Below, in pieces: positions 1 to 47,608 of a stretch of 47,608 bases of DNA. The stretch is from contig JAHEAY010000236.1 of assembly GCA_024642485.1 (NCBI GenBank), positions 1 to 47,608 on the forward strand. The letters are read 5' to 3'. How positions within the stretch are numbered: the stretch's first letter is position 1; every line of letters begins with the position of its first letter. The position numbers were made by a program, and so were the translations under genes. The notes beneath the pieces were generated by a model. That model searched no databases. It worked only from the letters and a program-made list of their open reading frames with translations, and was not told the origin of the DNA. Source of the DNA: Cytophagaceae bacterium. Its GTDB lineage: Bacteria > Bacteroidota > Bacteroidia > Cytophagales > Spirosomataceae.

Positions 1-577
1 AGTAATTGTTTTCAGTACGTTTAAAGCTAATTTGCCCATCTAAGAAATAATTGCCGGTAAAGGTTTTACTATAGACTTTGGCCTCATTCTCATTGCGGCT
101 TGAATTGCCCATGCTCACAGGGCCCCGACGGTTTGCATCATGATTGATGTAAACACCTTGAAACTGGTTTTCTTTCGGTGTAAATCCGAAGTGACCATTC
201 AGTAAGGTATGGCCATAATTACCTGCACCAATTTTTACCAAGTTTTTAAACTTAGGACCAAAAGAGGATACTAATTCATCTCCTTCACGTGGACCTATGA
301 CAGTCGTTGTCAACAGGGTATTGCTTGTCGCATCCCATTTCCGGTCAAAAAACTCGTACTTCATTTTACGACCTTTCTGCGTGTTTTCGATCTCATTTAA
401 GGGTTCGAAATTGCGTGAAATCTGTGGCTGAAGAACGATTTTACGTTCTTTCTCCAAAATGATGTCATCATTTTGAATATTTCCTTCTTTCTTGTCTTGA
501 GCAAATAAACCAGTGGATACCCCCAGCATGAGCGCACTACAAATGATCAATGGATTTGTTTTCATTTGAAATTTCAT
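1..577 (-). CDS. Outer-membrane barrel / TonB-receptor-like protein, N-terminal part
   Basis: The gene runs off the left edge of the window; about 192 residues are visible. It starts at an ATG at 577 (a second ATG at 565) and opens with a signal peptide ending near LFAQD. A charged linker with EKERKIVLQP follows, then alternating polar and aromatic segments (IGAGNYGHTLLNGHFGF) typical of strands of an outer-membrane beta barrel. No TonB plug is visible in this part. The start lies 6 bp after the stop of the large TPR gene on the same strand, so the two are probably co-transcribed. From memory, genes of this type, often named TonB-dependent receptor, commonly follow a giant TPR gene in Cytophagales. 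The barrel assignment is inferred from partial sequence. Confidence 0.7.
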   Translation of the reverse strand, partial: MKFQMKTNPLIICSALMLGVSTGLFAQDKKEGNIQNDDIILEKERKIVLQPQISRNFEPLNEIENTQKGRKMKYEFFDRKWDATSNTLLTTTVIGPREGDELVSSFGPKFKNLVKIGAGNYGHTLLNGHFGFTPKENQFQGVYINHDANRRGPVSMGNSSRNENEAKVYSKTFTGNYFLDGQISFKRTENNY

Positions 578-583
578 ATTCAA

Positions 584-3500
584 TTATTTTAGGGGTAAGC
601 TTTTTAATGTTGTTTTGGCTAATTCAATGACTTCATTGTCGGTTGAATTATCGATGACTGATTTCAAGATGGCTTTCGCTTGAGGAAGATTCTTCATGGA
701 TACGAAGTTGGTCGCTAATAAAATATACGCTCTACCCATCACCGCATCAGATGCTTCAGCAAACTCGTTTTTAAACTTATTGCTAATCATGTCATTCGAT
801 TCCTTGAACTTGCCCGCTTGGGTTAATTGCTGTGCCAACTGGTATTGCGCTTCAGCACCAATGTCTCCTTTCGGATCTAAAGCAATGGTTTTGTTTAACC
901 ATTCTGTGCGTAAAGAAACAGATGCACTATCTGAATAAGCTTCCGCTAATCCCCGACTCATTTTAGCTTTTTCTTCTGTGCTATATAGATTCAAAGGTTC
1001 TACTTCAGTAAATACTTTAGCGACAGAATCCAATTGTTTGGCAGCATAAAATGATTTGAAAATGTTATTGTAAGCATTCAATTGGTTCTCTACTTCTGGA
1101 TTCTTGCTCGCATGCAAACGATATAAGGAAACCGCCCCATTTGCATTTCCTGCATTGTTTTCTAGCTCAGCTGCACGAAGGATTGCTTTGCTAACCAATG
1201 GATGTGCATTTTGCTCAATCACCTTTTTGTAAGCTTGCAAAGCTTCAGTCGAATCTTTGATCTGATCGGCTGCATCTGCAATTAAGAAATAGGCTTCTAC
1301 CACATTTTCATCCGTTGGGTATTTGGCAACAAACTCTTTCAAAGCAGGAATTGCTTTATCAAATTTCTTTCCATCGTAAATACCTTTTGCTGCACTGTAT
1401 TTCAAGTCCATCGATTCTGCGTCCTCAACGGCATTTGTCGCGCTTTGGTAGTTTTCTAGAACTTGACCAAACTCCTCTGGTCGGCCTACTTTAATCAAGT
1501 TCTCTTGTAATCCAATCAAGGCATCTTTCGCAATCTTATCACCTGAGAATTCATTGATGATACGCTTGTAATCTGCTAATGCCTGCTCGTATTGTTCAGT
1601 ATTTGTATATGCTTGTGCACGTTTTAGGATGGAAGAAGCTAAAAATTCACTCTTAGTTTTGGCTTCAATGATATCTGTAAAACCAGCAATCGCCTCTTTG
1701 TAATTATGGCCATTAAACAAGATTAAGTTCTCTTGATATAAAGCATCCTCTGCATATTTAGAATCTGGGAAGTTGCTTCGAACTTGTTTGAATGCTTGAC
1801 GTGCTTCTGCATCACGATTCAAATAACTCAAAGTCATTCCTTTTTGGTATAAAGCGTAATCTTTCTCTGATTTGGCTAATTCCGCCGCTTGACTGTAATA
1901 AGTCAATGCATCTTGATATTTACGTGAAATCAAATAGGTATCTGCCAAACGAATCAAGATCGTCGGATTGTTTTTCGCATTCGGCGTAGCCTTTAAACGG
2001 TCTACATAGGCTTTAAATAAATTGTTGGCCTTACTGAATTCCTTCGTATTGAAATATGCAAATGCCAAACCGATGCGAACTTGTTGGATGAAATCTTCCG
2101 TTTGCCCCTTTCCACTCAAAAGCGGATTGTACAATTCAATTGCATCTTCAAATTTTTTCAATTGGCTTAAAGCTTCCGCTTTTCCCAAAGTAGCCAAAGC
2201 TGTGTAACGGGGTGATTGCGCTGTTTCAATTGACTTATTGAATAAATCAATGGCCGTATCAAAACGCTCATCATTATAGGCTCTTGCTCCTAGATTGTAG
2301 CTCAAGGTCTGATATGCTTCGTTTAAACGAGCAGAACGATTGGTGATTCCCTTCAAATACGTCAAGGCAACTTCTAAGTTGTTTGAGTTTAAAAAGGCGT
2401 CAGCAACTAATTCAGTCGCTTCTTCCGCAAATTTACTTTTAGGGTATTGCGTGTTAAACGCTTGAATTTCTTGGATCGTTTCGGATGCATGTCCTAGGTC
2501 TAACTGAACTTTGGCATGATTAAATGCCGCTTCTTCTTGGATTGCAGCATTAAATGGCAATTTCTTCGCAACTTCGAAGGCATCCAATGTGGCAGCTAAA
2601 TTTCCTGCGTTCAATTGCGCTAAAGCCAAGGTAAATGCAGCGTATTGACTCAAACTATCTTTAGAGGCTAATAATCCTTTTAATTGATTCGCCGACTCGT
2701 TGAATTTCTTCGTGCGATAAAGCGAGTATCCCAAACGATATTGCGCCAATGGATTGATTTTACCATTGCTCGCACGAATTAAAACTTCATAGCTTTTCGC
2801 TGCTTTTTCGAATTTATCCAATTTGAATTGCACATCGGCTACTAACTGAGATAATTCATCTACTCGATATCCTGAGTTCTTTTTCGCTAAAATCGGCTCC
2901 GCATAATTCAATAAATCAGCGAATTTTGATTGGTTGAAATAACATAATGCAACCCAATTAGCGATTTCACGACGATATTTGCTACTTCCTTCAGCCTTGA
3001 TGAAATCAGGCGCAGCATCTGCATAACGCTTGTCGTTGAATTGAATAACAGCCGCATAATAAGCAGCTGAAAATGCATATTCTTCATCCTGCTCTGTTTT
3101 GATGTCATTAAATACGTTTAATGCATCTACATAATTTTTCAATTCATAATAAGCTACCCCCAAACGGTATTTTGCCTCTAAATTAGTATCAGACGACCGA
3201 GATAAGTATTTAATAGCTTTCGCATAATCCCCATTATCATAAAAGAATGTTCCGATCCCACGCAATAATTTGACTGCCTGTGGATGTTCTGGGTTATTCG
3301 CCACAAAACGTTCCGCAAGAATCTCTGCTTCCGGTTGGCTCATATACAAAGAACACATAGTCATGTAATATTCCGCTAGTACTTTTTGCCCTGACTGCTC
3401 ATTGCTCATCGGTTCGATGCTCCCCAAATAAGCATTGAATTCCTCACGTGCTGCGACATAATTCTTCGCATCGAAATATTCTTTCGCTTGGCGGAAGTGT

Positions 3501-3607
3501 AAGGTTTGGTCTTTATAAATAAAGGTTTGTTGTGCTTGAGCACAATAGCTTAGGCCAGAAATGAAAAGAACTAAGATCCAGCTTGTTGATTTTTTATTAA
3601 GTAGCAT
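584..3607 (-). CDS. Large periplasmic TPR-repeat protein
   Basis: About 1007 residues: a signal peptide (hydrophobic WILVLFISGLSYCAQAQ) followed almost entirely by TPR units. Repeated A-x-x-x-Y-x-x-A and F-x-x-A-x-x-x-F helices recur every 34-37 residues, for example YDNGDYAKAIKYL and FNDKRYADAAPDF. It is likely an exported scaffold for protein-protein contacts; its partner may be the barrel protein encoded 6 bp downstream. The frame is open to an ATG at 3640, but a TAnnTTTG -7 box on this strand covers 3645-3638. That puts the transcript start downstream of the first ATG, so the ATG at 3607 (or 3613) is preferred. No enzymatic motif is visible. Confidence 0.88.
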   Translation of the reverse strand: MLLNKKSTSWILVLFISGLSYCAQAQQTFIYKDQTLHFRQAKEYFDAKNYVAAREEFNAYLGSIEPMSNEQSGQKVLAEYYMTMCSLYMSQPEAEILAERFVANNPEHPQAVKLLRGIGTFFYDNGDYAKAIKYLSRSSDTNLEAKYRLGVAYYELKNYVDALNVFNDIKTEQDEEYAFSAAYYAAVIQFNDKRYADAAPDFIKAEGSSKYRREIANWVALCYFNQSKFADLLNYAEPILAKKNSGYRVDELSQLVADVQFKLDKFEKAAKSYEVLIRASNGKINPLAQYRLGYSLYRTKKFNESANQLKGLLASKDSLSQYAAFTLALAQLNAGNLAATLDAFEVAKKLPFNAAIQEEAAFNHAKVQLDLGHASETIQEIQAFNTQYPKSKFAEEATELVADAFLNSNNLEVALTYLKGITNRSARLNEAYQTLSYNLGARAYNDERFDTAIDLFNKSIETAQSPRYTALATLGKAEALSQLKKFEDAIELYNPLLSGKGQTEDFIQQVRIGLAFAYFNTKEFSKANNLFKAYVDRLKATPNAKNNPTILIRLADTYLISRKYQDALTYYSQAAELAKSEKDYALYQKGMTLSYLNRDAEARQAFKQVRSNFPDSKYAEDALYQENLILFNGHNYKEAIAGFTDIIEAKTKSEFLASSILKRAQAYTNTEQYEQALADYKRIINEFSGDKIAKDALIGLQENLIKVGRPEEFGQVLENYQSATNAVEDAESMDLKYSAAKGIYDGKKFDKAIPALKEFVAKYPTDENVVEAYFLIADAADQIKDSTEALQAYKKVIEQNAHPLVSKAILRAAELENNAGNANGAVSLYRLHASKNPEVENQLNAYNNIFKSFYAAKQLDSVAKVFTEVEPLNLYSTEEKAKMSRGLAEAYSDSASVSLRTEWLNKTIALDPKGDIGAEAQYQLAQQLTQAGKFKESNDMISNKFKNEFAEASDAVMGRAYILLATNFVSMKNLPQAKAILKSVIDNSTDNEVIELAKTTLKSLPLK

Positions 3608-3637
3608 TATCATTTGATTACAGCATGCACAATTAAT

Positions 3638-3645
3638 CAAAAATA
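3638..3645 (-). promoter_or_regulatory. -7 promoter box for the TPR/barrel operon
   Basis: On the minus strand this reads TATTTTTG, matching the Bacteroidota TAnnTTTG -7 consensus. No convincing -33 TTG lies 19-21 bp upstream. Transcription would begin near 3633, some 20-25 nt before the preferred start codon. Confidence 0.5.
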
Positions 3646-3783
3646 CGATTTTTCTTTCAAAATATTGTTGGCCTTTCTGAAAATATTTTCAAGGTTTTGG
3701 GGCAATAAATGCCCAATTGATAAAAGATTTGAGGTATTTTTTTAATTTTAATTTTTCAATTTCATCTAATAAACGTTAAACCT

Positions 3784-5553
3784 ATGTATATGAAGAAATT
3801 AGGTCTCTTGGGCCTATTATTCCTTGGATTTAATTTGAGCGCGGCGCCGATTAAACACCTTATCCAAATGCCGAATCCTCAATCACATTATTTCGATGTT
3901 ACCACAACTTTGGATGTTAGCAAAGAAACCGGTCGCTTCATTGAATTGAAGATGGCGGCTTGGACACCTGGCTCCTATTTGATTCGTGAATTTGCCAAAA
4001 ATGTCGAGCAAGTTTCTGCTCATAATGGAAATGCCGTATTGCCCATTTCCAAAATTTCGAAAAATACGTGGCGTATCGCTTTGCAACCTGGAATCAAAAC
4101 GGTTCAGGTGCATTATCAAGTTTATGCCTATGAATTATCGGTTCGTACCTCTTTCCTCGATGATGCGCATGGTTACATCAATCCGGCAAGTGTCCTTTTA
4201 TATGTTGCCAAATGGGCTAAACAAACACAGGAGTTAAGTATTGTTCCTCATAAAGACTTCAAAAAAGTATCTACGGCCTTGAAAAATGTAGGTGGTTTCA
4301 ATTTCATAGCCAAGGATTTAGACGAGTTGATCGATTCGCCGATTGAAATTGGGAACCAACAAGTTTGGAATTTTAAAGTAAATAATATTCCTCACCAAAT
4401 TGCCTTTTTTGGTCAAGCCAAAGTGGATTCCTTGAAGTTCATTGCAGATGTAACAAAAATGGCGGAGACGGCCCAACAAGTAGTAGGCCAACATCCTTGT
4501 GATCATTATGTATTCATCATTCACAATATTTTGCGTGGAACGGGTGGATTAGAACATTTATATTCTACGACCTGTTCGGTTTCTCGGACAGCTTACGAAA
4601 GTCCAGCGGGATACCAAGGCGTTCTAAATTTATTGGCACATGAATACTTTCACCTATGGAATGTGAAACGTATCCGCCCGATCGCCCTAGGGCCATTCGA
4701 TTATGAGAATGAAAACTACACACACAACTTGTGGTTTTCAGAAGGAATCACGAGTTATTATGCGGATGTAATCAATTTACGTACCAAGATGGTCGCTCCC
4801 GATGCTTATTTAAGCGATTTGGCCAAAGATATCGCAGGTGTTGAAAATACGCCGGGTACACAAATCGAATCTGCTGCATCTGCTTCTTGGGATGCTTGGA
4901 TTAAATATTACCGACCAAATGAAAACTCGCGCAATTCAACCGTGTCATATTATGACAAAGGTGCATTGTTAGGTGGCATCTTTAATATGTGGATCATTCA
5001 AAATACGAATGGTGCGAAATGTTTGGATGATGTGTTCCAATTACTTTACAAAAATTACTACTTGAAGCAAGGTCGTGGTTTTACGGATGCAGAATTAGAA
5101 AATGCATTCAGTACGGTGGCTGGAACTTCGGCGGCTGGATTCTTCAAGGATTACATTTATGGAGTTAAAACACCAGATTACGCGGCAATTTTTAATCAAT
5201 TTGGTTATACTTGGTCGGATACGAATGTGGGTAAATCAGTTCCTTTTGCCGGTTTTACTGCAACCGCTGGTCGTATTACATCAATTTACAAAGGAAGTCC
5301 TGCTTTTGTGGCAGGCTTGAATGTTGGTGATGAAATTGTCCAAGTAAACCAAGCAGAATTTGCCGGTTTGGATAAATTAATGGCTGATAAAAAAGTAGGT
5401 GATGTCCTAAGTTTTCGCGTGAAACGCGATGGTTTGGAACGCAACTTTGAGATGACACTTGTTCAAACTCCTATGAAAGCTTTTGCCATTCAGTCGGTAG
5501 AAAATCCGACAGCAAGCCAATTGGCTTTGCGTAAAAAGTGGTTGAGTCTTTAA
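3784..5553 (+). CDS. M61 family metallopeptidase with PDZ domain
   Basis: A 589-residue exported protease. A signal peptide ends near NLSAAP. The N-terminal beta domain is followed by the M61 thermolysin-like core with the zinc motif HEYFH (His286, Glu287, His290). The probable third ligand is Glu320 in WFSEGITSYY. A PDZ domain occupies about residues 485-565 (GSPAFVAGLNVGDEIVQVN). M61 enzymes are glycyl aminopeptidases or related peptidases acting in the periplasm or outside the cell. Order and length fit the family. The ATG at 3784 is used; an ATG 6 bp later (MKK) is equally possible. The stop codon overlaps that of the convergent small gene. Confidence 0.93.
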   Translation: MYMKKLGLLGLLFLGFNLSAAPIKHLIQMPNPQSHYFDVTTTLDVSKETGRFIELKMAAWTPGSYLIREFAKNVEQVSAHNGNAVLPISKISKNTWRIALQPGIKTVQVHYQVYAYELSVRTSFLDDAHGYINPASVLLYVAKWAKQTQELSIVPHKDFKKVSTALKNVGGFNFIAKDLDELIDSPIEIGNQQVWNFKVNNIPHQIAFFGQAKVDSLKFIADVTKMAETAQQVVGQHPCDHYVFIIHNILRGTGGLEHLYSTTCSVSRTAYESPAGYQGVLNLLAHEYFHLWNVKRIRPIALGPFDYENENYTHNLWFSEGITSYYADVINLRTKMVAPDAYLSDLAKDIAGVENTPGTQIESAASASWDAWIKYYRPNENSRNSTVSYYDKGALLGGIFNMWIIQNTNGAKCLDDVFQLLYKNYYLKQGRGFTDAELENAFSTVAGTSAAGFFKDYIYGVKTPDYAAIFNQFGYTWSDTNVGKSVPFAGFTATAGRITSIYKGSPAFVAGLNVGDEIVQVNQAEFAGLDKLMADKKVGDVLSFRVKRDGLERNFEMTLVQTPMKAFAIQSVENPTASQLALRKKWLSL

Positions 5554-5786
5554 TTGATTTGCTTACCCATCTCAGCATACATTTGCTGAAAGGTTGTTAT
5601 CACAAATGTTTGAAAAGAGGAGCTGGTTGCCAGCTCCTCTATTTCTTTTTGGCCTCCTACATCCAATACCGAGAATTTATAACTTTGCTCGAGTTGGGGC
5701 GTCTCAAACTTCAGAATGTATTTTGAATTCCATTCAAAAAGCGAGATGCGCATATTGGGATGCGGGATTTCTTTGATGAAATGCAT
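5550..5786 (-). CDS. Small conserved hypothetical protein
   Basis: 78 residues, soluble, no signal peptide. The central pattern RISLFEWNSKYILKFE is followed by LEQSYKFSVLD. From memory, short proteins of this pattern (I-x-x-F-x-W-N-x-K-Y-I-x-K-x-E) occur across Cytophagales; the function is unknown. Its ATG overlaps the stop of the cyclophilin gene by one base (TAATG), which points to translational coupling and supports it being real. A strong terminator hairpin for the opposite strand is embedded in codons for the EELATSSSF region. Confidence 0.7.
   Translation of the reverse strand: MHFIKEIPHPNMRISLFEWNSKYILKFETPQLEQSYKFSVLDVGGQKEIEELATSSSFQTFVITTFQQMYAEMGKQIN
5616..5650 (+). terminator. 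Rho-independent terminator of the M61 gene
   Basis: A perfect 11-bp stem (AGAGGAGCTGG / CCAGCTCCTCT) with a 3-nt TTG loop is followed by ATTTCTTTTT. On the opposite strand it is followed by TTTTC. The hairpin lies wholly inside the coding sequence of the opposite-strand small gene. Confidence 0.8.
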
Positions 5787-6223
5787 TAATCGTGGATGAT
5801 TTTAACGCTTTGAATCTTATCTCCTTCGCGTACTTGATCAATTACGTCTAAGCCTTCTACTACTTTACCGAAACAAGTATGTTTGCGATCTAAGTGAGCT
5901 GTATTGTTTCTTGAGTGGCAAATAAAGAACTGAGAACCCCCTGTGTTAGGTCCACGGTGTGCCATCGATAAAACACCACGGTCATGGAACTGATTGTTTC
6001 CAGTTAATTCACATGGGATTGAATAACCTGGGCCACCTGCTCCTGTTCCATCCGGACATCCTCCTTGAATCACGAAATCAGCAATCACACGGTGGAATGA
6101 AAGTCCGTCGTAAAATCCTTTTTCAGCTAAATCAATGAAGTTTTTCACGTGAATAGGTGCATCTTCTGTATAAAATTCGATTTTCATTAACCCTTTGTCG
6201 GTCAACATTTCTGCGTATGCCAT
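5786..6223 (-). CDS. Cyclophilin-type peptidyl-prolyl cis-trans isomerase
   Basis: 145 residues with hallmark cyclophilin motifs: [20 protein letters not shown] near residue 28, [22 protein letters not shown], the active-site region [17 protein letters not shown], and [18 protein letters not shown]. It catalyses proline isomerisation during folding. No signal peptide is present, so it is probably cytoplasmic. The length matches short bacterial cyclophilins (PpiB-like). A -7 box lies 25 bp upstream, and the next gene is coupled through TAATG. Confidence 0.95.
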
Positions 6224-6247
6224 CTTTTTTTAATTAAATTTGAGCCA

Positions 6248-6255
6248 CAAAGATA
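6248..6255 (-). promoter_or_regulatory. -7 promoter box for the cyclophilin operon
   Basis: Minus strand TATCTTTG fits TAnnTTTG, giving a leader of about 19 nt. No clear -33 TTG is present. Confidence 0.5.
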
Positions 6256-6264
6256 AATATTAAA

Positions 6265-7005
6265 ATGAAAACGAGGTACTTCATCCTGCTATTGTCGATT
6301 CTTTTTACTGCCTGCCAAACGGATAGCGATAAACAAGAAGCAACTAATTTTTTCCTGCGCGGCAATACGAAATACAAGGAGAAGGAATACCACGAAAGCA
6401 TTAAGTGGTACACAGAAGCTGTACAGAAGCAAGCACAATTCCCTGATGCTTATTACAATCGGGGTTTGGTTTATCAATCACTCGAAAAAAATGAAGAAGC
6501 CTTAGCTGATTTTAGCAAAGCGGTCGAGCAAGATGCCTCCTTCGCTCCCGCCCTGTTCAAGAAAACGGAAATCTTGCAATCGATGGACCGAATCGATGAA
6601 GCTTTAGCATCTGCGGAGGTTTTGGTTAAGAATTTTCCAGATTCATCAGCCAACTGGTCATTGCAGGGCAATATTCAAATGCAAAAAAGCTTATGGAATG
6701 AGTCTTTAGCTTCATATGATCGAGCCTTGGCGTTGAATAAGAACTCGGTGGAGACAATGATCAATCAAGGAGTTGTCTATCAGGAATTAGACCAATTGGA
6801 TTTAGCAGAAAAGATGTTTCAAAAGGCTTTGGCTTCGGGGAAGTTTAAGGATTTGATTTACAACAATTTAGGCTATTTGGAGATTCGTCGGATGCACTGG
6901 AATTTGGCGAGTAAATATGTGAAGCAGGCATTGGCGATCGATCCTAAAAATCCCCTGTATGTAAAGAACTGGGAACGTATTCAGCAAAAATCAATGCTTG
7001 AATAA
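6265..7005 (+). CDS. TPR-repeat lipoprotein
   Basis: 246 residues. A lipoprotein signal peptide is seen, with the lipobox LFTAC placing the lipidated Cys near residue 17. Four to five TPR units follow: YKEKEYHESIKWYTEAV, FPDAYYNRGLVYQSLEKNEEAL, and repeats up to WNLASKYVKQALAIDPKNP. It is probably a membrane-anchored periplasmic adaptor with no catalytic motif. The 3' end overlaps the convergent menD gene by 15 bp, so each gene encodes part of its C-terminus in the other's complement. Confidence 0.88.
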   Translation: MKTRYFILLLSILFTACQTDSDKQEATNFFLRGNTKYKEKEYHESIKWYTEAVQKQAQFPDAYYNRGLVYQSLEKNEEALADFSKAVEQDASFAPALFKKTEILQSMDRIDEALASAEVLVKNFPDSSANWSLQGNIQMQKSLWNESLASYDRALALNKNSVETMINQGVVYQELDQLDLAEKMFQKALASGKFKDLIYNNLGYLEIRRMHWNLASKYVKQALAIDPKNPLYVKNWERIQQKSMLE

Positions 7006-8604
7006 TGCCATGTAGGCTTGTAATGCCGCTGTATTTTCGGTGGAATTGGTGAAAATTTCCAATACTTTTCCGGTTTCGTTCGGTGCTAAAAAATCAGGCA
7101 AAATCGAATTCAATTCGCTGAAATTCTGTGCTTTAAGGTAAGTTAGTCCCGCGTCTTTGGCCGTATTTTCAGCCGTATTATTTTGCTTTGTGACCATGAA
7201 TTCGCCTAGCTCTGCTAAGTCTTTCGCTCCATCCAAAATCTGGAAAATCGCCCCGCCAGCATTGTTCATCACGATAATGCGCAAATTTGATCCTAAATAA
7301 TTGTTCCAAAGCGCATTGCGGTCGTATTGGAAAGATACATCGCCTAAAAGTGCGACAGTTAGTTTGTCGGTCGACTGACTCGCCCCCACCGCTGTACTCA
7401 AACTTCCGTCGATGCCACTCGTACCCCGATTTGAGAATACCTCGGTGCCATGTAATTTGGCTTCCGTCCAATTGATGTAACGAATTGCTAATGAATTGCC
7501 CACATGAATATCCACATCCTGCTGCGAAATTTGTTGGATGATGGCATTATAAATGTGTAATTCATTCCAGGCTTTCTTTTCAAAAAATGCTTGTTGAATC
7601 GCAGGATTCCATGTTTTAAAGCTTGGATTAACATGTAAATCTTTGCTTACAAGTTCCTTAAGTACAGACACATTGTCCGTTTGAATGACATCTGTTAAGG
7701 ACTGAAAAGGATCCGGTCTTTCGATGGGATTCGGGTGAACGAGGTAGGATTTCGTAGGTTTAAATCGACGCATCATTTGCTTGATGCGTTTGCTGACAAA
7801 TGATTTTCCGAAATGCAGGTGAAAATCTGCCTGGTAATTAGGCCAAAGAGCTTCATTGGCCAATAATAAGTCATGATGAAGTTCACAGGCAGCAGGCAAA
7901 TTCGCAGTTGCATCACCAATAACCGGTATGCCTTTTAAGGCTAATTGTTCGAAAAGTTCATTCTCCACTTTATCCAAAGGCCGTTGGCCTACGGTAATCA
8001 TGATTTTTTGATCTTTAATATCGTTCAACAGGCTTTTATTCCAAGTAAAAACTTGATTCACTGGTTGAGTAGCAGTTGGACTCGTTCGAACAGGTAGCTC
8101 CTCTCCTTTTGCCGGATAAAACGGTTCGGCAATCGGGATGTTCATATGAACAGGTCCTTGTGGGAAATGGATAGCTTGTTGGACCAATTGATGCGGTTTA
8201 AACGCCTCAAAGGAATCAAAATGCTTCACATGTTTACCGTATAAATGGTTTTGGTAAATGGTTTGACCATCCCACTGTCCGATCCACTCAGCGGGTCGGT
8301 CGGCGGTCAACACAATTAGTGGGACTTCCTGAAAAAAGGCTTCCACCACTGCCGGTGCAAAATTCAATCCCGCTGAACCCGAAGTACAACAAAGGATGAC
8401 GGGTTTCTTGGATTTTAAGGCTAATCCTAAACCAAAAAATCCCGCAGAACGCTCATCGGCAATTGAATAACAGCGAAATCCGCTGTGGCGTACGAGTGCC
8501 AACATAATAGGTGCATTTCTCGACCCGGGGCATATAACAGCCTCATTTACACCTTGTTGGTGTAAATCATCAATCAAATCCACAAGTCCTGCTGGGTAGG
8601 CCAT
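6991..8604 (-). CDS. menD: MenD, SEPHCHC synthase (menaquinone biosynthesis)
   Basis: About 537 residues. This thiamine-diphosphate enzyme joins isochorismate and 2-oxoglutarate to give SEPHCHC, an early step of menaquinone synthesis. Visible motifs are the N-terminal VICPGSRNAPI, the CTSGSAGLNFAPAVVEA segment, and the C-terminal ThDP/Mg site GDVSFQYDRNALW followed by NNAGGAIF. The frame opens further upstream to an ATG at 8622, but that ATG lies inside the rpoD terminator hairpin. The start MAYPAGLVDLI at 8604 fits family N-termini. No -7 box is visible between rpoD and menD, so expression may depend on read-through or a promoter within rpoD. Confidence 0.96.
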   Translation of the reverse strand: MAYPAGLVDLIDDLHQQGVNEAVICPGSRNAPIMLALVRHSGFRCYSIADERSAGFFGLGLALKSKKPVILCCTSGSAGLNFAPAVVEAFFQEVPLIVLTADRPAEWIGQWDGQTIYQNHLYGKHVKHFDSFEAFKPHQLVQQAIHFPQGPVHMNIPIAEPFYPAKGEELPVRTSPTATQPVNQVFTWNKSLLNDIKDQKIMITVGQRPLDKVENELFEQLALKGIPVIGDATANLPAACELHHDLLLANEALWPNYQADFHLHFGKSFVSKRIKQMMRRFKPTKSYLVHPNPIERPDPFQSLTDVIQTDNVSVLKELVSKDLHVNPSFKTWNPAIQQAFFEKKAWNELHIYNAIIQQISQQDVDIHVGNSLAIRYINWTEAKLHGTEVFSNRGTSGIDGSLSTAVGASQSTDKLTVALLGDVSFQYDRNALWNNYLGSNLRIIVMNNAGGAIFQILDGAKDLAELGEFMVTKQNNTAENTAKDAGLTYLKAQNFSELNSILPDFLAPNETGKVLEIFTNSTENTAALQAYMALFKH

Positions 8605-8607
8605 AGC

Positions 8608-8633
8608 AAAAAAAAGCCTCATAAGAGGCTTTT
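8608..8633 (-). terminator. Terminator between rpoD and menD
   Basis: On the minus strand AAGCCTC-TTAT-GAGGCTT is followed by eight or more T. It lies 6 bp after the rpoD stop and ends only a few bases before the menD start. Confidence 0.75.
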
Positions 8634-8638
8634 AAAAA

Positions 8639-9502
8639 TTATCCAAGATATGTTTTTAATGCTTTGCTACGTGATGTATGACGGAGTCTGCGAATTGCTT
8701 TCTCTTTGATTTGTCTTACACGCTCACGTGTCAAATTGAATTTCTCCCCGATTTCCTCGAGTGTCATCGCATGCTCTCCATTTAATCCAAAGTAAAGCGT
8801 TACTACGTCCGCTTCGCGTTGTGTTAATGTAGATAGAGCACGTTGAACTTCTCTACGCAAAGAGTCGTTGATCAATCCTGAATCCGGTTTGTCTTCTGAA
8901 TCATTTTCAAGGACGTCTAACAAGGAATTTTCTTCTCCTTGAACGAACGGTGCATCCATGGAAACGTGGCGACCTGAGATTTTCAAGGTATCAACAACCT
9001 CACCTGTTGAGATTTCCAATACTTCGGCTAATTCTTCAGGAGATGGTTCGCGTTCAAATTTTTGTTCTAATTCCGAGAAAGTCTTTGAGATTTTGTTCAA
9101 AGAACCTACACGGTTTAAGGGTAAACGAACGATACGGGATTGTTCTGCTAATGCTTGAAGGATCGATTGACGAATCCACCATACCGCATACGAGATAAAT
9201 TTAAATCCACGTGTTTCATCGAAACGTTGTGCTGCTTTAATCAAACCTAAGTTACCTTCGTTGATTAAATCACCTAAGCTCAAGCCTTGATTTTGGTATT
9301 GTTTCGCTACCGAAACCACAAAACGTAAGTTGGCCTTCGTTAAACGCTCCAACGATAATTGATCCCCATCACGGATTTTCTGCGCGAGGATTACCTCTTC
9401 ATCCGGAGTTAATAAATCGACTTTACCGATTTCCTGCAGGTATTTATCAAGTGATTGACTTTCCCTGTTGGTAATTTGTTTGCTAATTTTTAGCTGTCTC
9501 AT
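8639..9502 (-). CDS. rpoD: Primary sigma-70 factor RpoD/SigA
   Basis: 287 residues, the compact form seen in Bacteroidota that lacks region 1.1 and the non-conserved insert. Region 1.2 is at the N-terminus ([20 protein letters not shown]). Region 2 holds [23 protein letters not shown] and the -10 recognition helix near [17 protein letters not shown]. Region 3 spans about residues 130-190. Region 4.2 carries the [23 protein letters not shown]. It directs RNA polymerase to the TTTG/TAnnTTTG promoters seen in this window. A strong terminator follows. Confidence 0.96.
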
Positions 9503-9521
9503 AGGATCTTACAACAGATTG

Positions 9522-9551
9522 AATGGGCAAAAGGTTTCGCTTTTGCCCATT
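9522..9551 (-). other. Perfect hairpin between pnp and rpoD
   Basis: A perfect 12-bp inverted repeat (AATGGGCAAAAG / CTTTTGCCCATT) with a 6-nt loop lies 11 bp after the pnp stop and 19 bp before the rpoD start. No T-run follows on either strand, so it is not a classical intrinsic terminator. A role in processing or in protecting the pnp 3' end is possible. Confidence 0.55.
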
Positions 9552-9562
9552 AATTGAAAATA

Positions 9563-11704
9563 TTACTCCGCTTGTGCGGGAGCTTCTGGTTTTGGTAAAA
9601 GAACTTTGGCAGATAAACGGAATTTGCCCGTTTTCTTATCTACCTCAACTAATTTTACTTTCACTTTATCACCTTCTTTGAAAACGCCGTCCATCGTATC
9701 GATACGATCCCATGAGATTTCAGAGATGTGCAATAAACCGTCTTTTCCTGGAAGGAATTCAACGAATGCACCGAAAGCTTGGATATTCTTCACTTTTCCT
9801 TCGTAAACCTCTCCTACTTCCGGAACAGTTACGATGTTTTTCACCATACGAACAGCGTGAGCCATCGCTTCGCCGTTAGAAGAGAAGATGCTTACGTATC
9901 CACCGTCTTCTTTTTCTTCAATCGTTACCGTAGCACCTGATTGTTTTTGGATATCTTGAACGACTTTACCACCTGGTCCGATTACCGCACCGATTTGGTC
10001 TTTCATGATTTTGATTACCGTAGCACGTGGAGTTTGAGGCTTAAATTCAGCACGAACAGCAGGCATCGCTTTTTTCATCTCGTTCAAGATGTGTAAACGA
10101 CCTTCTTTTGCTTGTGTTAACGCTTCTGCCAAAACTTCGTATGACAATCCTTGAACTTTGATGTCCATTTGGCAAGCTGTGATACCGTTTTCAGTACCTG
10201 TAACTTTAAAGTCCATATCGCCCAAGTGATCTTCATCACCTAAGATATCAGACAATACCGCATATTTACCTGTTTTTGAATCGGAGATCAATCCCATCGC
10301 GATACCTGAAACAGGCGCTTTGATTTGAACACCTGCATCCATTAAGGCTAACGTACCCGCACAAACAGTTGCCATCGAAGATGAACCATTTGATTCTAAG
10401 ATATCAGAAACAACACGTAATGTATAAGGGAATTGCTCCATTGGAGGCAATACTTTCTTAATTGCACGCATAGCCAAGTTACCATGACCTACTTCACGAC
10501 GTCCTACGCCACGGTTTGGCTTAACTTCACCTGTTGAGAAACCTGGGAAGTTGTAGTGCAACATGAATTTATTGTAACCTTGTGTCATCGGTTGGTCGAT
10601 GATTTGCTCATCCATCTTCGTACCCAAAGTAACAGTTGTCAACGATTGCGTTTCACCACGTGTAAACACAGATGAACCGTGTGGCGTAGGTAAATAATCT
10701 ACTTCACAAGTGATTTGACGGATTTCGTTCAATTTACGACCGTCTAAACGGTAACGCTCTTGCAATACCAATTGGCGAGCCGCTTCTTTTTCGATATCGT
10801 GAAGATATGTTTTTGCCATTGAAAGGTTCACTAAGTGATCTTCTGGCAATGTTGCGATGTACTCGTCAACAATCGCTTTGAAAGCAGCTTTACGCTCGTC
10901 TTTCTTCGGATTAGCTTGTTTAGCAACAGCTAAGTATTTCTCGTAGTAGTTTTTCCACAATTCAGCACGCAACTCTTCGTTGTGTGATTCGTGTGAATAC
11001 GTACGTTTTTCTGTCTTACCACAAGCAACGGTTAATTCGTTCAATGCTTGGCATTGTAATTTGATTGCATCGTGCGCGATACGTAAAGCTTCTAACATTT
11101 CTGTTTCAGAAACTTCATCGCCTTCGCCTTCCACCATCAAAATATCGTTTGCGTTAGCCGCAACGATTAATTCTAGGGAAGCACCAGCTAATTCGCTTAC
11201 GCTTGGGTTAACTTTATATTCTCCGTTGATCTTTGCAACGCGAACTTCTGAAATAGGACCATTGAATGGAATATCTGAAACTGCCAAAGCAGCAGCAGCA
11301 GCTAATCCTACAAATGCATCTGGTAAAACCTCGGCATCCGCTGAGATTAAATTGATTAACACTTGTACATCTGCATGGTAATCATCTGGGAAAGTTGGGC
11401 GCAATGCACGGTCAACTAAACGCGAGATAAGGATTTCATAATCCGAAAGGCGTGCCTCTCTTTTTAAGAAAGATCCCGGAATACGTCCATTAGACGCAAA
11501 TTTTTCTTGGTAATCAACTGATAAAGGAAGGAAATCAACGCCTTCTTTGGCCTCTTTGTTTGCTACAACGGTAGCGAGCAGCATCATATTTCCAGACTTG
11601 ATAACAACAGATCCATCCGCTTGCTTGGCTAATTTGCCAGTTTCAATTTGGACTTCCTTGCCGTCAGGCATCGAAATATGCTTTGTAATGATGTTAAATG
11701 ACAT
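9563..11704 (-). CDS. pnp: Polynucleotide phosphorylase
   Basis: 713 residues with the full PNPase layout: a first RNase PH domain (residues 1-140), an all-helical linker, and the second, catalytic RNase PH domain ([36 protein letters not shown]). A KH domain ([20 protein letters not shown]) and a C-terminal S1 domain ([19 protein letters not shown]) complete it. It degrades RNA 3' to 5' using phosphate. rpsO lies directly upstream, the same order as in many proteobacteria, with a terminator and a short hairpin between. Confidence 0.97.
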
Positions 11705-11722
11705 ACGTTTCGGAATAAATTT

Positions 11723-11740
11723 TCACGCAACCTTGCGTGA
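11723..11740 (-). promoter_or_regulatory. Leader hairpin upstream of pnp
   Basis: TCACGCAA-CC-TTGCGTGA, 8-bp perfect arms, ends 19 bp upstream of the pnp ATG. It might mark a processing or autoregulatory site in the pnp leader, by analogy with the RNase III-cut stem in Escherichia coli; that role is not shown here. Confidence 0.4.
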
Positions 11741-11778
11741 GTAGAATGTTTGTTTGATGATTTCAAACGGGGTAAAAA

Positions 11779-11814
11779 GAAATAAAACAGGGCTCCTAAA
11801 TGAAAGGAACCCTG
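11779..11814 (-). terminator. Terminator of rpsO
   Basis: On the minus strand, CAGGG and CCT pair with AGG and CCCTG (two small internal mismatches), followed by TTTTATTTCTTTTT. It begins 7 bp after the rpsO stop. Confidence 0.7.
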
Positions 11815-11821
11815 CTTGTAT

Positions 11822-12097
11822 TTATTTACGAATACCTAATTCAGCAATGATCGCACGGTAACGTGAGATATCAGTACGAGTTAAATAATCAAGTAAACGA
11901 CGACGCTTACCTACTAATTTCAAAAGTCCTAAGCGTGTGCTATGGTCTTTCTTGTTTTTCTTAAGGTGCTCAGTCAAATGATTGATTCTGAATGTGAATA
12001 ACGCAATTTGCGACTCAGCAGAACCAGTATCGATTTTTGACTTTGCTTTCCCTTTTGATTCGAAAATCGATTCTTTTACTTCAGGAGACAAATACAT
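11822..12097 (-). CDS. rpsO: Ribosomal protein S15
   Basis: 91 residues, the usual length for S15. Hallmarks are [31 protein letters not shown] and the C-terminal [21 protein letters not shown]. It binds the central domain of 16S rRNA in early 30S assembly. A near-consensus promoter sits about 37 bp upstream and a terminator follows, so it can be transcribed alone. Confidence 0.97.
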
Positions 12098-12133
12098 CTT
12101 TTACCAGTTTATAAAGTTTGAAAAATTAATTCG

Positions 12134-12165
12134 CAAAAGTACATAGAATTGTCGGAACGCGCAAA
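12134..12165 (-). promoter_or_regulatory. rpsO promoter
   Basis: On the minus strand TTTG (12165-12162), 20 bp, TACTTTTG (12141-12134). This is an essentially perfect Bacteroidota -33/-7 pair, with transcription expected near 12128. Confidence 0.8.
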
Positions 12166-12168
12166 TGC

Positions 12169-13614
12169 TTAGCTTGAATATTTCTGCCGACGTGTTTTCC
12201 AACTTTTCATCCGCTCCCAAAGGACCCGGTAGAAATCGGATTCGAACAATCGGGAATCATTCAACGCGATTTTTAAGAAATACATACCAATGATTGTTAA
12301 GAGACCATTGGATATCCATGCGCCAATCTCTACGAGCACCTTCCCTTCTTTAGCCATTTTGTCACCTTGTTGGGTTAAGATGTACATTAAGATAAAAAAT
12401 GATACGGCTACAACGACCGGAACGCCAAATCCTCCTTTTTTTATAATAGCTCCCAAAGGTGCCCCAATTAAGAACATGACTAAGATGGCGAGGGAAGTTG
12501 TGAACTTTTTATGCCATTCCAAACGCGTTGTTTTGAGTTTGTCTTGACGCGTTTCTAATGAAGTTAAGTTGGTTTGCGCGAATGTCTGCATGTTTTGCAC
12601 CTGTTGGATCGCAATGTCCATTGGTTCGCGTGAAGTTTTTGCTGCAAGCCCTTTTTTCAATCGGTCGGCTACCCATTTCGTGTTTTTAACAACTTTGATG
12701 GATTGATTAATGGGCTTGTGAAAATACAAGAAATTCGGCCCTACCGATCCAATGAAGCCTTTTCTCATGATTCGCATGACATGTCGCAGTGAATCCTCGT
12801 CGGCTTGCAATTGGATATTATTGCGCATGATTTCATAATGGGAAAATTGACTTTCCTCGGTCTTATGTAAATCAAAAGCATCTAATGACATCACAATTTT
12901 ACTCTTTTTGAAATGGTGTACTGCTAAATCTGAGGCGTCCAAATTGCTCCCACGATCTGCGTCTTCCACATAATCCTTGCCATTAAACAATTCAAAAACG
13001 AGGTATTTTTTTCCATACATGGTGTACATTAAACCGGAGTCGGCCAATGTCACATGTCGGTTTCCATCATTATGCGTATGATCGTAAATGATTAAGGACT
13101 TCAAGGTTTTGTTGTCGGGGTACTTTTTTGCCACCTTGATTGCATAACCGGGTAAGTCGGAATAAAAGATTCCTTCTTTGATATTCAAGGTTGTTTTGGT
13201 GGTTTTGATATCATATAAGAGCCCCCAGCCTTTCAGGTTGGCCCATGGCATGGCGACGTTATTAAACCAAAACATGAAGCCCGACAAGATGACAGCGACG
13301 ATCATGATAGGTCTAAAAACGCGGAATATGGAAATTCCAGCACTTTTGAGCGCGGTTAGTTCGAAGTTTTCGCCCAATTTTCCAAAGGTCATCAAAGACG
13401 AAAGCAATACAGATAGAGGTAAAGCTAGTGGTAAGGTGATGAGTGAAAAATAGAAGAAAAGTTCGATATAGACGCCCACGCCAAGGTCTTTGCCAAAAAG
13501 ATCGGCAAAGTAGAACAAGACCAAACGTAATAGAAAGATGAAAATTACGATGAGTGTTGTTAGGACAAAGGGTCCCCAAAAGGCATTTAGGACTAATTTA
13601 TCTATTTTACGCAT
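12169..13614 (-). CDS. LptF/LptG family permease (YjgP/YjgQ)
   Basis: 481 residues. Three transmembrane helices at the N-terminus (FVLTTLIVIFIFLLRLVLFYF and two more to about residue 120), a large periplasmic beta-jellyroll region, and three C-terminal helices (LAILVMFLIGAPLGAIIKKG, VVVAVSFFILMYIL, LLTIIGMYFLKIAL) match the inner-membrane part of the lipopolysaccharide exporter. It partners with LptB in extracting LPS. It is longer than the usual 360 residues, mainly through the periplasmic section, as is common in Bacteroidota. F versus G cannot be decided. It lies 1 bp after the START-like gene. Confidence 0.9.
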   Translation of the reverse strand: MRKIDKLVLNAFWGPFVLTTLIVIFIFLLRLVLFYFADLFGKDLGVGVYIELFFYFSLITLPLALPLSVLLSSLMTFGKLGENFELTALKSAGISIFRVFRPIMIVAVILSGFMFWFNNVAMPWANLKGWGLLYDIKTTKTTLNIKEGIFYSDLPGYAIKVAKKYPDNKTLKSLIIYDHTHNDGNRHVTLADSGLMYTMYGKKYLVFELFNGKDYVEDADRGSNLDASDLAVHHFKKSKIVMSLDAFDLHKTEESQFSHYEIMRNNIQLQADEDSLRHVMRIMRKGFIGSVGPNFLYFHKPINQSIKVVKNTKWVADRLKKGLAAKTSREPMDIAIQQVQNMQTFAQTNLTSLETRQDKLKTTRLEWHKKFTTSLAILVMFLIGAPLGAIIKKGGFGVPVVVAVSFFILMYILTQQGDKMAKEGKVLVEIGAWISNGLLTIIGMYFLKIALNDSRLFESDFYRVLWERMKSWKTRRQKYSS

Positions 13615-13615
13615 A

Positions 13616-14008
13616 CTAACTCCCTACGATCTCTTTGAGTTTATCAGTTAAATAATCCCAAAGTTCTTGGGCGTCGTCGGCCGACTTAAATGTCGATGCT
13701 GAATCCGTTATGACCAAATATGTGGTATTACTTAGTTCACTAACATCTAATTTGAATTCAATGCAAGCACTGTGAGCGGCTTGACCGGACTTTGTGAAGT
13801 CTAATTTGAAGCTTTTGTTCGATTTATTATGAACAATTGTTGCAGGATGATTTTCATTGTCCCAGAAAAAATTAAAGCCGAGATTCGTTTGAACCGTTAC
13901 CTTGTCGGCAAACCATTGTTGAAGCCCAGAGGCCGTGCTAAAATACGGATAAAGTACTTTGGGCGAGGCTTTTAGCTCATATTCAAATTCGTAGCTTGAA
14001 GCTGGCAT
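13616..14008 (-). CDS. START-like (SRPBCC fold) domain protein
   Basis: 130 residues without signal peptide. The opening YEFEYELKASPKVLYPYFSTASGLQQWFADKV is the typical start of an AHSA1/START-like ligand-binding barrel, and the C-terminal helix ELWDYLTDKLKEIV closes it. Proteins of this type next to LptF/LptG genes are common in Cytophagales from memory; the ligand is unknown. The gene is the first of a two-gene unit with the permease (1-bp gap) and has a strong promoter 47 bp upstream. Confidence 0.85.
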   Translation of the reverse strand: MPASSYEFEYELKASPKVLYPYFSTASGLQQWFADKVTVQTNLGFNFFWDNENHPATIVHNKSNKSFKLDFTKSGQAAHSACIEFKLDVSELSNTTYLVITDSASTFKSADDAQELWDYLTDKLKEIVGS

Positions 14009-14054
14009 AATGCAATGGGGTTTTCATGGATGGGTCAAAAATTGTCCCTTTAAA

Positions 14055-14085
14055 CAAAGGTAAACGAATTCGGATGAATCGCAAA
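14055..14085 (-). promoter_or_regulatory. Promoter of the START-like/LptFG operon
   Basis: Minus strand TTTG (14085-14082), 19 bp, TACCTTTG (14062-14055), with transcription expected near 14049. It is back to back with the tRNA-Met promoter. Confidence 0.75.
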
Positions 14086-14118
14086 TCCGATACAAATTTA
14101 ATAAGTATTCAGAAAATA

Positions 14119-14150
14119 TTTGTGACTCTTACTCCTTTCGATTACCTTTG
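14119..14150 (+). promoter_or_regulatory. tRNA-Met promoter
   Basis: TTTG (14119-14122), 20 bp, TACCTTTG (14143-14150), which is 11 bp before the mature tRNA start. Confidence 0.8.
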
Positions 14151-14161
14151 CACCATATTTC

Positions 14162-14235
14162 GGCGGGGTAGCTCAGATGGTTAGAGCGTTGGATTCATAA
14201 CCCAAAGGTCGGCAGTTCGATTCTGCTCCCCGCTA
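14162..14235 (+). tRNA. tRNA-Met (CAT), elongator type
   Basis: A complete cloverleaf of 74 nt. The acceptor GGCGGGG pairs with CCCCGCT (G1-U72), the loop TTCATAA gives anticodon CAT, and the T-arm is GGCAG-TTCGATT-CTGCT. The 3' CCA is not encoded. The lack of the three G-C pairs and of a C1-A72 mismatch argues against initiator tRNA. A CAT anticodon modified to read AUA (Ile2) cannot be excluded. The pair at 31-39 is an A-C mismatch. Confidence 0.93.
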
Positions 14236-14237
14236 CT

Positions 14238-14272
14238 AAAAAGACCTTACAATTTGTGGGGTCTTTTTTTTT
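14238..14272 (+). terminator. tRNA-Met terminator
   Basis: AAAAAGACC and GGTCTTTTT pair across a 13-nt loop and run into nine T. It starts 3 bp after the tRNA. Confidence 0.75.
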
Positions 14273-14357
14273 GGACTTAAGACGTTGGACGTTGGATTGT
14301 AGAGACGGGATACCTCGCGTCTTTTTTATTTTTAGACGCGAGGTATCGCGTCTCTAC
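14271..14357. repeat. Composite repeat: 7-bp units plus GTAGAGACG inverted repeat
   Basis: Four heptads of the TTGGACG family (14271-14298) run into a 24-bp left arm beginning GTAGAGACGGGATACC (14299-14322). An 11-bp AT-rich spacer and a matching right arm ending GCGTCTCTAC (14334-14357) follow. The same composite occurs, in opposite orientation, at 46898-47030. The right arm contains the stop codon of the dCMP deaminase gene. No transposase or open frame lies within. Confidence 0.8.
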
Positions 14358-14815
14358 ACTAGGTCTTTATAGGAAAGTACCTCTACCCCAAATTTGCGCA
14401 AGAAATCCACGCCTTCATCGGAAGCTAATCCTTTGTATGCGGCGTAGCTATTTAGATAGATTACCCTTTTGATTTTCATGCTGTAGATGATACGCGCACA
14501 GGAAATACAAGGCGAAAGCGTCACATAAATGGTAGATCCTTCAATAGAAGCTCCATTTTTGGATGCATATAAGATGGCATTTTGTTCTGCATGAAGGGCT
14601 AAGGAACAAGATCCTTTGGAGTCTTTCGGGCATCCCCCTTCCTCGTGAAAATCCTCGTCACAGTTATGCGTTCCTTGCGGTGGTCCATTGTAACCGATGG
14701 AAATGATGCGGGTATCTTTGGTCAACACAGCTCCAACCTGCGCCCGCGTACAATGCGAACGAAGTGCTAAACTCTGTGCTAAATCCATGTAGATGGAGTC
14801 GAAGGAGGGTTTCAT
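14354..14815 (-). CDS. Deoxycytidylate (dCMP) deaminase
   Basis: 153 residues, the normal length. Zinc site: HAEQNAI (His and catalytic Glu) and PCISCARI (two Cys). Also visible are RAQVGAVLTKDTRIISIGYNG and the Cys/His segment NCDEDFHEEGGCPKD, which is typical of ComEB-type dCMP deaminases. It converts dCMP to dUMP for thymidylate supply. The stop codon TAG is the TAG of a GTAGAGACGCG repeat arm. A 7-bp repeat array lies upstream of the start as well. Confidence 0.94.
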   Translation of the reverse strand: MKPSFDSIYMDLAQSLALRSHCTRAQVGAVLTKDTRIISIGYNGPPQGTHNCDEDFHEEGGCPKDSKGSCSLALHAEQNAILYASKNGASIEGSTIYVTLSPCISCARIIYSMKIKRVIYLNSYAAYKGLASDEGVDFLRKFGVEVLSYKDLV

Positions 14816-14860
14816 ATCTTTTTAGTTAAGAGTGAAGAGTTTTTTTTAAAATTTCAACGT

Positions 14861-14954
14861 TTAGTTCTTAACTCTTAACTCTTAGTTCTAAACTCTTAGT
14901 TCTAAACTCTTAGTTCTAAACTCTTAGTTCTAAACTCTTAGTTCTTAACTCTTA
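14861..14954. repeat. Degenerate 7-bp tandem array (13 units)
   Basis: Thirteen consecutive heptads of the form TTAGTTC, TTAACTC or TAAACTC, five of them pairs of TTAGTTC+TAAACTC (a 14-bp higher-order period). A short inverted piece (AGTTAAGAGTGAAGAG, 14824-14839) faces it across a T-rich gap, so the transcript could fold back. The final TTA at 14952-14954 is the complement of the stop codon of the FKBP gene. Confidence 0.85.
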
Positions 14955-15464
14955 ATGATGTACTCCCCCCTCCCCATGCACGTGTCCGTGCGCGATTTCG
15001 TCGGTGGTAGCTTCTCTTATTTTGATAACTTTTCCAGTAAAAATTAATTCTTTTTCTGCCAAAGGGTGGTTGAAGTCCATCATAACATGGTCATCGCCAA
15101 TGGAAACGACCATACCTTGCATGCGGTTTCCTTGGTCATCCGTCATCGGGATATAATTACCTACTTTTAAGATATCATCGGCTTTTTGGCCATCCACTTC
15201 AAAAATAGACTTTGGTAAAGATATGATTGCATTGGGATCAATGTTCCCGTAAGCATCTTCAGCTGCGATGTTGAAATTAAAGGTATCCCCTGCTTTCAGG
15301 CCTAGTAAATTAGCTTCGAAGCTTTCTGGTAGGCCACTTAAGCCATGAATAAATACCATCGGTTCGTTTTCATCTACGATTTCAACGACATCCGGTTGGC
15401 CATTCTCATCTGGAAATGCTAATTCATAAGAGATGAAAACAACGGAATTAGGTGCAATTTGCAT
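14952..15464 (-). CDS. SlyD-like FKBP peptidyl-prolyl isomerase
   Basis: About 170 residues from MQIAPNSVVFISYEL. A split FKBP domain contains an inserted IF domain: EPMVFIHGLSGLPESFEANLLGLKAGD, then YGNIDPNAIISLP, then NRMQGMVVSIGDDHVMMDFNHPLAEKELIF. The C-terminus is His-rich (HGHVHGEGGVHH), which in SlyD binds nickel. It is a cytoplasmic folding helper or metallochaperone. The frame extends 12 codons further upstream to an ATG at 15500, but the internal ATG matches family starts. A near-consensus TACCTTTA lies at 15496-15489. Its stop codon coincides with the edge of a heptad array. Confidence 0.93.
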   Translation of the reverse strand: MQIAPNSVVFISYELAFPDENGQPDVVEIVDENEPMVFIHGLSGLPESFEANLLGLKAGDTFNFNIAAEDAYGNIDPNAIISLPKSIFEVDGQKADDILKVGNYIPMTDDQGNRMQGMVVSIGDDHVMMDFNHPLAEKELIFTGKVIKIREATTDEIAHGHVHGEGGVHH

Positions 15465-15517
15465 GAAAGGGTGTTTTGATTTGAGGGGTAAAGGTAGCAA
15501 AAAGAGTTTAGAATTTT

Positions 15518-15667
15518 AGTTAAGAGTTAAGAACTAAGAGTGAAGAGTTAAGAACTAAGAGTTAAGAGTGAAGAGGTAAGAGTGAAGAGGTAAGAAGTTA
15601 GAGGTAAGTACTAACCTTTGAAATTTATAAAACAACTCTTCACTCTTAGTTCTTAACTCTTAACTTC
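15518..15667. repeat. Inverted pair of 7-bp arrays between FKBP gene and holA
   Basis: The left arm (15518-15608) has 13 heptads, mostly AGTTAAG, AACTAAG, AGTGAAG or AGGTAAG. The right arm (15634-15667) has about 4.5 units of the complement (AACTCTT, CACTCTT, AGTTCTT). The arms can pair over about 34 bp with a 25-nt or larger loop. This is the only array lying between two 5' ends, and it ends 4 bp before the holA -7 box. Confidence 0.85.
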
Positions 15668-15671
15668 TATT

Positions 15672-15679
15672 TATCTTTG
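15672..15679 (+). promoter_or_regulatory. holA -7 box
   Basis: TATCTTTG, 24 bp before the holA ATG. Its -33 position would fall inside the heptad array, where no TTG is present. Confidence 0.5.
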
Positions 15680-15703
15680 TGAAAGCGAAAGCGACTACCC
15701 GTC

Positions 15704-16744
15704 ATGCAAAAAACGATTCAAGAAGTACTTAAAGACATCAAAGCGAAAAAATACGCGCCTATCTATGTAATACATGGAGATGAGTCGTTTTTTATCGACC
15801 AACTGGCCGATGCGTTTGAGGAGCAGGTACTGACGGAATCCGAGAAGAGTTTCAATCAATTTGTGCTTTTTGGTAAGGATCAAACCATGGGTTCTGTGAT
15901 TTCGTATGCGCGACGTTACCCGATGATGGCGGATAAACAGGTCATTATTGTCAAAGAAGCCAGTTTTTTAGAGGCTTTGGCAAAAGGAAAAGAAGCCAAA
16001 GGTAATGAGGACATGAAAGCCTGGGAGGATTATTGCGCGCGGCCTACGGAATCTACGCTCTTAGTTTTTACGATCAAGAGTTTAGTGAACGAAAAGGCCA
16101 AAATCCTTACACTCCTTGAAAAGAATGGCGTTGTCGTTTGTTCCAAAAAGGTTAAGGACGGCCAAGTGGGTTCGTGGTTGAAGGATTATTTGGCCCAACA
16201 CAAGCTTGGGATTCAGGCAGCGTCTTTGGAATTGATGGTTTCTTATGTGGGTACCGATTTGCAGCGCATGGCGCATGAAGCGGATAAATTGATTGTCAAT
16301 TGCCCTGAAGGCGCTGAGATTGGTCCTGAGGAGGTGGAGAAATATGTGGGGATCAGTCGGGAGTATAATGTTTTTGAATATCAAGCGGCTTTGATGCAAC
16401 GAAATGTAGCAAAAGCGCAGAAAATAGCGTTTTATTTGGCCGATAATACCAAGCAAAACCCCTTGCCTATTCTATTGGCGACTTTGTTTGGGACTTTTTC
16501 TAAAGTATTGATGGTTCATGATTTGGGTTCTTTGTCGGATAATGAATTAGCCAAAGAGATCGGTGTTAATCCTTATTTTGTCCGAGATTATGTCACGGCG
16601 AAGCGTAATTATCCGATTGCGAAGGTGGTAAGGATGCTGGAGGCAATTAAAAATGCCGACTTGAAATTCAAGGGGATCATTGGTGCGGCGGAATCAGACC
16701 GAGATATTTTGATGGATTTGAGCTTTGAGCTATTGCATCTTTAG
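15704..16744 (+). CDS. holA: DNA polymerase III delta subunit
   Basis: 346 residues, the expected size. It begins with YAPIYVIHGDESFFIDQLAD, typical of the delta AAA-like N-terminal domain. The middle contains LLVFTIKSLVNEKAKILTLLEKNG, and the C-terminal collar domain includes KQNPLPILLATLFGTFSKVLMVHDL and VNPYFVRDYVTAKRNY. It opens the beta sliding clamp in the clamp loader. Its stop overlaps the convergent SH3 gene by 4 bp. Confidence 0.94.
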   Translation: MQKTIQEVLKDIKAKKYAPIYVIHGDESFFIDQLADAFEEQVLTESEKSFNQFVLFGKDQTMGSVISYARRYPMMADKQVIIVKEASFLEALAKGKEAKGNEDMKAWEDYCARPTESTLLVFTIKSLVNEKAKILTLLEKNGVVVCSKKVKDGQVGSWLKDYLAQHKLGIQAASLELMVSYVGTDLQRMAHEADKLIVNCPEGAEIGPEEVEKYVGISREYNVFEYQAALMQRNVAKAQKIAFYLADNTKQNPLPILLATLFGTFSKVLMVHDLGSLSDNELAKEIGVNPYFVRDYVTAKRNYPIAKVVRMLEAIKNADLKFKGIIGAAESDRDILMDLSFELLHL

Positions 16745-17478
16745 TTGATAGCCGAATAATCGCTGGCCTTGATGTAGCCTACTTGGCCGTTTACAATACA
16801 GGTTACCCAAATATCTTGGGTGTTCCAGTAATTCACACGATTTCCTTTCTTGAGTATCTGCATGACAGGTGCAGCCGAGGATGCATGTGCGCGCAGGTAG
16901 GCTTTATCTTTGGTAATTATGCCAAATCGTAATAAGCCAGGTAGGTTCGTGAATAAACCTAGAAATATAAGGTAAGCACTAAGGAAGACCAATTGAGTTC
17001 GCGGGATCCTACTATTGCGCAGGTATTTTCGAAACAGAATGATGATGGCGTATAGGCCAAGGAGTAACAAAATGCCTAAAAGGTAGGGAAAAATAGAGAA
17101 ATAGATCCATTCGAACTGATCGATGAGGGAAACGGCGTATCCGTCGAGTTGTTGCTTCTCTCCTATTTCAGCCAAACGATTTGCGATGGCAGGCGTATTT
17201 TGTTTGGCGTGAATGCTGGAAAGGCGATACAATTCGCTGACCCAGTCATTTTTTACTTTGGCGATGTAGGCTAATTTGAACTGAATATTTTCGAATTCGC
17301 TTGAATTTGGATTCAAGTTCTTCCGGTAAATGCGTTCGGCTTCGAGCAGTCGGTTGGATTTAAACAAAGAATCTGCCAAATGAATTTGCTTTCTATCTAT
17401 TTGGGAATAAGCAAATTGTGTTACGCCCAGATAAAAAAAACAAAAAAATATAACTTTATTTAGAAGCCTTGCTTGCAT
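16741..17478 (-). CDS. TPR-like membrane protein with C-terminal SH3-type domain
   Basis: About 245 residues from MQARLLNKVIFF. A signal peptide ends near FAYSQ, then comes a short helical TPR-like region (HLADSLFKSNRLLEAERIYRKNLNP). Two transmembrane helices (FSIFPYLLGILLLLGLYAIIILF and LVFLSAYLIFLGLFTNLPGLL) are followed by a bacterial SH3-like domain (AYLRAHASSAAPVMQILKKGNRVNYW to GYIKAS). It resembles BatE-like proteins in layout, but no Bat operon is present. The longer frame from 17538 would overlap the tRNA-Lys promoter; the start at 17478 gives a proper signal peptide. Confidence 0.75.
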   Translation of the reverse strand: MQARLLNKVIFFCFFYLGVTQFAYSQIDRKQIHLADSLFKSNRLLEAERIYRKNLNPNSSEFENIQFKLAYIAKVKNDWVSELYRLSSIHAKQNTPAIANRLAEIGEKQQLDGYAVSLIDQFEWIYFSIFPYLLGILLLLGLYAIIILFRKYLRNSRIPRTQLVFLSAYLIFLGLFTNLPGLLRFGIITKDKAYLRAHASSAAPVMQILKKGNRVNYWNTQDIWVTCIVNGQVGYIKASDYSAIN

Positions 17479-17503
17479 AATTCGAAAAACACTACTACTT
17501 TTG
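17473..17503 (+). promoter_or_regulatory. tRNA-Lys promoter
   Basis: TTG (17473-17475), 20 bp, TACTTTTG (17496-17503). Transcription near 17508 would give a precursor leader of about 100 nt before the tRNA. Confidence 0.7.
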
Positions 17504-17596
17504 CATCGCAATAAGGCAATAAAATGCTTGAAATGCAAATGAAGGTCGGTCAGTGATCGAACTTCCCTTCGACTCCCGAGTGAGTCAATTGATATA

Positions 17597-17610
17597 CAAG
17601 CTTCGGCTTG
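17597..17610 (+). other. UUCG-tetraloop hairpin in tRNA-Lys leader
   Basis: CAAGC-TTCG-GCTTG: a 5-bp stem closed by the very stable C(UUCG)G loop, ending 2 nt before the mature tRNA 5' end. It may assist 5' processing; that is inference. Confidence 0.6.
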
Positions 17611-17612
17611 AT

Positions 17613-17685
17613 GATTCCGTAGCTCAGTTGGTAGAGCAATACACTTTTAATGTATGGGTCCTGGGTTCGAATCCCAGCGGGATCA
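17613..17685 (+). tRNA. tRNA-Lys (TTT)
   Basis: A 73-nt cloverleaf: acceptor GATTCCG with CGGGATC, anticodon stem ATACA/TGTAT with loop CTTTTAA (anticodon TTT), T-arm CTGGG-TTCGAAT-CCCAG. CCA is not encoded. Confidence 0.97.
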
Positions 17686-17695
17686 CTTCTAAATT

Positions 17696-17728
17696 TAAAA
17701 AGCCTGCAATTAATTGCAGGCTTTTTTG
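17696..17728 (+). terminator. tRNA-Lys terminator
   Basis: AGCCTGCAA-TTAA-TTGCAGGCT, a perfect 9-bp stem extended by A-T pairs, followed by six T. Confidence 0.85.
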
Positions 17729-17762
17729 TTTCTTTTGGATTTGGAATAATTAAATGTATTTA

Positions 17763-18383
17763 TCACGGTATCATCCACTGAAAAGAATCTAGTTTGTAAT
17801 CAAAGAAAGCTCTACGATGGCCAGCATGGTTTAGCCACAGCCAATCGATTGATTCAACCATGATTGAGACGATGCCAAAATTCTGTTGACCTACTTCACT
17901 TTCCAACATCGTAAAGTTTTCCTGTTCGATATGTTCTGCTAATCCACTTGTGGGTGCTAATGCAAAGCTCGATGGAATAAAATCAGTTAGATAACACTTT
18001 CTGCTACTTAAGGTCGTTTTATTCCATGCTTCGGAAGTAATTTCATTATTGAAATGGAGTAAAGCTTTTCCTTTTACCCTTAATTGAATTCGTTCGGATG
18101 CATCATAAAATAAGGCACTAATTGAATCATTTTGGGCTAATTCAGTCCATTTATTACTTCTAATATCGGTGTGAAAACGCAATTCTCTTTCAGATGGAAT
18201 AGCCTTACGTAGAACAATGGTGCGTATACTGACTTCATTTTGATTTAGCGTTGCGATGCAAGGTGTATGAAAAGCATCTTTACTTTTTGTTGCGCCGATG
18301 ACCAATCGATCCCAAGATTCCCTTTCTAGTTCCTTTAAGCTGTAAATTAGATTGTTGTATTGCATGAAGTCCTTCTTATCCAT
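17763..18383 (-). CDS. Pyridoxamine 5'-phosphate oxidase-like flavoprotein
   Basis: 206 residues, close to PdxH size. A split-barrel FMN-binding fold is suggested by FHTPCIATLNQNEVSIRTIVLRKA, LRFHTDIRSNKWTELAQNDSISALFYDASERIQLRVKGKA, and the C-terminal WLWLNHAGHRRAFF. The last keeps a family arginine pair but differs from true PdxH (R-L-H-D-R style motif not seen). It probably binds FMN or F420-like cofactors; the substrate is unknown. ATG alternatives are at 18383 and 18365. Confidence 0.8.
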   Translation of the reverse strand: MDKKDFMQYNNLIYSLKELERESWDRLVIGATKSKDAFHTPCIATLNQNEVSIRTIVLRKAIPSERELRFHTDIRSNKWTELAQNDSISALFYDASERIQLRVKGKALLHFNNEITSEAWNKTTLSSRKCYLTDFIPSSFALAPTSGLAEHIEQENFTMLESEVGQQNFGIVSIMVESIDWLWLNHAGHRRAFFDYKLDSFQWMIP

Positions 18384-18516
18384 CGACTGATTAGTATGTT
18401 CATTTATTCAACTCGATTATATATACTTTGTTTTCAAGTTACAGATATGCTGTCCCCTCGCATTGATCCTCTTGGTATTGTTATCTATTTATTTTCTTAT
18501 TGCACGAGTGTAGTCA

Positions 18517-18547
18517 AATTAAAAGAGCCTCCCGAATGGAAGGCTCT
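18517..18547 (-). terminator. Terminator of the esterase gene
   Basis: On the minus strand AGAGCCTTCC-ATTC-GGGAGGCTCT (10-bp stem with one G-T pair) is followed by TTTTAATTT. It begins 10 bp after the esterase stop. Confidence 0.8.
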
Positions 18548-18557
18548 GAAATCCTTT

Positions 18558-19751
18558 TTAAAAGATCATCTTCGCGAATTCGGATAAATAAACCCGCCAA
18601 TTTGTCCAGGTATGTCCCCCTTCGCTTTCGCGGTATACGTAACGAAACGCATGCTCGTCCAATTTTTTACGCATGGTTACGACACTTTCCATCAAGAAAT
18701 CGTCTTTACCACATGCGATCCAGTACAACGCCGGATTGGCCTTTTTTAAGCCTTCGATTTGTTGGTCTCGTTGGGATGCGTCTACTTTCACGCCAAACCG
18801 ACTTAAATCCGCAAAGCCCATACTCATGACGCCGATGTAATTGAATAAATTAGGATGTTCAAAGGACGTATTGATGGTTTGTAATCCGCCCATACTCAGG
18901 CCCGTTAAGGCTCTGCTTTCCTTGTTTTTTTTCACCCGGTAGTGATTTTCAATGAATGGAATCACATCCGCCACCAAACTTTTTTCGAATAACATACTTC
19001 CCATGCCTCCTACTGGCAAATTAGCTACAGGTATGTTGGGACTAATTACATTGGCCGCTACTTGATTTGGATTTCCGTTGGTCATCACCACAATCATGGG
19101 TTTTGCTTTACCCGCATTGATTAAATTGTCCAAAATGTTGGCAGCTACTCCTAAGGTTGGCCAGGCTTCCTCATCGCCCCCTCCCCCATGCAAGAGGTAT
19201 AAAACAGGGTAAGACGCTTTGGAATCCTCATATCCCGGAGGCGTATAAACCTGCATTCTGCGCGTTAAATTAAGGGTTTTGGAATCATACCAAACTTGAT
19301 GCATACTCCCTTTGGGGCCAGTTTTAGCCCAATATAAATCGGATGCGGAGCCTGCTACATATAGAAGGCTTTCCGTTCTAAACGTACCGTCACGGGCAAC
19401 TTTTAAATTCGAGGGGTCCAAGGTTGTCACACCGTCCACGATGAATGTATAGCCATATAATTCCGGCGCCATGGCAGGAATTTTGGTAGACCAAACGCCT
19501 GAGGCGTCTTTTACGAGTTCGACTAATTGCCGACTAGCCCCTTGCCCATTAGGATTTGGGACCATGGCCATCCAGTTACCTGATAATTTAACAGACGAAG
19601 CGGCCGGAGCTTTCAATCGGAAAATAACATCGTTTGATTGGGTAATTTCTGGCGAAATTAAACGTTCCACTTGCCCCACTTCCTGGGCAAAGGTTTGAAA
19701 CGACAGACATGCTGCTAGCGCAGCCAAAAGCTTGAATTTGTATCTTTTCAT
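18558..19751 (-). CDS. Secreted esterase, alpha/beta hydrolase of the CE1/enterochelin-esterase type
   Basis: About 397 residues from MKRYKFKLLAALAACL with a signal peptide ending near FAQEVG. The N-terminal Ig-like (E-set/CBM48-like) domain to about residue 125 contains VIFRLKAPAASSVKLSGNW. The esterase domain follows, with YPVLYLLHGGGGDEEAW, the nucleophile elbow GLSMGG, an acidic region, and a late His in SEGGHTWTNW. This layout matches bacterial feruloyl/acetyl-xylan esterase-like enzymes acting on plant polysaccharide side chains. The exact substrate is not knowable. A -7 box at 19776-19769 supports the start at 19751 over the upstream ATG at 19781. Confidence 0.9.
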   Translation of the reverse strand: MKRYKFKLLAALAACLSFQTFAQEVGQVERLISPEITQSNDVIFRLKAPAASSVKLSGNWMAMVPNPNGQGASRQLVELVKDASGVWSTKIPAMAPELYGYTFIVDGVTTLDPSNLKVARDGTFRTESLLYVAGSASDLYWAKTGPKGSMHQVWYDSKTLNLTRRMQVYTPPGYEDSKASYPVLYLLHGGGGDEEAWPTLGVAANILDNLINAGKAKPMIVVMTNGNPNQVAANVISPNIPVANLPVGGMGSMLFEKSLVADVIPFIENHYRVKKNKESRALTGLSMGGLQTINTSFEHPNLFNYIGVMSMGFADLSRFGVKVDASQRDQQIEGLKKANPALYWIACGKDDFLMESVVTMRKKLDEHAFRYVYRESEGGHTWTNWRVYLSEFAKMIF

Positions 19752-19768
19752 TTTAAATAGGTTTTTTT

Positions 19769-19817
19769 CAAATGTAGTCAATTTGTAACAGATTATGGTT
19801 TATTCCCATATTATGGG
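19769..19817 (-). promoter_or_regulatory. Esterase promoter and upstream palindrome
   Basis: Minus strand TACATTTG (19776-19769) matches TAnnTTTG, with transcription near 19764. A perfect 13-bp palindrome CCCATA-T-TATGGG at 19805-19817, about 30 bp upstream of the -7 box, is a candidate activator or repressor site. No clear -33 TTG is present, as expected for an activator-dependent promoter. Confidence 0.45.
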
Positions 19818-19896
19818 ATTAACTAAATATTCAAAAACCGAATAACAATCTAGTATTATGTTGGCTACCTTGTTGGCCTAATAAATCATATCCTCC

Positions 19897-20133
19897 ATGT
19901 TATTCCTCCGCAAATACAGCATCACCTTCTGCGTTATCCTGGATTCACTCATTTGCCTAACGCTTCCACGTGGGCATGATTTTGAGGAGCCTAAATTATA
20001 TGTGCACGTGGTCACATTGATGGCTATTGTGCTTTTGGCCTATGTGAATCGAGCCTATGTTACCTTCCATTGGAAGTCGGCTTTAATCATGCTTATACTG
20101 CTGACATGCTTTTTTCTTTATGTGAAAATATGA
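19897..20133 (+). CDS. Small predicted membrane protein
   Basis: 78 residues with three hydrophobic stretches (ITFCVILDSLICLTL, VVTLMAIVLLAYV, ALIMLILLTCFFLYVKI) and the motif LPRGHDFEEPKLYVHV between the first two. It stands alone on the plus strand between two minus-strand genes. Similarity to known families is not recognised. The hydrophobic segments and the absence of any opposite-strand gene favour it being real. Confidence 0.5.
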   Translation: MLFLRKYSITFCVILDSLICLTLPRGHDFEEPKLYVHVVTLMAIVLLAYVNRAYVTFHWKSALIMLILLTCFFLYVKI

Positions 20134-20145
20134 ATGTTATTGTAA

Positions 20146-20183
20146 CAAAAAGAATCCCAACAACCTTATAGCTGTTGGGATTC
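20146..20183 (-). terminator. Terminator of the giant surface-protein gene
   Basis: GAATCCCAACA and TGTTGGGATTC pair over 11 bp. On the minus strand the stem is followed by TTTTTG. It lies 58 bp after the stop. Confidence 0.7.
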
Positions 20184-20240
20184 GTAATTGATTATTAAAG
20201 TACTCGGTCAAAAAGGCCGATTGCTAGTTAGGCGAATTAA

Positions 20241-23200
20241 TTAAAGACTCACTAATTTCCCTTGCACGACATCATTTCCTTGGCGGAAAAGGAAGATAAA
20301 TGTTTGGGAAATTTGGCCTTCAGGGATTGCGAACTCAATTTTTTGTTCCTCCCCTGCTTGTAATAAGCCTTCAAAAACAGTGGCAACTTTCATTCCTGAA
20401 ACATTGTATACATCTAGGCTTGCCTGTCCCGTGTACCGTGGAGTCATTGAGAACGTTAATGTACCTTTAAATGGATTCGGGTATGCTTGAACGGATTGAA
20501 TCGTTTCAGTTTGTTCTTGCACCACACGCGACATGGTTTTGATTTCAACGGAATTCGTTGTTTGGCTGCTAATTACAACTCTTCCTTGGTCGAAAGCATT
20601 GTTAATCATATCCACCGTCGTGAAAATATCCGATAAGCTAGGATCATTCGAACCTAATGTTCCCGCAAGTGCCGAATTAGCCAAATCCAATAATTGACCC
20701 ACTGTTTTATTAACCAATTTCGATGCCACTTTGAATTCTTTGGTATCTGAATAGTTAATGTTGCTCGTTGGGCAGATTAATTTGGCTGTTGTAAATGAAC
20801 TTGGCATTCTGAATCCAGCTAAACCTGTGGAAGTTTGTTTATTGATCCACAAAGTAATCGTTTGGGAAAGAAGGTTGTTGGTAATCTTTCCGTTTGAGGC
20901 TAATGGGGAGTTTTTGGCACCTAAATAATCTTTGCTGTAAGACCAACCTATCGTTTTGTTAGCGCTTAAAGCTGCAGGCGTTCCACCACCAGGTAACATT
21001 TTGAATATATTTTCACTTGTGATATCGGTTGGATAAAGCGTAAATGATTTTCCTCCCGTTGCCCCAAATGTAACAGATGTTACCCCTGAAAATGCGGCCA
21101 ACAATTTGTTTTTGGTAGTTGATCCATCACAAGCAAGTCCTCCCACGTTACCATAATAACCTTGCGTGTATGTCGCAAATTTGGCACATTCTGTCACAGT
21201 TACCGTAAAACTAGCAGTCGCGGAACAACCATCCGTTGTGCCCGTTGCTGTATACGTAATCGTATTTGTTGGGCTGATAGAAAGTAAGTTTCCTTGTTGG
21301 CCTCCAGTTGACCAAACGATACTTGTAGCTCCCGTTGCTGTTAGCGAAACGGTCTCACCTGCGCAAATGGTATTATTTCCGGAGATTAGGATGTTCGGAA
21401 GTGCTTTCACAGTAATTAATGTGCTTGCGCTTGATGAACAACCGTCTAAAGTTCCCGCAACTGTATAAGTTGTGTTTGTTACAGGATTTACGCTTATTTC
21501 AGCACTTGTTTGGCTTCCAGGCGTCCAAAGGTAAGATGTTGCATTCCCTGTCGCATTAATCGTTACGGTTTCTCCCACGCAGATTGATTTATCTGGAGAG
21601 ACTGATACAGTAGGGAGCGCTTTTACTTTGATGGTGATGCTGTTGCTGTTTTTACACGAATTTGCATCTGTTCCTGTTACGGTATATGTTACGGAACCAA
21701 CGTTTTGCTTGAAAGCCTGGTTGTTTGTTACAAAAGGATCCCAAGAATATGAAGTTGCTCCTGAACCGTATAAAGTTACACTTGTTCCGTCGCATACTTC
21801 TGTTGCGGTGGCATTTGCAACGACTTTTGGTAATTCGTTAACTGTTACTTCAACATCTTTTGAAGCAGAACAAGAGTGAATATCCGTACCCGTTACGGTA
21901 TACTTCGTTGTTGTTTCAGGCTTAACACTAATAGTAGCACCTGTTTCGGTTGTCGACCAAACATATGAATTAGCGCCAGAAGCTGTTAGATTAGTTGAGT
22001 TTCCAATACATATTGCTAAATCAGAAGTAAGACTGATTATAGGCAAAGCATTTACTGTTACCTCTACATCTTTTGAAGCAGAACAAGAGTGATTATCCGT
22101 ACCCGTTACGGTATACTTCGTTGTTGTTTCAGGCTTAATACTAATAGTAGCACCTGTTTCGGTTGTCGACCAAACATAAGAATTAGCGCCAGAAGCGGTA
22201 AGATTAGTTGAGTTTCCAATACATATGGCTAAATCAGAAGTAAGATTGATTATAGGTAAAGCATTTACTGTTACCTCTACATCTTTTGAAGCAGAACAAG
22301 AGTGATTATCCGTACCCGTTACGGTATACTTCGTTGTTGTTTCAGGCTTAACACTAATAGTAGCACCTGTTTCGGTTGTCGACCAAACATAAGAATTAGC
22401 GCCAGATGCCGTAAGATTAGTTGAATTTCCAAAACAAATAGCTAAATCAGAAGTAAGACTTATTGTTGGTAATTCATTTACTTTTATCGTTTTAGTTGCT
22501 GTATTGGTACAGCCTAGATTATCTTTTCCGGTAACGGTATATATCACGGTACCTACGTTTTGCTTGAAAGCAACATTATCTGAAACCAAATGATCCCAAG
22601 TATATGAAGTGGCTCCAGAACCATATAAGGTTACACTTGTACCATCACATACCTCAGTTTCAGATGCATTTGCTACGACATTAGGTAATTCGTTAACTGT
22701 TACTTCAACATCTTTTGACGCTGAACATGAGTTTAAATCGGTACCTGTTACAGTATATTTCGTTTTTGTTTCAGGCGAAACGCTTATAGTTGCATTTGTT
22801 TCAGTTGTTGACCAAAGATAAGAATTAGCCCCACCAGCAGTAAGGGTCGCTGATTTTCCAAAACAAATAGCTAAATCGGAAGTCAGGCTGATTGTAGGTA
22901 ATTCATTTACTTTTAGCGTTTTAGTTGCTGTATTTGTACAACCCTTATTGTCTGTTCCGGTAACGGTATATGTCACTGTACCAACGTTTTGTTTGAATGG
23001 TGCATTATTTGTGACTACAGGATCCCAAGTGTAATTAGTCGAAGGCGAACCCGAACCAAACAAGGTAATACTAGTTCCGTCACACACTTCAGTAGCGGAG
23101 GCATTTGCAACGACAGTTGGCAAAGCTAGCACTGTCACAGTTGTTGTTGCTGTGTTCACACAACCTTTCCCATCTGTTCCAGTAACGGTATATGTCACAG

Positions 23201-24539
23201 TACCAACGTTTTGTTTGAATGGTGCATTATTTGTGACTACAGGATCCCAAGTGTAATTAGTCGAAGGCGAACCCGAACCAAACAAGGTAATACTAGTTCC
23301 GTCACACACTTCAGTAGCAGAGGCATTTGCAACGACAGTTGGCAAAGCTAGCACAGTCACTGTGATTGTTGCTGTGTTCACACAACCTTTTCCATCCGTA
23401 CCGGTAACAGTATAGGTTACGGCTCCAACGTTTTGTTTGAATGCAACGTTATCAGTTACATCTGGACTCCAAGTATAAGTTGATGCGCCCGAACCATACA
23501 AAGTAACATTATTACCGTCGCAAACTTCTGATTTAGAGGCATTGGCTACGACAGTTGGCAATGCCAACACAGTAACCTTCACATTTTCTGAGGTCGAACA
23601 CCCATTACCGTAAGATAATGTATAAGTTAAAGTAAGTTCTCCAGCGGTTGACGAAGATAATTTTCCATCACTAATAGTTCCCGTTCCGGACGCTATTGAC
23701 CAAACACCATCTTTTTTCTCAGAGTTAATGAGAGCACTTAAGTTGGTAGATCCCCCTGCACAAAAGCTTGCTGGACTTAAACTAATACTAGGTTTGGCAT
23801 CAACAATCACAGTAAATTTCTCGGTAAATGATTCACAATCACTGACCTGATAAGTTACCTGGTATTGATAGGTTCCCGGAACCGCATTCGTGATGCTGTA
23901 TGTGTTGGAATTATTAGATATACTGGCATTATCCTTCTTCCAGACATAATTCGTAAATCCAGAAGCAGCTTGTAAATTAATCGATCCGCCTTCACAAATT
24001 TGTTTGATTTGTGTTTCAGCAATGTTTGAGGCTAATTTTGGCACTTTGGTAGAGACAACGATACATGATTCGTCATTGTTTCTTCCTTGGCCGTTGCCAA
24101 ATTTGAGAATGCTTTGGCCATCAACAAGGATGTATTTGCCTTTTAGGGTCGCCCGGTAATAATTGATTTTAGCTATTGAAGATCCTGAAAATTTCAAGAA
24201 AGATCCAAAGGTTTGGCAAGCCTGTGTACTTCCATCTGCTGTTGTGCTTGGGATTGTACTCCAGTTGACATTGTCGGCAGAGTTCTCTACCGTTAAGTTA
24301 CTTCCCGTGGGCAGACAGAAATTTTGTATCACAAAATGACTCAGCCCGGTATTGTTTGTTGTTTGTTCTACTTTCCAAACAATGACCGTGTAATCCCCGC
24401 TTTCTGTTAGAGTGGGATCTGAAATAGTAAATCCTTGTGCATGCACATGATTTTGGAAGCCGAGTAATCCACTTATAGTTAGTGCGAATACGGCCATAAG
24501 CTGTGTGAAGTGCTTTTTCATACGATTTTGGTTGAACAT
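20241..24539 (-). CDS. Giant secreted Ig-repeat surface protein with type IX secretion tail
   Basis: 1432 residues (an ATG at 24521, MKKHFTQLMAV, is an equally likely start). A signal peptide ends near VHAQG. An N-terminal domain to about residue 180 is followed by roughly twelve Ig-like/PKD-type repeats of 70-85 residues. Each has a Cys near the start and the end (ATEVCDGTSITLFGSG, YTVTGTDGKGCVNTATITVTV). A unique domain spans about residues 1110-1320, and the C-terminal sorting domain reads VQAYPNPFKGTLTFSM to the final KLVSL. The C-terminal domain is the type A signal for type IX export and cell-surface attachment. It probably acts in adhesion or biofilm. A long structured leader precedes it. 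Confidence 0.92.
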   Translation of the reverse strand: MFNQNRMKKHFTQLMAVFALTISGLLGFQNHVHAQGFTISDPTLTESGDYTVIVWKVEQTTNNTGLSHFVIQNFCLPTGSNLTVENSADNVNWSTIPSTTADGSTQACQTFGSFLKFSGSSIAKINYYRATLKGKYILVDGQSILKFGNGQGRNNDESCIVVSTKVPKLASNIAETQIKQICEGGSINLQAASGFTNYVWKKDNASISNNSNTYSITNAVPGTYQYQVTYQVSDCESFTEKFTVIVDAKPSISLSPASFCAGGSTNLSALINSEKKDGVWSIASGTGTISDGKLSSSTAGELTLTYTLSYGNGCSTSENVKVTVLALPTVVANASKSEVCDGNNVTLYGSGASTYTWSPDVTDNVAFKQNVGAVTYTVTGTDGKGCVNTATITVTVLALPTVVANASATEVCDGTSITLFGSGSPSTNYTWDPVVTNNAPFKQNVGTVTYTVTGTDGKGCVNTATTTVTVLALPTVVANASATEVCDGTSITLFGSGSPSTNYTWDPVVTNNAPFKQNVGTVTYTVTGTDNKGCTNTATKTLKVNELPTISLTSDLAICFGKSATLTAGGANSYLWSTTETNATISVSPETKTKYTVTGTDLNSCSASKDVEVTVNELPNVVANASETEVCDGTSVTLYGSGATSYTWDHLVSDNVAFKQNVGTVIYTVTGKDNLGCTNTATKTIKVNELPTISLTSDLAICFGNSTNLTASGANSYVWSTTETGATISVKPETTTKYTVTGTDNHSCSASKDVEVTVNALPIINLTSDLAICIGNSTNLTASGANSYVWSTTETGATISIKPETTTKYTVTGTDNHSCSASKDVEVTVNALPIISLTSDLAICIGNSTNLTASGANSYVWSTTETGATISVKPETTTKYTVTGTDIHSCSASKDVEVTVNELPKVVANATATEVCDGTSVTLYGSGATSYSWDPFVTNNQAFKQNVGSVTYTVTGTDANSCKNSNSITIKVKALPTVSVSPDKSICVGETVTINATGNATSYLWTPGSQTSAEISVNPVTNTTYTVAGTLDGCSSSASTLITVKALPNILISGNNTICAGETVSLTATGATSIVWSTGGQQGNLLSISPTNTITYTATGTTDGCSATASFTVTVTECAKFATYTQGYYGNVGGLACDGSTTKNKLLAAFSGVTSVTFGATGGKSFTLYPTDITSENIFKMLPGGGTPAALSANKTIGWSYSKDYLGAKNSPLASNGKITNNLLSQTITLWINKQTSTGLAGFRMPSSFTTAKLICPTSNINYSDTKEFKVASKLVNKTVGQLLDLANSALAGTLGSNDPSLSDIFTTVDMINNAFDQGRVVISSQTTNSVEIKTMSRVVQEQTETIQSVQAYPNPFKGTLTFSMTPRYTGQASLDVYNVSGMKVATVFEGLLQAGEEQKIEFAIPEGQISQTFIFLFRQGNDVVQGKLVSL
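21840..22478 (-). repeat. Three tandem 213-bp repeats within the surface-protein gene
   Basis: The same word (ACATCTTTTGAAGCAGAACA) recurs at 21853, 22066 and 22279, exactly 213 bp (71 codons) apart. The units are nearly identical at the DNA level, including synonymous sites, which indicates recent duplication or gene conversion. Each encodes one ICIGNSTNLTASGANSYVW-type Ig module. Confidence 0.88.
22961..23342 (-). repeat. Two 222-bp repeats within the surface-protein gene
   Basis: A stretch of about 140-160 bp is almost identical at an offset of 222 bp (74 codons). It contains CCAACGTTTTGTTTGAATGG, and ends at GGCAAAGCTAGC, which occurs at 23119 and 23341. A third, more diverged unit follows to about 23560. 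Confidence 0.8.
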
Positions 24540-24571
24540 GGAGTAATTTTTTTAGGGCAATATTTTTTAAC

Positions 24572-24814
24572 CCTCAAAAAATGCCATTTTTTCATTTTTT
24601 GAGGTGAAAACTCAAGCATAGCATGATGCTTCATGCGCTGGCTTGAAAAATAAAAAGTTTTAAAAACTGAACTAGGGGGAAATAGCAAAAAACGACCACA
24701 TAGCTGTGATTATAGGCTTTGGAGCCATTTTTTACATGTTTTTAAGGGAGGAACTAGGGAGTCTAGCAGCTTAACTGCTGACTCGGTAGAATCCGATGGG
24801 ATTTTTTTCATCGG
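24572..24814 (-). promoter_or_regulatory. Hairpin-rich long leader of the surface-protein gene
   Basis: This gene-free stretch holds successive inverted repeats: CCGATG/CATCGG (24793-24814), GAGTC-t-AGCAG/CTGCTGACTC (24759-24784), nested TCAAGC/GCTTGA around GCATGA/TCATGC (24612-24646), and a perfect 12-bp CCTCAAAAAATG/CATTTTTTGAGG (24572-24604) ending 32 bp before the ATG. On the plus strand AATCC-GATG-GGATT plus seven T (24790-24808) would work as a terminator. No known riboswitch is recognised. Confidence 0.5.
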
Positions 24815-24845
24815 GGAGTTTAAATTGCAAAAAAAATGGTAAATG

Positions 24846-24853
24846 CAAAAATA
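24846..24853 (-). promoter_or_regulatory. -7 box for the surface-protein gene
   Basis: Minus strand TATTTTTG fits TAnnTTTG. Transcription near 24841 would give a leader of about 300 nt. No -33 TTG is seen. Confidence 0.4.
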
Positions 24854-24933
24854 AAAATTAAGAATATTTATTTAACGGTCATTTTTTGCTATCATTTTGT
24901 GAATTTTTTAATTTTTATTTAATTGATAATCAA

Positions 24934-26736
24934 TTAAATTATTTCTGATAAAAGAAAATTGACTAAATCATCATAGGCTACATTTATTCGATCGCTAATT
25001 AAGAGTTCATTTTTAGGAGTAATGGATAGGTTATCATTCGAATCAAGTTGAAATACTTTTTCCATTTTATTTTTTAATTCTTTGGTATTCCCCATATTGG
25101 GACTCATCCAAATACCTAAGCCATTTGATTTTTTTGCAGGATTTCGTGTGTAAATAAGTTGTTTTTTGCCACGGCCTGTTTTGGAATCATCATTAAACGA
25201 TGCTCCAAATTCTGCGAAAGAAATGCGGTATTTGGAATCCTGTTTTGATTTTTCGTGTAATGCACTCCAAAATGATGAATAGTTGGAAATGCATTTTTCA
25301 CTGAAGCCCTCAGATTCGAGTTGGGCAATTTTTGCTTCAAATCCTGAAAATATTGTCCTATTACCTATTTTTTGTGTGGCAGCTTTGGATTCATTGGAGT
25401 CATCTACACTTGTTATTGTGGCAAATGCCATGGCATTGGCTAGCTCTTCGTCTAAATTGTCAGGATAGGTTGAGCGTATTAGATTCAATAATTCGATGAC
25501 TGTAAATGCTCGAGATTTTAGATAGGAGTCAGTTTGACAAATTCCCCAAGTGATTCGCTCCCATTCTTCATCTAATAATTCGCTTTCACCGAAAATGGAT
25601 ATTTTGGCTTGGATTTCATCTGGATTGAGTCCCAATTTACTACCGAATGATTTATCCCAAGTAGTGAAATTGTTTTTCAGTGTCAGGGTTCTAAAAATTT
25701 TGGGATAGGATATTTGAATCCCGAGCAGGACAAAAAGCATAAAATCATCACCTAGTAGTTGGTTTTCTTCTTGTTCAATTGCTTTCAGGTGATTAATTAA
25801 GCTGTAGGAGTTTAGGTATCTTTTTAAGCTTCTGGGGTTACTCCCGATACTCAATCGAACGGCCTTCGTATATTGCTCTTTTTCTTCAGATTTGATTTCT
25901 ATTCCCAGTGAATTGAATTTCTCAATCAAGAAATTTTCAATGTCGTAGGTTCCTACCGGCATCGAAAAAGGTACTTGAATTATTTTATCGAAAAACGATC
26001 GGAATTCACGTTCATTTTCTTCTGTTTTAACACCAAATTTGCTTTCAAGCCCTTTGACGACAACTTCGTAGTCGATAGCTAAAATAAAAATACAATGTGG
26101 AATATCGAAGATATTCTTGAGTGCTTCTAAAATTTCAACCGCCTCAGTGGGTGGAATACGATCCAAGTCATCAATAAAGAAGACAACACGATCCAATGGA
26201 ATGTTGGGGTCTTGGATAAGTTCATCAATGAGTGCTGCGATGGTAGATTTTATTTCGGAAATTTCAACCCTTTTATTTATTTCATTGGAATCTGATATGG
26301 CATTTTTTATATCCACTCCTAATTGGTTGGCTACTAGTTGATTAGCTAAATTTCCTAATATTTGAATTGGTTTTTTGAATCTTTTGTTTTTTTCATCCTT
26401 ATCCAGCCATAAATTACGTCCTCTACATGTCTCCTCAAGTTTTTCTAACATTCCTTTTAACACACCGGGTGTCGTTTCATTGGGACCTTTGAACATACTG
26501 TATTCCCATGTATTTACCCAAGAACAAGCGATAGATTTTTGGTTAAAATCTTCATATAACATCGACATAAGTGATGTTTTTCCAGTACCCCACTCCCCTT
26601 GCAAGCCGATCGTGATCGGAGTGTCGCTGTTGGAAATAAAGTTAGACAATGCCAAACTATATTTTTCGATATTCAACAAGTCATCTGCACGTGTTGAAAT
26701 CGCTTTGTCAACGATATTGGATTTTATGATTGTCAT
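24934..26736 (-). CDS. KAP family P-loop NTPase
   Basis: 600 residues. Walker A GEWGTGKTS (Lys53) and Walker B VVFFIDDLDRIPPTEAVE (Asp189, Asp190) with the KAP-type DDLDR signature. Further family segments are IFILAIDYEVVVKGLE, FFDKIIQVPFSMP and NPRSLKRYLNSY. KAP NTPases are membrane-associated STAND-like ATPases; in bacteria some are linked to phage exclusion (PifA of the F plasmid). No transmembrane insertion is clear inside this one, but a two-helix membrane protein is encoded directly upstream with a 4-bp ATGA overlap, so the pair may form one membrane complex. The C-terminal 200 residues are not recognised. Confidence 0.9.
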   Translation of the reverse strand: MTIIKSNIVDKAISTRADDLLNIEKYSLALSNFISNSDTPITIGLQGEWGTGKTSLMSMLYEDFNQKSIACSWVNTWEYSMFKGPNETTPGVLKGMLEKLEETCRGRNLWLDKDEKNKRFKKPIQILGNLANQLVANQLGVDIKNAISDSNEINKRVEISEIKSTIAALIDELIQDPNIPLDRVVFFIDDLDRIPPTEAVEILEALKNIFDIPHCIFILAIDYEVVVKGLESKFGVKTEENEREFRSFFDKIIQVPFSMPVGTYDIENFLIEKFNSLGIEIKSEEKEQYTKAVRLSIGSNPRSLKRYLNSYSLINHLKAIEQEENQLLGDDFMLFVLLGIQISYPKIFRTLTLKNNFTTWDKSFGSKLGLNPDEIQAKISIFGESELLDEEWERITWGICQTDSYLKSRAFTVIELLNLIRSTYPDNLDEELANAMAFATITSVDDSNESKAATQKIGNRTIFSGFEAKIAQLESEGFSEKCISNYSSFWSALHEKSKQDSKYRISFAEFGASFNDDSKTGRGKKQLIYTRNPAKKSNGLGIWMSPNMGNTKELKNKMEKVFQLDSNDNLSITPKNELLISDRINVAYDDLVNFLLSEII

Positions 26737-26936
26737 GATTTAGAAAAGTAGATTAAAATGAGACTAACTGTATAAAATGCTGCGCCGAATGCCATCCCAA
26801 ATTTTGTTGTAAAAATGGTGAAGCCGCTTTTGGACCAAAAGTCTCTAGGTGGGATAAAAAAGTTTGATATTGACCAGGTGATAAAGAAGGCTATGATACC
26901 AACAAATCCGGCTAAGATGTAAATAAGGATTTCCAT
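26733..26936 (-). CDS. Small two-helix membrane protein coupled to KAP NTPase
   Basis: 67 residues with two transmembrane helices (IYILAGFVGIIAFFITWSI and FGMAFGAAFYTVSLILIYF) around a short loop IPPRDFWSKSGFT. The stop overlaps the KAP start (ATGA), which suggests coupled translation and a stoichiometric partner, possibly its membrane anchor. Not recognised as a named family. Confidence 0.72.
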   Translation of the reverse strand: MEILIYILAGFVGIIAFFITWSISNFFIPPRDFWSKSGFTIFTTKFGMAFGAAFYTVSLILIYFSKS

Positions 26937-26970
26937 AGATTATATTTTAGGTAGAAATTAGAACTAGGAC

Positions 26971-27483
26971 TTAGTTATTTTTATCGTTATGAATCGATTG
27001 ATATAGTTGTTTTAAGAAGTCCTCCTCTTCCTTTTTGTGTTTCCATGCATATCCTGAGGTCTTAAATAACAGTCTTTGATCTAATGGTACTGTAAATGCT
27101 TCTTTGACAAATGCATTTGAAGCGCTCATATTTTCGGTAGATGTAGATAAAATGGTGACATCATTCTTAAAATAAACTTCCCAAAAATCTGATTCATTCT
27201 TAAAGTCTCCATTCAGCATGGATTCATATTGATCATGTCGCTGTACCAAATGAGATCGATTGATTCCCATTCTTGAAATCTTTTTGAAATTGTGTTTGGC
27301 GAAAATTTCTAAAGCTTTAGGGCTAATACCAATCACTCGCCAACAGTTCGGATTGACTGAAAACAAAATAGAGAGCAATTTAATTTTTGTTTCCATGGGT
27401 GACGACATTTGCTTAATTAACAAATAGTCATGAAAAATGACTTCTTTTAATTTTTGCTCGTCGGTAATGTGATATTTTGACAT
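26971..27483 (-). CDS. Uncharacterised protein in the KAP block
   Basis: 170 residues, soluble, no signal peptide or clear motif. The N-terminal part is helical and basic (MSSPMETKIKLLSILFSV, KALEIFAKHNFKKISRMGINRSHLVQRHDQY). The centre carries FWEVYFKNDVTILSTSTENMSAS, and the C-terminus is charged (WKHKKEEEDFLKQLYQSI). NINRSHLVQRH-like spacing does not match a known nuclease or HTH with confidence. It is co-directional with its neighbours, with 34- and 64-bp gaps. Confidence 0.7.
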   Translation of the reverse strand: MSKYHITDEQKLKEVIFHDYLLIKQMSSPMETKIKLLSILFSVNPNCWRVIGISPKALEIFAKHNFKKISRMGINRSHLVQRHDQYESMLNGDFKNESDFWEVYFKNDVTILSTSTENMSASNAFVKEAFTVPLDQRLLFKTSGYAWKHKKEEEDFLKQLYQSIHNDKNN

Positions 27484-27547
27484 TTTATTCGGATTAATTA
27501 GTTTAAATAGTTACTGAATGATTTGTAATTGAAAAGTTCAATTATCG

Positions 27548-27913
27548 TCAGTTTGAATTTCTAACGGCATCACCCAAGGTAATTTTGTTGTCAATAAGTT
27601 TAGTTGAATCTGTATTTTTTATTTGAACAGTTACACCAAAGGTCTTCAGAAATAATTCCTCGACATTTCCGACTTTCATACTTGCGCGAATTTTCAACTC
27701 TTCAGTACTTTTTGTAAAAATTGTAGCAGACGATTTATTGTTCAATGCGGCTAAGGTCAAGGTGTCTTCTGCAATGATGTTTCCCTTGTAAAATACTAAT
27801 GAGAGCCCAAAGGCCTTTTGAAAATCCCTTGAGAGTGTTTTAAGCTTTTTGTTAGGTGAAATTGAAAATTCAGCCTTTTCAAAATGATCAAAAATTGAAT
27901 TAAGAATGCCCAT
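27548..27913 (-). CDS. Small duplicated-module protein, paralogue of the gene at 28319
   Basis: 121 residues. After a 12-residue N-terminal helix, two copies of one module appear: NKKLKTLSRDFQKAFGLSL through IIAEDTLTLAAL, and SMKVGNVEELFLKTFGVTV through LIDNKITLGDAV. Both follow K-(L/V)-x-x-(L/V)-x-x-x-F-x-K-x-F-G, a strand, then D-x-x-(I/L)-T-L. It aligns along its whole length with the product at 28319-28624. The pattern of helix, strand and acidic turn faintly resembles the ubiquitin fold, but no family is assigned. It lies 4 bp after the coiled-coil gene. Confidence 0.75.
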   Translation of the reverse strand: MGILNSIFDHFEKAEFSISPNKKLKTLSRDFQKAFGLSLVFYKGNIIAEDTLTLAALNNKSSATIFTKSTEELKIRASMKVGNVEELFLKTFGVTVQIKNTDSTKLIDNKITLGDAVRNSN

Positions 27914-27917
27914 GGTC

Positions 27918-28313
27918 TTATTTTTTTCGTTTTTCTTTTCTTTGCGCGGTTGCTTTTTTTTCCATTTCTCGTTTTTTCGCCAACGCTATTTTTTGATTTA
28001 AAGCGAGTTTTCTACGTTCTTGATTTTGCCTAATTTTCTCAATTTTAGCTCGTTCCCTTTCTCTTTTCTTGATTTCTACTTGCCGTCGTCTTTCATTGAC
28101 AATTCTTTCTCGTTCCAACTTCAAAGAATCCGCCAATCGCTTACATTCAAGTTGTTGTCGTTCCTTTTCTTTTTTACGAGCTTCTGCTATTTTTTTGCGT
28201 TCTAAAATCTGTCTTTCTCGTTCACGTTTTTTTTGATCGTTAAGCCTCTTTCTTGCTTCAATAAGTTTCTCACGCTCGCGCCTTTTTTTCAATAAGTCAG
28301 ATGATGAAGTCAT
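27918..28313 (-). CDS. Highly charged single-helix / coiled-coil protein
   Basis: 131 residues made almost entirely of K, R, E, Q, A, L and I. Repeats of 17-21 residues start with KKRERER or similar (KKRERERQILERKKIAEAR, KKEKERQQLECKRLADSL, KKRERERAKIEKIRQ). There is no proline after the first residues and no hydrophobic stretch, so a long charged alpha-helix or coiled coil with strong positive charge is expected. It is sandwiched 4-5 bp from two paralogous small genes, which supports a real three-gene unit and perhaps a scaffold or nucleic-acid-binding role. Low complexity makes homology unreliable. Confidence 0.7.
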   Translation of the reverse strand: MTSSSDLLKKRREREKLIEARKRLNDQKKRERERQILERKKIAEARKKEKERQQLECKRLADSLKLERERIVNERRRQVEIKKRERERAKIEKIRQNQERRKLALNQKIALAKKREMEKKATAQRKEKRKK

Positions 28314-28318
28314 ATCTT

Positions 28319-28624
28319 TTAGGCTTTTCCAGCTTGGTTGAGTGTCATACTATTATCAGCAAGTTTCGAATCATCTGAATTAGAAATTTGAACCTTTATA
28401 CCGAACGTCTCATGAAAATACTTTTCAACATTTTCAACACGGCTTTTAGGCCCAATTTCTAATTCTCCTCCAGGATTATCTGTTTTGGACAATTCAGCTA
28501 TTTTCATCGATTCATCAGCCATTTTAGCTCCATGATATATTCGAATTGAGCAAGCGAATTCTTTTTTGAATTGTGCCTTAATACTTTGTACAGAACTGCT
28601 TTTAATTACTCTGATAGTTGCCAT
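28319..28624 (-). CDS. Small duplicated-module protein, first gene of the KAP block
   Basis: 101 residues from MATIRVIKSSSVQSIK. The first module is SVQSIKAQFKKEFACSIRIYHG through KMADESMKIAEL; the second is RVENVEKYFHETFGIKVQIS through KLADNSMTLNQAG. The repeat is visible residue by residue. The helix followed by I-x-I-Y-x-G-x-K-x-A-D is reminiscent of ubiquitin's ENVKAKIQDKEG and LIFAGKQLEDG, so a beta-grasp-like fold is a speculative option. The frame opens 11 codons earlier (28657), but MATIRV matches the paralogue better. It ends 5 bp before the coiled-coil gene. Confidence 0.75.
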   Translation of the reverse strand: MATIRVIKSSSVQSIKAQFKKEFACSIRIYHGAKMADESMKIAELSKTDNPGGELEIGPKSRVENVEKYFHETFGIKVQISNSDDSKLADNSMTLNQAGKA

Positions 28625-28686
28625 AGTTATTTTATTTATGTTTTGGTTTATGCACAAATCAAAAAAAATGACTTAATATTTAAGGT

Positions 28687-28726
28687 GTCCAAAAGCGTCC
28701 AAGCTTGTCCAAATGAGTTCAAGTGC
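28687..28726. promoter_or_regulatory. Four GTCCAA direct repeats spaced exactly 10 bp
   Basis: GTCCAA begins at 28687, 28697 and 28707, with GTTCAA at 28717. All lie on one face of the helix in the 207-bp gap between the divergent KAP block and the putative HTH gene. This is a likely operator for cooperative binding, perhaps of the adjacent HTH-like protein. No TAnnTTTG box is evident on either side. Confidence 0.55.
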
Positions 28727-28831
28727 GGGAGTTTACGCATGAATATCAATGGATTAGCTTCTGTTATTTTAAAAATTTTAGCAAAATCATCTTGAAAATA
28801 CTATCTTGATTCGAGGTTCTAAAAATGATTT

Positions 28832-30043
28832 ATGCCAGCATCTATTCCGATTTCTGTTCAAGAGAAAAAGTGGTTTCTAAAATTGATTCATGAAGTTTAC
28901 GGTATTCACTTGGTAGATGCCTATGCGTGCCAACGATTCAGCGAGGAACTTTTGACCCGAGCTAGAATTTCAATTTCGTATAATACGTTTCGTCGACTTT
29001 TTGGGATCATCAAAGGTTCTCATCAAGCTTCTCGATTTACCTTGGATTGCATTAGCAAAAGTTTAGGTTATGAAGATTTTGCCGACTTCCAGCAGGCAGT
29101 TAATCAACTAGAAGTTGATTTTTTCAATGATATATTGATTTTGAATCGATTGCGTATTCAGCAGGATGATCAAGTCATATTGCGCATTGTGCAAGATTTT
29201 CAGTTTAAGGCTTGGGATGAGGTATACCAATTGAAATCCATTGTGGATTTGTGTATTGAGGTGGAGAATTTTCAATTATTGAAGGCCATTTTTGAAACCC
29301 AATTTAACCTTCATCAAGAGGAAACTATTTGGAAATTATACGTTGCCTTTCAGTCTATCTTCATACAAAGTAAGCAGGGAAATCAAATTGTCATTGATTT
29401 TGTGGAAGAATTAATGTCACATAATGAAATGGCCCAACGGGTTTTGTTGCAACTATTTGTCGATGAGGAGGCGTTGACTGGATATTATGGTCGATGGCTT
29501 ATGGCAGCTTCTGTTGATCTTGTGGAAGATATGGAACTCTTCAAGCATTTGATGCTCGTCCAATTGGCCGTTTTAAAGCAACAAAATGTACGTGCGCAGG
29601 AATTATTAAATACCTGCAATGTACTTTTTACGGAAAATAAGGTAAGCTATCATCCGATTCTGAAGGGGCGATTGGCTGCGTGGAATTTAATTTTGAATGA
29701 TGATTATAACATGTGTGTTCGAATGATTGAAAGCCTACAAACGGTGAAGGATCAATTGTTTTATTTGGTGTTTTTTTACCGCTTATTGGAAGTATTTGGT
29801 CGGGACATCACGCAGATTGATTTGATTGAGCATTATCGTTTTGAGGAACTTCGAATGAATTTTACCTTCATTGAGAAGCAAAATTTAAATGTTTATTATC
29901 TGTTAAGGGCGAGGTATTGGCTAATGAAAAATAACAAGATTGAAATGGCTCAAGCAATGGCAAAGTTTAATCCCCTGTATAAATATTCGTGTTTATACGG
30001 ATGGGTAGATAATCAATGGGCCCAGTTAAATACGATGTTGTAA
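28832..30043 (+). CDS. Putative HTH-type protein with helical repeat region
   Basis: 403 residues, soluble. The N-terminal 90 residues contain RISISYNTFRRLFGIIKGSHQASRFTLDCISKSLGYEDFADFQQ. From memory this is a helix-rich, HTH-like module that recurs in Bacteroidota proteins of unknown function (pattern S-x-N-T-x-R-R-L-F-G, then T-L-D-x-(I/L)-(A/S)-x-x-L-G-Y). The rest is all-helical and TPR-like without a catalytic motif (VRAQELLNTCNVLF, HPILKGRLAAWNLIL). It lies next to the 10-bp-spaced GTCCAA array and opposite the KAP block, so local regulation is plausible. The EamA gene follows after 3 bp. Confidence 0.65.
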   Translation: MPASIPISVQEKKWFLKLIHEVYGIHLVDAYACQRFSEELLTRARISISYNTFRRLFGIIKGSHQASRFTLDCISKSLGYEDFADFQQAVNQLEVDFFNDILILNRLRIQQDDQVILRIVQDFQFKAWDEVYQLKSIVDLCIEVENFQLLKAIFETQFNLHQEETIWKLYVAFQSIFIQSKQGNQIVIDFVEELMSHNEMAQRVLLQLFVDEEALTGYYGRWLMAASVDLVEDMELFKHLMLVQLAVLKQQNVRAQELLNTCNVLFTENKVSYHPILKGRLAAWNLILNDDYNMCVRMIESLQTVKDQLFYLVFFYRLLEVFGRDITQIDLIEHYRFEELRMNFTFIEKQNLNVYYLLRARYWLMKNNKIEMAQAMAKFNPLYKYSCLYGWVDNQWAQLNTML

Positions 30044-30046
30044 AAC

Positions 30047-30910
30047 ATGCTAGGAATTTTATCTGTCTTTTTGAGTTCGTGTTTTTTTGGATTTAGCAAT
30101 GCTTATTGGAAAAAGGCCGTAGCGAATCAACCATTTTTGCCTGTTATTTTTGTACGGGGGCTTTATTCATGTACGTTCTTTTTTATTTGTTGTTTGTTGG
30201 ATTATTATAGTGGTGTTTTTCAGCCTTGGTTGGGTATTTCACCGACTTTAACCCTTGATCATGTAAGTCTGAGCATCGCGCTTTGTCTTTTCAGTGGAAT
30301 GGGTTTGTATTTCTTTGTCAAATCGGTCAAAGAATCCCCTGTTTCCTTGGTCATACCATTAAGCTCACTCAATATTTTTGGCTTGTTAACTGCTGTATTT
30401 GTATTGGGAGAAAATTGGAAAAACAGTTATTACGGCGCTTTTTTGCTTGTTTTGCTTGGGATTTATTTAATCTACCAACAAGAAATTCGGTTTAAATCTC
30501 CCAAACTGTTCATGAAAGCCATGGTGGGAGGCTTGTTGGCATCCTTTTTTTGGGGTGTGTCCTATACCCTATTTAAGTATCCTATTTCGTGGTTGGGCGT
30601 TTTACGATTTACTTTTCTGTTGGAGTTAAGTGTTACCAGTATGGTGGGTTTGATGATTTGGATGCAGGGAATTCATAGGTCCTATATGCCCCAAAGACCC
30701 ATCTTGATTCTAGCATTTTGTTTGGTGATGGGATCTGTACTCCTGCATGTAGCCTATCAATTTGCGAGTATTACGCAAATTGTATTTGCTGGTAAATTTC
30801 AATTGATCATTTCCTTGTTGGTCGGTCAATTTTTATACCGCGAAAAGTTAAGTTTGAATCATTGGTTAGGGATAAGCCTATTAATTGCGTCAATCTATTT
30901 GATCTCTTAA
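30047..30910 (+). CDS. EamA/DMT-superfamily transporter
   Basis: 287 residues with ten predicted transmembrane helices in two five-helix halves. The opening ILSVFLSSCFFGFSNAYWKKAV, VSLVIPLSSLNIFGLLTAVFVLGE and the equivalent in the second half (FAGKFQLIISLLVGQFLYREKLSLNHWLGISLLIASIYLI) are typical of drug/metabolite exporters. The substrate is not predictable. It begins 3 bp after the HTH-like gene, so the two are co-transcribed. A 7-bp repeat array starts 12 bp beyond the stop. Confidence 0.88.
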   Translation: MLGILSVFLSSCFFGFSNAYWKKAVANQPFLPVIFVRGLYSCTFFFICCLLDYYSGVFQPWLGISPTLTLDHVSLSIALCLFSGMGLYFFVKSVKESPVSLVIPLSSLNIFGLLTAVFVLGENWKNSYYGAFLLVLLGIYLIYQQEIRFKSPKLFMKAMVGGLLASFFWGVSYTLFKYPISWLGVLRFTFLLELSVTSMVGLMIWMQGIHRSYMPQRPILILAFCLVMGSVLLHVAYQFASITQIVFAGKFQLIISLLVGQFLYREKLSLNHWLGISLLIASIYLIS

Positions 30911-30922
30911 ATGTAACGATAC

Positions 30923-30957
30923 CTCTTAACTCTTCACTCTTAACTCTTCACTCTTAT
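30923..30957. repeat. Short 7-bp array (5 units)
   Basis: CTCTTAA, CTCTTCA, CTCTTAA, CTCTTCA, CTCTTAT in tandem. It follows the EamA gene, whose own last seven bases are CTCTTAA including the stop. Confidence 0.75.
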
Positions 30958-31024
30958 AATTGTATCTTTTTGATAAAAAGTCCCTACAATTCAGAGAATC
31001 ATTTTTTCCCTTCAAACATTCTCT

Positions 31025-31032
31025 TATTTTTG
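31025..31032 (+). promoter_or_regulatory. -7 box for the TIM-barrel gene
   Basis: TATTTTTG, 29 bp before the ATG at 31062. It supports that start against an upstream ATG at 30960. The -33 element is poor. Confidence 0.5.
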
Positions 31033-31061
31033 TAACTCATTTTAACCTAAAACTATTAACG

Positions 31062-31937
31062 ATGAAAATGAACAAATCGCTGGGCTTCGTGCTAGGCCTT
31101 TGTGCGGTCGTATCGATTGCACTGGTATCTTTTAAATTTGCAGATAAACCTTTTGGTGGATTAGCGCTTTATACCGTGCGTACGGAGATGGGCAAAGATG
31201 CACGTGCGACGCTTAAGGCGGTTGCGGATGCGGGCTATGCGAATATCGAATCTGCGGGTTATAACAATGGTAAGTTTTACAACCTATCTCCTACTGATTT
31301 CAAGGCTTTGTTGGACGAAATGCATTTGAATCCGATTTCAGCACACCAAGGTTCGGTTAATTTTGAGAACATTGACCAACAAATCGCTGATTTGAAAACG
31401 GCGGGTTTCAAGTATTTTGTTGTTCCTGTTCCTCCAATGGGCTTATTTACCTATGATGCCGTGAATAAGAAAATGGCCATGAAAGGTGGCGCGAAGAATT
31501 TGGCCGAGATTTTGGACAAATTGGGTGAGAAGTGTCATGCGGCTGGTTTGGAGTTATTGTACCATAACCACGATTTTGAATATGTGAAGGATTCAGAAGG
31601 CATTGTGACGATTGATTATTTATTAGAGCATTGCAATCCAAAATATGTGAACTTCCAAATGGACATCTATTGGGTAACAAAAGCAGGTGCTGATCCAGTT
31701 GACTACTTCAAGCGCTATCCAGGCCGTTTCAAATTATGGCATGTGAAGGACATGGATGATCAAGGTCGTTTCGCGCCAGTGGGCAAAGGACATATCGATT
31801 TCAAACGTGTGTTGGCCAACAAGGACCTTGCAGGCATGAAATACTACTATGTAGAGCAGGATGCTTGTGTGAACGAAACACCTTTGGAGGCGATTGTTAT
31901 TTCGCACAAAGGATTGGGTGAGATTGGGTTCAAGTAG
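31062..31937 (+). CDS. Secreted sugar phosphate isomerase/epimerase-like TIM-barrel protein
   Basis: 291 residues from MKMNKSLGFVLGLCAVVSIAL, with an N-terminal signal or anchor helix. The AP-endonuclease-2/xylose-isomerase-like fold shows ALYTVRTEMGKDARATLKAVADAGYANIESAGY, LLYHNHDFEY (metal-site His and Glu pattern), VNFQMDIYWVTKAGADPVDYF, FKLWHVKDMD and YYVEQDAC. Such enzymes bind divalent metals and act on sugars; in Bacteroidota exported members often sit in sugar-degrading loci, but none is adjacent here. A strong terminator follows. Confidence 0.9.
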   Translation: MKMNKSLGFVLGLCAVVSIALVSFKFADKPFGGLALYTVRTEMGKDARATLKAVADAGYANIESAGYNNGKFYNLSPTDFKALLDEMHLNPISAHQGSVNFENIDQQIADLKTAGFKYFVVPVPPMGLFTYDAVNKKMAMKGGAKNLAEILDKLGEKCHAAGLELLYHNHDFEYVKDSEGIVTIDYLLEHCNPKYVNFQMDIYWVTKAGADPVDYFKRYPGRFKLWHVKDMDDQGRFAPVGKGHIDFKRVLANKDLAGMKYYYVEQDACVNETPLEAIVISHKGLGEIGFK

Positions 31938-31959
31938 GAACTCAACTTATTTTAAATGG

Positions 31960-31993
31960 AAATCCCCACGAGCGATCGTGGGGATTTTTTTAT
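31960..31993 (+). terminator. Terminator of the TIM-barrel gene
   Basis: AAATCCCCACGA and TCGTGGGGATTT pair over 12 bp with a GCGA loop, followed by T7. The A-rich 5' side may let it also serve the convergent minus-strand block. Confidence 0.85.
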
Positions 31994-31996
31994 AAT

Positions 31997-32215
31997 CTAT
32001 CGTCTCAAAATTACCATGTTACTTTCAATAAATATTTGGTAATTATAATTTGAGGTGAGCAAGTTCCGGATTTGATGGGTTGTTGGAATATCCCAAGTAT
32101 TGTTTGTAAAACCGAATCTTGGGAATTCGTGTTGGTTTTCTCTGGCCCAATCTTTAAGCGTCATACGTTTAAACAAATTTTTATCCCGTAGGAAAATTTC
32201 TATAAAATGTTTCAT
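31997..32215 (-). CDS. Small uncharacterised protein
   Basis: 72 residues from MKHFIEIFLRDKNLFKRMTL. It contains KDWARENQHEFPRFGF and WDIPTTHQIRNLLTSNYNYQIF; no signal peptide or recognised domain. The ATG at 32215 lies 4 bp after the stop of the glycosylase-like gene, so co-translation is likely. An upstream in-frame ATG (32278) would overlap that gene and is less likely. Confidence 0.62.
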   Translation of the reverse strand: MKHFIEIFLRDKNLFKRMTLKDWARENQHEFPRFGFTNNTWDIPTTHQIRNLLTSNYNYQIFIESNMVILRR

Positions 32216-32219
32216 TGAC

Positions 32220-32870
32220 TTAATTAGAATTAGGTAAATAGTTTTTGTACCAAGCGATTCTAAATGAATCGTAGTCATCTTCGCCTTCAGATTGATTTAA
32301 TTTCCATTTTTTATATTCTTCGATTCTTGGTGCACTTCTTCTTGCTGTGGGCGATGGAGAGAAAAGATCAATAAGCTCAATTGTTCGACCGAATATATTT
32401 ATTTCGTTTACGTGCCCTTCAAATTTTACTTTAATTTGTAATTTTTCTTTAAGCCATTTTTTGAAAAGGTTTTTAGCAGATTTTGAACCTCCAAAACTCG
32501 TAAAATAGATTCGTGCAATAGTACTTTCTTTAATCCAGTTTTCTAAAAAAGGATTAAGATCATTTAAGTCAATTCTTCCCATTTGTTCATCCGTGCTGAA
32601 CCTTTCTACATGGGTTTGAAATACCATATCAGTAATACTAATTTTAAATTGTTTTTGCCAGGCTAAAATATCATCAAGTTTAACTTGATTGTTGTTATAT
32701 AGTCTAGAATTTGGATATACCTTATCCAAAAAACGCCAAAATTCATTCATGTTGCCATAAAAATAGTTTAGTGTTCCTTTGTATGGCATTGGCGGATGAG
32801 TCCCTATAATTAAGTATTTTGAATCTTTTTCAATTGGGTATTGAACTAACCAAGGGTGATGAATTATCAT
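32220..32870 (-). CDS. Uracil-DNA glycosylase superfamily-like protein
   Basis: 216 residues. The start KYLIIGTHPPMPYKGTLNYFYGNMNEFWRFL matches the first strand, active-site loop and F-W-R helix of the UDG superfamily (compare L-I-L-G-S-x-P / Y-Y-x-x-x-x-N-x-F-W). A later strand has ARIYFTSFGGSKSAKNLF, and the C-terminal IDLFSPSPTARRSAPRIEEYKKW resembles the S-P-S-x-x-N/R DNA-intercalation loop. It would remove damaged bases, but the catalytic Asp/Asn is not obvious in the GTHPP loop. The target lesion is unknown; an enzymatically divergent member is possible. Confidence 0.75.
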   Translation of the reverse strand: MIIHHPWLVQYPIEKDSKYLIIGTHPPMPYKGTLNYFYGNMNEFWRFLDKVYPNSRLYNNNQVKLDDILAWQKQFKISITDMVFQTHVERFSTDEQMGRIDLNDLNPFLENWIKESTIARIYFTSFGGSKSAKNLFKKWLKEKLQIKVKFEGHVNEINIFGRTIELIDLFSPSPTARRSAPRIEEYKKWKLNQSEGEDDYDSFRIAWYKNYLPNSN

Positions 32871-32896
32871 GTCATTTTTATTGGGTTCGTAATATC

Positions 32897-33133
32897 TTAT
32901 AATTTAAAATTGACTATCACTGCTTTATCTCTAAAGCTGATTTTCAAAATTGTATTTGAATTTGTATGTAAATAATATGTCAATTGAATAATAAGTCCCG
33001 TTGAAACTAATAAATACAATACTCCTAAAACATATTTGTTTTTATTTATTGAATTACGGTTACTTAAATAGTCAACTAAAAATGTTCCCCCCAAAATGAT
33101 AAAGCTTGATAGAAATATGTATGCTTCAGTCAT
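32897..33133 (-). CDS. Small membrane protein
   Basis: 78 residues with two hydrophobic helices (AYIFLSSFIILGGTFLVDYL and YVLGVLYLLVSTGLIIQLTYYL) and a short C-terminal strand-like tail. Not recognised. It sits between the 154-residue membrane protein and the glycosylase-like gene, all on the same strand with gaps of 26 bp. Confidence 0.6.
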   Translation of the reverse strand: MTEAYIFLSSFIILGGTFLVDYLSNRNSINKNKYVLGVLYLLVSTGLIIQLTYYLHTNSNTILKISFRDKAVIVNFKL

Positions 33134-33159
33134 GTTTTTTTATGATTATGAATTTGAAA

Positions 33160-33624
33160 TTACTGTTTGTAAAAGTAGTACTCATTTCCTTTGACCAAAC
33201 AGCCCGCTTCTTTCTGCCCATATTTGTAGCAATCCTTGATTTCCCAAGTGCCTGAATATCGTTGATTGAATAAACAATTTGAATTAATATCTAATTTAAT
33301 GTTCAATTGATTATTATTTAGTTTTGTCCAAGTTCCTGTAGTATGACAAGCTATTGACTTCCCTATTATTTGAGAATAGTGAATATTCCCATTTGATTGC
33401 AATTCTATACTATTGTTGAACGAATCATGATATAGTCCATTTATATTGGAATTTTCACAAGAAGTGATCGAACTTGTTATCAATCCACCATAAAGTAGGA
33501 TTGATATTAAACCCAATATTCTCGAAATTCTCTCATTATGCTTAGAAGATTCATAATAAATATAAACTACTATTAAAATCATAAAGAAAATTCCAAAAGA
33601 AAGTGCGTACGTATTTTGTTCCAT
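33160..33624 (-). CDS. Membrane-anchored protein with beta-rich C-terminal domain
   Basis: 154 residues. Two N-terminal helices (LSFGIFFMILIVVYIYY, ILGLISILLYGGLITSSITSC) precede a domain of about 100 residues with lipocalin-like strand spacing: INGLYHDSFNNSIELQSNGNIHYS, GTWTKLNNNQLNIKLD, and YSGTWEIKDC. Four cysteines follow Cys53 and may form disulphides if the domain is periplasmic. The family is not identified. Confidence 0.65.
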   Translation of the reverse strand: MEQNTYALSFGIFFMILIVVYIYYESSKHNERISRILGLISILLYGGLITSSITSCENSNINGLYHDSFNNSIELQSNGNIHYSQIIGKSIACHTTGTWTKLNNNQLNIKLDINSNCLFNQRYSGTWEIKDCYKYGQKEAGCLVKGNEYYFYKQ

Positions 33625-33660
33625 TTTATTTGTATTGTTAATTATTGAGATTTAATTAGT

Positions 33661-34158
33661 TCATCTTATTATGGAAACTTGAACATTAGTAATAGTACAA
33701 TTACAATCTGTATTTATTTTAGCTGTAAATGCTCCTGGATGATTACGGTCAATGAATGTAAAACCGAATTGACCATTACCTAAGTATTCTTCCCCCAAAA
33801 TAGTTTTATTAGTATTTTCAAAGTTTAATCGTACTTTATCTATACATGATTCTGTCCCAAATCCAGCGCATTGGTATGTTGCATTTTGTTGTTCATTTTT
33901 AACCTTTTCAATTTTATATATTTTTAATCCAAGGTTACTTGACATGTAATAGAAACTACTGACTACAATAAACATACCACCATAAATGATTAATAATTGT
34001 GAGAATTTCTTTTTGTAATCAATAGGCTTGCCATAATTTTCAGTTGGGTGTTGGCATTTAGGGCAGAATACATAAGTTGAATCGATCATTGATTGACATT
34101 GATTGCATTCAATTGTTTTTTTTTCCAAGTCAAATAACCTCTTTAAAGCTTCTAACAT
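33661..34158 (-). CDS. Zinc-ribbon membrane protein
   Basis: 165 residues. An N-terminal zinc ribbon (IECNQCQSMIDSTYVFCPKCQHP: C-x-x-C and C-x-x-C) on the cytoplasmic side is followed by one transmembrane helix (LLIIYGGMFIVVSSFYYM). An extracytoplasmic domain with paired cysteines (YQCAGFGTESCIDKV and CNCTITNV) follows. The function is unknown. It lies 3 bp after the preceding small gene. Confidence 0.72.
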   Translation of the reverse strand: MLEALKRLFDLEKKTIECNQCQSMIDSTYVFCPKCQHPTENYGKPIDYKKKFSQLLIIYGGMFIVVSSFYYMSSNLGLKIYKIEKVKNEQQNATYQCAGFGTESCIDKVRLNFENTNKTILGEEYLGNGQFGFTFIDRNHPGAFTAKINTDCNCTITNVQVSIIR

Positions 34159-34161
34159 AAT

Positions 34162-34353
34162 TTACTTCTTTAATTTTTTCATTTGACTTTCCCAAGACTC
34201 ATTCTTTTTTTCTAATTCATTTAGAATGTGGGGGATATTGGCTTTCAACTCATTCACTCGTTTTCGTTCATGCAGGTAATTTTCTATGCTTTGTTGGATT
34301 CGAACTGAAGTCCGAACCTGCCAAACACGAACGAATGTGTCCCAGAATCCCAT
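34162..34353 (-). CDS. Small helical protein
   Basis: 63 residues, helical and charged (VWQVRTSVRIQQSIENYLHERKRVNELKANIPHILNELEKKNESW). The ATG overlaps the upstream stop by one base (TAATG), and the next gene starts 3 bp after its stop, so it is embedded in a tightly coupled cluster. No known family. Confidence 0.65.
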   Translation of the reverse strand: MGFWDTFVRVWQVRTSVRIQQSIENYLHERKRVNELKANIPHILNELEKKNESWESQMKKLKK

Positions 34354-34832
34354 TATTTATTGTTCTTATGATAAGCAGTTAATGTCTCTTCTACTTTAAT
34401 AACTAATTCTGCAATTTGAGATGTATAGGATCCTGCTTTATCAAATTCAAAATCGCGATTCATTCCACTAATCATGATTCTTACTGCAGATTGTAAATTG
34501 GGTTCAGTTCCTTGCTTTGTGGAGCCCCAAAAGATAATTCCGACACCTATTAAAACACCCATTATTGCAGCTCCTGCATCTTTAGCAAAATTTGCCAATC
34601 CTCCGACTAAAAATAAACCTCCAAAAATATAATATGCGATTGGCGCACTTTTTTTAGCATTATATGCAATTAACTCTTGGTTATATTTGTCAACTAAATC
34701 AACAATCCCTATACCATTGATCGATCTAAGAGCAAAGGTTTCTGATGATGATAAGGTCTTGATGTAAAGCTTCTCATCGGTTAGCTTTATGCTGATTTCA
34801 GGACTTTCAAAATTACTGACTACGTTTTCCAT
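34353..34832 (-). CDS. PH-like two-helix membrane protein
   Basis: 159 residues. An N-terminal strand-rich stretch (ISIKLTDEKLYIKTLSSSETFALRSINGIGIVD) reads like a small PH-type domain. A hairpin of two membrane helices (PIAYYIFGGLFLVGGLANF and AAIMGVLIGVGIIFWGS) and a short C-terminal domain (RIMISGMNRDFEFDKAG) follow. This layout is known for some uncharacterised bacterial families (DUF6232-like is my best guess). It is 1 bp from the upstream gene and overlaps the next start. Confidence 0.7.
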   Translation of the reverse strand: MENVVSNFESPEISIKLTDEKLYIKTLSSSETFALRSINGIGIVDLVDKYNQELIAYNAKKSAPIAYYIFGGLFLVGGLANFAKDAGAAIMGVLIGVGIIFWGSTKQGTEPNLQSAVRIMISGMNRDFEFDKAGSYTSQIAELVIKVEETLTAYHKNNK

Positions 34833-34833
34833 A

Positions 34834-35166
34834 TTATTTGATTTTGTTTAAATGAATATTATTTTGACAACACGTACAAATCTCAGGAGTTGTTCTGAAA
34901 ATGTCTTGGATAATTGTGATCATAGCTTCTATCGAATGGCTTGGCCCAATCCATACACCATTTCTACCTGGTAAAGCATTCGGTTGTTTCCCTATTCCGT
35001 AAAAACATTCTCCGCAAGTGTGTTTGTGAATTTTCAAAGGCTTAGTTTCGCGATTTGGCATATTATAATAGACATAATACCCTCTTTTTTTGCTTAATAA
35101 ATGAGCCGTTTCAGACTGATTAATATCTAATTTTAAATCAAAGCGTTCTAATTCCTTTCTTGGCAT
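34834..35166 (-). CDS. Small Cys/His protein, putative zinc-binding
   Basis: 110 residues. The core IHKHTCGECFYGIGKQPNALP, then RNGVWIGP and SIEAMITIIQDIF, then CTCCQNNIH, follows a pattern I recall from many accessory-region proteins: H-x-x-x-C-x-x-C-x-x-G-x-G then N-G-x-W-x-G-P and a late C-x-C-C. The His and Cys would bind one zinc ion. The function is unknown. It is the first gene of the cluster. Confidence 0.72.
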   Translation of the reverse strand: MPRKELERFDLKLDINQSETAHLLSKKRGYYVYYNMPNRETKPLKIHKHTCGECFYGIGKQPNALPGRNGVWIGPSHSIEAMITIIQDIFRTTPEICTCCQNNIHLNKIK

Positions 35167-35185
35167 AGTTCGTAATGAATTTTCC

Positions 35186-35193
35186 CAAACCTA
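35186..35193 (-). promoter_or_regulatory. -7 box for the small-gene cluster
   Basis: Minus strand TAGGTTTG fits TAnnTTTG, 20 bp before the first start codon. No -33 TTG is seen at the right distance. Confidence 0.35.
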
Positions 35194-35325
35194 TTATTTT
35201 GCTCGAAGAATAAAAGACCCTATTACGTAATTCACGCAATACACACAATTTGCATACCACATAATAAATTCTTGGTGGATATCTTGCCTCAAATCGTTTA
35301 ATTAAAGTTTGAATTCCATTATTTC

Positions 35326-36696
35326 ATGCGAAGCTTAAAATCAGCTCTTTTATTTCTTTTTCTCCTTCTTGGTTTATCAGGTTTTGGTCAATTACAATTT
35401 CGTAATCCGAGTGAAATGCTTCATTATCGCTTGGATTTAAATACAGCAGTGTTAACTAAGGAAAATAAAATAGGGAATTGGGAATCTTTGGGTCGTTTGA
35501 CTTTCGACCAGATTATACCAAAGGATTTGCCATATAATGCCGTTGTACTGGCATTCAATTATAAGAAAACTTTAGTTTTAAGTATTTTGGGGACCCAACA
35601 GGTGTATCTGCTCGATCTACAGAAAATGACATTAAAACGATTAGATAATTCATTCTATCGAGGTTATAACTTTCAAGCCATACAATATTTCAGAAATGAT
35701 ACCCTATTCAGCCATGGTGGTATGGGATTTTGGCATGCAAACAATGTATCTACTTATTTTTCATTTAAGGCAAAAGAGTGGGAAATGACTTCTGCTCCTT
35801 TGGAAATGGGTCCACGTTGGATGAAAAGAGATTTTGGTGGATATGATGAGAATCGTAATGTGTTAAGTGTTATCGAATTTCCTGCCTTATATGAAACCGA
35901 AAAGCGACATATGACGTATAAGTATTTTGAAAAAGACATACAAAAAAATGATTGGACTTATAAAGGTGAATTGAATGTCGACCTAATCAAAAGTTCAGGT
36001 ATCACTAGGCTTGAATCTGAGTTCATCGATGGGAAATATTTCTTTTTAAATGGGCCTATTTTGGTTTGGGCAGATCCACTTTCAAATAGCATTTATCAGA
36101 CAAATTCAGTGATTCCCATGTTTAATAGTTACTTTGAATTTGCCTATCATAAAGGCTATATCTATTCGTACCGTCGAATGAATGCACCAACCAATGAAGA
36201 AATAATCATTAAAATTGATTCTATCTCCATCGAAAAACTCAAATCACTCAGCACCCGCAAAGGGCCGTTTTACATCGAGCCCTACCCTACTGATTTATTG
36301 GGTTATAGTGCAGCGGCTATTTTGATCCTGACCGCCGGAGGTATTTACGCATATCGAAAAAGAAAGCCTCAAAAAGTACAAGAAAGCTTCGCTGAGCCTT
36401 TGGATGGTCTACCGGCAGGTGCATCTGCATTCTTAAATGCCTGTTTGCATTATCCCAAAGGACATGCCTTTAGCTCCCAGCATTTTACGGAAATGATGGG
36501 TTATGGGTCATACGCCTATGAAACCCAAAGACAGGTGCGGGCGAAGTTGATCAAAGGGATCAATAGCTATTTCTGGGCGCATTATCGCATGGACGATGTC
36601 ATCGTCCGACAAACGGCAGATGACGATAAACGTTTTTCCGTTTACCTAATTGCCGAGGTCCATTATGAAGCCTTAAAGAAATTACTGCAAGTATAA
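35326..36696 (+). CDS. Single-span membrane protein with propeller-like periplasmic domain
   Basis: 456 residues. A signal peptide ends near GFGQLQ. About 300 residues of strand-rich sequence with kelch-like features follow (YRGYNFQAIQYFRNDTLFSHGGMGFWHANN, DENRNVLSVIEF). One transmembrane helix lies near residue 335 (LLGYSAAAILILTAGGIYAY), a basic stop-transfer KRKPQK follows, and a cytoplasmic domain of about 100 residues is last (FSSQHFTEMMGYGSYAYETQRQVRAKLIKGINSYF). That tail looks helical and may be a winged-helix-like module; no kinase motif is seen. It may be a one-component sensor, which is inference. It converges on the acylase gene with 2 bp between stops. Confidence 0.72.
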   Translation: MRSLKSALLFLFLLLGLSGFGQLQFRNPSEMLHYRLDLNTAVLTKENKIGNWESLGRLTFDQIIPKDLPYNAVVLAFNYKKTLVLSILGTQQVYLLDLQKMTLKRLDNSFYRGYNFQAIQYFRNDTLFSHGGMGFWHANNVSTYFSFKAKEWEMTSAPLEMGPRWMKRDFGGYDENRNVLSVIEFPALYETEKRHMTYKYFEKDIQKNDWTYKGELNVDLIKSSGITRLESEFIDGKYFFLNGPILVWADPLSNSIYQTNSVIPMFNSYFEFAYHKGYIYSYRRMNAPTNEEIIIKIDSISIEKLKSLSTRKGPFYIEPYPTDLLGYSAAAILILTAGGIYAYRKRKPQKVQESFAEPLDGLPAGASAFLNACLHYPKGHAFSSQHFTEMMGYGSYAYETQRQVRAKLIKGINSYFWAHYRMDDVIVRQTADDDKRFSVYLIAEVHYEALKKLLQV

Positions 36697-36698
36697 TT

Positions 36699-38762
36699 TT
36701 ACTCCGGATGATACACCCGCTCCGCCGCCTTCAGCACCTCAGCTTTATCCAAGGTCATTCGCTTCGTTTGCTGCGTCTGGTACATCGCCCGCTGATCCGC
36801 GAAGTGCTTCGATTCCGGGTGTGAACTCGCCCCAAAGGTGTTTACGGTTTCAATCAAAGGTAAACCACCATCTTTCGGGAATTTGACAAAACCGATGTAG
36901 GCATCCCCGCTGTTCATCTTGCGCTTGGATTCACCCCAGGCTTCCGTTTGAACCGCTGCCAAAACATCTGGCATACCCGCCTGTGGCCAATCTTCCTTTC
37001 CACGCACCAAACGCTGAAATTCACCTAGTTTGACATCCAGTCGGCCATAATGCTTCATCAAGAAATCGTTCACATATTGGCATAATTGAACGGCTTCTGC
37101 CTCACTTAAAGGATCTTTGGACCCATTCGTACGAAGCTTAGATGCCTGATAATAGGCGATGTTGTAATACAAGGCGCCCACACTTTCCGTGTCGGTCACA
37201 TGATTCCATTGTTGGATACCAACAATGATGCTAGATAAAGTCGGGTATTTTGAAGCCTCAAGACGAAATAGCACCGACGCATCTAAACCATAGGGATACA
37301 AAATCTTCTCAGGCAATTGTCTGTCAAACTTAATCCGCTTCAAATCTTCCCACGAAATCTTGTCGTAGCGATCAATAAGTTCTTTGGCCCGTTGGCTCCG
37401 ATTATTATGATAGGTCTCATATCCATCATATTTATCGAATTTCGCCGGATTTAAGTTCTCATCTGTACTTGTCGCCAGGAAGGGTGAATGATTCGTATTG
37501 AACAAATAGCCACTTGCTGGATTTGTATATTGCGGCAAAGCATCCAAAGGTTTAAACGTATCCCAAAGTGTCGCACGCGTATTACCCGGTAAGGTCGAAG
37601 CCCAATTGTATTTCGGATCCGCATTGCGATATGGCATCTTGCCATTCGAGATATAGAAGATGTTATCCTGCTTATCCGCATACATGATGTTGAACATGGG
37701 CAAATGATTTTGACCCAATGCTGCTTTGAACTCCTGGAAATTCGTCGAGCGATTCATCGCATACCATTGCTGCAACGCCCCCGCATCAAACAAGGCTGGC
37801 AAACGAATAGAGAAATACTCCCCTTTAGGTGTTTTCACCGTGGGACCATAGATAGAAGCATAAGCCATTTTACTCACTGGAAACGGAATTCCTTTGATGT
37901 TCAATTTGATTTTACGTTTCTCTAAGTTCATCCAGGTTCCATCAACTTCGTATTGGCTTGGATGCGCTTTGTCGGTATGCAGCTGATACACATCAAGCTT
38001 ATCTTGAAAATTCACGGTATGTGCCCAAGCCAAATTGGGCGTAACGCCATGGAAGATTAATGGTCCACCCGGGAATAAACCACCCAAGATATTCCAACCT
38101 TCCTCACTTTGTACATGGGCCTCGTAAAATGCCGTGGCTCCTTCGATGGGTTGGTGTGCATTAATGACCAACATCGTTTCGCCCGAAGTGGATTTATTGC
38201 TCTTGATCGCAAAAGCATTGCTGCCTTCCCCCGTAAAGCCAGGAAGATGCGGTATGGACCCATCCAGAATTTTGGGCAAAGTTTTATCGACACCACAGAA
38301 GATAGCAACCGAAAACATAGTCGTAGCGATGTAGTCCTCTAATTGGATCGGAAATACGTGTTTGTTTAATACTTCTTGCGGATGCGCTTTGGCATAATCT
38401 TCAAGTCCCATGAGGTAACCTTGGACCAGTTGAATGAATGCGGGAACCATCGCTTTAATTTGTTGGTCTACCACTTTACGCGTATTCAAAAGACCAAACA
38501 CATAATCAACCGGTGCGCCTTTCTTGCCTAAGTAGGTAGCGAGTTTCCCCTTCCCTGTCAGAATCAAGGTTTGAATGGTTTTAAAATCATCCTCGGAATG
38601 TGCCCAGGCCAATCCATAAGCTACTTCAGGATCTGTAGGAGCGAAAATATGGGGAACGCCGTAGCTGTCGCGGGCGATGTTGATCTGATTGGTGTGGATA
38701 TTGGGTTGCTGTGCATGGATTTGGGAAATGCACAGAAATAGAAGGGCAATGATGTATTTCAT
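36699..38762 (-). CDS. Secreted S45 acylase (penicillin G acylase / AHL acylase type)
   Basis: 687 residues. A signal peptide ends near IHAQQ. The alpha-subunit region starts with INIARDSYGVPHIFAPTDPEVAYGLAWAHSEDDF, a family hallmark. The Ntn nucleophile is Ser161 in GEGSNAFAI, exposed by autoproteolysis after Gly160. Downstream are LVINAHQPIEG, HGVTPNLAWAHTVN and the catalytic Asn region. Members hydrolyse amide-linked acyl chains (penicillins, homoserine lactones). The closest class cannot be decided from sequence alone. The NTF2-like gene 45 bp upstream is in the same direction. Confidence 0.92.
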   Translation of the reverse strand: MKYIIALLFLCISQIHAQQPNIHTNQINIARDSYGVPHIFAPTDPEVAYGLAWAHSEDDFKTIQTLILTGKGKLATYLGKKGAPVDYVFGLLNTRKVVDQQIKAMVPAFIQLVQGYLMGLEDYAKAHPQEVLNKHVFPIQLEDYIATTMFSVAIFCGVDKTLPKILDGSIPHLPGFTGEGSNAFAIKSNKSTSGETMLVINAHQPIEGATAFYEAHVQSEEGWNILGGLFPGGPLIFHGVTPNLAWAHTVNFQDKLDVYQLHTDKAHPSQYEVDGTWMNLEKRKIKLNIKGIPFPVSKMAYASIYGPTVKTPKGEYFSIRLPALFDAGALQQWYAMNRSTNFQEFKAALGQNHLPMFNIMYADKQDNIFYISNGKMPYRNADPKYNWASTLPGNTRATLWDTFKPLDALPQYTNPASGYLFNTNHSPFLATSTDENLNPAKFDKYDGYETYHNNRSQRAKELIDRYDKISWEDLKRIKFDRQLPEKILYPYGLDASVLFRLEASKYPTLSSIIVGIQQWNHVTDTESVGALYYNIAYYQASKLRTNGSKDPLSEAEAVQLCQYVNDFLMKHYGRLDVKLGEFQRLVRGKEDWPQAGMPDVLAAVQTEAWGESKRKMNSGDAYIGFVKFPKDGGLPLIETVNTFGASSHPESKHFADQRAMYQTQQTKRMTLDKAEVLKAAERVYHPE

Positions 38763-38807
38763 ATTAATAGGTTTAATAGCTTAACGGTGTTGGGCACAAT
38801 TTGTTTG

Positions 38808-39248
38808 TTATTTTCTTCGGGTATCTATCAAGTACTGAATCTTCCAAGCATCGCCTAATTTGACCAATTGAAATGAATTTACGCCTTGATGCGAAAATTT
38901 ACCTTGGTAAAAAAACTGATAGGGAGTCCAAGCGATGGCCAACGTACCATCTTCCTGCACGCTTTTGAATTTGATACGTTCATCGAGGGCACCTTTGGGG
39001 TATTTGGTCAGACTTGTTAAAAAGGCTTCAAAATCCTCCGTTTTCACTTTAGTTAGATTGTCTTTCGTAACAATGGTTTGAAAAACAACCGTAGGCGCAA
39101 AGCAAGAACGAAATAATGCCGTGTCGCCGGTTTGCATGGCGAAGAACATGTTCTGAATGACTTGTTTGATAGCGGGTTTCTCCTGATTATTCTGTGCTGA
39201 GATTGTGCTTGAGATGAAGAGTAAGCTAATGAATAAGAATTTGCGCAT
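38808..39248 (-). CDS. Secreted NTF2/SnoaL-like protein
   Basis: 146 residues with a signal peptide (FLFISLLFISSTISAQ). The core reads PAIKQVIQNMFFAMQTGDTALFRSCFAPTVVFQ and DGTLAIAWTPYQFFYQGKFSHQGVNSFQLVKLGDAWKIQYL, the cone fold used by DUF4440 and nuclear-transport-factor-2-like proteins. It binds small ligands or is catalytic in some families; the role here is unknown. It lies upstream of the acylase with a 45-bp gap. Confidence 0.85.
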   Translation of the reverse strand: MRKFLFISLLFISSTISAQNNQEKPAIKQVIQNMFFAMQTGDTALFRSCFAPTVVFQTIVTKDNLTKVKTEDFEAFLTSLTKYPKGALDERIKFKSVQEDGTLAIAWTPYQFFYQGKFSHQGVNSFQLVKLGDAWKIQYLIDTRRK

Positions 39249-39345
39249 GGAAGTTTTTAGATTTATCCAAAAATTAAGGATTTGTCATGCATTTCCCAAT
39301 TTTGAAAATGCTTATATTTAATATTCATTACAAACTAAAATTTCT

Positions 39346-40719
39346 ATGAGAATCCTTACTTCCCTGTGCCTGACATTATTCGTCGGCTTTTCTGCTATCG
39401 CCCAACAAGATAGTCTATTCATTAAACGAATGTCGGATGAGATTATGACCAACGGCAAAGCCTATGATCTTTTATATGAATTGACGAAGAAGATTGGTGG
39501 TCGTCTAGCGGGTTCGCCGCAGCAGCAACAAGCTGCTGTTTGGGGAAAGCGTAATCTAGAACTTTTGGGTGCTGATAGAGTTTTCCTTCAGGCTTGTAAG
39601 TCGCCCAATTGGAAGCGAGGAGGAACTGATTTTGCTGCAATCGTAGGTGTTCAGGGAGAAGCACGTATTCAACCTTTAGCTGCGTTGGCTTTGGGTAATT
39701 CCATGGGATCAAATGGAATGATTGAGGCGGAGGTGTTGGCGGTGGCCAACTTTGATGAATTGGAGAAGCGGAAGGATGAGGTGAAAGGCAAGATTGTGTA
39801 TTTCCACAGTGCCTTTGATGAAACGAAAATTCAGACTTTTCGTGCTTATGGGGAAAGCGGAGCCTATCGTCGGTCGGGCGCTTCTCGTGCCGCTAAATAT
39901 GGAGCGCTTGGTATTATGATTCATTCGCTTAGTACGGCGCCTGATAATGCACCTCACACGGGTAGCATGGTATATGATGAAGCATATCCCAAGATTCCTG
40001 CAGTTGCTTTGGGGCCAAACGATGCGAAAATGTTGTATGCTTTAGCCAAGAAAAGTCAGGTGAAAGTTCAGTTGCAAACCTATGGTCAATTCTTACCCGA
40101 TGTAAATGATCAAAATGTGGTCGCGGAATTGAAAGGGTCTGAGTTTCCTGATCAATACATTACCTTAGGTGGGCATTTGGATAGTTGGGATGTCAACGAA
40201 GGTGCACACGACGACGGCGCCGGTGTCGTTCATACGATGGAAGTATTACGTGTGTTGAAGGCATTGAATTATAAGCCTAAGCGTACGATACGTTTTGTGT
40301 TGTTTGCCAATGAAGAGAATGGAGTACGCGGAGGCAATGAATATGCGAATCAAGCAAAATTGAATAATGAGAATCACATCTTGGCCTTGGAGAGTGATGA
40401 GGGCGGATTTACACCTCGGTCGATTGGTATGACGGCATCTAAGGAGGCATTTAAGAAATTTCAATCTTGGTCGTCGCTGTTAAAACCTTATGGTTGTGAG
40501 GTGACATTTGGAGGAAGTGGAACGGATATTGGGCCTTTGGCTAAAGTTAATCCGAGTACTGTTATTGCAGGTTTGGTACCGGACAGCCAGCGTTATTTTG
40601 ATTTACACCATGCCAAGACGGATGTGTTCGAAAATGTGAATAAGCGGGAATTGTTACTGGGAGCCATTAATATTGCCGCTATTATCTACTTAGTTGACCA
40701 ATACGGCGTTAAACCCTAA
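39346..40719 (+). CDS. M28 family zinc peptidase (carboxypeptidase Q-like)
   Basis: 457 residues. Signal peptide ending near AIAQQD. A PA-type inserted domain (GKIVYFHSAF to GIMIHSL) lies before the peptidase core. Two-zinc ligands visible: His277 (GGHLDSWD), Asp289 (HDDGAG), Glu323/Glu324 (NEENG), Asp351 (ESDEGG) and His421/His422 (DLHHAKTD). Residue order matches M28 aminopeptidase or glutamate carboxypeptidase-like enzymes. It is exported and probably acts on peptides. The ThuA-like gene starts 4 bp after its stop. Confidence 0.93.
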   Translation: MRILTSLCLTLFVGFSAIAQQDSLFIKRMSDEIMTNGKAYDLLYELTKKIGGRLAGSPQQQQAAVWGKRNLELLGADRVFLQACKSPNWKRGGTDFAAIVGVQGEARIQPLAALALGNSMGSNGMIEAEVLAVANFDELEKRKDEVKGKIVYFHSAFDETKIQTFRAYGESGAYRRSGASRAAKYGALGIMIHSLSTAPDNAPHTGSMVYDEAYPKIPAVALGPNDAKMLYALAKKSQVKVQLQTYGQFLPDVNDQNVVAELKGSEFPDQYITLGGHLDSWDVNEGAHDDGAGVVHTMEVLRVLKALNYKPKRTIRFVLFANEENGVRGGNEYANQAKLNNENHILALESDEGGFTPRSIGMTASKEAFKKFQSWSSLLKPYGCEVTFGGSGTDIGPLAKVNPSTVIAGLVPDSQRYFDLHHAKTDVFENVNKRELLLGAINIAAIIYLVDQYGVKP

Positions 40720-40723
40720 TCTT

Positions 40724-41527
40724 ATGAGATTACTAATTTTATGTCTATTTGCATTTTTTAGTGGCCTTGCTAAGCCTTTACCACGTGTTTTGGTTTATAC
40801 CAAAAATGGCCCTGGCTACGTGCATGATAATATTCCAGCTGCCGTAGCTTGCTTTCAAGGTTTAGGCAAGACAAATCAGATTCAGGTTGATGTTTCGGAT
40901 GATCCTGCGGTGTTTGCGGAGGCGAATTTGGCGAAATATGCGGCACTGATTTTCACGAGTACGAATAATGATGTGTTTGCTACGGATGCCCAGCGCTTGG
41001 CTTTCCGACGCTACATCGAAGGCGGAGGCGGTTTTGTTGGAGTCCATTCCGTGACAGGTACGGAACGCAATTGGACCTGGTTCAAAATGCTCGTTGGCGA
41101 AACCTTCTCCTGGCATGCCAAATTTCAGCCTTTTCGGATAATCAACATAGCCTCATCGCATCCATCCATGAAGGACGTGCCTATGTCATGGACCAAGGAG
41201 GATGAATGTTATTTTGGGAAAGAGGTATATCCCGGCATTCAGGTATTGATGATGCATGATTTGAGCAGTTTGGATGGAAAGCAATCGGAGCTTGTGAATC
41301 AACACGCCGGTTCGTTTAAGGGATATTTTCCTGCTGTTTGGACGCAAAATTTTCAGGGTGGCCATGTTTGGGTGACAACACTCGGACATGATAAGTCAAA
41401 TTACCAGGATCCTGTTTTTCAAAATCATCTTTGGCAGGGTTTGAAATTTATACTCGATTCTGGTAAAGGAATTGATTATTCGAAGGCGAAATCTCTTCGG
41501 TTCGATGAGGGGATTTGGCTTCAATAA
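40724..41527 (+). CDS. ThuA-like domain protein
   Basis: 268 residues from MRLLILCLFAFFSGL with signal peptide. ThuA fold: RVLVYTKNGPGYVHDNIPAAVACFQ, YAALIFTSTNNDVF, RRYIEGGGGFVGVHSVTGTERNWTWF, WHAKFQPFRI, SHPSMKDVP, PAVWTQNFQGGHVWVTTLGHD. These are class-I glutamine-amidotransferase-like folds without the catalytic Cys, common in exported sugar-metabolism proteins. The ATG at 40724 follows the M28 stop by 4 bp; the earlier in-frame ATG at 40694 would overlap it and remove the signal peptide. Confidence 0.9.
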   Translation: MRLLILCLFAFFSGLAKPLPRVLVYTKNGPGYVHDNIPAAVACFQGLGKTNQIQVDVSDDPAVFAEANLAKYAALIFTSTNNDVFATDAQRLAFRRYIEGGGGFVGVHSVTGTERNWTWFKMLVGETFSWHAKFQPFRIINIASSHPSMKDVPMSWTKEDECYFGKEVYPGIQVLMMHDLSSLDGKQSELVNQHAGSFKGYFPAVWTQNFQGGHVWVTTLGHDKSNYQDPVFQNHLWQGLKFILDSGKGIDYSKAKSLRFDEGIWLQ

Positions 41528-41608
41528 ATTGATAAATATTTAGATTATCAGTTTTAATTGATCATTCGTTTAGCCTAGTATTTATCTTCATGCAAGATTT
41601 AAATTAGT

Positions 41609-41640
41609 TTGCATTTTGCAAACTTTGTGGTAATTTTGCT
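41609..41640 (+). promoter_or_regulatory. higBA promoter and operator palindrome
   Basis: TTTG (41610-41613), 19 bp, TAATTTTG (41633-41640). The -33 box lies in a perfect palindrome GTTTGCA-TTT-TGCAAAC (41609-41625), a likely HigA operator. The -7 box abuts the annotated start codon directly. Confidence 0.65.
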
Positions 41641-41961
41641 ATGAAGATTTTACTTAAAAGAACGATTAATCATTACATGCAATCATACCCTGATGCATCT
41701 CATGCATTATTTAATTGGAATCATGAATTTGCATTACATAAGTTTTCAAACTTTAATGAAATCAAGGCTGTTTATCGTTCCGCAAGTATCATTGGAAATA
41801 ATTGCGTTGTATTCAATATAAAAGGAAATGCTTATCGTTTGATTGTTTCGAAGAATTTTATTCAGGGAGCTTGTTATATCATTTGGTTTGGAAACCACCA
41901 ATCTTATGATTCAATTGATGCTGAACGAATCTCCTTTGCCCCCCAAATTATTAAAAAGTAA
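41641..41961 (+). CDS. higB: HigB-type toxin (RelE-fold mRNA interferase)
   Basis: 106 residues. It matches the HigB family: MKILLKRTINHYMQSYPDASHALFNW, VVFNIKGNAYRLIV and the C-terminal IIWFGNHQSYDSID (family W-x-G-T-H-x-x-Y-D). It would cleave mRNA on ribosomes. The conserved His in the NHQSYD region is present; the Thr of GTH is replaced by Asn. The ATG at 41641 fits family length, although the apparent -7 box ends at the base before it. The antitoxin begins 4 bp after the stop. Confidence 0.88.
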   Translation: MKILLKRTINHYMQSYPDASHALFNWNHEFALHKFSNFNEIKAVYRSASIIGNNCVVFNIKGNAYRLIVSKNFIQGACYIIWFGNHQSYDSIDAERISFAPQIIKK

Positions 41962-41965
41962 TGTT

Positions 41966-42313
41966 ATGAAATGGAAAGTTTTAAAAACCGATAAAGATTA
42001 TGAAAAAGCCGCAAAACGCATGATGCAGATTTTTCATACGGAGGAAGAAGGTCCATTACTCGATGAGCTCGAGTTATTGATCGTATTGATTAAGGATTAT
42101 GATGATCGGAATTATCCTTATCTAAATACGGATCCCATTAAAGTGATTATTCAAAAAATGGATGAAATGGGAATCAAATCCAAGGATTTAGTTCCTTTGA
42201 TTGGTTCCAAAGGACATGTATCAGCTGTTCTTTCAGGTAAGCGCGAGATAACGTTGAAGATGGCCAAAAAGCTAAGAGATTTTTTTCAATTACCTGCCGA
42301 CGTGTTTTTGTAG
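41966..42313 (+). CDS. higA: HigA-type antitoxin with HTH domain
   Basis: 115 residues from MKWKVLKTDKDYEKAAKRMM. The N-terminal half neutralises the toxin (helical, acidic: EEEGPLLDELELLIVLIKDY). The C-terminal Xre-type HTH reads VIIQKMDEMGIKSKDLVPLIGSKGHVSAVLSGKREITLKMAKKLRDFF. It would bind the palindrome ahead of higB and autoregulate. The last 28 bp overlap the 3' end of the convergent WYL gene. A longer frame exists inside higB, but the ATG at 41966 is standard. Confidence 0.88.
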   Translation: MKWKVLKTDKDYEKAAKRMMQIFHTEEEGPLLDELELLIVLIKDYDDRNYPYLNTDPIKVIIQKMDEMGIKSKDLVPLIGSKGHVSAVLSGKREITLKMAKKLRDFFQLPADVFL

Positions 42314-43371
42314 TTTTCGATTCCTTTTTCCATTCCCCGTTTAATTTTCTCCACCAAGGATTCGGGTTCTAAAACCCGTATTTCCTTCGCGAAACGTAAA
42401 AAGAAATTTTCCACTTCTTGGTCTATTTCTACATTCAATTGGACCCTGACTGCGCTTTCATTTTCAGGTATTATTTCTTGGCTTGTGTGTATGGGGTATT
42501 TCTCGATGTAGTTCAACATCCAATTATCCTTGTTTATTTGGCATCGAATGGTTTGAGCTTTGAGACTTTTGCTGCGGAATAAACCCAGGCAATTCTTGAA
42601 ATAATCAGCAGGTCTGAATTCTGGATGAATACGCACGCGGGGTTGATCTTGCACTTTACTTACCTGAACAATTCGATCGAGCGCATACAACTGGAGTTGG
42701 TCGATGTCTACTTTGATTTGTGTTGCGCCTTTTTCGACGGGTTGGAATAAGACATACCAACCGGTGTACCAACCGTTATTATATTCTTTCAATAGGACGG
42801 GCAGACCGAGTGTTTGTTTCTGTTTCGAGTGCGTTGCTAAACCACGATGGGTGAAAAGAACGACTTTTTTGGCATAGATGTTTTCCAAAATGATCGGCAT
42901 TAAGTCGGCGCCTGAGCGCTCCCCATCCTTCACGAGTTCAATCGCCGACCAGCCTAAGATCTCATGATGGCGTGCCATGCTGTTTTCCAAAGCGATTGCT
43001 CGCAATTTATTGACAAGTCCCTCGCCTGCTCCCCCACTGAACAAGTGTTTATTCTGTTCAATCGTGGAGGCGATTTGGCTGAGTTCTTTGTCGGAGATAC
43101 TCGGAAATGCCGAAATAACATCTCGAATCAGGTAAAATCGATTCTGTCTCCTTGTAAATTTAATCAGTTCCCCAGCCGTATCGTGTAATTGGGGATAGCG
43201 AATTTGTAGGAGTTCTTTGAGTTCCTTCAGGTCCCTACTGAATGAGCGTTCTGCATAGTTGGAAATGTCAAAATGCTCATTTAAATAAGCGGAAACCGTT
43301 TGATGATTCACCTGAAAGGACTTTTGCAGGAGGAGGCCATTGATTTCGCGGAGGCGTTCGGATGGGTGCAT
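42286..43371 (-). CDS. WYL domain transcriptional regulator
   Basis: 361 residues from MHPSERLREINGLLLQ. An N-terminal winged-helix region (HQTVSAYLNEHFDISNYAERSFSRDLKELKELLQ) leads to the WYL domain (KKVVLFTHRGLATHSKQKQTLGLPVLLKEYNNGWYTGWYVLF, DQLQLYALDRIVQVSK) and a WCX-type C-terminal region (NCLGLFRSKSLKAQTIRCQI). WYL proteins sense ligands or nucleic acid ends and often regulate defence or DNA-damage genes. A longer frame opens at 43413, but 43371 gives the usual start. It converges on the higBA antitoxin with a 28-bp overlap. Confidence 0.87.
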   Translation of the reverse strand: MHPSERLREINGLLLQKSFQVNHQTVSAYLNEHFDISNYAERSFSRDLKELKELLQIRYPQLHDTAGELIKFTRRQNRFYLIRDVISAFPSISDKELSQIASTIEQNKHLFSGGAGEGLVNKLRAIALENSMARHHEILGWSAIELVKDGERSGADLMPIILENIYAKKVVLFTHRGLATHSKQKQTLGLPVLLKEYNNGWYTGWYVLFQPVEKGATQIKVDIDQLQLYALDRIVQVSKVQDQPRVRIHPEFRPADYFKNCLGLFRSKSLKAQTIRCQINKDNWMLNYIEKYPIHTSQEIIPENESAVRVQLNVEIDQEVENFFLRFAKEIRVLEPESLVEKIKRGMEKGIENYKNTSAGN

Positions 43372-43433
43372 CTTTTTTTTGACCAATATCGTAAATTCTT
43401 TGTAAGTCGCCAAATTTTGGCGGACAATGAATC

Positions 43434-43441
43434 TAATTTTG
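43434..43441 (+). promoter_or_regulatory. -7 box for the small membrane protein
   Basis: TAATTTTG, 21 bp before the ATG at 43463. A TTTG at 43416-43419 is only 14 bp upstream, too close for the usual spacing. Confidence 0.4.
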
Positions 43442-43462
43442 GTTCAAGAAAAACAAACAGAT

Positions 43463-43753
43463 ATGAATATGAACAGCATCAAAACCCTTGCCTACAGCCT
43501 ATTGATTATTTTCCTTTTCAGCTATGTAAGTGAAGGAATTTTATTGGCTTTTGAATTGAAAAAAACGCGTCGGAACAACTGGATCAAAATTGCCTTGATT
43601 GGATTGTTATTTATCAGCACGCTTATTTTGCTTTGGGCACCTTACCATGTTTTTGGACAAACAGCTGCAGATGGATTGTTTACTTTGGCCTTTACGTTTT
43701 ATGTGGCTGTGATGGTGATTGGGGGTGGATTGCAGTTGTTGGCACGTCAATAG
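43463..43753 (+). CDS. Small membrane protein, three helices
   Basis: 96 residues from MNMNSIKTLAYSLLII. Three transmembrane helices (LAYSLLIIFLFSYVSEGILLAF, WIKIALIGLLFISTLILLWAPYHVF, LFTLAFTFYVAVMVIGGGLQLL) with a basic loop KKTRRNNW. No family recognised. It diverges from the WYL gene with its own -7 box. Its TAG stop is the first TAG of a 7-bp array. Confidence 0.68.
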   Translation: MNMNSIKTLAYSLLIIFLFSYVSEGILLAFELKKTRRNNWIKIALIGLLFISTLILLWAPYHVFGQTAADGLFTLAFTFYVAVMVIGGGLQLLARQ

Positions 43754-43890
43754 ACGTTAGAGTTAAGAGTTAAGAACTAAGAGTGAAGAGCTGAGAAGTC
43801 GGCGAATTCATTGCCAATTCTAAATGATTTGACACAAAATATCTTACTATTAACACTTAATTCTTCACTCTTCACTCTTCACTCTCTTTT
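43752..43890. repeat. Inverted 7-bp arrays between convergent genes
   Basis: The left arm (43752-43800) is seven heptads (AGACGTT, AGAGTTA, AGAGTTA, AGAACTA, AGAGTGA, AGAGCTG, AGAAGTC). The right arm (43856-43890) is CTTAATT, three CTTCACT and CTCTTTT. The arms are complementary and could form a long imperfect hairpin, which would act as a shared terminator. The left arm supplies the TAG stop of the upstream gene; the right arm ends next to the madM stop. Confidence 0.82.
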
Positions 43891-43891
43891 A

Positions 43892-44656
43892 CTAGATTGC
43901 TTTCAACGCAAAATACAACACCGACGGACACATCAAGCATCCCAATCCAGTATAAAAAGTTGCTGTCATCGCTCCATAAGGAACTAATTTGGGATCTGTC
44001 GCGGCTAATCCTGCTGCCGTACCACTTGTTGTTCCCATTAAGCCACCAAATATCATGGCCGATTTGGGATTGTTCAAGCCAATATATGGCGCAATAAAAG
44101 GCGTACCAATCGTCACAAGAATAGATTTTACGACCCCAGCTCCAATGCTAATCGCAATGATATCTGAACTTGCTCCCACAGCAGTTCCTGTCACAGGACC
44201 TACAACAAAAGTGCAAGCTCCTGCACCAATTGTCGTTAAACTTTCCACATCTGTAATCCCAAATGCGTAAGCAATGCCTACCCCAGCAATAAATGAAAAG
44301 ATTACTCCCAGGAATAAAGACAAGATACCCACGGACCCCGTTTTCTTAATCACAGCAAAACTAGCGCCCATGGCCGTGGAAACGATGGCAAAGTCGCGGA
44401 ACATAGGACCTCCCATCACTTTAAAGCCCGTTAATCCCGGAATATCCGCGATTCCGCTTTTCCCTTCTGTCAATATTCCACCAATGTACGCAATGACCAA
44501 GCCCATGAAAATAGCGATGGCTGAACCTGGAAGTTTTTTATTGGTCAATTTGACCGAGATCCCTTCTGAAAAATAAACCATGATACCTGTGACCAAAAAT
44601 GCCACAATCAATCCATTTTTATCCAATAATTCGATGATGTATTCCATGTTAGTCAT
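43892..44656 (-). CDS. madM: Malonate transporter subunit MadM
   Basis: 254 residues, hydrophobic with about eight membrane helices. Family segments: LLDKNGLIVAFLVTGIMVYFSEGIS, LTGFKVMGGPMFRDFAIVSTAMGASF, GAGACTFVVGPVTGTAVGASSDIIAISIGAGVVKSI and MIFGGLMGTTSGTAAGLAATDPKLVPYGAMTATF. With MadL it imports malonate with sodium or protons. The start at 44656 overlaps the madL stop by 8 bp; an ATG at 44647 (MEYIIELL) is an alternative. The stop adjoins a 7-bp repeat array. Confidence 0.93.
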   Translation of the reverse strand: MTNMEYIIELLDKNGLIVAFLVTGIMVYFSEGISVKLTNKKLPGSAIAIFMGLVIAYIGGILTEGKSGIADIPGLTGFKVMGGPMFRDFAIVSTAMGASFAVIKKTGSVGILSLFLGVIFSFIAGVGIAYAFGITDVESLTTIGAGACTFVVGPVTGTAVGASSDIIAISIGAGVVKSILVTIGTPFIAPYIGLNNPKSAMIFGGLMGTTSGTAAGLAATDPKLVPYGAMTATFYTGLGCLMCPSVLYFALKAI

Positions 44657-45005
44657 TTGTTGATTTGGATAAAATGGGCATAAATAACAGACAAATTGCC
44701 ACAGGAAGAATACCTGCTAAAAGGGCTAAAAACCCATTGTTGAAAGCGACACGCACATTTTGAATGGATGACATCGCTACAATTACAGGAATATACATCT
44801 TGCTCCAAAACATCACCCCCTCACCCATTTCGATATGAAATAAGTCTCGCTTTTCTAATTCGTTTTGTGCGATAATTAATAGAAGCATGGCAAAGCCTAC
44901 GCCCCCCACATTGTTATTTATTCCCAAGTAATGACCTAAACTTTCCCCAATGATTTGGCCGATGATATAACAACCAGCCAAAAGGGCTACTCCACGTAAT
45001 AACAT
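44649..45005 (-). CDS. madL: Malonate transporter subunit MadL
   Basis: 118 residues with four membrane helices: VALLAGCYIIGQIIGESLGHYLGINNNVGGVGFAMLLLIIA, then a charged loop NELEKRDLFHIEMGEGVMFWSKMYIPVIVAMSS, then the last helices. This is the standard small partner of MadM, always encoded beside it. Spacing to matB is 2 bp and to madM an 8-bp overlap. Confidence 0.93.
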   Translation of the reverse strand: MLLRGVALLAGCYIIGQIIGESLGHYLGINNNVGGVGFAMLLLIIAQNELEKRDLFHIEMGEGVMFWSKMYIPVIVAMSSIQNVRVAFNNGFLALLAGILPVAICLLFMPILSKSTND

Positions 45006-45007
45006 AT

Positions 45008-46462
45008 CTATTGAATTAAGTTAACAACATCTTTTTTTGTCACTTTGCCCATGGCATTGCGCGGTAATTCCGCTAATACGGTATATTTTCTAGGACTTTT
45101 GTAGGCAGGCATTTGTTCCCGCATCCAAGTGTTTAACGCTTTTTCATCCACAGGACCCTTTGTTACAATGGCGGCTGCGACTAATTCGCCCCATTCGTCG
45201 TTGGGTAATCCTACAACCGAGCAATCTGCGATTCCAGGATATTGACGTAAAACTTCTTCTATTTCCAACGCTGAAATCTTATATCCCCCAGATTTAATAA
45301 TATCGACCGAATTTCTCCCTAGAATACGATATCCTCCTAATTCATCAATCGCGGCGATATCCCCCGTTTTAAACCAACCGTCTTCGGTGAAGGACTCTGC
45401 TGTTGATTCGGGTTTGTTCCAATATTCCTTAAAGACAGTTGGTCCCTTAATTTGAATTTCACCTTCAACAGATAAGCGAGCTGAAACACCAGGCAATGGA
45501 AAACCTACATGTCCCGCTACGCGTGGTCCATCGTAAGGATTACTCAAAGCCATCCCTATCTCTGTCATGCCATAACGTTCTAATAGTAAATGAGTTGAGA
45601 TCGCTTTCCAGCGCTCCATCACAGACACGGGTAATGCTGCTGAACCCGAAATCATCAGTCGGAGCTTAGCTAAGGCATTCGTTAATTCAATTTGTTTATC
45701 TTTTGCCAAAGCTTCCCAATACGTAATTAACTTAAAATAGATCGTGGGTACAGCCATAAACACATTGATTTTTTGTTTCTCAATGAGTTCATATATTGCT
45801 TTTTCGCTGAAATTTGGCATGAATTCACAGCTAGCTCCTGCCCATAATGAACAAGAAACGACATTAACAACACCATGCACATGGTGCAACGGTAATACGC
45901 AAACCGTCGAATCCTCAGATGTCCATTTCCAAGCTTCTATCAGGGAAGAAATTTGAGCATTTAAATTGCCATGGGTACTCACCACACCTTTCGGTAAATT
46001 CGTTGTACCACTCGTGTAAAGAATCATTGCACCGCGCTCATCGAATACTTCAGGCAGCTTTTTCGAATGTTTTGCTGTATCATTTTTGCCCAAAACGATG
46101 AATCGACATTTCAGTTCTTGGGCTAAATCAGCAAGCATACCTTCAAATTCTGGTGAAACCACAATGACAGAGGCACCAGAATTCTCTATCGTATATCGCA
46201 ATGATGGCAAGGGATAACTCAAGCAAAGGGGAACCACGATTCCACCTGCCTGCCAAATGCCCCATTGAACTTTAACATAATCGAAGCCCGGATTTACCAT
46301 GAAGGCCACCCGGCTCTCGGCTAAATCATCCGATTCATCCAACAGTAGATGAGCAAAATTGGCCGATGCCTGATGTAAATCTGTGTAGGAATATGTTTTA
46401 CCTTCTGATATGATGGCCGTTTTTTCGGCGTATGGAAGGGAATTTTGAAAAATTTGAATCAT
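45008..46462 (-). CDS. matB: Malonyl-CoA synthetase-like acyl-CoA ligase
   Basis: 484 residues. AMP-forming ligase with the P-loop region MILYTSGTTNLPKGVVSTHGN, core A3/A5-type motifs (LLERYGMTEIGMALSN, WFKTGDIAAIDELGGYRILGR) and C-terminal lysine region PRNAMGKVTKKDVV. Its length suits MatB. Assignment to malonate rests on the adjoining madLM genes plus family resemblance; another short-chain acid cannot be excluded. It activates imported malonate to malonyl-CoA. No malonyl-CoA decarboxylase (matA) is present in the window. Confidence 0.87.
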   Translation of the reverse strand: MIQIFQNSLPYAEKTAIISEGKTYSYTDLHQASANFAHLLLDESDDLAESRVAFMVNPGFDYVKVQWGIWQAGGIVVPLCLSYPLPSLRYTIENSGASVIVVSPEFEGMLADLAQELKCRFIVLGKNDTAKHSKKLPEVFDERGAMILYTSGTTNLPKGVVSTHGNLNAQISSLIEAWKWTSEDSTVCVLPLHHVHGVVNVVSCSLWAGASCEFMPNFSEKAIYELIEKQKINVFMAVPTIYFKLITYWEALAKDKQIELTNALAKLRLMISGSAALPVSVMERWKAISTHLLLERYGMTEIGMALSNPYDGPRVAGHVGFPLPGVSARLSVEGEIQIKGPTVFKEYWNKPESTAESFTEDGWFKTGDIAAIDELGGYRILGRNSVDIIKSGGYKISALEIEEVLRQYPGIADCSVVGLPNDEWGELVAAAIVTKGPVDEKALNTWMREQMPAYKSPRKYTVLAELPRNAMGKVTKKDVVNLIQ

Positions 46463-46469
46463 GGTTATA

Positions 46470-46570
46470 AGTCACTAGTCGCTAGTCACTAGTCTTTTTT
46501 TATTTATTAGTAATTCCCCTCCTCTTCACTCTTAATTCTTAATTCTTAACTCTTAACTCTTAACTCTCTA
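46470..46570. repeat. Two 7-bp arrays at the Dabb gene 3' end
   Basis: AGTCACT, AGTCGCT, AGTCACT, AGTCTTT (46470-46497) form one family. CTCTTCA, CTCTTAA, two TTCTTAA, two CTCTTAA, CTCTCTA (46522-46570) form the other. The second array overlaps the last eight codons of the Dabb gene (residues E-L-R-V-K-S and stop). Confidence 0.82.
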
Positions 46571-46848
46571 TAGTCTATCTCCTGCCATTTCTCCACCCTT
46601 GGCAACCAGACCTCTTGCACAAATTGATTATGTAAGGGATGGTTCGAATAAAAATCATACGCCGCTTGATCCTCAAAATCCATTCCTAGGCCGTGTGTGT
46701 AGGGGTTTGTTGCATTGAATTCTTCCAAAACCTTGAGATTCATAACGCCCGGAATTTGGGCTAATTTTCTCGATTCAGCGATGAAATAGGCTTTCTCTTC
46801 TTCGGATATTGTTGGCTTGAATGTTAAAAATACACTGTGATGTAACAT
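46546..46848 (-). CDS. Dabb (dimeric A/B barrel, stress-responsive) domain protein
   Basis: 100 residues. It opens LHHSVFLTFKPTISEEEKAYFIAESRKLAQIPGVMNLKVLEEF, and later has GLGMDFEDQAAYDFYSNHPLHNQFVQEVW, typical of the Dabb fold (His and hydrophobic core positions). The role is unknown; members are cofactor-free oxygenases, cyclases or stress proteins. The C-terminal residues RELRVKS and the stop codon are encoded by a 7-bp repeat array, so the tail is likely not ancestral. It is upstream of matB on the same strand with an 83-bp gap filled by repeats. Confidence 0.85.
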   Translation of the reverse strand: MLHHSVFLTFKPTISEEEKAYFIAESRKLAQIPGVMNLKVLEEFNATNPYTHGLGMDFEDQAAYDFYSNHPLHNQFVQEVWLPRVEKWQEIDYRELRVKS

Positions 46849-46860
46849 AATTTATTTTTT

Positions 46861-47030
46861 GTAGGGACGCGATACCTCGCGCCTAGTTTATTTTTTTGTA
46901 GAGACGCGATACCTCGCGTCTAGTTTTATTTATTTAAGACGCGAAGTATCGCGTCTCTACAGTCCAATGTCCAATGTCAAACGTCCAATGTCCAATGTCA
47001 AACGTCAAACGTCTAACGTCTATTGTCTAA
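46861..47030. repeat. Composite repeat: three GTAGAGACGCG arms plus 7-bp array
   Basis: Arms start GTAGGGACGCGATACC (46861-46883) and GTAGAGACGCGATACC (46898-46921), with an inverted arm ending GCGTCTCTAC (46937-46960). Heptads TGTCCAA, TGTCAAA, CGTCAAA and CGTCTAA follow for 10 units (46962-47030). This repeats the architecture at 14271-14357 in reverse. The array end supplies the stop codon and last residues of the PIG-L gene. Confidence 0.85.
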
Positions 47031-47608
47031 TAAGTTAGCCATCAACCTCCACGCCCCCGGAACTCCCGCCGGTAATTCCCGGAAGAAAACTAATCCTGTA
47101 TAGATGAATTGGCCTTTTCCATAGCGACAAACCGCAATGTTTCCCTTTTGCTCCGCTTCTCCTGGATCCGTAAAGGCTAAAGGGAATTGATAATGTGTAT
47201 CGTTCGATTCGCCTAAGTAAATGCTTCTCTCCTGAATCCAGTTGTCAAAATCACGTTCCGTAATTTCATTAGGTGCATGAAATAACGCATGATCCATCAA
47301 GAATTTTGGCGTAGCTTCTTCTTTCGTAATTCGATTCCGAGAAATGGTTAAAGGGTAAGGGCCAACGGTGCTTTTGAGTGGCCCAACAAAGCTTGCTGTA
47401 TTGTATTGAACCACATAATTTCCACCTTGCTCCACATATTTCATCAATTCGGCGTGTGCATTTCCCAAATAATCCAAGGTATTATGAGCACGAACTCCTG
47501 TCAGCACCACATCATATTGTGCCAAATGGCTCGCTTTCAAGTCGGCCTCTTGCAAGAAATCCACTTGATAGCCCATCTGCTCTAAACTCTCCGGAACTTT
47601 ATCTCCAG
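47013..47608 (-). CDS. PIG-L family deacetylase-like protein, C-terminal part
   Basis: Only the last 198 residues are in the window; the N-terminus (where the LmbE/PIG-L deacetylase domain would lie) is off the right edge. The visible part matches the C-terminal domain of large Bacteroidota PIG-L family proteins: YQVDFLQEADLKASHLAQYDVVLTGVRAHNTLDYL, MKYVEQGGNYVVQYNT, VGPYPLTISRNRIT, RDFDNWIQERSIYLG and YTGLVFFRELPAGVPGAWRLMANLL. It is a glutamine-amidotransferase-like fold in family members. The final DNRR and the TAG stop fall within a 7-bp repeat array. Confidence 0.8.
   Translation of the reverse strand, partial: GDKVPESLEQMGYQVDFLQEADLKASHLAQYDVVLTGVRAHNTLDYLGNAHAELMKYVEQGGNYVVQYNTASFVGPLKSTVGPYPLTISRNRITKEEATPKFLMDHALFHAPNEITERDFDNWIQERSIYLGESNDTHYQFPLAFTDPGEAEQKGNIAVCRYGKGQFIYTGLVFFRELPAGVPGAWRLMANLLDNRR

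Follow-up and report, generated by a model that had tools for sequence, protein, structure and literature searches.

The window, that is, the whole 47,608-nucleotide stretch analysed here, is contig C225 of the draft genome G000 (2.54 Mb, 238 contigs, 89% complete), whose host was taken to be a freshwater bacterium of the genus Aquirufa. Six of its genes are considered for the repeats at their 3' ends. Three of the products passed the Pfam cut-offs (dCMP_cyt_deam_1, EamA and Dabb), FKBP_C scored slightly under its cut-off (20.7 vs 21.1 bits), and the small membrane protein had no Pfam match. The PIG-L gene (47013-47608) is truncated by the window end; the fragment in the window had no Pfam match, the full-length gene of genome G023 matched PF02585 (1.2e-16), and relatives mostly possessed open frames of 820-900 aa. 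The arrays of the window were located with Tandem Repeats Finder, and the features considered are as follows:

14281-14357, minus strand: 3' end of the dCMP deaminase gene, with GACGTTG heptamers (14281-14296) and a GTAGAGACG-type hairpin (about 14299-14357)
14354-14356, minus strand: TAG stop of the dCMP deaminase, common to the hairpin arm GTAGAGACGCG; the closest relatives end at most one codon away
14873-14954, minus strand: GAGTTAA/GAACTAA array 3' of FKBP, the first TAA of which is the ancestral FKBP stop
15518-15665, no strand given: two heptamer arrays between divergent gene starts, unlisted in the original prediction
30923-30956, no strand given: CTCTTAACTCTTCA array beginning 12 bases past the EamA stop, which is ancestral
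43751-43790, plus strand: TAGACGT then a GAGTTAA array, providing the stop of the small membrane protein
43862-43885, no strand given: C-rich array immediately beyond the stop of a convergent gene (43892-44656, minus strand)
46470-46494, no strand given: AGTCACT array adjoining the start of a gene (45008-46462, minus strand)
46522-46569, minus strand: GAGTTAA array encoding RELRVKS and providing the Dabb stop (46546-46548)
46861-46960, no strand given: GTAGAGACGCG-type hairpin repeats, located between the Dabb start and the PIG-L stop
46962-47031, minus strand: GACATTG/GACGTTA array encoding DNRR and providing the PIG-L stop (47013-47015)

The original prediction, made from this sequence, had placed six stop codons within repeats. 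All six coordinates were correct and five of the stops overlap repeats, but that of EamA does not: it ends a CTCTTAA as described (TAA, 30908-30910, plus strand), but this heptamer is solitary and the array follows only downstream. The FKBP stop (TAA, 14952-14954, minus strand) is the first TTAA of its array, the stop of the small membrane protein (TAG, 43751-43753, plus strand) belongs to the first unit, TAGACGT, and the PIG-L residues DNRR with their stop are written as GACAATAGACGTTAG. The arrays at 15518-15665 are a counterexample to a pure 3'-end rule; a second, also absent from the prediction, is the hairpin repeat from 46861, found upstream of the Dabb start at a distance of 12 bases. 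Tandem repeats of another kind, in-frame and 213 and 222 bp long, were found in the gene of a 1432-aa protein with an Ig_7 domain (20241-24539, minus strand).

Placement was counted in samples of three genomes, with the window as a further set: 455,527 bases from 45 G000 contigs chosen without regard to repeats, longer ones being represented by their first 20 kb (hereafter G000u); 400 kb, later 800 kb, of the 2.5 Mb contig of G007; and 400 kb of G021. G000 contigs selected for CTCTTAACTCTTAA (the CTCTTAA-selected set, G000b) were handled separately from G000u and omitted from the pooled placement, array-start and polarity counts; in this set, an array lay within 10 bp of the stop in 24 of 166 genes and at the start in two. 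Genes were called with a simple custom ORF rule, and the outcome was stable across four array thresholds and two gene-length limits. Arrays that were at least 60% coding were excluded from the placement, class-of-spacer, arm-pairing and polarity counts, simple runs of 1-3 bp were removed from every array count, and the polarity counts were made without arrays lacking a G-C excess (6 of 162).

Arrays of period 7 (with its multiple 14) exceeded those of periods 4-6 and 8-13 in the spacers of all five sets examined, with 53 against 1-5 in 400 kb of G007, 49 against 0-9 in G021 and 22 against 2-8 in G000u, and they were mainly intergenic (spacer vs coding: 53 vs 4, 49 vs 18 and 22 vs 10, respectively). 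The genes that had an array no more than 10 bp from their stop or from their start numbered 14 and 1 of 424 in G000u, 19 and 5 of 358 in G007, 24 and 6 of 343 in G021, and 6 and 2 of 46 in the window. The placement at 3' ends is non-random, as had been proposed from the six cases: among 162 pooled period-7 spacer arrays from the samples of the three Aquirufa genomes, 73 lay within 10 bp of a stop, compared to 37.8 (sd 4.7) under a same-spacer null, which moves each array within its own spacer, and 24.1 (sd 4.5) under an any-spacer null, which moves it to any spacer, and 42 overlapped a stop by at least 3 bp (17.0 and 11.5, respectively), both counts being reached in 0 of 300 shuffles. The comparison of stops with starts that had been suggested alongside gave the same 3' enrichment and no excess at starts, where 15 arrays were found against 15.6 under the same-spacer null and fewer than the 32.0 of the any-spacer null. 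No comparable stop effect was detected for periods 5, 6, 8, 9, 10, 11 and 13 (13 to 25 arrays each), the strongest being that of period 9 (8 arrays near stops vs 4.2 under the any-spacer null, a level attained in 3 of 61 shuffles).

The position of the first array was surveyed in genes of roughly 100 codons or longer, at the 117 3' ends that had an array at the stop or beyond it. Relative to the end of the stop codon, it started between -24 and 0 in 57 cases, between 1 and 10 in 18, between 11 and 20 in one, between 21 and 50 in 12 and more than 50 bp downstream in 26, and farther upstream in three, Dabb among them. Among the 57 arrays starting between -24 and 0, the stop was inside the array in 43 and the sense strand was G-rich in 53. 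TAG was over-used among array stops in G000u (5/9; p = 0.02) and G007 (8/16; p = 0.015), and no over-use was found in G021 (4/15; p = 0.75). Arrays occupied a smaller share of divergent than of convergent spacer sequence in G007 (0.016 vs 0.164) and G000u (0.005 vs 0.063); the depletion of divergent spacers was weak in G021 (0.048, with 0.036 in co-directional spacers) and absent in the window (0.131 vs 0.138).

Homologues were compared at the same gene ends using 27 of 28 matching rows for Dabb, 28 of 28 for PIG-L, 14 of 21 for the small membrane protein and 6 of 6 for EamA, the rest being under the tblastn limit. At two of the six genes the repeat has taken over the end of the reading frame. 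RELRVKS and the stop of Dabb are array sequence, as predicted, and array-free relatives end in EIDYTVI.., EIDYQLLDQ-stop and similar; DNRR and the stop of PIG-L are likewise array sequence, where array-free relatives end in NPNLK-stop, NPNSK-stop, KPQ-stop and similar. An array covered the Dabb stop in five of 27 loci, in four different words (GAGTTAA in G000 and G011, GGTAAGA in G023, AGAGTAG in G003, GAGGTGA in G006), while the stop was array-free in 21 and one locus was cut off. For PIG-L, six of 28 loci possessed an array over the stop, ending in DNRR-stop (G000, G011, G012, G006), DNGR-stop (G003) or, with another word, LISR-stop (G023); three of the 22 loci without one carried an array about 30 bp downstream.

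The stop of the small membrane protein is indeed the first TAG of its array and differs by about one codon from that of the closest relatives; among 14 loci, array stops were found in G000, G006, G012 and G003, G023 and G011 had a hairpin directly past the stop, and the remaining eight, which are distant, had no array at the stop. The EamA stop fell within one codon across all six loci, with a downstream array in two. The FKBP and dCMP deaminase stops are shared with repeats as described, each at an ancestral position: within one codon in 16 of 16 loci for FKBP and, for the deaminase, among the closest relatives (G000, G023, G012, G006 and G019), other Aquirufa being about three codons shorter to three longer. 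The prediction had taken array-free homologues with the same C-terminus as evidence against it; array-free homologues ending in the same stop column (within one codon) were found for EamA (G007, G020, G013, G022) and FKBP (G019), and none for Dabb or PIG-L. Heptamers were present at the 3' end of the dCMP deaminase gene in at least 16 of 21 genus loci, in six words as read by eye. The FKBP gene lies upstream of the deaminase gene on the same strand in G000 (window 14354-15500), G023, G006 and G012, whereas the two are convergent in the 12 other loci having both, which indicates a local rearrangement. At five deaminase loci (L031, L034-L037), the last 20 or so bases of the gene are followed by their own inverted copy, a hairpin derived from coding sequence.

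Close relatives bear different heptamer words at the same gene end. The gene side of the PIG-L locus could be aligned in G000, G011 and G023, and by eye a hairpin-like stretch followed the array in each, with the array reading GACNTTN in G000 and G011 and AGTCGCT in G023. The G000 and G011 arrays differ by exactly 42 nt, i.e. six units. In Dabb, the GAG-TTA-AGA of G000 lines up with GAG-ATA-TGA in G011, so that the TGA stop of G011 is lost as AGA in G000, whose frame is closed by a TAA farther along the array; an origin of this C-terminus by a 7-nt deletion was rejected, a gap-free alignment with two substitutions being simpler. Individual words were restricted to lineages, with GAATGTAGAATGTAG present in 5 of 31 genus genomes and CTCTTAACTCTTAA in 3 of the 25 examined within the genus and 1 of the 14 from elsewhere in the order. 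The G023 locus L277 (contig C39) has, near a gene start, a GCGACTA array whose counterpart in the window (near 15690) is a single GCGACTA; possibly this array was born from one unit. In the same G023 locus, the spacer 3' of tRNA-Met contained two additional incomplete copies of the tRNA 3' end, both with a terminator-like stretch behind them.

The arrays also obeyed a polarity rule. Within 50 bp of a gene edge, whether stop or start, the G-rich strand pointed away from the gene in 101 arrays and towards it in 12 (79 vs 8 at stops, 22 vs 4 at starts), compared to 23 vs 20 beyond 50 bp. The result was the same at all four array thresholds and both gene-length limits; for single-array spacers alone it was not significant (18/30). 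The G-rich strand closed all three reading frames within 28 nt in 28 of 66 arrays in G007, 24 of 39 in G021 and 5 of 16 in G000u, whereas the C-rich strand did so in 5, 8 and 3 and random spacer 28-mers in 5-9%. The proposed selection for arrays that keep a stop is partly supported by the more frequent frame closure by G-rich strands, but cannot be the sole cause of the pattern, since the same outward polarity holds at starts and in arrays not reaching the stop.

The GTAGAGACGCG hairpin, a palindrome scattered over spacers and often paired, was present in 15 of 31 genus genomes (81 pattern matches in G000, 80 in G011 and 51 in G023) and in the window at 46861-46960 and 14299-14357. A second dispersed hairpin, of the CCCCAGACT..AGTCTGGGG type, occurred in the same spacers of G023 and G011 (L023, L047, L201, L202). 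When eight stretches were folded as RNA, six folded better than their shuffles (z from -2.9 to -9.3, the best being L038), including window positions 14214-14360 (z = -8.5) and 46870-47018 (z = -8.3). Two of the strongest folds include the GTAGAGACGCG hairpin. A plasmid search with the hairpin as query returned only three matches at an E value of 4, including a 28-bp match to a Nostoc plasmid; with the array as query, for which the BLAST low-complexity filter may hide arrays, it returned no match.

These folds bear on a possible function of the arrays as bidirectional terminators or as stem-loops that stabilise 3' ends, in which a G-rich arm and its C-rich complement fold in the mRNA. Such a role would suit the order of neighbouring arrays within 200 bp (G-rich then C-rich in 60 cases vs 6 in the reverse order, G000b included), the six good folds and the preference for convergent spacers in G007, G021 and G000u. 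However, arms were mostly no more complementary to their own partner than to arms elsewhere, the own partner being the best match in 3/5, 1/12, 2/25 and 5/18 comparisons, which also disfavours an origin of arrays by exact inverted copying, and the arms of one locus were often different words. In G007, 3' ends with an array near the stop folded no better than ends lacking one (median z = -1.94, n = 25, vs -2.08, n = 60), while G021 leaned the opposite way (-2.15, n = 18, vs -1.29, n = 56). The EamA (z = 0.65) and Dabb (z = -0.53) stretches folded poorly, and the strongest window folds came from the GTAGAGACGCG hairpin and not from the heptamers. As a general cause this explanation was set aside and is unlikely; the folding and arm-pairing results favour repeat dynamics with selection over it, though such a role may exist locally at some ends. 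It is quite improbable that the arrays are mobile units inserted by a dedicated enzyme preferring stop codons or termination regions, the targeted insertion of the original prediction. One word does occur at many dispersed loci, the words GAATGTAGAATGTAG and CTCTTAACTCTTAA are lineage-restricted and stop overlap exceeds chance, but the polarity rule holds at starts too, the first array began more than 10 bp past the stop at 39 of the 117 ends, and a clean empty/filled site pair with target duplication was found at none of the six array-bearing orthologous spacers compared. Of the two enzyme families searched, the Y1 transposase (PF01797) matched in 9 of 31 genus genomes and in none of G000, G007 and G023, and the reverse transcriptase (PF00078) in 5 of 31 and in none of G000, G021 and G023, several genomes being incomplete; as neither family is shared throughout the genus, a genus-wide RAYT or reverse transcriptase was discarded as a candidate.

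A third possibility is a directional process, independent of coding, that would lengthen arrays so that their G-rich strand points outward from the gene, and would consume the spacer until selection halts it at the ORF boundary. It would match the 101 to 12 polarity near edges and its loss beyond 50 bp, and the same rule is described with other words in Xanthomonas and Nostoc in the portions of PMC4692102 considered here. The same polarity could, however, arise from selection acting on the composition of the sense and antisense strands near starts and stops, and with the non-significant single-array spacers this leaves the process doubtful as the explanation. A broader form, in which such a process builds arrays outward from the edges of genes and replaces the word between species, is unlikely too; on that reading, the same polarity in Bacteroidota (here) and in Gammaproteobacteria and Cyanobacteria (as published) would point to one shared mechanism, linked to replication or transcription, that regenerates arrays at the same ends with new words.

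The explanation we favour, and consider probable, is that slippage drives the heptamer repeats and selection filters them, with tolerance wherever they carry stops of their own. The arrays belong to the class of dispersed heptanucleotide tandem repeats known from cyanobacteria, Xanthomonas and Beggiatoaceae. They would be born and resized in 7-bp steps, most likely through polymerase slippage, with the word shifting between species, while selection would clear them from coding DNA and promoter regions and let them persist at gene 3' ends, even where they replace the last codons. Stop codons abound on the G-rich strand of most words (TAGACGT, TAAGAGT, TAGAGTA, TAGAATG and similar ones), so an array overrunning an old stop would tend to close the frame by itself and would then own the stop. 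The placement, the polarity, the stop takeover at Dabb and PIG-L, the six-unit difference and the word differences at the same ends are observed; that slippage drives the arrays and that selection accounts for where they lie is our inference. Several observations stand against slippage with selection: stop-keeping leaves the outward polarity at starts and clear of stops unexplained, in G000u the G-rich strand closes frames little more often than the C-rich strand (5/16 vs 3/16), and divergent depletion is absent in the window and weak in G021. The exchange of the PIG-L word between G000 or G011 and G023 is not simple slippage.

Heptamer repeats are already known from several bacterial groups. 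Related species with different words at the same stop, under one polarity rule, make slippage, selection, directional growth and mobility separable by strain comparison. Dabb and PIG-L also illustrate a simple route for changing a C-terminus, in which a repeat overruns the old stop and a new stop follows within a few codons. The STRR heptamers of heterocystous cyanobacteria are seven-base tandem units dispersed through the genome, as are the Aquirufa arrays.

The closest likeness is to the heptamer repeats that Rehm et al. (2015; PMC4692102, in the portions considered here) describe in Xanthomonas and Nostoc, GGGAATC and GGGGA(C/T)T, whose G-rich strand is sense after stops and antisense before starts, and some of which overlap stops. 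Both systems consist of dispersed, mostly intergenic 7-bp units that overlap stops, form convergent inverted pairs and share the polarity near ORFs (79 vs 8 at stops and 22 vs 4 at starts in Aquirufa), and in both the same genes flank the repeats in a relative while their length varies. The Xanthomonas and Nostoc repeats are rare between divergent ORFs, as in G007 and G000u, weakly in G021 and not in the window. Those species have one G-tract word type each, whereas an Aquirufa genome has several words, and their words form G-quadruplexes in vitro, whereas the Aquirufa words, by eye, mostly lack GGG, which is present in some G021 words (TTAGGGA, TTTAGGG). The TAACTGA direct repeats that MacGregor (2015; PMC4679880, in the portions considered here) describes in Beggiatoaceae, Cyanobacteria and five Bacteroidetes are likewise intergenic heptamers, with mixed heptamer arrays in some Bacteroidetes; they overlap the stop of the upstream gene in 13 ORFs, and forward repeats yield stops in all frames. 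In the Beggiatoaceae genome, however, they lie mostly just upstream of starts in forward orientation, while the Aquirufa arrays favour stops and not starts. The GTAGAGACGCG hairpin resembles the REP/BIME and REPIN hairpins (PMC3116915, in part) as a dispersed, often paired spacer palindrome. In contrast to REP/REPIN with RAYT as described there, G000 had no PF01797 match and the heptamer arrays are not palindromes. Among the titles and abstract openings searched, none described orthologous stops with differing heptamer words, and those on Aquirufa and repeats did not concern stop-end heptamers. The placement rule is already known from Xanthomonas and Nostoc (PMC4692102, same portions), and words that differ between species at one gene end distinguish the Aquirufa arrays from those repeats.
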